37,206 nt of DNA from contig JADGDI010000015.1 in the NCBI GenBank assembly GCA_016744975.1, positions 1 through 37,206 on the forward strand, read 5' to 3'. Below the pieces are notes generated by a model. That model searched no databases. It was not told the origin of the DNA and saw nothing but the letters and a program-made list of their open reading frames with translations. Source of the stretch: Hyphomicrobiales bacterium. Lineage in GTDB: Bacteria; Pseudomonadota; Alphaproteobacteria; Rhizobiales; OSC116. Of the stretch, positions 1-37,206 are shown in pieces; positions within the stretch are counted from its first letter, which is position 1; the number at the start of each line of letters is the position of its first letter. The translations under genes were made by a program, and so were the position numbers.

Positions 1-50
1 GCATAGAAATTAAAAAGGATTTTTATGTGGAGAATGAACAAGTAAAATAG
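1..50 (+). CDS. Possible 3' end of an upstream gene (partial)
   Basis: Reading from base 3, the plus strand is open from the left edge to a TAG at 48-50, giving the 15 residues IEIKKDFYVENEQVK. The mixed polar and charged composition would suit a protein C-terminus. Fifteen codons is far too short to establish coding, and I do not recognise a family. The start lies outside the window, so this is only a possibility. Confidence 0.2.
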   Translation, partial: IEIKKDFYVENEQVK

Positions 51-51
51 A

Positions 52-129
52 ATGTCTGAAAAACCAACATTATATTTTTCAAGAGATATCGAATGGCGAG
101 AATGGTTGCACATCAATTATAATAATTAA
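52..129 (+). pseudogene. N-terminal remnant of a YdeI-like protein (probable)
   Basis: An ATG at 52 opens 25 codons that include KPTLYFSRDIEWREWLHIN and end at TAA 127-129. The pattern of a short strand, an aromatic-Phe, a charged residue before W/F, then R-x-WL followed by a His/Asn resembles the first 25 residues of the YdeI/OmpD-associated family, which begin roughly 'LYF-x-EWRxWLEENH' and continue for 150-200 residues. Nothing in the remaining 47 bases before the convergent prs gene continues that family in any frame. I infer a decayed gene of which only the N-terminus survives. A chance or functional micro-ORF is the alternative. No good ribosome binding site sits at a normal distance. 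Confidence 0.33.
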
Positions 130-132
130 AAT

Positions 133-162
133 ATGGGCCAAACAATCTTCCGCTCAACCCAT
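133..162 (-). terminator. Weak intrinsic terminator after prs
   Basis: On the minus strand ATGGGTT can pair with GGCCCAT (five Watson-Crick and two G-U pairs) around a 16-base loop. A T-rich stretch (ATTTTAATTATT) follows. It lies 15 bases past the prs stop, where a terminator is expected. The stem is short and the loop long, so it is probably inefficient. Confidence 0.35.
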
Positions 163-176
163 GAAATATAATATAT

Positions 177-1109
177 TTAGTTGAATAAATCCGAAACAGA
201 TTCTTCAGCCGCTGTTCGTTTAATGGCTTCGCCAAACAGTTCAGCAATAGTAATCACTCTAATATTTTGAGCTGTCAATACCGCCTCATTAGCACCGATA
301 GAATCAGTAATAACCAAATTTTTCAAATTGCTATTTACAATTCGAGATACGGCACCACCAGACAAAACACCATGCGTAATGTAAGCGGTAACTGATTTTG
401 CGCCTGCAGCTAACATCGCATCTGCTGCATTACACAATGTGCCGCCACTATCAACAATATCATCAACCATAATACAATCATAACCAGAGACATCACCAAT
501 AATGTTCATCACTTCAGAAACACCAGCTTTTTCACGGCGTTTATCAACAATTGCCAAAGGCGCATTGATCCTTTTTGCTAATGATCTAGCGCGAACCACA
601 CCACCAACATCAGGTGATACAACCATGACTTTTTCATTGTCAAACTGCTCTAAAATATCCCGCACCATAACAGGTGCGGCTTGTAAATTGTCTGTTGGAA
701 TATCAAAAAAACCTTGGATCTGACCAGCATGCAAATCCATCGTCAATACCCTATCAACACCTGCCCGAGTGATCAAATTGGCAACCAATTTTGCACTAAT
801 TGGTGCCCGTGGTGCAGGCTTTCTGTCTTGCCTTGCATAACCAAAATACGGCATTACAGCTGTGATACGCCGTGCAGAAGCGCGGCGCAATGCGTCGGTA
901 ATGATCAGCAATTCCATTAAATTATCATTGGTTGGGTAAGAGGTGGATTGCACGATGTAAACATCGTCGCCTCGAACATTTTCTTTAATCTCTACATATA
1001 TTTCTTTGTCAGCAAAGGTTCTAACAATGCTATCTGTCAGCTCAAGGCCTAAATATTTTGCTATTTTTTCTGTAAGGGGAAGATTCGAATTACCAGCAAC
1101 CAGTTTCAT
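177..1109 (-). CDS. prs: Ribose-phosphate pyrophosphokinase (PRPP synthetase)
   Basis: Transfers pyrophosphate from ATP to ribose 5-phosphate to make PRPP, the precursor for purine, pyrimidine, histidine and tryptophan synthesis. The 310-residue protein has the normal length of bacterial class I enzymes. Visible motifs are [12 protein letters not shown] (about 87-98), the [13 protein letters not shown] metal/flag region (about 124-136), the KRREKAG catalytic-loop segment and the PRPP loop [12 protein letters not shown] (about 214-225). The ATG at 1109 gives the family-standard N-terminus [17 protein letters not shown] lies about ten bases upstream. The gene is monocistronic here: ubiK upstream on the same strand is 180 bases away. 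PRPP made here is the co-substrate of Apt at 7950-8483. Nothing looks abnormal. Confidence 0.98.
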
Positions 1110-1184
1110 GGCGATAGACTCTCTTTAGTGCTGATAATAAATAGTCTTGGCACTATCTAAATCAGACAGGTGGGATAACGACAA

Positions 1185-1204
1185 CAAGTATGTTTTCATA
1201 CTTG
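1185..1204. promoter_or_regulatory. Perfect 8-bp hairpin in the prs leader / ubiK trailer
   Basis: CAAGTATG-TTTT-CATACTTG is a perfect inverted repeat with a four-base loop, placed 76-95 bases upstream of the prs start and about 85 bases past the ubiK stop, both on the minus strand. In minus orientation the stem is followed by TTGTTGTCGTTAT, which is only moderately T-rich. It could therefore be a terminator for ubiK or a structure in the prs leader. I cannot decide between these from sequence. Confidence 0.5.
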
Positions 1205-1289
1205 CCCGCTTTCTACCAGTGAAGCTGAGTCAATTCAACTAGTTTACGATGATTCCAAAAACAAAACAAAAATCTGTTCAAAACCTGGA

Positions 1290-1541
1290 TTATTTGTCAG
1301 TTTTTTTCTCAAGTGCTTCTATCCGCGCAACCAATTGCTCATTTTCAATGGCCATTTTTGAAACCAATTGCTTTAGGGCATCAAAATCCTCGCGGCGTAC
1401 AAGTTCCATATCGTTAATCCACTTTTCACCTTGGTTTTTGGCCATTTCCTTAGCTTCGTCGTAAACTCCTTCAGCTGCACTTACCGCGCTGGTGGTGAAT
1501 TTCGCAAAATCATCAAATAACTTATTATTGGTTTGGGTCAT
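1290..1541 (-). CDS. ubiK: Accessory factor UbiK family (BMFP domain) protein
   Basis: The 83-residue protein matches the BMFP/YqiC family: an N-terminal amphipathic stretch (FDDFAKFTTSAVSAAEGVYDEAK), then the diagnostic VRREDFDALKQLVSKMA segment (about 49-65) and a C-terminal coiled coil (ENEQLVARIEALEKK). Family members trimerise through the coiled coil, bind membranes, and assist the late steps of ubiquinone synthesis as a partner of UbiJ in Enterobacteria; alphaproteobacterial members are less studied. AGGA lies eight bases before the ATG. In many Rhizobiales this gene lies next to lgt. Here a GST gene and an AIM24 gene separate it from the lgt-midA-pgeF group. Confidence 0.85.
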   Translation of the reverse strand: MTQTNNKLFDDFAKFTTSAVSAAEGVYDEAKEMAKNQGEKWINDMELVRREDFDALKQLVSKMAIENEQLVARIEALEKKTDK

Positions 1542-1611
1542 ATCATTATTCCTTAATATTTTTCAATCTCTATACACATTTAAGATCAGAGTTGATGAAT
1601 TACAATTATTA

Positions 1612-2262
1612 TTATCTATATGGACAAGTTTTAATAAAATATGGGCAAAGCTGGTTAAATTCTTCTAACCATGCGACCAAAACAGTATGATCATCACGCC
1701 ACTGGCCTATGTTTTGGCCAAGCTTAGTGCCATTTTTTACATCTGCATTTATACGAATATCCAAATATTCCAATAATACTGCCAAGCTGATATTTACAAT
1801 GTTCAGCTTTTGTAATGAAGGCAAGTTTTCTACAAACCAGCACAAACCTTTGTTCAATTTAGCCATTTGCATATCTACAATCTCTTGACAAAATTTTTCT
1901 GCGGGTCGAAGCCGACTCTCATATACGACCAATACAGCCGCATCAGTAATACCTGCAACCAACTTAGCTTCAGTCAACTTCAAATATTTATCAGCCCCGC
2001 TTGGTAATATTTTTTCACTACTACCAATTTCATCCAAATATTCTATTATCACTTCACTGTCATAAATTGCACCACCTTTAGCCAATAATAAAGTTGGTAT
2101 TTTACCCAATGGGTTTTCTAATTCCAAAGGGTCATTCACGTCATGCGTCTTAGCGTTTTGAATATCCACCAAGCCACAAAGACCATGATGTTCAATTACA
2201 ACGTCAACCTTTCTGCAAAAAGGAGAAGGTGTATTATGTAGTAAAGTCATTCGTTTCAGCAT
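1612..2262 (-). CDS. Glutathione S-transferase family protein
   Basis: Thioredoxin-fold GST-like protein. The N-terminal domain shows LLHNTPSPFCRKVDVVIEHH with a Ser-Pro-Phe-Cys active-site region, then the cis-Pro segment NPLGKIPTLLL and the glutathione-contact segment IYDSEVIIEYLDE. An all-helical C-terminal domain follows (about 85-216). Substrate is unknown: soil and marine alphaproteobacteria carry many such paralogues. The longest frame begins at a GTG at 2289, but AGGAAG is placed about nine bases before the ATG at 2262, so I use 2262 (216 residues). An ATG at 2250, giving MTLLHNT, is the other option and matches the usual family N-terminus. The gene diverges from the AIM24 gene across an 86-base spacer. 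Confidence 0.85.
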   Translation of the reverse strand: MLKRMTLLHNTPSPFCRKVDVVIEHHGLCGLVDIQNAKTHDVNDPLELENPLGKIPTLLLAKGGAIYDSEVIIEYLDEIGSSEKILPSGADKYLKLTEAKLVAGITDAAVLVVYESRLRPAEKFCQEIVDMQMAKLNKGLCWFVENLPSLQKLNIVNISLAVLLEYLDIRINADVKNGTKLGQNIGQWRDDHTVLVAWLEEFNQLCPYFIKTCPYR

Positions 2263-2348
2263 ATCATTTATCTTCCTTAGAATAGGCACCCATTGACAAA
2301 TTAAAATTAAACATTAGCTAATATACATCAACCATAAGTGAGGTAAAT

Positions 2349-3203
2349 ATGTCAAACTTTAAAATTCCAGAAATCAATATATCACGCCATACTGCTCAAG
2401 CGGGCATGGATGACGACATTGACTTTGAAATTAAAGGCCAAGAAATGCAATTTGTAGAAATTGAACTTGACCCTGGTGAAAGTGCGATAGCAGAAGCTGG
2501 CGCTATGATGATGAAAAATTCAAACATCACAATGGATAGCGTGTTTGGCGATGGCTCAAACAATGAGCAACAAGGTGGTTTTTTTGACAAAATGCTCGGC
2601 GCGGGCAAACGTTTAATCACTGGTGAAAGCCTTTTTACCACCGTATTCACCCACCAAGGTCATGGCAAAGCCAAAGTCTCTTTTGCGGCACCTTATGCAG
2701 GGCATATCATCCCTGTTAAGTTGGATCAAATCGGTGGTAAAATCATCTGCCAAAAAGATGCATTTTTATGCGCGGCAAAAGGAGTTTCCATCGGCATTCA
2801 CTTTCAGAAAAAAATAATGACGGGCTTATTTGGTGGCGAAGGTTTTATCATGCAAAGCCTTGAAGGCGATGGTTGGGCATTCATTCATGCTGGTGGTACA
2901 TTGGTTGAACGCGAATTAGCGCCCGGTGAAATATTGCATGTCGATACGGGCTGCTTAGCGGCAATGGAGCCAACGGTAGACATGGATGTCGAACGCGCAG
3001 GCAATATTAAATCCATGATATTCGGCGGAGAAGGCGTATTTTTTGCAAGGCTCCAAGGCCCAGGAAAAGTGTGGATCCAATCATTGCCATTCTCGCGCTT
3101 AGCTGGCCGCATGTTTGCTAATGTACCACAATCAGGCGGTTCACAAGGTGAAGGTTCAATATTGGGCGGTGTAGGTCGCTTGTTAGATGGCGATAATTTT
3201 TAA
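2349..3203 (+). CDS. AIM24 / TIGR00266 family protein
   Basis: The 284-residue soluble protein belongs to the AIM24 (TIGR00266) family of beta-rich proteins, recognised from MQFVEIELDPGESAIAEAGA (about 35-54), the glycine-rich GFFDKMLGAGKRLITGESLF (about 78-97), and GEILHVDTGCLAAMEP plus GGEGVFFARLQGPGKVW in the C-terminal half. The fungal namesake is mitochondrial; the bacterial role is not established. A 30-residue acidic N-terminal leader (MDDDIDFEIKG) precedes the core. GAGG sits just before the ATG at 2349, fixing the start. The gene stands alone on the plus strand and ends with a strong terminator. Confidence 0.88.
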   Translation: MSNFKIPEINISRHTAQAGMDDDIDFEIKGQEMQFVEIELDPGESAIAEAGAMMMKNSNITMDSVFGDGSNNEQQGGFFDKMLGAGKRLITGESLFTTVFTHQGHGKAKVSFAAPYAGHIIPVKLDQIGGKIICQKDAFLCAAKGVSIGIHFQKKIMTGLFGGEGFIMQSLEGDGWAFIHAGGTLVERELAPGEILHVDTGCLAAMEPTVDMDVERAGNIKSMIFGGEGVFFARLQGPGKVWIQSLPFSRLAGRMFANVPQSGGSQGEGSILGGVGRLLDGDNF

Positions 3204-3227
3204 TATTTTTCAAAAATTTCACATCCA

Positions 3228-3267
3228 AAGCCCAATCTATTCAACTAGCTTGGGCTTTTATTTTTTT
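3228..3267 (+). terminator. Intrinsic terminator of the AIM24 gene
   Basis: AAGCCCAA (3228-3235) pairs with TTGGGCTT (3250-3257) around a 14-base loop and runs straight into TTATTTTTTT. It lies 25 bases after the stop codon. This is a classical Rho-independent terminator. Confidence 0.9.
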
Positions 3268-3326
3268 CGCTTTAAACAACAATAAGACCAGCAATCCAGT
3301 CCCCATTGTTTACAAACCTTCATCAA

Positions 3327-4133
3327 TTAATCTAAAATCATAATTACCGACAATTGCCGACCTTCATTTTCTTGTTGATTATGAGTAGCGCGGCGATGGG
3401 AGTAAAGTATATCTTTATTAATATAAGTATCTATCTGAATATTATTAATATTTTCGACACCAACATTGTCTAAAATTTTGGCGGCAAGGCCAGGTAAGTT
3501 AAACATATAATGTTCAGGCCGTTCAGCTTTGCTAAAATAGGCTGAATATTCATAGCTTTGGCGGGTGAATTTCAAAACAATCTCTTTACCCACCTCATAG
3601 CTTTCACCAGCAATCGCAGGGCCAACCGATGCCACAATTTCATTCAGATTAGCACCCATCGACACCATTTTCTTTACGGTTGCCTGAATAATCCCCGCAT
3701 AAATACTCGGCCACCCAGCATGCACCGCCGCCACCATATCGCCATCGCCAGAACTCAGTAAAATCGGCACACAATCGGCGGTTCTAACACCCAATGCCAA
3801 ACCTTTTTGTTGGGTGATAATCGCGTCCGCCACTGGTTCAGGTATCATCAACCCGCCTTTTGCCACATGTATATCTTTTTCATGCACCTGCTTTACCGTA
3901 AATAAACGACTGCGACTAATGCCAAGACTTTGGCAAATAATATTCATATTGGCTTCAATATCCGTGGGGTCATCCAACGAAGTTTCGGGCAAACCCGTAT
4001 TTAAAGATGAAAACTCACCCCGTGAAACACCACCCAAACGAGTCGTGAAACAATGCTTAATTTGAGGTATATTGGTGAGATTTTGAGCCAAAAAGCACGG
4101 TAATTTGCCCATATTTTGCAGTTTTTTGTGCAT
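3327..4133 (-). CDS. pgeF: PgeF / YfiH family (multicopper-polyphenol-oxidase-like, purine nucleoside / peptidoglycan-editing) protein
   Basis: Member of the YfiH/LACC1 family. Characterised members act on purine nucleosides or remove mis-incorporated serine from peptidoglycan precursors. The three metal ligands of the family are present: His in KQVHEKD (about 84), Cys in RTADCVPIL (about 121) and His in AAVHAGW (about 138). Two positions differ from the common pattern. HAGW is followed by Pro-Ser rather than Arg-Gly, and the usual GPCI is GPAI (Cys to Ala). The reading frame extends to an ATG at 4163, but AAGGG is six bases before the ATG at 4133 and the extra ten residues are lysine-rich low complexity, so I prefer 4133. 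It is the third gene of lgt-midA-pgeF, 89 bases after midA. Confidence 0.88.
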   Translation of the reverse strand: MHKKLQNMGKLPCFLAQNLTNIPQIKHCFTTRLGGVSRGEFSSLNTGLPETSLDDPTDIEANMNIICQSLGISRSRLFTVKQVHEKDIHVAKGGLMIPEPVADAIITQQKGLALGVRTADCVPILLSSGDGDMVAAVHAGWPSIYAGIIQATVKKMVSMGANLNEIVASVGPAIAGESYEVGKEIVLKFTRQSYEYSAYFSKAERPEHYMFNLPGLAAKILDNVGVENINNIQIDTYINKDILYSHRRATHNQQENEGRQLSVIMILD

Positions 4134-4222
4134 TTTCGACCCTTTTTTAGCTATTTTTGTCATTTTTTAGCAGTCTTTTGTCGCTTTTTGGCTGTTTTTT
4201 ACCAAAAGTCTGTGCTTTTTTA

Positions 4223-5305
4223 CTATTCTAGCCCAAATCCAACGGGTGTAAACTCACAATTATGCAAACATAAAACCTTAAATAAGTTTCCCATCTCATC
4301 TTCGCCTATCAATCGGTTAAGGGCTTGGGCAATTTGCATTTCCTGCTCAGGGTTTTTAGAAATAAGCATTTGCGCCCGCAAGCCAATTGCCAAATCACCC
4401 AAAAACTCCGCTTGGCTTACAACAGTACTCGCCATAATATTTTGCGCATTCGCTGCTTCTTTTAGGCTGGTAAAATTGACATGTGCGGTGATATCTTGTT
4501 TGCCTAAATTTTTAAATATTTTAGCATATTTATGGGCTTTAACCGCTTGCAAGCTATCACCAAAACCATGCCCATCATGGCCATAATCAATGATTAAGGC
4601 CACACCGCCATTACGTTTCAAAACCTCGATTATCTTGCCTAAATAAAACAAACTAGCAGGGCTTTGTTCAAATATCGCGCCATCAACCGCGCGGTCTTTT
4701 AATATATTTGGCAACGCAACTTTTGCCGCTTGCATCGATAATGTTGGGCCAATTTTACCATCTTTAACCCCAACCATACGCTCATACCAAGCGCCGTCCA
4801 AAAACTCATATTGACTGATTGGTAAAGCATCAAAAAACTCGTTGGCAACAAATAGACAAGGCGATGAATTAATTGATGTTTTTAACCCATCAAGATTTTC
4901 GTGCCAAGTAATTTGACCCTCAAAGCTCGCTAATTTTTCTCGCTGCATCTGAACCAGTTTTGGACTCAGCTCGACCATATGAATGTTAAGTTTATATTTA
5001 CTCTTAAATTTAGCCATTGAGCGTAAAATATCAGCCATCAAAGTACCGCGCCCAGGGCCAAGTTCGATGATATTATAATCATCAGATGCAGGCATTTTAT
5101 CAATCGCATCGACCAGCCACAGGCCAATAATCTCACCAAACATTTGGCTAATTTCAGGCGCAGTGGTGAAATCCCCATCTTTGCCAAACACTTCAGATTT
5201 TATATAATAACCTTCGCTTGGGTGGGATAAGCATATCTGCATAAAGTCCGATATGCCAATCATGCCTTTTTCCGCGATATAGTTTTTTAAAATATTTTCT
5301 ATCAC
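4223..5305 (-). CDS. Class I SAM-dependent methyltransferase, MidA/NDUFAF7 family
   Basis: Protein-arginine methyltransferase family (DUF185). The eukaryotic homologue NDUFAF7 methylates NDUFS2 during assembly of respiratory complex I. The N-terminal GISDFMQICLSHPSEGYY and GDFTTAPEISQMFGE segments and the SAM-binding loop IIELGPGRGTLMADILR are diagnostic; ANEFFDALPISQYEF and LIIDYGHDGHGFGDSLQA follow in family order. The frame opens at an ATG at 5362 inside lgt, a 53-base overlap. A GTG at 5305, four bases past the lgt stop, gives a 360-residue protein whose N-terminus matches the family spacing, so I use the GTG. The gene is translationally close to lgt and likely co-transcribed. Confidence 0.9.
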   Translation of the reverse strand: MIENILKNYIAEKGMIGISDFMQICLSHPSEGYYIKSEVFGKDGDFTTAPEISQMFGEIIGLWLVDAIDKMPASDDYNIIELGPGRGTLMADILRSMAKFKSKYKLNIHMVELSPKLVQMQREKLASFEGQITWHENLDGLKTSINSSPCLFVANEFFDALPISQYEFLDGAWYERMVGVKDGKIGPTLSMQAAKVALPNILKDRAVDGAIFEQSPASLFYLGKIIEVLKRNGGVALIIDYGHDGHGFGDSLQAVKAHKYAKIFKNLGKQDITAHVNFTSLKEAANAQNIMASTVVSQAEFLGDLAIGLRAQMLISKNPEQEMQIAQALNRLIGEDEMGNLFKVLCLHNCEFTPVGFGLE

Positions 5306-5309
5306 TAGG

Positions 5310-6185
5310 CTATACTTCTTCTGATAAGGTATCAGCTTGAGGTTTTGGTTTATAATTTTCAACCTTTTTCTGAGCTGATTTTGAAGTAATAATCAACCAA
5401 GTACCAAGCAATAAAACTGGTAAAGATAAAATCATACCTTGCGTAATAAAACCAAGATAATAGCCAATCTGCGGATCTGGAACTCGATAAAACTCAACAA
5501 ATATACGGCTTGCACCATATATTAAACCAAACACCCCAGCCGTTAGACCAGGTCTTTTCAGGCTTTTAAAGTGCCAAACCATAATGAATAAAATAATGAA
5601 TGCAACCACACCTTCAAGCAGGCCTTCATATAATTGGCTCGGATGGCGCGGTACACCGCCGCCATTAGGAAAACGCACTGCCCAAGCCACATTGGTAACA
5701 TGTCCCCATAACTCATCATTAATAAAATTTGCAATCCGGCCAAGTAATATACCAATTGGTAATGCGGCCATTGAAACATCAAATAGATGACGATAATAAA
5801 CCTTTTTATATCGAGCAAAAATCATAACCACCAATGCCGAGAAAAATATACCGCCGTGAATGGACATGCCGCCATCCCAAATCTTGAATATATCCATTGG
5901 GCTTTCTAGATATTTTTCTAAATTATAAAATAGCACATAACCCATACGACCACCTGAAAACACACCAAAAATAAAGGTGTAAAATGCCATGTCGTCAATC
6001 AAATCAGAGTTCAAATTATAATGTTTCTGCCACAATTGTTTTTTACCAACCAGTATCTTCATATAAAAAATACTCAATAGCAAACCTACTAAATATGCCA
6101 TACCATACCATTTAACCGATACTGGCCCTAAAGCAAAAATTACGGGGTCAATTTGCGGGAAGGCAAAGCCAATTTCATTTTCCAT
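5310..6185 (-). CDS. lgt: Prolipoprotein diacylglyceryl transferase
   Basis: Inner-membrane enzyme that moves diacylglycerol from phosphatidylglycerol to the lipobox cysteine of prolipoproteins, the first step of lipoprotein maturation. The 291-residue protein has about seven hydrophobic segments. The Lgt signature GRIANFINDELWG is near residues 149-161, after the conserved GGMSIHGGIFF (about 104-114), and RHPSQLYEGLLEG follows (about 179-191). The extra charged C-terminal tail (KKVENYKPKPQADTLSEEV) is cytosolic and overlaps the signals for midA translation. First gene of lgt-midA-pgeF. The promoter region is 6186-6284. Confidence 0.97.
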   Translation of the reverse strand: MENEIGFAFPQIDPVIFALGPVSVKWYGMAYLVGLLLSIFYMKILVGKKQLWQKHYNLNSDLIDDMAFYTFIFGVFSGGRMGYVLFYNLEKYLESPMDIFKIWDGGMSIHGGIFFSALVVMIFARYKKVYYRHLFDVSMAALPIGILLGRIANFINDELWGHVTNVAWAVRFPNGGGVPRHPSQLYEGLLEGVVAFIILFIMVWHFKSLKRPGLTAGVFGLIYGASRIFVEFYRVPDPQIGYYLGFITQGMILSLPVLLLGTWLIITSKSAQKKVENYKPKPQADTLSEEV

Positions 6186-6277
6186 AAAACACTCTAATAA
6201 ATTTAATTTCCGACAGCTTATCCTATCTAATCTAAAATCAAAATATAATTCTCATCATCCAAGCAGAATCCTACACA

Positions 6278-6308
6278 ATAAAAAAGCCTACATTAAAAAA
6301 TGTAGGCT
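6278..6308 (-). terminator. Intrinsic terminator of the pseudoazurin gene
   Basis: AGCCTACATT (6285-6294) pairs perfectly with AATGTAGGCT (6299-6308) around AAAA. In minus orientation the stem is followed by TTTTTTATTG. It begins 29 bases beyond the pseudoazurin stop. Confidence 0.92.
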
Positions 6309-6337
6309 CAAAACAATATATGTAATTTTAGTAGCAA

Positions 6338-6799
6338 TTACATTGCATCCACTTCTTCATATATTCTTTTATATACTTTTTTAGCATTACCTTTTTGTTT
6401 AAGAGCTTTTACGGCTTCATAATTGACTTTATAATCGCCTACTAAAATTAAACCAACCATGCCCATGCCACGGTGTGGGGTGCAAAAGTAACTATATGTA
6501 CCTTCTACATCAAAAGTAATTTCTGCATCTTTACCAATTTTGGTCTTCCAATTTTCAGCCCCTTCAGGAATGCCTTTTTTATCAGACTGACTATTATGGC
6601 CTTTACTTTTTGAAACAAACTTCACAGTATCGCCCAGCTCAATTTTAAGAACTTTCGGATAAAATGTATTGCGCTCTTTTTTGTTATCTGGGTTTTTGTT
6701 ATACATAAAAACTTCGTGTGTTTTTGCCCAAGCTGCACTCATACCAGCCGCCGATGAAATTGCTACAATCGCAACTGCGATAATTGAATTACGTAACAT
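6338..6799 (-). CDS. Pseudoazurin (type 1 blue copper protein)
   Basis: Periplasmic cupredoxin that shuttles electrons; in denitrifiers it serves copper nitrite reductase or nitrous-oxide reductase. A 25-residue signal peptide ends AAWA-K. All four type 1 copper ligands are visible in the expected spacing: His68 (KGHNS), Cys106 and His109 (FCTPH) and Met114 (GMGMVG). The segment LKIELGDTVKFV before the first His and the C-terminal helical extension after VGDY distinguish pseudoazurin from plastocyanin and amicyanin. The gene is alone with its own terminator, and no nitrite reductase lies in the window, so the partner is unknown. Electrons could come from the bc1 complex encoded at 9508-12278. 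Confidence 0.93.
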   Translation of the reverse strand: MLRNSIIAVAIVAISSAAGMSAAWAKTHEVFMYNKNPDNKKERNTFYPKVLKIELGDTVKFVSKSKGHNSQSDKKGIPEGAENWKTKIGKDAEITFDVEGTYSYFCTPHRGMGMVGLILVGDYKVNYEAVKALKQKGNAKKVYKRIYEEVDAM

Positions 6800-7017
6800 A
6801 TGTGCTCTCCATTAAAATTTAATTTCTTTTAGGCTTCATATTTGTTTGATGCAAGTCATTATTAGTTATTATTCTTTATATATATTAGATAGTTAACTTG
6901 CTTTTTGTACATTATTGACGCAGTTTAAAGCAATTTGGAAATGTGGAAAACTATGCCATAGCTTTTAATTCAAAAAATAGTCACTATATAAAACCATATA
7001 GCCTAAGGAGCAATAAA

Positions 7018-7317
7018 ATGAATGACCCGCATGTCGCACAAAAAATAATGACTTATGATGCCGCAAAAAAAGATATGGTTTTGGCCTATATCATCTGGTT
7101 TTTCTTGGGTACTTTTGGTGTGCATCGCTTATATATCGGCAAAACCATATCAGGTATATTAATGGCAATATTCCACATCTGCGCCTGGGCATTGACCATA
7201 GTATTTGTGGGTTTCATCGGGCTTGCAATCATTGGCGTAATTTGGCTTATCGATGCATTATTTTTGGCAGGCTGGGTCGAAGATTACAACCTTCAACTTG
7301 CCAATCAAATTGGGTAG
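7018..7317 (+). CDS. TM2 domain-containing membrane protein
   Basis: A 99-residue protein with a TM2 module: first helix VLAYIIWFFLGTFGVHRLYI ending in the typical G-x-HRLYIGKTISGIL turn, then one long hydrophobic stretch (about 51-85) that could form one or two further segments. It carries the family Asp in WLIDALF. TM2 proteins are small inner-membrane proteins of unknown biochemical role. AAGGAG lies at 7005-7010, seven bases before the ATG at 7018. The frame continues upstream to 6943 but that extension has no ribosome binding site and looks non-coding. The gene diverges from pseudoazurin. Confidence 0.88.
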   Translation: MNDPHVAQKIMTYDAAKKDMVLAYIIWFFLGTFGVHRLYIGKTISGILMAIFHICAWALTIVFVGFIGLAIIGVIWLIDALFLAGWVEDYNLQLANQIG

Positions 7318-7471
7318 AACCCTAATATTTTGCCGTAATGCAAATATATTACGAAGAATTAATCCCCATTAATCCAGAACAATCGTTAAACTATATGAAA
7401 ATCAGTCAAAAAGGGTTACCCTCATTCCAATAGAGTGTGATTCTAGCTGCTAAATTGAGTAATAGTTTAAT

Positions 7472-7891
7472 ATGAATGATAAAGATAACAGTCGTAAAGG
7501 CCAAATCATTGGTTTTGGTGGGGTGTTTTTTAAAGCCAACCGCCCAAGTGACTTAGCCCAATGGTATAAAAACATCCTTGGCGTACCTGTTACTGATGGC
7601 GGCGTTGCATTGTTCAAACGCTCTGATAATCAAGACTTCGCTGAAAATGATGTAACCCTTTGGGCGCCATTTGAGCAAGATAATAATTATTTTGCGCCGT
7701 CAAATTCAAGTTTTTTAGTAAATTATCTGGTCGATGACCTTAATATGCTTTTGGACCGTTTAAAAAATCATGGTATTTTGCCTGTTCAACCGATTGAAAT
7801 TACCAAAGATGGAAAATTTGCATGGATTATGGATCCTGAAGGCAATAAAGTAGAATTATGGCAGCCCTTAAGACCTGAAGATCAAGCTTAA
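7472..7891 (+). CDS. VOC family (glyoxalase/bleomycin-resistance-like) protein
   Basis: A 139-residue single vicinal-oxygen-chelate domain. The first beta-alpha-beta unit is GFGGVFFKANRPSDLAQWYKNILG and the second contains FLVNYLVDDLNMLLDRLKNHG, ending with WIMDPEGNKVELWQP, where the Glu of VELWQ is the expected metal ligand. The position of the first ligand (GGVFF) is not a His, so it is probably not a classical glyoxalase I. Substrate is unknown. The ribosome binding site is poor (GAGTAAT) and the 154 bases upstream carry no convincing promoter or hairpin. Confidence 0.85.
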   Translation: MNDKDNSRKGQIIGFGGVFFKANRPSDLAQWYKNILGVPVTDGGVALFKRSDNQDFAENDVTLWAPFEQDNNYFAPSNSSFLVNYLVDDLNMLLDRLKNHGILPVQPIEITKDGKFAWIMDPEGNKVELWQPLRPEDQA

Positions 7892-7949
7892 TTCTGTTTT
7901 ATATCAATCTAATTTATTGTATTTAGACCATCAAGCTTTTTCATCAAGA

Positions 7950-8483
7950 CTATTCACCTTCAAATGCACAAATTGCACTTGCCTTAACACCAATTTCAGC
8001 CAGTTTACTCCCGCCGCCCAGCTCTGGTAGATCAACGATAAAGCCTGCATGTTCAACTGTTGCGCCCAACCGACGGATCAGCTTAACTGCCGCAATTGCC
8101 GTGCCACCTGTCGCTAACAAATCATCCAGTAATAGTATTTTTTGTCCTTTGGCCACTGCGTCAACGTGAATCTCAACAATTGCAGAGCCATATTCTAATT
8201 GATATTCTTCAGAAATGACATTGGCTGGCAATTTGCCTTTTTTACGAATGGCAACAAAGCCTTTGCCCATTTCTATTGCAAGCGCACCACCAATAATAAA
8301 ACCGCGCGCATCAATACCAGCAATTAAGTCAAATTCTTCGTTCTTATACAGTTCGGCAAGTTGTTTGATCACCTGCTTCATGCCTTCAGCATCTGCAAAT
8401 AATGTGGTTACATCCCTAAACATGATACCTGCATGAGGGTAATCAGGAATAGTCCGAATAAGCGGCTGAATGTTAAAGCTCAT
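7950..8483 (-). CDS. apt: Adenine phosphoribosyltransferase
   Basis: Converts adenine and PRPP to AMP and pyrophosphate. The 177-residue length is standard. Family marks are IRTIPDYPHAGIMFRDVTTL near the N-terminus, GIDARGFIIGGALA, and the PRPP loop ILLLDDLLATGGTA (about 116-129). It follows mtnP by three bases, and its ribosome binding site (AAGGA) is formed by the last codons of mtnP, so translation is coupled. The pairing is logical: MtnP releases adenine from methylthioadenosine and Apt captures it. Confidence 0.97.
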   Translation of the reverse strand: MSFNIQPLIRTIPDYPHAGIMFRDVTTLFADAEGMKQVIKQLAELYKNEEFDLIAGIDARGFIIGGALAIEMGKGFVAIRKKGKLPANVISEEYQLEYGSAIVEIHVDAVAKGQKILLLDDLLATGGTAIAAVKLIRRLGATVEHAGFIVDLPELGGGSKLAEIGVKASAICAFEGE

Positions 8484-8486
8484 GGT

Positions 8487-9362
8487 TTATCCTTTTAAAA
8501 CACGCCCTGCAACGGCGTCTAATTTCGCTAATAATTGAGGTTCTCTGGACTCTGGTTTCGTCATTAAGGCATATTCTAATGCCCTGTCAGAACCAATAGA
8601 GCAAGTTGGATGTTGGCGCGGAAAAGTTTCTAATAACTTCAACACCAGTTTTGATGCATTTTGGTTATTCTGCGCTAAGACTGCTAGAATTTTAGGGATA
8701 TCAACTTCGCCATGCTCAGGGTGCCAACAATCATAATCTGTTACCATTGCAACTGATGCATAGCAAATTTCGGCCTCTCGGGCTAATTTTGCTTCTGGCA
8801 TATTGGTCATGCCAACCACGTCACACCCCCAACTACGGTATAACTCACTTTCGGCCAAGCTACCAAATTGTGGGCCTTCCATTGCCAAATATGTGCCATT
8901 AAGGTGGCTATTAACACCTATTGATTGGCAGCTATCATAAACCCTTTTCTTAAGATCAGGACTTATGGGATAGGCAAGAGAAACATGGGCGACAAGCCCT
9001 TTACCAAAAAAACTTTTTTCTCGATTTACAGTGCGGTCAATATATTGATCAAGCACTACAAAGTCACCAGGAGCGAATTCTAATTTTAATGAACCTACTG
9101 CACTGAGTGATATCAAGTCAGTCACACCACAGCGTTTTAATATATCGATGTTCGCACGGTAATTAATGTCAGTTGGGCTAATGTCGTGACCACGGCCATG
9201 GCGCGGTAAAAACACTAATTTGAGACCATTAAACTCAGCAATCATCACTTCATCTGAGGGCTCGCCCCAAGGCGATTCTACTTTAACCCATTGCTTTTCA
9301 GTAATTTCAGGCAAGTCATAAATGCCGCTTCCACCAATGAAACCTAAAACTGTTTTTGTCAT
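8487..9362 (-). CDS. mtnP: S-methyl-5'-thioadenosine phosphorylase
   Basis: Phosphorolysis of 5'-methylthioadenosine, the by-product of polyamine and homoserine-lactone synthesis, to adenine and methylthioribose 1-phosphate. The 291-residue trimeric-type nucleoside phosphorylase shows GFIGGSGIYDLP (phosphate site), LPRHGRGHDISPTDINYRAN, and the MTAP signature YLAMEGPQFGSLAESELYR followed by GCDVVGMTNMPEAKLAREAE and TDYDCWH. The Asp in TDYDCW is the purine-binding residue of this family. It starts an mtnP-apt operon; its promoter must lie in 9363-9421, just past the petC terminator. Confidence 0.97.
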   Translation of the reverse strand: MTKTVLGFIGGSGIYDLPEITEKQWVKVESPWGEPSDEVMIAEFNGLKLVFLPRHGRGHDISPTDINYRANIDILKRCGVTDLISLSAVGSLKLEFAPGDFVVLDQYIDRTVNREKSFFGKGLVAHVSLAYPISPDLKKRVYDSCQSIGVNSHLNGTYLAMEGPQFGSLAESELYRSWGCDVVGMTNMPEAKLAREAEICYASVAMVTDYDCWHPEHGEVDIPKILAVLAQNNQNASKLVLKLLETFPRQHPTCSIGSDRALEYALMTKPESREPQLLAKLDAVAGRVLKG

Positions 9363-9421
9363 CTAAGCACCCTCAATTTAGTATGTTCACCTTATATGCG
9401 ATTCGTATGATTTGGCATAAA

Positions 9422-9446
9422 AAAAGAGGCTAAAATAGCCTCTTTT
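9422..9446 (-). terminator. Intrinsic terminator of the petABC operon
   Basis: AAAAGAGGCTA pairs with TAGCCTCTTTT around AAA, and in minus orientation it is followed by a run of T. It sits 62 bases past the petC stop and separates petABC from mtnP-apt. Confidence 0.92.
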
Positions 9447-9507
9447 AATAAATTTGTCGTGAAGATAAGGGTTAACTCCGTAGAAATATTTTCTCTATCA
9501 AAGTAAT

Positions 9508-10434
9508 TTAATGTCTTACATTTTCCCATATCCGACGTTTCACAGCATACATCAGCCCCGCAAGGATAATAAGGAAAAGTAGAACCCTAATGCCAATACT
9601 CTTTCGAATTTCCATTTTAGGTTCAGCTGCCCACATTAAGAATGTAGATACATCCTCAGCTTGTTGGGCCAAAGTTGCCTTGGTACCATCGCTATATTCA
9701 ACACTATCATCATCAAGCGGCATGGCCATTGCCAATTTATAGCCAGGGAAGAAATTGTTAAAATTGCTATCGCCTAATTCAAAATGCGACTCAGTATAGT
9801 CAGGGTCAGCTTTTAAACCTTCTTCATTTTTATGGTCATAATATTTGGTAATATACTCGGGTACTTCATCTTCATAACCAACCAATAAATTATATATATA
9901 GTTTGGCCCACCGCTTAAACCATCCCGGCCCATAAACATATCTTTAAAGCTAAAATGCCCGCGAGATTTTGCAATGAGCGACAAATCAGGTGGCAATGCC
10001 CCGCCATTAGAGGCTTTCGCAGCATTGTCATTGGCAAATGGTGAAGGCAATGCATCTTTAGGCTTGCGCGAACGCATAAACATTTCGCCCTCAGCATCTG
10101 GGCCATCTTCAATTTCATATTCAGCGGCTAACACTTTAACTTGTGCTTTGCTAAATTCAGGGCCGCCCGCCTCACTCAAGTTACGAAATTTGACCAATTC
10201 CATCGCATGGCAGCTCGCGCATACTTCTTTATAGACTTGATACCCACGTTGCAATTGTGCACGGTCAAACGTACCAAACACACCAGCCCAAGACCAGTCA
10301 ACATGTTTAAACTCAGGACCACCAGAAATGGCACCACCAGCAGCAAAAGCGGGTGTAGCAAATGAGGATGCAAGCGCTAAAACCAGAGCCGATTTTTTTG
10401 CCAAAGAAGTTATATTTTTAGTTAGATTATGCAT
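9508..10434 (-). CDS. petC: Cytochrome c1 of the bc1 complex
   Basis: Heme c subunit of ubiquinol-cytochrome c reductase. It begins with an N-terminal signal peptide (cleavage near FATPAFA-AGG). The heme attachment motif CASCH is at 72-76, the axial Met is probably in KLAMAMPL, and the C-terminal anchor VLLFLIILAGLMYAV is followed by KRRIW. The alternative start at 10461 overlaps petB, but AAGGGGG lies seven bases before the ATG at 10434, which gives 308 residues and a normal signal peptide. It is the last gene of petA-petB-petC, ten bases after petB. Unlike the Bradyrhizobium arrangement there is no cytochrome b-c1 fusion. Confidence 0.97.
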   Translation of the reverse strand: MHNLTKNITSLAKKSALVLALASSFATPAFAAGGAISGGPEFKHVDWSWAGVFGTFDRAQLQRGYQVYKEVCASCHAMELVKFRNLSEAGGPEFSKAQVKVLAAEYEIEDGPDAEGEMFMRSRKPKDALPSPFANDNAAKASNGGALPPDLSLIAKSRGHFSFKDMFMGRDGLSGGPNYIYNLLVGYEDEVPEYITKYYDHKNEEGLKADPDYTESHFELGDSNFNNFFPGYKLAMAMPLDDDSVEYSDGTKATLAQQAEDVSTFLMWAAEPKMEIRKSIGIRVLLFLIILAGLMYAVKRRIWENVRH

Positions 10435-10444
10435 TATAACCCCC

Positions 10445-11740
10445 TTAAGCTTTAGATTCATTTGCAGCCATTTCCTCAGCTTCTGCTTTAGCGCCTTCGA
10501 CGCCTAGCACAGCTTCAGAAATACTATTGGGCAACGGTTTGGTTTTCTCAATCAACCCCAAAACAGGCAAAATAACCACAAAGAAACCAAAATAATAGAT
10601 GGTACCGATACGAGAAATCAGTAGATTGGTAACACCATGAATGCCTAAGAAGTCATCGGTTGTACTAACCTGACCTAGATAGCCTAATAGCAAACCGTTG
10701 AATAAGAATACCCAAAAGAAAATACGGTATGCAGGGCGGAATTTTGCGCTACGCACTTTAGATGTATCCAACCAAGGCACCACAAACATAATAAGGATGG
10801 CACCAAACATACCTGCAACACCCAGTGCTTTATCGGGAATGGCACGCACGATGGCATAGAAAGGTAGATAATACCATTCAGGCACAATATGAGGCGGTGT
10901 TACCAAAGAGTTTGCGCGAATATAATTGTCAGGATGACCCATAAAGTTGGGATTGAAAAATACAAAATAGAATAATACGATCGCAAACAACACGATGGCA
11001 TATAGATCCTTCATGGTGAAATAAGGGTGGAAGCGCATGGTGTCTTGCTTGGTTTTAGGCTCAATGCCCAATGGGTTGTTTGAACCTGGAACATGCAATG
11101 CCCAAATGTGCAAGATAACCACACCTAAAATAACGAACGGCAATAAATAATGCAGTGAGAAGAAACGGTTTAAGGTTGGGTTATCGACCGCAAAACCACC
11201 CCAGAGCAATGTTCTGATGTCATCGCCAATAAATGGTACAACCTCGAAAAAGTTGGTAATAACCGTAGCGCCCCAGAAGCTCATTTGCCCCCAAGGTAGC
11301 ACATAGCCCATAAAACCAGTTGCCATCATTAATAGATATATAAGCATGCCAAGCAGCCATAAAACTTCACGCGGGGCTTTATATGAGCCATAATACATGC
11401 CACGCAAAATATGGATATACACTGCAACAAAGAACATAGATGCGCCATTTGCATGGGTATAGCGTAATAACCAGCCCCAATTCACATCGCGCATAATATG
11501 TTCAACACTGCTAAATGCCATATCGGCATGTGGTGTGTAATGCATCGCCAAAACAATTCCAGTGACAATTTGAACAATCAGCATAAACATTGCAATACCG
11601 CCAAACACCCACCAATAATTTAAATTTCTTGGGTTAGGCATAGAAACTGCCGCACCATGCATAAGACTAATAATTGGCAAACGCTCTTCGAGCCACTTAC
11701 CAGCATTGCTTTTAGGCACATAAGTAGAATGTCCACTCAT
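10445..11740 (-). CDS. petB: Cytochrome b of the bc1 complex
   Basis: Di-heme membrane core of complex III carrying the quinol-oxidising and quinone-reducing sites. The 431-residue protein has the expected eight transmembrane helices. The heme ligand pairs lie in [10 protein letters not shown] / [11 protein letters not shown] and [10 protein letters not shown] / [11 protein letters not shown]. The Qo-site motif [10 protein letters not shown] is intact. A short Ala/Glu-rich cytosolic tail ([17 protein letters not shown]) follows the last helix. It lies ten bases downstream of petA. Gene is full length and separate from cytochrome c1. Confidence 0.98.
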
Positions 11741-11750
11741 AATTTTCTCC

Positions 11751-12278
11751 CTAACCTATTTTAATGACTGTATCTGAAATAAATGTATATTTCGGGATTT
11801 CAAGATTTTTTGGTGCAGGTCCGCTACGAATTCGGCCAGCGGTATCATAAGTTGAGTTATGACAAGGGCAGAACCAACCATTATATTTGCCAGCTTCACC
11901 AAGTGGGATACAACCTAAATGAGTACATACGCCGACCATAACCAACCATTCGGGCTTTTCAGCACGGGCTGCATCTTCTTCTGGATCAACAAGATCTTCT
12001 AGTGGCGTTTCAACCGAAAGTTTGATCTCAGCGGCTGTTCTATGACGAACAAACACAGGTTTACCACGCCAATTAACTGTAATGGACTCGCCCTCACCAA
12101 CGGAGGAAATGTCAACTTCAATTGAAGCCAATGCCTTAACCGATGCGTCGGGGTTCATTTGGTCAATTAGCGGCCATGCGCCAACACCAACTCCTAAGGC
12201 ACCAAATGCACCAGTCGCAATGTATAAAAAGTCGCGACGACCTGGCTCTTCCACTTTGCTTGTATCCGCCAATATCAT
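11751..12278 (-). CDS. petA: Rieske iron-sulfur subunit of the bc1 complex
   Basis: A 175-residue Rieske protein. The twin-arginine-like start [18 protein letters not shown] is both export signal and membrane anchor. Cluster ligands are Cys118 and His120 (VCTHLGC) and Cys137 and His140 (CPCHNSTYD), with Cys123-Cys139 as the stabilising disulfide. CPCHNS replaces the usual CPCHGS, while the hydrogen-bonding Ser is kept. AAGGA is only two bases before the ATG at 12278 but eight bases before a TTG at codon 3, so translation might begin at Leu3; both give the same mature domain. First gene of petABC. Confidence 0.97.
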
Positions 12279-12585
12279 ATTCCTTCAACTTACGGCTCTA
12301 ATCACCGAGCCTTCAATCATTGCTCGAATTAAAATCAATCCAAACTATATCCAATTGTACTTTTGCCATTGAAATCTGTCTATGTCTAGAGTCAATCTAA
12401 ACTTTCCCCTAAGAAGCATGGTTTGTTACAGTATTTTGCCTTATATTATACTATAATTTCTAATGACTTAACCGTTTCACCCCATATATTACAAAAAATT
12501 CGCTTAAAAATTCTAAAATTCAATTGTATCTTAACAAGACTAGGTTTAACAAGATGTGAATTCATTTTCTAATTTGAGCTTATAT
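12279..12585. promoter_or_regulatory. Divergent promoter region petABC / trmL-hemF
   Basis: This 307-base gene-free interval must contain both divergent promoters. The petA-proximal side holds a small hairpin (12294-12311); the rest is AT-rich, with no RNA gene, repeat or recognisable operator that I can support. Confidence 0.6.
12294..12311 (-). promoter_or_regulatory. Small hairpin in the petA leader
   Basis: In minus orientation GGCTC and GAGCC form a five-base GC-rich stem with an eight-base loop, 16 bases before the petA ATG and just upstream of its AAGGA. It could modulate ribosome access. Short enough to be chance. Confidence 0.35.
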
Positions 12586-13047
12586 ATGCATATTGCGCTT
12601 TACATGCCCGACATACCCCAAAATACAGGCACCATCATGCGGATGGCCGCTTGTATGGATATAAAATTACACATCATCGAGCCAACAGGCTTTAGAATGG
12701 ATGCAAAAGGCTTAAAACGCTCGGGTATGGACTATCTTGCTAAAACAGTGCTTCAGCGTCATAAAAGCTTTAATGCTTTTAATGAGTGGCGTAATGAGCA
12801 ACAACTAAGGTTAGTCTTACTAACCACCAAAGCAAGCAAACCCTATTGCGACTGTGAGTTTGAAAAAAATGACATTTTTCTATTTGGTCGCGAATCAGTT
12901 GGTGTGCCTCAAGAAGTGCATGAACTTGCTGATAAGCGCATTATAGTGCCGATGAAAAAAGACACCAGATCACTCAATTTAGCCATGACAACGGCTTTTG
13001 TTATGGGCGAGTATATGCGCCAGATGGATGCATTTCCGACCACATAA
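12586..13047 (+). CDS. trmL: tRNA (cytidine(34)-2'-O)-methyltransferase
   Basis: SPOUT-class enzyme that 2'-O-methylates the wobble base of tRNA-Leu isoacceptors. The 153-residue protein starts with [19 protein letters not shown]. It has the trefoil-knot motifs [16 protein letters not shown] (about 100-115) and IIVPM followed by [18 protein letters not shown] (about 128-145), where SLNL is the SAM-binding turn. The frame extends to a GTG at 12556, but the family N-terminus begins at the ATG at 12586, so I use that. hemF follows 20 bases later on the same strand. Confidence 0.93.
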
Positions 13048-13067
13048 CTCCACCACTCAACCTAATA

Positions 13068-13964
13068 ATGAGTAAATTAGACATGCATAAAACCTTAAAC
13101 GAAAAAAAATCCATAAGCTATAACTGGTTTAAAAATTTACAACAGCAAATAATCTCTGCTTTTGAGGCCGTTGAACAGGACTATGTTGGTCAAGGTGATG
13201 ATTTACCAATTGGCAAATTTGTTCAAACACCATGGAAACGGCAGCAAGATGGCATAAAAGATGCGGGCGGCGGCACGATGGCATTAATGAGCGGCCGAGT
13301 ATTTGAAAAAGTTGGCGTGCATGTCTCTTGTGTTAACGGCAGATTCCCTGAAGATTTTGCCAAACAGATTGATGGCACAGAAAATGACCCAAGTTTTTGG
13401 GCGGCTGGCATTTCATTAATTGCCCATATGCATAACCCAAATGTGCCTGCAGTACATATGAATACCAGATTTGTTGTTACATCAAAATCTTGGTTTGGTG
13501 GCGGGGGAGACCTTACGCCTGTGCTTGAGGCAAGACGCAACCAAAATGATGCCGATAGTATTGATTTTCATGCAGCGATGCAAGCAGCTTGCAAAGGCCA
13601 TGAGATTGCCGATTATGCCAAATATAAAAAATGGTGCGATGATTATTTTTATCTGCCACATCGCAGCGAACCACGTGGCATTGGTGGTATTTTTTATGAC
13701 CGTTTAAACAGTGGCGATTTTGATGCTGATTTTGATTTCACTCAAGATGTTGGCAAGTATTTTTTAAACATTTACCCTAAAATTGTAAGGCGTAATATGC
13801 AAACACCTTGGAGCGATGAGCAACGCCAAGAGCAGTTGGTACAACGCGGCCGATATGTTGAATTTAACTTGTTATATGATAGAGGTACAATATTTGGCCT
13901 TAAAACGGGCGGCAATATAGACTCTATTCTTTCATCCATGCCACCAGTGGTTAAATGGCCATGA
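13068..13964 (+). CDS. hemF: Oxygen-dependent coproporphyrinogen III oxidase
   Basis: Oxidative decarboxylation of coproporphyrinogen III to protoporphyrinogen IX in aerobic heme synthesis. The 298-residue protein is normal length. Visible family blocks are [43 protein letters not shown] in two pieces around residues 125-147, the signature [14 protein letters not shown] (about 199-212), and [15 protein letters not shown] near the C-terminus. It probably forms an operon with trmL and lies divergent from petABC, so heme supply is encoded beside a heme-rich complex. It ends two bases from the convergent cca stop. Confidence 0.97.
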
Positions 13965-13966
13965 TG

Positions 13967-15169
13967 CTAGCTTGTTGTGAATGATAACGCTAGCAGCTCA
14001 TTTTTATTTGGCTTGAAGTCATGTTCAAGCCAATGCTGCTCCAGCCGTTTAAGCTCCGCCCCTAAAGCGCGCCCTGCTTGCATGCCTTTTGCCAACAAAT
14101 CAGCGCCTTTAACCGGTAGCTTGGGTATTATAAAAGCATCTATAAAATGCAGTTTTAATGCCAATTCAATTAAATCATAATTGGCATTTGCCGCATCGTA
14201 AAAAACTTTTACGCAAATAGCTGCTTTGCCTTGCTTATAAATTTGGACAGCCAATTGCTGCTCAGTCAACCTCAATAGTTTGGGTAAATTCTCAATCCAA
14301 CTCAAAACTTTATTTTCTACTTTTGATAGTTTGAGTTTTTTACTGAGTAATTTGTGATCCACATTTGGCAAAGACAGTGCCATTAAAATTAGCCATTTTT
14401 GATCAAAATCAGCCTTGTATTTATCAAAATATACCAGCTTATTCAATTGGGCATCCATCATAAATAACTGTTTAAATATCCCGACTTCATTCATTAACAT
14501 TAATGCATGTAACAAATGCTCGCCTTTATAAATGCGTTTAAATTCAGCCAACAAACGTTCAGCAGATAATTGATTTAGCCCAGCAACCATTGCTGGTATT
14601 TGCTGATAATCACCGTCATTTATATTCAGCCCAAACCTAGAAATGAACCGAAAATAACGCAAAATACGCAAATAATCTTCTTCAATTCGCTTGCTCGCAT
14701 TACCGATAAACTTAATATTTTTTGCTATTGCATCGGCGATACCACCGCCCAGTTCATCAATAATTTCACCATTCATTGTCATATATAAAGCATTAAACGT
14801 AAAGTCACGGCGCGCCGCATCCTGTTTAAAATCAGTACTATAAATGACTTTGGCGTGGCGGCCATCACTGTCAATATCTTGTCGTAAGCTGGTGACTTCA
14901 AATGCTTGGCCACCCAGCATCAAAGTCAAAGTTCCATATTGAATGCCTGTTTCAATATAACGAATATTATTTTTTTGCGCCAATGCTATCAGCGCATCGG
15001 GTGTGTGGGTTGAGCAAAAATCTATGTCACCAATTGTAACATTTAACAGATGATCACGCACCGCACCGCCAACAATACGCCCCTCGCCGCCATTTTGGGC
15101 AAGTAACTTAAATATTTGCTGAATATTATCAGCATAAAGCCAGTTTAAATTTGAGGATTTTAACGTCAT
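13967..15169 (-). CDS. CCA tRNA nucleotidyltransferase / poly(A) polymerase family
   Basis: Class II nucleotidyltransferase that builds or repairs the 3' CCA of tRNAs. The N-terminal catalytic domain has RIVGGAVRDHLL followed by the DID metal-binding Asp pair (about 49-51), then AARRDFTFNALYM (about 118-130) and the RIEEDYLRILRYFRFISRF segment (about 161-179). The C-terminal half is helical and less conserved. 400 residues is usual for alphaproteobacteria. The ATG overlaps the DUF6111 stop (ATGA), so the genes are translationally coupled, in the widespread order DUF1285-Nudix-DUF6111-cca. Confidence 0.95.
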   Translation of the reverse strand: MTLKSSNLNWLYADNIQQIFKLLAQNGGEGRIVGGAVRDHLLNVTIGDIDFCSTHTPDALIALAQKNNIRYIETGIQYGTLTLMLGGQAFEVTSLRQDIDSDGRHAKVIYSTDFKQDAARRDFTFNALYMTMNGEIIDELGGGIADAIAKNIKFIGNASKRIEEDYLRILRYFRFISRFGLNINDGDYQQIPAMVAGLNQLSAERLLAEFKRIYKGEHLLHALMLMNEVGIFKQLFMMDAQLNKLVYFDKYKADFDQKWLILMALSLPNVDHKLLSKKLKLSKVENKVLSWIENLPKLLRLTEQQLAVQIYKQGKAAICVKVFYDAANANYDLIELALKLHFIDAFIIPKLPVKGADLLAKGMQAGRALGAELKRLEQHWLEHDFKPNKNELLALSFTTS

Positions 15170-15417
15170 TCAATATGTGCCGAACCATCATCAATGGTCG
15201 CGGGAACATATTTTCCAGTTACATTAGAATCATCTAAACTCGAGAGATAAAACGCCCCAACTGTCGCCCCAAACAAACCAACTGCAATCAATATCGTTAG
15301 CGCCTGCTTATTTAGCGCTTCAATTGCACGCTTTTTATGGAATACACGCACATAAACCAAAAACAAAACCATTGGCGCAAAAAACAATAACAATTCTAAT
15401 AATACAAATCGACCCAT
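15166..15417 (-). CDS. DUF6111 family small membrane protein
   Basis: An 83-residue protein with two hydrophobic helices (about 4-24 and 39-59) separated by a basic loop (FHKKRAIEALNKQ). The C-terminus GKYVPATIDDG corresponds to the conserved G-x-Y-x-P-A-x-x-x-D/E-G end of DUF6111 proteins, which are found between Nudix and CCA-transferase genes in alphaproteobacteria. Function is unknown. Its last four bases overlap cca. Confidence 0.75.
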   Translation of the reverse strand: MGRFVLLELLLFFAPMVLFLVYVRVFHKKRAIEALNKQALTILIAVGLFGATVGAFYLSSLDDSNVTGKYVPATIDDGSAHIE

Positions 15418-15444
15418 AAAATTTCTTTCTATCTATCTATGTCA

Positions 15445-15498
15445 AATATACAAACCAAGCCTAATATACAAACCAAGCCTAATATACAATCAAACCCT
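15445..15498. repeat. 18-bp tandem repeat between Nudix and DUF6111 genes
   Basis: AATATACAAACCAAGCCT occurs twice without a mismatch (15445-15462, 15463-15480), followed by a degenerate third copy, AATATACAATCAAACCCT (15481-15498). It fills most of the gap inside an operon, so it would be transcribed. The copies contain no internal dyad. Confidence 0.9.
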
Positions 15499-15512
15499 AA
15501 CTGAGACCTGCC

Positions 15513-16145
15513 TTATATATGCAATTTATCACGAAAATTCTTGAGCATATCAGCCGTTGCCCCCCAAATGAAATAATCATTATATTCCAAAGCATAAAAT
15601 TTGTGAATATTACCATTCCAATTTTTACTATATATCTTAAAATTGCCCTCTGACATCAAAAAATCAAGAGGCAAATCAAATATTTCATCAACTTCATTTG
15701 GGTCACCAATTAATTCAAAGCCTTGACTAACCTTTGCAACCACTGGGCAAATGTTAAATCCTGAGCCAATTTGGTAAATATCCAAATAGCCTAAAATATC
15801 AATATATTGCGACTCGAGACCAATCTCCTCATACGCCTCACGCATTGCTGCTGTTTTGGCATCCGCATCATCTTGCTCCATTTTCCCACCAGGAAACGCA
15901 ATTTGCCCAGCATGTTTTTTCATATGCAATGGACGGCGGGTCAAAATAACGCTCGGTTCAGGTTTATCTACAATAGCAATTAAGACCGCGGCTTGGCGAT
16001 AAGCGGCAGCATTAAAGCGCCAAGATGCCTTATCCAAATTTGGGTATTTATTGCCATCAATGATCAAGGCAGTTTCATCTACAAAAAAATCTTCAGGCAC
16101 ATCTTGATGAATTTTCTGCTTTATGCTGTTGAGTAATTTTTGCAT
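15513..16145 (-). CDS. CoA pyrophosphatase (Nudix hydrolase)
   Basis: Nudix hydrolase of the UPF0035/NudL type, predicted to cleave CoA to 3',5'-ADP and phosphopantetheine. The UPF0035 block preceding the Nudix box is visible as VILTRRPLHMKKHAGQIAF followed by PGG (about 66-87). The Nudix box is GGKMEQDDADAKTAAMREAY leading into EEIGL, with REAYEE supplying the metal-binding glutamates. 210 residues is normal. Its ATG directly follows the DUF1285 stop with no gap, so the two are coupled. Confidence 0.93.
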   Translation of the reverse strand: MQKLLNSIKQKIHQDVPEDFFVDETALIIDGNKYPNLDKASWRFNAAAYRQAAVLIAIVDKPEPSVILTRRPLHMKKHAGQIAFPGGKMEQDDADAKTAAMREAYEEIGLESQYIDILGYLDIYQIGSGFNICPVVAKVSQGFELIGDPNEVDEIFDLPLDFLMSEGNFKIYSKNWNGNIHKFYALEYNDYFIWGATADMLKNFRDKLHI

Positions 16146-16691
16146 TTAAGGCTCAACCTTAAACTCAACACCACCACTAATCAGTAGATATTGTTCGCCT
16201 TTTTTGATCAAATACTCAACTAATTCAATGGTTAGGGATCGCGTTAATTTTGCTTCCAAACCAAAACGCACCATAATATAGGCCATAAATTGATCATTTC
16301 TAGTATCAAACCGAATGCCATGTTCAGCACCCAACATTAATTGACCCGCAAGATTGGTTTGTATCGCGATATTTTGTGAAGTGCCGCTGCCTTGCACCAG
16401 CATATCAGTCGCTAAAAAAGCCGCATCTTCAACTTTAATTTTTATTTTTTCAACTGGCGTTACCAAATAAGTTGCGCCATCAGCCTCACTATCACGCCAT
16501 AAAACACTCGCAAATAATTTTACCAGTTTTTGCCGCTTTATCGGACTGCCCATATAATACCAGTCACCATTTGCTTTGATTTCTATATCCAATTCGCCAC
16601 AATATTGTGGCGACCATTGATCAACAGGCGCATGGCCAGTTTGCGCCTGATCGCCCAGTTTTTGTGCCAATTGGCTAAGAATATCACTCAT
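16146..16691 (-). CDS. DUF1285 domain-containing protein
   Basis: A 181-residue protein of family DUF1285. Marks are WSPQYCGELDIEIKANGDWY and YMGSPIKRQKLVKLFASVL (about 26-65), the acidic YLVTPVEKIKIKVEDAAFLA core, and IRFDTRNDQFMAYIMVRFGL near residue 135. A structure is known for family members, but no biochemical function. AGGTGA lies just before the ATG. First of a coupled string: DUF1285, Nudix, DUF6111, cca. Confidence 0.88.
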   Translation of the reverse strand: MSDILSQLAQKLGDQAQTGHAPVDQWSPQYCGELDIEIKANGDWYYMGSPIKRQKLVKLFASVLWRDSEADGATYLVTPVEKIKIKVEDAAFLATDMLVQGSGTSQNIAIQTNLAGQLMLGAEHGIRFDTRNDQFMAYIMVRFGLEAKLTRSLTIELVEYLIKKGEQYLLISGGVEFKVEP

Positions 16692-16730
16692 AAATCACCT
16701 AATTAAACCCCACTTTAACCTAGCATGTTT

Positions 16731-17312
16731 CTAAAGGTTTTGGTTTATTTTTAACGGAAGTTGTTTACTCTTTAGCAATATATTAATAAAGTTTGGCTCA
16801 AAATCTTTATATAATATTCTGTTAAAATCAACTGGTTGCGGATAATCAACCATACCTTGCGGCACCATTTTAAACCCACTTTTTACATAATAATCCAAAT
16901 CCCCAATTAAAATTACAAAATTCCAGCCGTTTGATTTTGCAATATTTTCAGCCGCAACTAATCCGCTTTCAATCAGCTCTCGACCAATGCCCATACCTTG
17001 GCATTTCGGTTCAACCGCTAAAGGGCCGAGTAATAAGCCTTTTTTATCTCCAATTTGAAGCTGCCAAAATTCTATTGAAGCTAGAATATCAACTTCAGTT
17101 TTATCGGTTTTTTGAACTGCAACTTTACACAACTGGTCTACCTTCAGACAAGTTTCACGTAATTTATAGCTCGATTTTTTGAACCGATCGGCACCAAAAG
17201 CACGGTCAAGTAAAGCGTCTATTTTAGGTTTAAATTGCAGAGATTGTTGGATGATTAAAAAATCACCTTGATTCTGATCTGTGCCAGACTCAGACGGAGG
17301 AAGTAGATTCAT
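16731..17312 (-). CDS. GNAT family N-acetyltransferase (YhbS-like)
   Basis: A 193-residue GNAT protein. The acetyl-CoA-binding motif A is LLLGPLAVEPKCQGMGIGRE (about 94-113), with the Q-x-x-G-x-G pyrophosphate loop. The following VILIGDLDYYVKSGFKM is the C-terminal motif seen in YhbS-type enzymes. The N-terminal FGADRFKKSSYKLRE also suits that group. Substrate is unknown. It lies 39 bases upstream of DUF1285 on the same strand and may lead that operon. Confidence 0.85.
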   Translation of the reverse strand: MNLLPPSESGTDQNQGDFLIIQQSLQFKPKIDALLDRAFGADRFKKSSYKLRETCLKVDQLCKVAVQKTDKTEVDILASIEFWQLQIGDKKGLLLGPLAVEPKCQGMGIGRELIESGLVAAENIAKSNGWNFVILIGDLDYYVKSGFKMVPQGMVDYPQPVDFNRILYKDFEPNFINILLKSKQLPLKINQNL

Positions 17313-17629
17313 ATTTTTGACTCAAAATTCTAGTTTAAGATGGTATTACATATTAAATTTTAAATTTTCGTCGCAAAAACATAGACATTCCTTCTGTTGA
17401 GTGTGAATTAGCATATTAATTATTCTGCCACAAGTTATTATTGAAAATAGCAATTAGACTAAAATTATACAAATGTGGAAAACTTACAAAGTTTTCGCGA
17501 TAAACTTACAACTGCACACAATAATGCCATTCATCAACACTATTATGTAAAAAATGATACTAATTCTTTGTTTCCCAATTATACTTGGCTTAATGAGTAA
17601 TAAAATCAAACAACCGACGAAACTACCAA
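17313..17629. promoter_or_regulatory. Divergent intergenic region, GNAT / metallophosphoesterase
   Basis: This 317-base interval holds no gene I can support. It is strongly AT-rich and presumably carries divergent promoters. Its only notable structure is the inverted and direct repeat at 17478-17511. Confidence 0.6.
17478..17511. promoter_or_regulatory. Candidate operator: inverted plus direct repeat
   Basis: GAAAACTT-ACA-AAGTTTTC (17478-17496) is a perfect eight-base dyad with a three-base spacer. AAACTTACAA also occurs at 17480-17489 and again at 17502-17511, 22 bases apart, about two helical turns. The arrangement suits binding of a dimeric regulator. No factor can be named. Confidence 0.35.
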
Positions 17630-18586
17630 ATGCATCACCTTAGGCTTGCCCATTTTTCTGACATTCATATGCCTCCAATGCCTAAGCCAACCTTCATTGA
17701 ATTGACAGGAATTCGTATTTTAGGGTTAACCTCTTGGCAACTTAGTCGAAAAAAAATTCACCGACTTAAAGTGTTTCGTGCGTTTGAAAAAGACATAAAA
17801 TGTCAAGAAATTGACCATTATGCCTTTTCTGGCGATTTGGTTAATATTGCATCCAAAGCCGAAATTAAACGCGGCACCGCCTGGCTTAAAAGCTTTGCCC
17901 CTGCAGATAAAATGTCATTTGTTCCTGGCAATCATGATGCCTATACCGAAGATGCCATCGCAAATATACTAAATCAATGGCATGATTATATGAGCCCCTG
18001 CGCCCAAGGTTTGGATATTTTGCAGCAATTGGGAATAAAGTTAGACACTCAAGTACCCCATGGCCCCTTCCCTTATGTTCGGATATTTGGCCGTGTTGCT
18101 TTGGTTGGTTTATCATCTGCCATTGCATCCCCACCATTTTTGGCAACTGGCGAGATGGGTGAAAAACAATTGAAAAATTTGGAGAAATTACTCAGCCACC
18201 TCAAAAAGGAAGGTTATTTTCGAATCAGTATGATTCATCACCCGCCTTTACCACGTTTAACCCCGCAACCAAGAGCGCTGAATGATGTTGCCGATTTACA
18301 TAAAATATTGACAAATACAGGTTCTGAGTTGATCATTTATGGCCATAATCACCGCAATAAAATTACCAATATTACCAATAAATATGGCCCGTCTTTATGC
18401 ATTGGTGTTGCTTCAGCTTCTGCTATAGCAACCAGCCATAAACCTGCTGCAAGTTATAACCAAATTCTTATTGACCAAACTAAAAAAGGCTGGCAAGTAA
18501 ACTTACTTAAACGTGAATATATTACTGAAAAAAACCAATTTGAAGAAACAGAAGTAACCCCATTAGGATTTTGGCATCTTAGCTAA
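17630..18586 (+). CDS. Calcineurin-like metallophosphoesterase
   Basis: A 318-residue cytosolic phosphoesterase of the CpdA-like group. The five metal-binding blocks are in order: HFSDIHM (about 8-14), FSGDLVN (about 66-72), VPGNHDAY (about 97-104), MIHHPPLP (about 202-209) and IYGHNHRN (about 235-242). The GDL and GNHD spacing is regular. Substrate could be a cyclic nucleotide or another phosphodiester; sequence alone does not decide. The ATG at 17630 has no clear ribosome binding site. It is convergent with uvrB. Confidence 0.9.
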   Translation: MHHLRLAHFSDIHMPPMPKPTFIELTGIRILGLTSWQLSRKKIHRLKVFRAFEKDIKCQEIDHYAFSGDLVNIASKAEIKRGTAWLKSFAPADKMSFVPGNHDAYTEDAIANILNQWHDYMSPCAQGLDILQQLGIKLDTQVPHGPFPYVRIFGRVALVGLSSAIASPPFLATGEMGEKQLKNLEKLLSHLKKEGYFRISMIHHPPLPRLTPQPRALNDVADLHKILTNTGSELIIYGHNHRNKITNITNKYGPSLCIGVASASAIATSHKPAASYNQILIDQTKKGWQVNLLKREYITEKNQFEETEVTPLGFWHLS

Positions 18587-18635
18587 TAGCGCCATACGCA
18601 ATAACGCTATACTAATAACACCATACCCAGAATTA

Positions 18636-20819
18636 CTACTTTCGCCGTTTTGATTTAAAACTTCGACTACCTGACTTGCCGGCTGTTGAGCGCCCAGCTT
18701 TATTGGCATTTTCAGCTTTATTATAGTTAAATTGCCGCGCAAGTGGGTCATCCATAACCATCAATTCATTCTGCTCAAGTCGCCTCACTTCATCACGAAT
18801 TTTTGCAGCTTGTTCAAAGTCTAAATTATCAGCTGCCTCAAGCATTTGCTTGCGCAACACTTCTAGATGTGTTTGTAAGTTTTTGCCAACCATATGCTCG
18901 GGAGCCAATTCGCCCATATCAGCGGTTACATGGTCACCTTCAGACATCCCTTCAATAATTTCACCAATATTCTTTTTGATCGAAGTTGGCGTAATATTGT
19001 GTAATTTATTATGAGCTTTTTGCTTTTCACGGCGGCGGTCCGTTTCAGCCATCGCCCGCTCCATACTGCCGGTAATTTTATCGGCATATAAAATTACCCG
19101 CCCTTCTACATGGCGGGCAGCGCGGCCAATGGTCTGTACCAAACTTGTCTCACTGCGTAAAAAACCTTCCTTATCAGCATCTAATATCGCCACCAATGCA
19201 ACCTCTGGAATATCCAGTCCTTCGCGCAATAAATTGATGCCAATTAGTACGTCAAACACGCCAAGTCTTAAGTCGCGGATAATCTCAATACGCTCCAATG
19301 TGTCAATATCACTATGTAAATAACGAACCTTAATGCCTTGATCATGCATATATTCTGTCAAATCTTCAGCCATACGTTTGGTTAAGGTAGTCACTAGAAC
19401 CCGCTGCTCTTTTGCAACAATTTTATGACATTCAGCCATTAAATCATCAACCTGACTAGCAACTGGTCGCAACTCTATTTCGGGATCAATCAGGCCAGTT
19501 GGTCTAATAACTTGCTCAGAAAACACCCCGCCTGTTCGCTCCATTTCCCATTTTCCAGGAGTTGCTGAAACAAACACGCTTTGGGTGCGCATAATGTCCC
19601 ATTCTTCAAATTTCAAAGGTCGGTTATCCAAACAACTTGGCAGTCTAAACCCGTGTTCTTTAAGGGTGGTTTTGCGCGAAAAGTCACCTTTATACATCGC
19701 ACCAATTTGCGGCACAGTCACATGGCTTTCATCTACAAAAATCAAGCAATTATCTGGAATATATTCAAACAATGTTGGCGGCGGCGCACCTGCGGGACGG
19801 CCTGATAAATGTCGAGAATAATTTTCAATACCGCTGCAAAACCCCTGTGCTTCTAGCATTTCAATATCAAAGCTAACCCGTTGTTCTAACCTTTGTGCCT
19901 CAAGCAGTTTATTATTATGCTTCATGTCGGCCAATGCAACTTGCAACTCTTGCTTTATACCCTCAATCGCGCGCACTAAATGCGGGCGAGGTGTCACATA
20001 ATGTGAATTGGCATAAATACGCTCTGAGGTTAAATTTTGTAACTTTTTGCCGGTTAACGGATCAAACTCAGCAATCGATTCAAGCTCATCACCAAAAAAG
20101 GAAAATCGCCATGCTGCATCTTCATAATGTGCAGGCCATATTTCTATCACATCACCGCGCACCCTAAATGTGCCTCGGGTAAATGCCATATCATTGCGGC
20201 TATATTGCAAATCCACCAAACTGGCTATAATTTTGCGAATGTCGTAGTCATCACCAACTTTTAAGTCCATGATCATCGCGCTATAACCTTCAACACTACC
20301 AAGGCCGTAGATACATGAGACAGAAGCCACAATGATCACATCGTCACGCTCTAACAGGTTACGCGTTGCAGCATGGCGCATACGGTCAATTTGCTCATTA
20401 ACACTGGCATCTTTTTCAATGAATGTATCGGTTCGCGGTACATAAGCTTCAGGCTGATAATAATCATAGTATGAAACAAAATAAGAGACTGCATTATCAG
20501 GGAAAAAACGTTTAAACTCGCTATATAGTTGCGCAGCCAAGGTTTTATTATGGGCTAAAATCAATGCCGGGCGGTTGGTTTTAGCAATGATTTGCGCCAT
20601 CGTAAATGTCTTACCGCTGCCAGTTACGCCCAATAAAACTTGATCTTTTTCTTTATTATCAATGCCTTCAACAAGTTCAGCAATTGCAGTTGGCTGATCA
20701 CCTGCTGGTTCAAAATCAGTATGTAGATTAAACTTTATACCACCCTTAACTTTATTTTCAACGGGCAATTTTGGTCGTTTCAGCATATCAATATGTGCAA
20801 TATCAAGTATTTTTGTCAT
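18636..20819 (-). CDS. uvrB: Excinuclease ABC subunit B
   Basis: Damage-verifying helicase-like subunit of nucleotide excision repair. Walker A is [12 protein letters not shown] (about 64-75). [19 protein letters not shown] includes the start of the beta-hairpin clamping [15 protein letters not shown] carries the DEAD-like box, [19 protein letters not shown] is motif VI, and a UVR domain ([20 protein letters not shown]) is near the C-terminus. A basic tail ending [10 protein letters not shown] extends beyond the UVR domain. The frame reaches 20852, but GGTGGAA lies about ten bases before the ATG at 20819, so I use the 727-residue form. A candidate SOS box lies 69-83 bases upstream. Confidence 0.97.
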
Positions 20820-20887
20820 TTTTAAAATTCCACCAAATGAATTAAGCAACATATAATAACAATTTACGGTGACAATGCCAGTAAAAT

Positions 20888-20902
20888 GTTCTCTTTTTGT
20901 AC
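20888..20902 (-). promoter_or_regulatory. Candidate LexA (SOS) box of uvrB
   Basis: GTTC-TCTTTTT-GTAC matches the alphaproteobacterial LexA consensus GTTC-N7-GTTC, a direct repeat, with a single mismatch and the exact seven-base spacing. It lies in the uvrB promoter region, and uvr genes are common SOS targets. Confidence 0.6.
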
Positions 20903-21042
20903 TATTAGCCTAATTAATAATTGCGTTTTATCAGTTAAGCTTGGCACCTTTTACCAAAAATCAAATATCCCATTGGTTCTTAATATAAAATAAACCATAT
21001 TAATAAACAATAATCCTGTGGTAATCATTGCATGAGATTAAA

Positions 21043-23127
21043 ATGACTAAAATTTTTACAGTATTAAAATCTATACCTTCTAAAATTTCAAACAAAGCTG
21101 CAGTTTTGAGTGATGAGTTTAATCACAAAATGCAGTTTATTAGACGCATTCCTATTAAACATCGGATGACTAGCATGGCATTGTTTAGCGTCCTTGGTAT
21201 TGCTTTGGGCACATATGCCGTTCAATTGAGCAATGAGCTACTGTCTGAAAAAATGGGCGAACTTTCTAAAGCTAGACAAACAGAAACTTTACTAACCAAA
21301 ATTGATATTAAAGTTCTTGAAATGAAAGATTTGCAACAACAGTTTCGCCTTACATTTATAGACGATCATTTGCGCGCCTTTCGTGAAACGCGCCGAGAAG
21401 TATCCAGTTTGAACAAACAATTATTAGAACTGGTCGACGACCCAATTTTAAACAAAAATATTGCTGATATTGAAGATAATTTACAACAATATTTGATAAA
21501 GCTGGACGAAAGCACAGATATTATTAAAGAAATTGGCACTTCTGCCTATGATGGTTTTAAAGGTGACATGCGCTCTGCTGCCTCAAAAATCGAAAGAGCG
21601 ATTGGTAAATTCATAAAAAAACAAAAAAATGATTTAGCAAATAGCGCAATTATGAAGCAAGTATATTTAGAGCTTTTACAATTAAAGCGCCAAGAAAAAA
21701 ACTATCTAATGTATGGTGGGGATAAATATTTAACCAAACATGCCAAACAATTCAAAGCTTTTATTGACCAGTTTTCAAAAATAGAAACCACGAGTAAAAA
21801 CACCAAAGCAATTGATAAATATGCCAAGATTTACATTGAAAAATTCAATATCATTGTAACGACCAGTGTAAAAATGAACCTCGTAAGCAATCAAATGCAA
21901 GAGCGCGTTCAGGCAATCACTCAGATTACCAGCAAGGCTAGCAAAGTCGCTCAAGAAAAAAGCCAGCGTAACTATGCCTCTTATATTGCGACAGAACAGC
22001 GTTGGTATTCAATGATATTAATTGGCGCGGCAACCATCATCGCTTTTACATTGCTGATGTCATATATTATTGCCACAAGCATCTTAAAACCATTACGCAA
22101 GCTTAAGCGCCAAACTGTCGCTATAGCATCAGGAAAATTAGATACAGATATCGATTATCCTGATAAGTGGGACAATATAGCACAAATGGCCGAAGCAATG
22201 CTTGGCTTCAAACAAAATGCCATTATACGTATTGAATTAGAGGAAAAGCAAATTAAAGCTCAGCAAACCAGCTCAAACCGCGCTGAGAAAATAGAAAAAA
22301 CCATAGAGAGCTTTGAGAAAAAAGCCTTTGATGCCCTCAATACAGTTCGAGATGCCGCAAGCCAACTCAGTCACTCATCAGACTCCCTATCATCACTTTC
22401 TGGTAGCGTTTATGAACAATCCGACAGTGCGGGTGTTGCGGTTAAAGATGTTGCATCTAATATTTCTATTGTGGCTACTTCTACTGAAGAGCTGGTCGCA
22501 TCCATCAATGAGATATCTCAACAATCTAACAATTCGATTGAAGTTGCTGAACAAGCGACCGATGAAATGAAAAAGACTCTAAAGACCATGGATAATATGT
22601 CCCATGCATCTAATGAAATCGATAAAGTCATCAAATTAATTCAAGACATTGCTGAACAAACCAACTTATTGGCATTAAACGCAACCATAGAGTCTGCCCG
22701 CGCAGGCGAGGCAGGGCGAGGCTTTGCTGTGGTTGCTGGTGAAGTTAAAGCACTTGCTCAGCAAACTGCTAAAGCTACCGAAGAAATTGGTCAAAAAATC
22801 AACCAAATTCAAGATCATTCAAACCATGCAATGCATAGCATTAATAATGTCAATAAGGTGATATTAAATATGCAAGGCATCACTGAAATTGTTGCAACCG
22901 CAGTCACCGAACAAGAATCCATTGTACAAGAAGTATCACAAATCGTTAACATGACTTCAAAACAGTCTGACGATACCGCCACTATAATGGAAGATATCAA
23001 ACAATCTATGGGCGATTCAAAAGATGCTGCTGTGGATGTAAATTCATTGTCACATAATCTAACCGAACAAGCCCAAACGCTTGAGGGTGAAATTGGAGAA
23101 TTCCTTGGTGATGTTCGCCAAGCATAA
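21043..23127 (+). CDS. Methyl-accepting chemotaxis protein with HBM-type sensor
   Basis: A 694-residue transmembrane chemoreceptor. TM1 is [11 protein letters not shown]-like (about 40-60). The large periplasmic helical region (about 70-320) contains [20 protein letters not shown], typical of helical bimodular (HBM) domains, which bind small organic ligands such as TCA acids in characterised members. TM2 is [19 protein letters not shown], followed by HAMP ([18 protein letters not shown]). The conserved signalling hairpin is [20 protein letters not shown] continuing FAVVAGEV. No CheR-docking pentapeptide ends the protein. The frame reaches a TTG at 21028, but the ATG at 21043 is the better start. 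Monocistronic; no che genes in the window. Confidence 0.93.
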
Positions 23128-23158
23128 AAAAATAAAGCCCATATAAAAATATGGGCTT
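23126..23158 (-). terminator. Terminator between convergent MCP and LysM genes
   Basis: AAGCCCATAT (23135-23144) and ATATGGGCTT (23149-23158) form a perfect ten-base stem with an AAAA loop. On the minus strand it runs into TTATTTTTTT, 36 bases after the LysM gene stop, so it is best read as that gene's terminator. On the plus strand the T tract is absent, though the stem still sits just after the chemoreceptor stop. Confidence 0.88.
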
Positions 23159-23193
23159 CAATCACTCAAGGTTAAAATTCTATCGCAAATCTT

Positions 23194-23631
23194 TTAAGAA
23201 GGAATGCGCAAAACTTGGCCAGGATAAATTTTATCTGGGTGGCTTAACATTGGTCGGTTGGCTTCAAAAATCTCATTATATTTTGAGCCATTACCTAATG
23301 TTGCTGATGAAATTGCCCATAAAGTATCGCCTTTTTTAACCGTATAAAACTCTGATTCTGAAACATCGTCAGTTGTTGTAATCTGTTCATCTACAGTTGC
23401 CACACCCGTTACATTACCCAGTGCTAAGACAATCTTTTCTTTTTCTTCTTGGCTCACACCTTCGCCACCAATTACAGAGACTTTATCACCATCAACAGCG
23501 ATGCTCATACCAGCCATATTAAGGCCATGTTTTGCAACTTCGGCATTTAATTCTTCAACAGCTGGTGCTTCTTCGGCGCTACCAATACCAAGTGCTGCCC
23601 CTACAGATTTCACAAAACTAAACATACCCAT
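23194..23631 (-). CDS. lysM: BON-LysM peptidoglycan/potassium-binding protein (Kbp/YgaU family)
   Basis: A 145-residue protein with no signal peptide, an N-terminal BON domain (about 28-85, with VDGDKVSVIGGEGVSQEEKE and GVATVDEQI) and a C-terminal LysM domain (about 95-144: FYTVKKGDTLWAISSATLG, then IYPGQVLRIP). This two-domain layout and length match E. coli YgaU/Kbp, a cytosolic potassium sensor. Most bacterial homologues are only named LysM. AGGAGAG sits before the ATG. It follows glpD by 60 bases on the same strand but has its own terminator. Confidence 0.92.
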   Translation of the reverse strand: MGMFSFVKSVGAALGIGSAEEAPAVEELNAEVAKHGLNMAGMSIAVDGDKVSVIGGEGVSQEEKEKIVLALGNVTGVATVDEQITTTDDVSESEFYTVKKGDTLWAISSATLGNGSKYNEIFEANRPMLSHPDKIYPGQVLRIPS

Positions 23632-23691
23632 TTTACTCTCCTTCTATTTTTTTAAAGAATCACCACATTTAATTAATAACCCAAAAAACTG

Positions 23692-25203
23692 TCATAAAGT
23701 TTTTAATTCTACATAATCTTGAATTTTTTTCTTAACATCTTCATCAACATGCAACCCAAGCCTTGTTCTACGCCATAAATAATCATCAGCAGATCGAACC
23801 CATTCAAATTGAATGGCATAATCTAGTTCATTAGAAAAAATATTATATCCAAAATTAATGCCCAATTGTTCATGCTCTGTTGCGCCCGCTAATATTACCT
23901 CTGCCTTGCTGCCATAATGGGTCGCCAGGCGAACTATTAAACCTTTATGCAGCCAGCCATATTTTTCTTCTAATTTTTTAATGAATTTTTTAATATCACC
24001 TTTTTGGTTAATATCGCCGCCGTGCAAAATTGCATTTTTGGTCCAGCTCGTTTTCATATGCAATAAAAACGGTCTCAATTCTTCACAAACTGCCTCACTT
24101 AAATGCCTAAAGGTAGTAATTTTGCCGCCGTAAATGCTAAGTAGCGGCGGGTTATTTTCATCATCATTTGCATGATGTAAATCAAGAACATATTCACGAG
24201 TAACTGAAGCGGCCTTTTTAGCCTTATCATCAAACAAGGAGCGAACCCCTGCGAAGCTCCAAATAATATCACTTGGTTTAATCGATCTTTTAAAATATTG
24301 ATTTGAAATTTCGCAAAGATATTCTATTTCTTCATCGGAAATTTTCACCAAATTAGGATCGCCTTTAAATACTTTATCGGTGGTGCCAATCATGGTGAAG
24401 TCTTGCTCATATGGTATCGCAAAAACAATTCGGTCATCCTCATTCTGGAACAGATAACAATGATCACCGTCATAAATCTTTGGCACAATAATATGACTTC
24501 CTGTAACCAGACGCGTACCGCCATCCACGGCCATATCCAAACGATGGTTATTGACCACATCCACCCATGGCCCAGCGGCATTAACCAATGTTTTTGCCTG
24601 TAACTCTTGGCGCTGACCATCTTCATCTTCAATGATAATCTGCCATAGTTTATTGTCTATTTTTGCCGAAATAAATTTGGTATGTAGCCCTATAATTGCC
24701 CCGCTATCACGTGCATCTTGCAAATTCGCTAGAACCAATCGACTATCATGAACACGGCAATCACTATAAGCAAACCCAGCTTTATATTGGGGTTTAAGGC
24801 TGTTCCCATAAGCTTCTTTAGTCAAGTTAACACTTCTGCTTGATTTTAGCTTTTGATGCCAATTTAAACTGTCATAAATATAAAGGCCAATTCTAATCAA
24901 CCATTTAGGCCGCAAATGTTTGGCATGTGGCAATATAAAACGTGCTGGCCAAATAATATGTGGTGCACTTTTCAGTAATAGCTCTCTTTCAATAAGTGCT
25001 TTACGTACCAAAGAAAATTTATAATATTCTAAATATCGCAAACCGCCATGTATTAACTTACTGCTTGCTGATGAGGTTGCAGAGGCCAAGTCGCCCTGCT
25101 CCACTAACATAACAGAAAGGCCGCGCCCTGCTGCATCACGCGCTACACCTGCACCATTAATACCACCACCAATGATAAAAACATCCAAAACTTCACGAAC
25201 CAT
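23692..25203 (-). CDS. glpD: Aerobic glycerol-3-phosphate dehydrogenase
   Basis: FAD-dependent membrane-associated enzyme oxidising glycerol 3-phosphate to dihydroxyacetone phosphate and passing electrons to quinone. The dinucleotide-binding loop VFIIGGGINGAGVARDAAGR is at 8-27, followed by ATSSASSKLIHGGLRYLEYY (about 41-60), typical of GlpD. The C-terminal helical cap shows LSIYGGKITTFRHLSEAV (about 352-369) and DDYLWRRTRLGLH (about 473-485). 503 residues is normal. No glycerol kinase, facilitator or GlpR is nearby, so it seems to serve glycerol 3-phosphate from other sources or genes elsewhere. Confidence 0.96.
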   Translation of the reverse strand: MVREVLDVFIIGGGINGAGVARDAAGRGLSVMLVEQGDLASATSSASSKLIHGGLRYLEYYKFSLVRKALIERELLLKSAPHIIWPARFILPHAKHLRPKWLIRIGLYIYDSLNWHQKLKSSRSVNLTKEAYGNSLKPQYKAGFAYSDCRVHDSRLVLANLQDARDSGAIIGLHTKFISAKIDNKLWQIIIEDEDGQRQELQAKTLVNAAGPWVDVVNNHRLDMAVDGGTRLVTGSHIIVPKIYDGDHCYLFQNEDDRIVFAIPYEQDFTMIGTTDKVFKGDPNLVKISDEEIEYLCEISNQYFKRSIKPSDIIWSFAGVRSLFDDKAKKAASVTREYVLDLHHANDDENNPPLLSIYGGKITTFRHLSEAVCEELRPFLLHMKTSWTKNAILHGGDINQKGDIKKFIKKLEEKYGWLHKGLIVRLATHYGSKAEVILAGATEHEQLGINFGYNIFSNELDYAIQFEWVRSADDYLWRRTRLGLHVDEDVKKKIQDYVELKTL

Positions 25204-25509
25204 CGACTAAAAACCTTAACTAATATTGATTGTCTGAATTTAGCCGACTTTTTGATCTATTGCTAGAGTCAGACCAGTAAAATAACAAAAAATATCTATG
25301 ATACCAAGGAAATTTTTCACCATTTTCAGCTTAATTTGATGTGTTTTTGGTAAGCTCGTTTAAAAATATATGTATAAATGGAATCTTCCACCAATAAACT
25401 CAAACCTTATTCATCAACCAAATTCAGCACGCTATCATTAGTGCAATAATGATAGAAAATACAAACCAACCCCTTATAGTTAAAGCCAAACAACATGTGG
25501 GAGCATGCA
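25204..25509. promoter_or_regulatory. Divergent region glpD / HisC-like aminotransferase
   Basis: A 306-base AT-rich gene-free interval with divergent promoters expected. It contains one perfect dyad (25432-25455) near the aminotransferase; otherwise I see nothing in it. Confidence 0.6.
25432..25455. promoter_or_regulatory. Perfect 9-bp inverted repeat upstream of the aminotransferase
   Basis: CTATCATTA-GTGCAA-TAATGATAG is a perfect dyad 54 bases before the preferred start at 25510. The 24-base footprint suits a dimeric repressor such as a GntR- or TetR-type protein. It could also fold as a leader hairpin if transcription starts upstream. Confidence 0.5.
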
Positions 25510-26646
25510 ATGGCGCAAAAAGTCGCACCAAGCAAAAACAAACAAACAAATATTGATTTTTGGGCAGAAGATCAAATCAATCTTAAAAAATCACCGCCCA
25601 CCATTGAATATACAGCACGATATCACGATAAAGCTGATGAGTTTACATATCTTGCTTTGAACGAAAACCCCAATGGCCCCAGCGAGGCAATTAAGCATGA
25701 TATATCACGCGCTGTTGAAACCATAAACCGTTACCCCGACAACCATCATACTCAATTAAGCCATAGCGTTGCCAAGCAAACCAAAGTTAACCCGCATGAG
25801 CAAGTTTGGGGCGCTGGCGCCTCCGACCTCATTCAGCGTGTGGTGACCAGCAACCACCGCGAAGGTCTAAATATAATTTCCCCCGCACCAACATTTTGGG
25901 GCTATGAGCGGGTTTATAACATCATAAATGCCGACGTTAGCCGCATTATGCTGCGCGATGATGGCCATACCGATGTGGATGCCATGCTCGCTGCCATAAA
26001 ACCCAATACCGGTGTGATGACATTTAGCACGCCCGCCAACCCAAGTGGCCTTGCTGTGCCTGAGGCTGATATCATTCAGTTCGCCTCTAAAACACCTGAT
26101 CATATCTTACTTTTGGTCGATGAAGTATATGTTGAATATGCTACTTTTGATGGCCAAGCAGATATGGTCGCTTTATTGCGCAAACACCGCCCCAATGGCA
26201 AATGGTTAATCCTGCGTAGTTTCTCTAAGGCCTATGCAATGGCGGGCGCGCGCATTGGCTATGGCCTTGCATCCGACCAAGCATTAGCCGCACGCTTAGA
26301 GAATGATGCTATAAATTTCACGGTATCCAGCTTAGCGTTTGCAGCGGCAATGTCTGCCTTTAATGACACACAGCGACTAACCAAAATACTGGCCGAAAAT
26401 AAAGTTCAACGTAAAAAGTTTGAACAGAATCTAACCGACTTAGGCCTGAATTATTTACAATCCAGCGCCAATTTTATTTCAATCAAAATGCCCCATGAAG
26501 CCAGCCATTATATCGAAAAGCTATTTGATAGCAAAATCGTTTGCGCAGGGTGGAATGATATAAATTTCCCCAATTACATGCGAGTAGCATTGACCAATGA
26601 TGAAGAGCGAATAAAGTTCATCTCTGCCTTAAAGCCATTATTGTAA
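25510..26646 (+). CDS. HisC-like PLP-dependent aminotransferase
   Basis: A fold-type I aminotransferase related to histidinol-phosphate aminotransferase. LALNENPNGPS (about 48-58) is the family N-terminal motif, TFSTPANPSGLAVP contains the PLP-contacting NPSG, LLVDEVYVEY supplies the ring-contacting Asp, and LRSFSKAYAMAGARIGYG carries the PLP lysine. The C-terminal MRVALTNDEE replaces the usual R-x-S/T-x-G-T. An N-terminal extension of about 40 residues precedes the core. GGGAG is six bases before the ATG at 25510, chosen over 25495. No his genes are adjacent, so aromatic or other amino-acid substrates are equally possible. Confidence 0.88.
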   Translation: MAQKVAPSKNKQTNIDFWAEDQINLKKSPPTIEYTARYHDKADEFTYLALNENPNGPSEAIKHDISRAVETINRYPDNHHTQLSHSVAKQTKVNPHEQVWGAGASDLIQRVVTSNHREGLNIISPAPTFWGYERVYNIINADVSRIMLRDDGHTDVDAMLAAIKPNTGVMTFSTPANPSGLAVPEADIIQFASKTPDHILLLVDEVYVEYATFDGQADMVALLRKHRPNGKWLILRSFSKAYAMAGARIGYGLASDQALAARLENDAINFTVSSLAFAAAMSAFNDTQRLTKILAENKVQRKKFEQNLTDLGLNYLQSSANFISIKMPHEASHYIEKLFDSKIVCAGWNDINFPNYMRVALTNDEERIKFISALKPLL

Positions 26647-26659
26647 ACAGGCTTCAGAT

Positions 26660-26695
26660 CCGAGTAAATCAGAGCAATTTGCATTATTTACTCGG
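26660..26695. terminator. Hairpin between convergent aminotransferase and ABC genes
   Basis: CCGAGTAAAT (26660-26669) and ATTTACTCGG (26686-26695) form a perfect ten-base stem with a 16-base loop. The second arm includes the stop codon of the ABC transporter gene. There is no T tract on either side, so efficient intrinsic termination is uncertain. Confidence 0.5.
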
Positions 26696-28517
26696 TTAAA
26701 AACCCGCCAGATTGGCGTTTCCAAAGGTTGGCATAAATACCGCTGCCTTTCGCCAGTTCATCATGGCTGCCATCTTCGACAATTTTTCCTTTATCTAAAA
26801 CGATGAGGCGATCTAGGGCTGAAATGGTTGACAATCTATGGGCTATGGCAATTACTGTTTTGCCTTCCATCAACTCTAATAAATTATCCTGAATGGCAAA
26901 TTCTACTTCACTATCAAGGGCGGAGGTTGCTTCGTCCAACACCAATATTGGTGCATCTTTAAGGAACACCCGCGCAATCGCAATGCGTTGGCGCTGCCCA
27001 CCTGAAAGTTTAACCCCACGCTCACCAACAAATGCCTCATAGCCTACACGACCTTTGCTATCGACCAAATCAAGAATAAATTCATGCGCATTAGCGCGTT
27101 TAGCGGCATTGATGATCTGCTCTTGCGTCGCCCCTTCAATACCATAGGCGATATTTTCAGACACGGTACGATGGAATAAGCTGGTATCTTGGGTTACCAC
27201 GCCAATGCTACGGCGCAAACTGTCTTGCTGCAATTTTGATATATCTTGACCATCGATGGTGATTTTACCACCCTCAATATCATAGAGCCGTAACAGCAAA
27301 TTGATAAATGTCGATTTGCCAGCCCCAGAGCGCCCAACCAAACCGATCTTCTCACCATATTTAATATCCATCGACAAGTTTTCCATAATGCCGCCTTGCT
27401 TACCATAGTTAAATGTCACATCATCAAAGCGAATATGGCCTTTATTAATGTCTGCTTGCTTGGCGTCATCAACATCACTCACCTCACGAGGCTGAGATAA
27501 TGTGCCAATACCATCTTGCACAGTGCCGATATTCTCAAATAACTGTGAGACTTCCCACATAATCCATTGCGAAAGCCCATTTAGGCGCAATACTAAGCTC
27601 ATGCCCGTGGCGACAATACCAAGGCTGATCAGATCATCCAACCATAGGTTAATCGCGATCAGCGATGTTGCAAATATTTGCGCACCATTAATCACATAAA
27701 GCAGCGTATGAAACACCGTTACTTTTCGCATTTGATCATGTACGGTTTGCAAAAAACCAGACATGCCTTCTTTTGCATAATCGGCCTCCATGTTGGAATG
27801 CGAGAATAATTTTACCGTCCCAACATTTGAATAGCTATCAACAATACGCCCCGTCATTAATGATCGAGTGTCAGCTTGCCTTTTGGATATTTTTTGCAAG
27901 CGCGGGATAAAATATACCAACAAGCCAATATATGCTGCCAACCATAGCAACATCGGCAACATTAAACGGTAATCTGCACTGCCTAAAATAACCACTATGC
28001 CTATAAAATAAACGCTTATGAAAACCATCACTTCAAGCAAAGTCATCATCACCTCACGCACAGCAAGCGAGGTTTGCATTACCTTTGCGCCAATACGGCC
28101 AGCAAATTCATTGTTAAAAAAATTTAGGCTTTGTTTGAGCAAATAACGGTGTGCCTGCCAACGGATAATCATCGGATAATTACCCAAAAGCGACTGATGC
28201 ATTATGCTACTGTGCAAGAAAATAAGTAGTGGCAATATAATCGCAACCAAGCCACCCATTAACATTAGTAGATTAGCATTATCTTGCCAAAAAGTAGGTT
28301 TATTGGACGCAGCCAGCCAGTCTACAATATCGCCCATAAAGGCAAATAAATTCACTTCGATGATGGAAATAATTACCGTTAAAACCGTCATCACCATTAA
28401 AACTGGCCAAACACCTTTGGTATAATGCACGCAAAATGCAATCAACCCCTTTGGTGGCTCTGTTGGCTCTTCAATTGGAAACGGTTTAACCAAGCCCTCA
28501 AAAAATTTAAATATCAT
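26688..28517 (-). CDS. ABC transporter, fused permease-ATPase (exporter half-transporter)
   Basis: A 609-residue type IV (MsbA-like) half-transporter that should homodimerise. Six transmembrane helices span about 30-320. The nucleotide-binding domain (about 360-600) has Walker A GLVGRSGAGKST, Q-loop VVTQDTSLF, signature KLSGGQRQRIAIARV, Walker B ILVLDEATSALD and H-loop AIAHRLST, all intact. The substrate cannot be told from sequence. It has no partner gene and is convergent with the aminotransferase. Confidence 0.92.
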   Translation of the reverse strand: MIFKFFEGLVKPFPIEEPTEPPKGLIAFCVHYTKGVWPVLMVMTVLTVIISIIEVNLFAFMGDIVDWLAASNKPTFWQDNANLLMLMGGLVAIILPLLIFLHSSIMHQSLLGNYPMIIRWQAHRYLLKQSLNFFNNEFAGRIGAKVMQTSLAVREVMMTLLEVMVFISVYFIGIVVILGSADYRLMLPMLLWLAAYIGLLVYFIPRLQKISKRQADTRSLMTGRIVDSYSNVGTVKLFSHSNMEADYAKEGMSGFLQTVHDQMRKVTVFHTLLYVINGAQIFATSLIAINLWLDDLISLGIVATGMSLVLRLNGLSQWIMWEVSQLFENIGTVQDGIGTLSQPREVSDVDDAKQADINKGHIRFDDVTFNYGKQGGIMENLSMDIKYGEKIGLVGRSGAGKSTFINLLLRLYDIEGGKITIDGQDISKLQQDSLRRSIGVVTQDTSLFHRTVSENIAYGIEGATQEQIINAAKRANAHEFILDLVDSKGRVGYEAFVGERGVKLSGGQRQRIAIARVFLKDAPILVLDEATSALDSEVEFAIQDNLLELMEGKTVIAIAHRLSTISALDRLIVLDKGKIVEDGSHDELAKGSGIYANLWKRQSGGFLTE

Positions 28518-28670
28518 AACAATTGCCCTAGTAAATTTACAAAAAAATGTAAGATCACAGGATTAAAGCTAAATAGAAATGAACGCAAGTAATATCGAAT
28601 CAAATAATTTTATGCTATTATTCAAACAATTGATAAGTTAATTCTGTCATTATTCTGCTACAATTTAACG

Positions 28671-29147
28671 ATGAGCAATATGAAAGCAACAACATCCGTA
28701 GCTACAACATCCGTAGCTACAACATCCGATGCGGCAATTATACTCAAAATTGTAAGAGCATCCATAACACAATTATGCGTGCTTGATCACAGCAACGATA
28801 AAGCCAAGCTTGACGAATGGTTAAACAATAAAACTTTAGAAAATATTCTAAAATGGATTGAAGATGAAAAGTTATATTTTATTAAGGCAGAATTAAATGG
28901 CCAAATAGTCGCGATGGGTTGCGCCAATTTGCAAGGTCGTATTTTAATGAATTATGTATCGCCAAAGCATCAATATTTAGGCGCAAGCAAAGCCATTATG
29001 CAAGATTTAGAGCGATTTTTATTAACTTCTGGCATAACCAAAGCAACCTTAGAATCCAGTAAAACCGCTCTAAAATTCTACCAAGCCTGCAATTGGCAAA
29101 TTAAAAATGGTGAAGATGATACAATTCAAATGTTTAAAATATTATAA
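28671..29147 (+). CDS. Small GNAT family N-acetyltransferase with repeated N-terminus
   Basis: A 158-residue GNAT domain: YFIKAELNGQIVAMGCANLQ (central strands), then VSPKHQYLGASKAIMQDLER as motif A with a Q-x-x-G-A loop, and LESSKTALKFYQACNWQ as motif B. Residues 6-20 are three copies of a five-residue unit (TTSVA) encoded by a 15-base tandem repeat. The ATG at 28671 and another at 28680 are both possible, and neither has a good ribosome binding site. The start might even lie after the repeat, but no ATG follows until well inside the domain. Substrate is unknown. Confidence 0.82.
   Translation: MSNMKATTSVATTSVATTSDAAIILKIVRASITQLCVLDHSNDKAKLDEWLNNKTLENILKWIEDEKLYFIKAELNGQIVAMGCANLQGRILMNYVSPKHQYLGASKAIMQDLERFLLTSGITKATLESSKTALKFYQACNWQIKNGEDDTIQMFKIL
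28689..28733 (+). repeat. 15-bp tandem repeat in the GNAT gene N-terminus
   Basis: ACAACATCCGTAGCT is present twice exactly (28689-28703, 28704-28718), and a third copy (28719-28733) diverges at its end. The unit is a multiple of three, so copy-number change would keep the frame. Confidence 0.92.
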
Positions 29148-29248
29148 TCGGCATAAATAACCAATAAATTTGCGTTTATATTAAACTTTAAATCAACCCT
29201 TACACCATTTTAGTATGTTCGCATAAATATATTCACATGGAAATTTGA

Positions 29249-30520
29249 TTAAAATGAATATGCGATTCCAAGCGCAAGACTTTGCCAGAACCATAGCAGT
29301 ATGGCTGTACCAAGCATCATCAGTGCAAACGGCCACGCGCCTTTTACCACCTCTTCTAACCGCGCCTTACCCACCGCTTGAATAATGAATAAATTTAAGC
29401 CAACAGGTGGGGTAATTAATGCCGTTTCAATAAGCACCACAAAGAAAATACCAAACCAAATAGGGTCAATACCCATCATAGTCAAAGCAGGAAATAAAAC
29501 AGGTACCATGATAAGCAGCATGGAAAGTGATTCTAAAAAGAACCCGATTAATAATAAGACACCGCCGACGGCTAGCATGAATATGGTCGGATCAGATATA
29601 TTGGTGGTCAGCAATTCAGAGATATTTTGTGGAATTCGGTAAAGTGTAATTGCATATGAGAAGACTTTTGCACCCGCAATGATAAGAAAAATCATAGTGG
29701 TTGTTTTCATTGCTTCATATACCGCATCTTTTAATTTATGCCATGTCATTCTACCCATTGCAAAGGTAATGATGATTGAAAGAACAAAGCCAACACCCGC
29801 ACTTTCAGAAGGGGTTGCAATGCCCATATAAATGGACCCAATAATACACACAGCCAGACCCACAGTTGGTATTGCCATCAGCGTGGTTTTGCGTCTCGTA
29901 CCCCAACTTGCCTTTTCAATATGATCTTGCTTGCCTTTAATGCGCGCATAAAAAATAGAATAGATAATAAAGACAGTGGCTAAAAATAAACCAGGGCCAA
30001 TGCCAGCTAAAAACAAAGTTGGAATTGAAGTTTCTGTAATAATACCATAAATGATTAATGGAATAGAAGGCGGGATTAATATCCCCAATGTCCCCCCAGC
30101 AGCTAACAAACCCAATACGAATGGGCGGTCATAACCACGTTTGGTCATTTCTGGAATTGCGACAGTGCCTATGGTTGCAGCTGTAGCCACAGAAGAGCCA
30201 GAAACAGCAGAAAACATACCGCAAGACAAAATGGTCGCCACACCAAGGCCACCTGGCCAATGGCCAACCCAACTTTGAACCGCAGCAAATAAATCCTTAC
30301 CGACATTGCCTTTTAACAAAACATTGGACATGAGCAAAAACATTGGAACAGCCAATAATTCAAAACTATCCATTGTGCCGTAAAGACGTTGTGGTACAGC
30401 ATTTAGCGGCAATGGGAAAACCCATAATAAGAACACACCAAGTGCGCCCATAGCAAAAGCAACTGGCACCCGCATTAATAGTAAAAAAAGCAGTGCAGAA
30501 ATAATAATTAGTGAGGCCAT
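29249..30520 (-). CDS. dctM: TRAP transporter large permease (DctM)
   Basis: A 423-residue polytopic protein (about 12 hydrophobic segments) of the DctM family, the sodium-coupled permease of TRAP transporters. Family marks are RVPVAFAMGALG near the N-terminus, LLAVPMFLLMSNVLL, SGSSVATAATIG (about 107-118), GTLGILIPPSIPLIIYG (about 143-159) and ETALITPPVGLNLFII near the C-terminus. Its start codon shares one base with the DctQ stop (TAATG), indicating coupled translation. Last gene of the CoA-transferase/lyase/TRAP operon. Confidence 0.95.
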   Translation of the reverse strand: MASLIIISALLFLLLMRVPVAFAMGALGVFLLWVFPLPLNAVPQRLYGTMDSFELLAVPMFLLMSNVLLKGNVGKDLFAAVQSWVGHWPGGLGVATILSCGMFSAVSGSSVATAATIGTVAIPEMTKRGYDRPFVLGLLAAGGTLGILIPPSIPLIIYGIITETSIPTLFLAGIGPGLFLATVFIIYSIFYARIKGKQDHIEKASWGTRRKTTLMAIPTVGLAVCIIGSIYMGIATPSESAGVGFVLSIIITFAMGRMTWHKLKDAVYEAMKTTTMIFLIIAGAKVFSYAITLYRIPQNISELLTTNISDPTIFMLAVGGVLLLIGFFLESLSMLLIMVPVLFPALTMMGIDPIWFGIFFVVLIETALITPPVGLNLFIIQAVGKARLEEVVKGAWPFALMMLGTAILLWFWQSLALGIAYSF

Positions 30521-31026
30521 TAATGCGCTCCTTCCAAGATGTCATTGTCAACAATCCCAATGGTCCAAACTTTTATAATTTCAACAAATGCTTGCAGCAT
30601 TAACAAGCCAAAACCTATCCAGATTGAGGCATGAGTTAACCATTTTGGAGTGCCTAAATAACTGTCTGTGGTGTGGCCTTTTAAGGTGGCTTTGAGCCAT
30701 AGCTCATAACCATACCACGTAGCAACAGCACAGAATATGATGATTATCAATAGAGAAAAAGTTTCGACATATTTTCTTAAAATCGACTTTGTATCGCGAA
30801 ATGTAATATCAATTACAATCATTTGCCGATGTTTAAGCGCGAAAGCCCCACCAAGATATGTCGCCCATATTTGCATTATACGTGCTGATTCATCAACCCA
30901 AATAGTTGGAGAGTTAAACATATAACGCATAAAAACTTCATATGTAATGAATAATCCAATAGTAAAAAATACCCAAGCAGCAAATTTACCCATATATTCT
31001 GAAATTTGATCAATAAAACTTATCAT
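30520..31026 (-). CDS. dctQ: TRAP transporter small permease (DctQ)
   Basis: A 168-residue protein with four predicted membrane helices (about 10-33, 45-65, 90-110 and 130-152), matching the DctQ layout. YEVFMRYMFNSPTIWVDESA is the characteristic segment after helix 1, and GGAFALKHRQMIVID is the conserved H-R-x-x-V-D block. The frame reaches a TTG at 31053, but AGGTG sits seven bases before the ATG at 31026. It lies 66 bases after dctP with an intervening hairpin and overlaps dctM by one base. Confidence 0.94.
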   Translation of the reverse strand: MISFIDQISEYMGKFAAWVFFTIGLFITYEVFMRYMFNSPTIWVDESARIMQIWATYLGGAFALKHRQMIVIDITFRDTKSILRKYVETFSLLIIIIFCAVATWYGYELWLKATLKGHTTDSYLGTPKWLTHASIWIGFGLLMLQAFVEIIKVWTIGIVDNDILEGAH

Positions 31027-31041
31027 ATAAATGCACCTAAT

Positions 31042-31070
31042 GCCCCTTATCAATCGTTATGATAAAGGGC
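31042..31070 (-). promoter_or_regulatory. Intercistronic hairpin between dctP and dctQ
   Basis: In minus orientation GCCCTTTATCA pairs with TGATAAGGGGC around a seven-base loop, with one internal mismatch. No T tract follows, so it is more likely an mRNA-stabilising or attenuating structure than a terminator. Such a structure fits the need for more periplasmic DctP than membrane DctQM. Confidence 0.6.
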
Positions 31071-31092
31071 AGCTTTAGAGTTGGTTGTTAAT

Positions 31093-32085
31093 CTACTTAG
31101 AGCTATTTGCAGCTTCGATTGCTTTAACAGCAACATCACCACGTTCTGCAGCGAATTTTTCTACAACCGATTTGGTCGCGTCTACCCAAAGTGCACGCTC
31201 ATCAGCGGTTAAGCTTACCACATTAATTTTGCTAGACATTTCTTCAATCATTGCGGCCTCACCTTGATAAACTTGATCCCGCAATTGTTTTTCTACAGTA
31301 GCAGCAGCGTCAGTAATGATTTTTTGGTTTTCAGCAGATAGTGAGTTAAAGAAATCATTATTTATAACAGCCACAAATTCAATAGCACTGTCATAACTTA
31401 AAGTTACATTGTCCATCACTTCATAAAGCTTTCGGCTTTTAACACCAGAAGCGCCTGTCATGCCAACATCAACAGCGCCTTGTTGATATGCTAAAAATTG
31501 TTTAGAACCTGACATTAATGTTGGCGCACCACCTAATGCTTGAACAGTCCATCCAAGTACTTTACCATATGTTCTAACTTTTTTACCGTTCAGATCGGCC
31601 GGAGTGCGAATAGGCTCGCCCTTATTCAGATAAACATTACGGCCATAAGCTTGCCACCAAAGCACCTTAGCACCAGTTTCTTTTACAACCGCAGCATCCA
31701 AAATTTCGCGCATTTCTGAGCCATTGGCAGCAGAGGCACGCAAATGAGCTTCATCTTTGAAGAAAAACGGTAAGTTAACAATTTCTACGGCAGGTACAGC
31801 ACCAGCAAAACGACCTAGGAAAGCCGAGCCAGCTTCAATAGCACCAGAACCGACTGCTTCAGGTACTTGTTTATCTTTGTATAATTGTGCTGATGGAAAT
31901 AGTTCTAATTTTAAATCGCCACCAGATTCAGCTTCAATGATCTTTTTAAATGCTAACCAGTTTTGACCAAGCGAATGCTTTTCTGGCAACTGTAATGTTA
32001 CCCGAATTGTTGTTTCAGCCTGAGCAACAATGCTCGTGCTTAGCAATAGAGCGCCTACAAGCGCGCCTTTTAATAGTTTGTTCAT
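31093..32085 (-). CDS. dctP: TRAP transporter substrate-binding protein (DctP)
   Basis: Periplasmic binding protein of the DctP family, 330 residues. A clear signal peptide (MNKLLKGALVGALLLSTSIV, cleavage near AQA-E) is followed by the mature domain starting IRVTLQLPEKHSLGQNW. The carboxylate-binding Arg of the family is expected in LNGKKVRTYGKVLGWTVQA (about 165-183), and FLAYQQGAVDVGMTGASG (about 197-214) matches the second conserved block. That Arg implies an organic-acid ligand. GAGGGA sits before the ATG. It lies 41 bases after the lyase gene, linking transport to the CoA pathway. Confidence 0.95.
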   Translation of the reverse strand: MNKLLKGALVGALLLSTSIVAQAETTIRVTLQLPEKHSLGQNWLAFKKIIEAESGGDLKLELFPSAQLYKDKQVPEAVGSGAIEAGSAFLGRFAGAVPAVEIVNLPFFFKDEAHLRASAANGSEMREILDAAVVKETGAKVLWWQAYGRNVYLNKGEPIRTPADLNGKKVRTYGKVLGWTVQALGGAPTLMSGSKQFLAYQQGAVDVGMTGASGVKSRKLYEVMDNVTLSYDSAIEFVAVINNDFFNSLSAENQKIITDAAATVEKQLRDQVYQGEAAMIEEMSSKINVVSLTADERALWVDATKSVVEKFAAERGDVAVKAIEAANSSK

Positions 32086-32126
32086 TACTTTTCCCTCTTT
32101 TTTACTCTAATATTAATGTTGACTCA

Positions 32127-33059
32127 TTAATTAAGTTTTGGCAACCCTGCCTTTGCCAGCGCCCCAAACAAAGGCTCATCTGGCATTTCTTGTTTCAAAA
32201 TCTTACGAACTTGAATCAATTTTTCTAAATTTACTCCAGTGTTAAATCCGCTATTATCACAGAGGAACACTAAATCTTCCATTACAATGTTACCTGTTGC
32301 ATTTGGTGCAGCTGGGCAGCCTCCCAAACCGCCAATAGATGCATCGAGCAATCGAACACCTTGGCCCAACGCGGCCGTAGCATTGGCGATTCCCATACCG
32401 CGAGTATCGTGTAAATGAACCCCAAAAGGTTTATTATCAGCAAGCTTATACATTTCTCTAGACAAAAATTCAACTTGCCTTGGCGCAGCATAACCAACAG
32501 TATCGGCAATGGAAACCAAGTCCGCACCCAAGCTATAACAATACTCAGCCAACGAAAGAACAGCAGATGGGTTAACATGACCAGAGATTGAACAGCCAAA
32601 ACTCATTGCGATACCAACACCGATATGAGTAGGTATTTTTTGTTGATCGCGTAGACTACATATCTCTTTAATTTCTTGTAACGTCGCAGCTTGACTACGA
32701 TTCAGGTTGGCTAAATTATGTGCTTCACTAGCAGAAACCACACAATGTATTTCTGAAACACCCGATTTTAGCCCATCTAAACTACCATGTTTATTGGGAG
32801 ATAAACCCGTACTAAAAGCATTTTCCAAATTGCTAATTTTGGTAATTAAATCATCCATATCAGCAAACATCGGATACCGCTCTTTGGGTAAAAATGTGCC
32901 AATTTCAAAATGACGAATTCCGGCATTATATTCTTGCGATATCCAATTTAACTTACCTTGTGTTGATGGATATTTTTTTACCATTTGCAAGCCATCACGA
33001 AGCCCAACTTCTCGTAACGAAACTTGGTTTGGTGGGTAGACTATACTAATATCAGTCAT
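32127..33059 (-). CDS. Hydroxymethylglutaryl-CoA lyase-like enzyme
   Basis: A 310-residue TIM-barrel protein of the HMGL/DRE-TIM family. Catalytic features are present: Arg21-Asp22 (EVGLRDGLQ), His215 and His217 (GVHLHDTRG) and the loop Cys248 in GGLGGCPAAPNATGN. After GLQ, authentic HMG-CoA lyases usually have Asn-Glu, while here it is Met-Val, so the exact substrate may be an HMG-CoA analogue. Predicted reaction: retro-Claisen cleavage of a 3-hydroxy-3-methylacyl-CoA to acetyl-CoA plus a keto acid. An AGGAGG inside the end of the CoA-transferase gene drives translation; the genes overlap by eight bases. Confidence 0.9.
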   Translation of the reverse strand: MTDISIVYPPNQVSLREVGLRDGLQMVKKYPSTQGKLNWISQEYNAGIRHFEIGTFLPKERYPMFADMDDLITKISNLENAFSTGLSPNKHGSLDGLKSGVSEIHCVVSASEAHNLANLNRSQAATLQEIKEICSLRDQQKIPTHIGVGIAMSFGCSISGHVNPSAVLSLAEYCYSLGADLVSIADTVGYAAPRQVEFLSREMYKLADNKPFGVHLHDTRGMGIANATAALGQGVRLLDASIGGLGGCPAAPNATGNIVMEDLVFLCDNSGFNTGVNLEKLIQVRKILKQEMPDEPLFGALAKAGLPKLN

Positions 33060-34206
33060 TTACGCCTCCTGACACCATTTTTAGTTCATCCATAACTTCT
33101 CGTGTATGAGCACCTAAATTAGGAACATTTAGAGTTTCAACAAACCCCGCTCCGTCAAATTCAATCGGTAAGGTTGGACTTCTAAATGGCTGACCATCGA
33201 CATTTAGTGAAGTTACCAAACCGCCCTCACGCAATACATGCGGATCGTCAAACATATCTTCGGGTCGATTAATACACGAGAATGGAATGTTTAATTTATC
33301 CAGTGCAATTACCAAATCAGCCAAACTATGTTGTTTTATTTTTGATGATACAATCGGCACTGTCCAATGCCGTGCGCTAATACGGCTTGTGGCTTCTTGC
33401 AAACGTGGATCATCTATAAACTCTTGCAAATCATACTTCTTACAAAAATCTCGCCAATGGCCGCTTGTTACCACAGCTATGAAAATTTGTTTATTGTCAC
33501 TGGTTTTAAAAATATCATAAATTGGCCATGTATGTTCACGTTGGGACATAGGCACAGAAGGCTTGCCTGTTAATTCAAACTGTACCATATGTTGTGCAAC
33601 CAAAAACAAGCAATTCTCAAACAATCCGATCCGCACTTCTTTACCTTTTGCCGTCTCTTTTCGTTCAATTATGGCAGCCAATATCCCAATAACCCCAAAC
33701 ATGCCGCCCATTATATCATTAGCAGATGAACCAACACGCTTCGGCTCATCTTGTGTGCCAGTCATCACAGCCAAACCACTCATCATTTGGACAACTTCAT
33801 CCAACGCTGGGCGGTGCTCATAGGGGCCAGACAAAAAACCTTTATGGCCAGCAATAATTAATTTAGGAAATTTTTCTCGAAGCATCGCTCTATTTATACC
33901 TTGCTTCTCAAGTTGTCCATCGCGAAAGTTTTCAATAAAAACATCCGCTGTTTCAAGTAGTTTTAAAAAGGTTTCAAGGCCTTCCTGCCCATTCATGTCA
34001 ATTACAACGGATCGTTTACCTCGGTTAAATAGTGGAAAAAACGAAGTGCCCATGCCTTTTAAGTCTCTGGTTTTATCACCTTTTAATGGTTCCACTTTTA
34101 TTACATCTGCGCCAAGTTGAGCTAAAATCATACCACAAGCTGGCCCCATAACCATATGACTCATTTCAATCACGCGGATGTTTTTAAGTGGAAGATGGTC
34201 TGTCAT
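33052..34206 (-). CDS. CaiB/BaiF family (class III) CoA-transferase
   Basis: A 384-residue class III CoA-transferase. The N-terminal Rossmann segment is IRVIEMSHMVMGPACGMILA, followed by LGADVIKVEP and FFPLFNRGKRSVVIDM. The catalytic aspartate that forms the acyl anhydride is most likely Asp136 in PALDEVVQMMSG. It should move CoA from a donor such as succinyl-CoA to the imported acid. First gene of the operon, 110 bases from the divergent LysR gene and overlapping the lyase gene by eight bases, so activation and cleavage are tightly coupled. Confidence 0.93.
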   Translation of the reverse strand: MTDHLPLKNIRVIEMSHMVMGPACGMILAQLGADVIKVEPLKGDKTRDLKGMGTSFFPLFNRGKRSVVIDMNGQEGLETFLKLLETADVFIENFRDGQLEKQGINRAMLREKFPKLIIAGHKGFLSGPYEHRPALDEVVQMMSGLAVMTGTQDEPKRVGSSANDIMGGMFGVIGILAAIIERKETAKGKEVRIGLFENCLFLVAQHMVQFELTGKPSVPMSQREHTWPIYDIFKTSDNKQIFIAVVTSGHWRDFCKKYDLQEFIDDPRLQEATSRISARHWTVPIVSSKIKQHSLADLVIALDKLNIPFSCINRPEDMFDDPHVLREGGLVTSLNVDGQPFRSPTLPIEFDGAGFVETLNVPNLGAHTREVMDELKMVSGGVND

Positions 34207-34293
34207 TAATACTTACCTAATAATATATAATCTGTTAATCGCTATGCTATCACCTATTTATTATTCTTTAAAATATAATGTTTTGATAGTATC

Positions 34294-34310
34294 GTTCTAT
34301 ATGCTAGAAC
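34294..34310. promoter_or_regulatory. Candidate LysR operator (T-N11-A dyad)
   Basis: GTTCTA-TATGC-TAGAAC is a perfect six-base dyad with a five-base spacer; its core TCTATATGCTAGA is a T-N11-A box. It ends six bases before the LysR ATG, in the 110-base gap shared with the CoA-transferase operon, the expected site for autoregulation and divergent activation. It occupies the position where a ribosome binding site would be. Confidence 0.65.
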
Positions 34311-34316
34311 ATAATT

Positions 34317-35234
34317 ATGGATATTAAACAACTTACTTATTTTATTTCGGTTTACGAGCATACCAACTTATCCCATGCCGCTAGCCACTTGTCAGTTGCA
34401 CAAAGTGCGGTCAGTCATCATATTAGTAATTTAGAAGCCGAATTTGGAACATCGCTATTTATGCGCAAACCCAGAGGGATGGAACCAACCGCAGCGGGCT
34501 TAAAATTATACAATCATGCCTGTCATATCGTAGCATCTGTAAAAGCTGCAGAAAATGATATGTTAAGTGAAGCGCAAGAAATTACAGGCGAAATTGTTAT
34601 TGGCCTGCCTTTTTCAGTTATGAAAGGCATTGGGGTAAAATTAATGAAAGGCGTATTAACCCGTTACCCAAAAATACGACTTTCAATTGTAGAGGGCTTA
34701 TCTGGCAACATCCAATCAAATTTATTATCCTCAGAAGTTGATTTGGCATTATTCTACAACCCCCATAAAGACAGAAATATTACCATGGAGCATGTGCTTG
34801 AAGAAGAGGTTTTCTGCATCGGCACAAAATCTACAATTTCTGACACAGATCTACCCATTACATTTAATGACCTTATCAAACTTCCATTGTTAATGCTAAG
34901 AGAAGGTGGTGCCTCACGCGCATTAATTAATAAACCGGGGCTTTTAGCAAAGCTGGATTCTAACGCATTATTACAGCTCAACTCAATTACTGGAATAACC
35001 GACGCGATGCTAGAGGGCTTTGGCTGCACAATAGCACCAAAACTATTTGTACAAGAATATTTACACGACGGCAGGCTACATGCACGGCCCATCATTAACC
35101 CATATATTACAAGACATCTATATATGGGCTGTCTACGAAGCTATTCCTCCAGCATATTACTTGAAGCCATTAAAAGTCTGATACTAGAACTCATTAAAAC
35201 AGAAATTAGCGCAAGTCGCTGGATTATAAAATAA
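34317..35234 (+). CDS. LysR family transcriptional regulator
   Basis: A 305-residue LTTR. The winged helix-turn-helix covers 1-60 (MDIKQLTYFISVYEHTNLSH, then AASHLSVAQSAVSHHISNLE and LFMRKPRGMEPTAAG). The effector domain follows from about residue 90 (GEIVIGLPFSVMKGIG). The pattern suits the CbbR/Nac-like large subgroup; the ligand is probably the transported acid or its CoA ester. There is no ribosome binding site; the ATG lies six bases after a perfect operator dyad, so translation may be leaderless or weak. Divergent from the CoA-transferase/lyase/TRAP operon, which it presumably controls. Confidence 0.94.
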   Translation: MDIKQLTYFISVYEHTNLSHAASHLSVAQSAVSHHISNLEAEFGTSLFMRKPRGMEPTAAGLKLYNHACHIVASVKAAENDMLSEAQEITGEIVIGLPFSVMKGIGVKLMKGVLTRYPKIRLSIVEGLSGNIQSNLLSSEVDLALFYNPHKDRNITMEHVLEEEVFCIGTKSTISDTDLPITFNDLIKLPLLMLREGGASRALINKPGLLAKLDSNALLQLNSITGITDAMLEGFGCTIAPKLFVQEYLHDGRLHARPIINPYITRHLYMGCLRSYSSSILLEAIKSLILELIKTEISASRWIIK

Positions 35235-35347
35235 CGCGGCACGACTCAAACTTTAATGAAATAGCCATTAGCGTTATATCTTAACCTTTTAATATTAGTG
35301 TATTTTCTCAAGATTATGCCTTTTAATTAAAAACGTGAGGAAGAATA

Positions 35348-35923
35348 ATGAAATCATCAAAACCAATCATCGCACTCGACATGCCGACATCAGAAGAACC
35401 ATTAAATAACAACCAAAAACGCTACCTAGAAATATGTGACGAAAAGCTTGGCTTTGTACCAAATGTCTTACAAGCATATGCTTGGAATTCAAGCAAATTT
35501 GATGGCTTTACAAATATGTATAATGACCTGATGCTTGCCCCATCGGGCTTAACAAAACTAGAAAGAGAAATGATTGCCGTTGTGGTTTCAAGTGCTAACG
35601 GCTGCTATTATTGCCTAGCAGCTCATGGTGCAGCAGTAAGGGAGCTATCAGAAGACCCAAAACTTGGCGAGCAAATGTTAATGAATTATCGCACAGCTAA
35701 ACTCACCTTAAAACAACGTGCAGCATTAGACTTTGCGTATAAGCTGACTTTAAACCCAAATGAAATAGATGAACCTGACCGTCAAAAGCTAAGAGATGCG
35801 GGCTGGGTTGACCGCGAGATTTGGGATATTGCAGCGGTTGCTTCTTTCTTCAACATGTCAAACAGGATGAGTGGTGCAATTGACAATCGCCCCAATGACG
35901 AATATCATTCAATGGCTCGATAA
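35348..35923 (+). CDS. Peroxidase-related enzyme, AhpD-like (carboxymuconolactone decarboxylase fold)
   Basis: A 191-residue AhpD-like protein of the uncharacterised peroxidase-related (TIGR01926-type) group. The redox motif is CYYCLAAH (about 80-87), with C-x-x-C followed by the conserved His four residues on. The N-terminal LGFVPNVLQAYAWNSSKFDGF and the LTKLEREMIAVVVSSANGC lead-in are typical. The C-terminal RDAGWVDREIWDIAAVASFF and NMSNRM also match. GAGGAAG precedes the ATG. It lies 113 bases after lysR on the same strand but with a fresh ribosome binding site; a role in the neighbouring pathway is not evident. Confidence 0.9.
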   Translation: MKSSKPIIALDMPTSEEPLNNNQKRYLEICDEKLGFVPNVLQAYAWNSSKFDGFTNMYNDLMLAPSGLTKLEREMIAVVVSSANGCYYCLAAHGAAVRELSEDPKLGEQMLMNYRTAKLTLKQRAALDFAYKLTLNPNEIDEPDRQKLRDAGWVDREIWDIAAVASFFNMSNRMSGAIDNRPNDEYHSMAR

Positions 35924-35927
35924 ATTC

Positions 35928-36019
35928 CAGTTTTTAAAAACTGAAAAATGCTGGCACAACTCACAAAACCTAATTCAAACAACCTTAAACCGTTATATTA
36001 TAACCGTTTGTTTTAGGTG
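35928..36019. repeat. Palindromes in the gap before the FecR gene
   Basis: CAGTTTTTAAAAACTG (35928-35943) is a perfect palindrome just past the AhpD-like gene stop and could form a weak terminator. Further on, AACCGTT occurs as a direct repeat at 35988-35994 and 36002-36008, enclosing the palindrome GTTATA-T-TATAAC (35992-36004). The rest of the 277-base gap up to 36200 is AT-rich and featureless apart from a ribosome binding site (GGAG at 36191). Confidence 0.5.
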
Positions 36020-36200
36020 TGCTGACTGCCAATAAACCTATGAAATAAAAGAAACACATATTTTAGTGTATACCTCCATTATTATCGGCTCAAATATGAG
36101 TTTATATTCAATTAAATTAGAGAGATAGTTTATTCTAAATATTTTTTTAATATATGAGCATTACATTGAGAATTATAGGGGGCTTATTTAGGAGTTGCGA

Positions 36201-37206
36201 ATGCATAAATTCTTGATTAAAATTCTCTTAGTCACTCAGTTTTTATTTTTAGGGTATATTAGTGCTCAAGCGGCAAGTTGGCAGGTTAGGAAGGTCAGCG
36301 GCCAAGTCATATTTGTAAAAAAAGGATATGCGGAAAAGTGGCTAGAGGTAAATGATCAGTTTGCACCAGGGGATCGCATTGAAACCTTAGCGTCAGGTTC
36401 TGCTTCGCTATCGCGTTACGGCGAGGCAATGATTATCTCATCCAACAGTATACTCATGTTACCAGAAGAGGGTAATGACGGTTATATCACCACCATTTTT
36501 CAGACTTTAGGCACTGCGTTATTTTCAGTCAAAAAGAAACAAACTAAACATTTTGAAGTAAGAACGCCCTATGCGGCGGCTTTGGTAAAAGGCACTACCT
36601 TTGCAGTTAACGTAAATCAAAGTAACTCCCAATTGCAGGTATTCGAGGGTGCCATCGAGCTTAGTGGCAAAAAGCGGAGTAAAAAAGTTATCGTTGCTGC
36701 AGGTAGGAAATCCGTCACCCCACATAATGTAGCAGCCAAAGTCATTGTAAAAAAAGTTGCCAATACCTCACGAATTAACCCCCATTTAGGTGATAATGTT
36801 AAAAAACTGGCAGAAACATATATTAATAAAATTGCAATTGGAAAAAGCAACAAAAATCAGTTTACAAATAACATCATTAGACCGTTTAAAACACCGGGTA
36901 AGTCGATAAATAAAAAGAAAGTATTTAAAGGCAAGATCAGTAAAGCTTTGGTTGAAAAAATACGAATAGTTAAAAAACCAAAGCCTACAAGAAAAACACC
37001 TAAACCGATCAGAGCAAACAGCATTGAACAGTCAAATAGCAAAGCTGCAACAAATGACAATCAAGCAAAAAATGGATATGTTCCTAAAGCCGCTAAGCAC
37101 AAGCCAGAGAAAAATGGATATGCACCTAAAGCCGCTAAGCACAAGTCTGCGAAAAATGGATATGCACCTAAAGCCGCTAAGCACAAGTCTGCGAAAAGTA
37201 GATATG
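36201..37206 (+). CDS. FecR domain-containing secreted protein with C-terminal lysine-rich repeats (partial, 3' end outside window)
   Basis: The frame is open from the ATG at 36201 to the right edge (335 complete codons, no stop). A signal peptide (MHKFLIKILLVTQFLFLGYI, cleavage near SAQA-A) leads to a FecR-type beta domain (about 26-170): VRKVSGQVIFVKKG, FAPGDRIETLASGSASLSRY, and VRTPYAAALVKGTTFAVNV, the diagnostic T-P-x-A/x-x-x-V-K-G-T-x-F block. It lacks the anti-sigma transmembrane layout of E. coli FecR, so it is more like the periplasmic FecR proteins of unknown role. After a basic linker, tandem 14-residue repeats begin at residue 290 (NGYxPKAAKHK). GGAG is eight bases before the ATG. 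Confidence 0.85.
   Translation, partial: MHKFLIKILLVTQFLFLGYISAQAASWQVRKVSGQVIFVKKGYAEKWLEVNDQFAPGDRIETLASGSASLSRYGEAMIISSNSILMLPEEGNDGYITTIFQTLGTALFSVKKKQTKHFEVRTPYAAALVKGTTFAVNVNQSNSQLQVFEGAIELSGKKRSKKVIVAAGRKSVTPHNVAAKVIVKKVANTSRINPHLGDNVKKLAETYINKIAIGKSNKNQFTNNIIRPFKTPGKSINKKKVFKGKISKALVEKIRIVKKPKPTRKTPKPIRANSIEQSNSKAATNDNQAKNGYVPKAAKHKPEKNGYAPKAAKHKSAKNGYAPKAAKHKSAKSRY
37068..37206 (+). repeat. 42-bp tandem repeat in the FecR-domain gene
   Basis: Three full 42-base units (37068-37109, 37110-37151, 37152-37193) and part of a fourth reach the window edge. They encode KNGYxPKAAKHK plus two variable residues. Units 2 and 3 are identical; unit 1 differs at the Val/Ala position and at its final codons, and unit 4 has begun to diverge (Lys-Ser-Arg-Tyr). 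The total copy number is unknown because the sequence stops. Confidence 0.95.

Follow-up and report, generated by a model that had tools for sequence, protein, structure and literature searches.

A lysine-rich tandem repeat tail on an exported FecR-domain protein and its probable association with a CHASE2-EAL signalling protein

Background

CHASE2 is a common periplasmic sensor domain. Its ligands were stated to be unknown in a study of Burkholderia contaminans, in which the BiofilmReg operon was found to encode a LysM-FecR protein, without proven function, together with a CHASE2 histidine kinase (PMC5192318). In Campylobacterota, a CHASE2 adenylate cyclase is encoded in one cluster with a FecR-domain outer membrane protein and a TPR protein, and the authors interpret this cluster as one signal pathway (PMC9239204). 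The CHASE2 cyclases CyaD1/D2/K of Sinorhizobium meliloti receive their signal through NsrA, an outer membrane protein (PMC13001267), and the CHASE2-cyclase/Clr pathway of the same species has the FecR-domain protein SMc02177 among its targets (PMC5498481). Apart from a list that names FecR among the domains found with prion-like regions (PMC4606120), the literature searched contained no description of repeat tails on FecR proteins of the kind reported here. The FecR domain, its fold and the FecR-CHASE2 linkage are already known; what appears to be new is the systematic presence of compositionally shifting, in-frame tandem tails on a CHASE2-associated FecR subfamily.

Results

The window, i.e. 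the whole stretch of 37,206 nucleotides that was analysed, is the entire contig C66 of a 2.77-Mb draft genome consisting of 191 contigs, and the fecR-like gene is its final gene (Table 1). The encoded protein matched the Pfam FecR family (PF04773) over residues 58-153 with an E value of 6.4e-11 and 43 bits, against a gathering cut-off of 24. This was the sole Pfam match of the protein at E values up to 1, and no LysM domain was found among the matches. The AlphaFold2 model, computed with 24 sequences, consists of the confident all-beta domain listed in Table 1, a short helix at 175-185 and a tail predicted to be disordered (pLDDT below about 50). Foldseek retrieved anti-sigma regulators of the FecR type with probability 1.00, namely 4m0n at E 6e-8 and, at E 2e-7, the signalling domain of PupR (6ovk); there was no other significant match beyond FecR-type regulators. 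Together with the signal peptide recognized by reading, these matches bear out the preliminary description, in which an exported protein of FecR fold had been proposed.

Table 1. Coordinates of the fecR-like gene, its domains and its repeat units in the window
Feature	Position	Strand	Remarks
Carboxymuconolactone-decarboxylase-like gene	35348-35923		upstream neighbour of the fecR-like gene; by sequence reading
Shine-Dalgarno-like AGGAG	36190-36194	+	6 nt ahead of ATG 36201; sequence
fecR-like gene	36201-37206	+	3' end cut by contig end; continues on contig C189 (L031:1-176)
Signal peptide MHKFLIKILLVTQFLFLGYISAQAA	36201-36275	+	by sequence reading: basic n-region, hydrophobic core, AQAA before S26
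All-beta folded FecR domain	36276-36755	+	mature residues 1-160, pLDDT mostly 85-97; Pfam match 36372-36659
NPHLGDNVKKLAETYINKI segment	36774-36830	+	modelled as helix; carries NPHxGxDxxKL motif
Basic low-complexity linker	36831-37070	+	disorder predicted for most of length
Repeat unit 1 NGYVPKAAKHKPEK	37071-37112	+	TRF, sequence
Repeat unit 2 NGYAPKAAKHKSAK	37113-37154	+	TRF, sequence
Repeat unit 3 NGYAPKAAKHKSAK	37155-37196	+	DNA identical to unit 2
Start of unit 4 (SRY)	37197-37206	+	partial, cut by contig end

Some weaker similarities were also recorded. The fifth Foldseek match, 5ix9, annotated as 'cell surface anchoring domain', covered a 59-column part (TMt 0.66, E 0.11). The LapA retention module of NCBIfam matched residues 28-97 (window positions 36282-36491) with an E value of 1e-4 and 22 bits, which at a cut-off of 50 does not make the protein a member. 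Both fall in the first half of the FecR domain and point the same way, the LapA match being below threshold. Lsa33, a surface adhesin of leptospires, was also weakly similar (E 4e-11), far below the curated cut-off.

TRF detected an array of period 42 at the end of the window, with 3.3 copies, 92% matches and a score of 229, the highest of any array in the window. At a lag of 42 the best 84-nucleotide self-match of the tail comprised 79 of 84 bases, the maximum reached in 2000 codon shuffles of the tail being 49. The units vary at a few codons only (V/A, PE/SA and NG/SR), and the codons for PKAAKHK are invariant across the regular units. The TRF result and the shuffle test confirm the lysine-rich 14-residue repeat in a maintained frame that had been described before, and the recent duplication proposed for units 2 and 3 is supported by their DNA identity and by the PKAAKHK codons common to all regular units. 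A second forward frame (37024-37206) is also open through the array, where it encodes DMHLKPLSTSLRK repeats; it stays open as a result of the period being divisible by three, and is probably due to chance. Two other short arrays occur in the window: an 18-bp unit present three times at 15445-15500, beside a NUDIX-like gene (15513-16145, minus strand), and a 15-bp in-frame unit (ATTSV), also in three copies, at 28685-28728, at the start of an acetyltransferase-like gene.

When the same genome was searched at the DNA level, the one further occurrence of the array opened C189, a contig of 8.3 kb, in the order SRYAPKAAKHKSAK twice, SRYAPKAAKHKPVK, a degenerate KKYRSKKGKHKGKK and a stop codon. Counted over C66 and C189, the array therefore has a minimum of seven units (six regular and one degenerate). 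The exact overlap of the two contigs is 12 bases only. C66 breaks off in the first SRY, so that the simplest view is that C66 and C189 flank a single array, the middle of which was beyond the assembler; this view is based on the shared array and on the gene order in a relative. The gene had been expected to run beyond the window, and its downstream part was indeed located on C189. An end of the repeats at a stop just past the window, combined with one copy number in all strains, had been named as the refuting outcome; the stop does lie not far past the window, but at least three further units plus a degenerate one precede it. The mature protein thus comprises at least 363 amino acids, with a pI of 10.6 and a charge of about +69, of which the array and the end contribute +36 over about 99 residues.

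An assembly artefact, in which one short stretch was duplicated by error, was considered and rejected, because the unit types differ on the two sides (NGY versus SRY) and because two contigs ending inside the array are what is expected of a true near-identical array in a short-read assembly. As to the positions of the breaks, exactly 120 bases separate the start of C189 from the base at which the last unit first becomes distinguishable (L031:1-120), an offset that would fit a k-mer assembler entering a periodic tract of at least that length. The end of C66 (37156-37206) falls just before the base where the V and A units differ. The break positions are a possible trace of an unresolved or population-variable array.

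On C189 the stop of the fecR-like gene is followed by a gene on the opposite strand (L031:231-3020), the end of which lies fifty-odd bases past that stop. It encodes a protein of 929 amino acids with CHASE2 (PF05226, E 3e-32), PAS, GGDEF and EAL domains. Because its GGDEF site is degenerate (RFSELVFAVI, with FSELVF at the site) and the EAL, N, E, DD, K, E and Q motifs are all present in the phosphodiesterase domain, the protein is, to judge from its motifs, probably a c-di-GMP phosphodiesterase and probably not a cyclase. The adjacency of the two genes presupposes that C66 and C189 are adjacent. The genes are convergent (tail-to-tail) and do not share an operon or a strand; a search for an intrinsic terminator between them found none.

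In 61 genomes of the order, 37 of 87 FecR matches were located at most 5 kb from one of 78 CHASE2 matches, where by a rough estimate less than one such case would be expected by chance. An alignment-based scan of named genomes yielded 80 loci; a scan with the single protein had found no relative. Most of these loci were in Bradyrhizobium, and others in Kiloniellaceae, Sphingomonas, Tepidicaulis, Hwanghaeella and two gammaproteobacterial Nitrincolaceae MAGs. CHASE2 was encoded beside FecR in 72 of the 80, in most cases with EAL, and four of the other eight loci stop at a contig edge. The convergent order was shared by the window locus, contig C23 of the congeneric genome G002 (Hyphomicrobiales MAG DT_99) and the two Nitrincolaceae loci (L129 and L132); in most other relatives the two genes are on the same strand. 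The pair on C23 is orthologous to that described here. Its CHASE2 partner has a degenerate GGDEF site (RFSDNIFGVI), and S/N repeats take the place of lysine repeats in its FecR tail.

The NPHxGxDxxKL motif is common to the window protein, four close paralogues in G002 and two Nitrincolaceae proteins. Three of the four paralogues are not beside CHASE2; among the G002 FecR paralogues without CHASE2 (L026:6266-7861 and L028:2106-3827), one is beside a PAS-GGDEF gene and one near an MCP gene. The Nitrincolaceae MAGs DT_75 and DT_74 encode the same FecR subtype, with the NxHxGxDxxK motif and an S/N-rich tail, as DT_99 (L125/L126), and their FecR genes are convergent with a CHASE2-GGDEF-EAL gene, as in DT_99, a MAG of the same series. 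Transfer between classes sharing a habitat is a possible origin of this common subtype.

Within the genus, FecR and a linked CHASE2 occurred both in the window genome and in G002. G001, G003 and G005 had no detectable FecR and only the unlinked CHASE2-GGDEF-EAL gene of the conserved neighbourhood described next, and in G004, which is 75% complete, neither FecR nor CHASE2 was seen. A second CHASE2-GGDEF-EAL protein without FecR nearby is encoded at L205:1622-4468 (contig C148 of G000) and at L206, L207, L208 and L209; the G000 copy has a degenerate GGDEF site (RYTDKIFGII), and in five of the six genomes of the genus the gene lies in a conserved neighbourhood (amidohydrolase, FAD oxidoreductase and MATE transporter). 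Because the genus retains such a protein without a nearby FecR gene, CHASE2 can work without FecR.

Repetitive tails proved to be typical of the FecR subfamily, which, like the adjoining CHASE2-EAL signalling gene, the preliminary description had overlooked. Arrays with a TRF score of 50 or more were present in 75 of 112 non-redundant tails, in none of the 112 FecR domains and in three of 73 CHASE2 partner genes. The periods ranged from 6 to 138 nt and were multiples of three in 174 of 175 arrays. The tails are 128-541 amino acids long, and some long tail was retained in all 70 complete tails measured; other FecR subtypes of the same order are mostly without such tails. In composition they include GN or GNN runs, SSN runs, KAKKLKVKSPK-like repeats and A/E/K-rich or D-rich stretches. 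The tails of the four close G002 paralogues are S/N/G, S/N, K-rich and non-repeated, and built of 18-residue KKARRLEKAKKAKQAKLA repeats. A short motif, G..[LI][DN]....T.GL, is conserved in most Rhizobiales tails (80 of 129 proteins). A search for NGYxPKAAKHK in other FecR proteins, which had been suggested earlier, found it in none of the 129 checked except the window's own, a single PKAAK being present in one Kiloniellaceae tail. Since the motif is unique to the window protein in this set, the array, as judged from sequence, is a private version of the subfamily's habit of repetitive tails. Most relatives' tails are nearly neutral and G/N/S-rich; thus, the basic charge is not a requirement of the family.

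Discussion

Taking these observations together, we favour, with a probability of a little under 60 per cent, the view that the window protein is an exported, soluble periplasmic accessory partner of the CHASE2-EAL protein, with a disordered polycationic tail that duplicates in frame and serves as an envelope tether. The FecR protein would sense or present a ligand for the CHASE2-PAS-GGDEF-EAL protein, its folded domain touching the periplasmic CHASE2 domain and altering the c-di-GMP hydrolysing activity of EAL. The recurrence of the gene pair, the joint presence or absence of FecR and the linked CHASE2 in the genus and the published FecR-CHASE2 linkages speak for the accessory-partner reading. 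The convergent orientation, without co-transcription, speaks against it, as do the three G002 paralogues away from CHASE2, the CHASE2 protein of the genus with no nearby FecR gene and the nearly neutral tails of most relatives. The disordered C-terminal tail, evolving through in-frame tandem duplication, would be a fast-evolving tether. Its charge suggests that it probably binds anionic envelope or matrix polymers, and as a polycation it would most likely hold the protein to LPS, exopolysaccharide or perhaps extracellular DNA, so that the CHASE2 partner could sense the state of the envelope or matrix. The length of the array would then set reach or avidity, not a specific fold.

It could be argued that the tails are merely unconstrained disordered extensions that collect tandem duplications by neutral slippage, and that the FecR domain alone matters. 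The free variation of tail length and composition, the wide range of periods and the complete difference between paralogues within one genome are consistent with this explanation, which we regard as unlikely while giving it serious weight. Against it, a long tail was kept in every complete case, the periods are almost all multiples of three, the short Rhizobiales motif is conserved, and many partner genes and FecR genes outside the subfamily gather no arrays. These features suggest that selection maintains a tail as such, if not its particular sequence.

It appears quite improbable that the protein is an adhesin or matrix protein, exposed on the surface or secreted, with FecR as its anchor and with lysine-rich repeats that attach to polyanions of the host or matrix; the link to CHASE2-EAL would then reflect only shared regulation by c-di-GMP. 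The strongly cationic array is compatible with such a role, as are the similarities to Lsa33 and the LapA retention module, both far under curated cut-offs, the partial fold similarity to 5ix9 and the listing of FecR with prion-like regions (see above). However, the window protein showed no sign of an outer-membrane barrel, a lipobox, RTX or type I secretion, the conserved association is with a periplasm-facing sensor domain, and the basic tail is missing in most relatives. The reading as a truncated or misannotated anti-sigma regulator of the classical FecR type, controlling an iron-uptake ECF sigma factor, is hardly credible in spite of the PF04773 match and the fold match to PupR/FecR-type domains, being excluded by the gene structure, in which a signal peptide of about 25 residues directly precedes the FecR domain without a cytoplasmic anti-sigma domain or membrane helix, and no ECF sigma factor or TonB receptor gene being present in the flanks read.

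The accessory-partner reading can be extended, in a form that we consider rather unlikely, to a large family of CHASE2-associated FecR proteins whose disordered tails, built of repeats, are hypervariable (G/N/S-, K-, A- or D-rich). Such tails would be tethers or antennae that can be adjusted, their copy number and chemistry tuning which envelope or matrix material is sensed and thereby setting c-di-GMP in the cell; in the window, the lysine repeat would represent a recent switch from a neutral to a polycationic tail.

Should the FecR partner be what presents or detects the signal, and should the tail decide what is bound, the pair would offer a concrete handle on the question of CHASE2 ligands, and it is amenable to genetics in the well-studied Bradyrhizobium. 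It would also be a clear example of repeat expansion that repeatedly remodels a signalling accessory protein, leaving the folded domain and the enzyme partner almost untouched.

Among the known systems, BiofilmReg resembles the window locus in that an exported FecR-domain protein is encoded beside a CHASE2 sensor. It differs in having LysM (COG4254) instead of a repeat tail, a histidine kinase instead of GGDEF-EAL, and a same-strand operon instead of convergent genes. The Campylobacterota cluster shares the FecR and CHASE2 linkage, whereas its output is cAMP and, in the partial account available, a tandem tail is not described. In S. meliloti, too, CHASE2 enzymes are signalled through an envelope protein and a FecR-domain protein belongs to the regulon, but the output is cAMP, NsrA is a beta-barrel, and the link reported for SMc02177 is that of a Clr target, not an action on CHASE2. 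The FecR/PupR cell-surface signalling domains (6ovk, 4m0n) have the periplasmic domain fold of the window protein; they belong to membrane-bound anti-sigma regulators, whereas the window protein is soluble and exported, and carries a disordered repeat tail.
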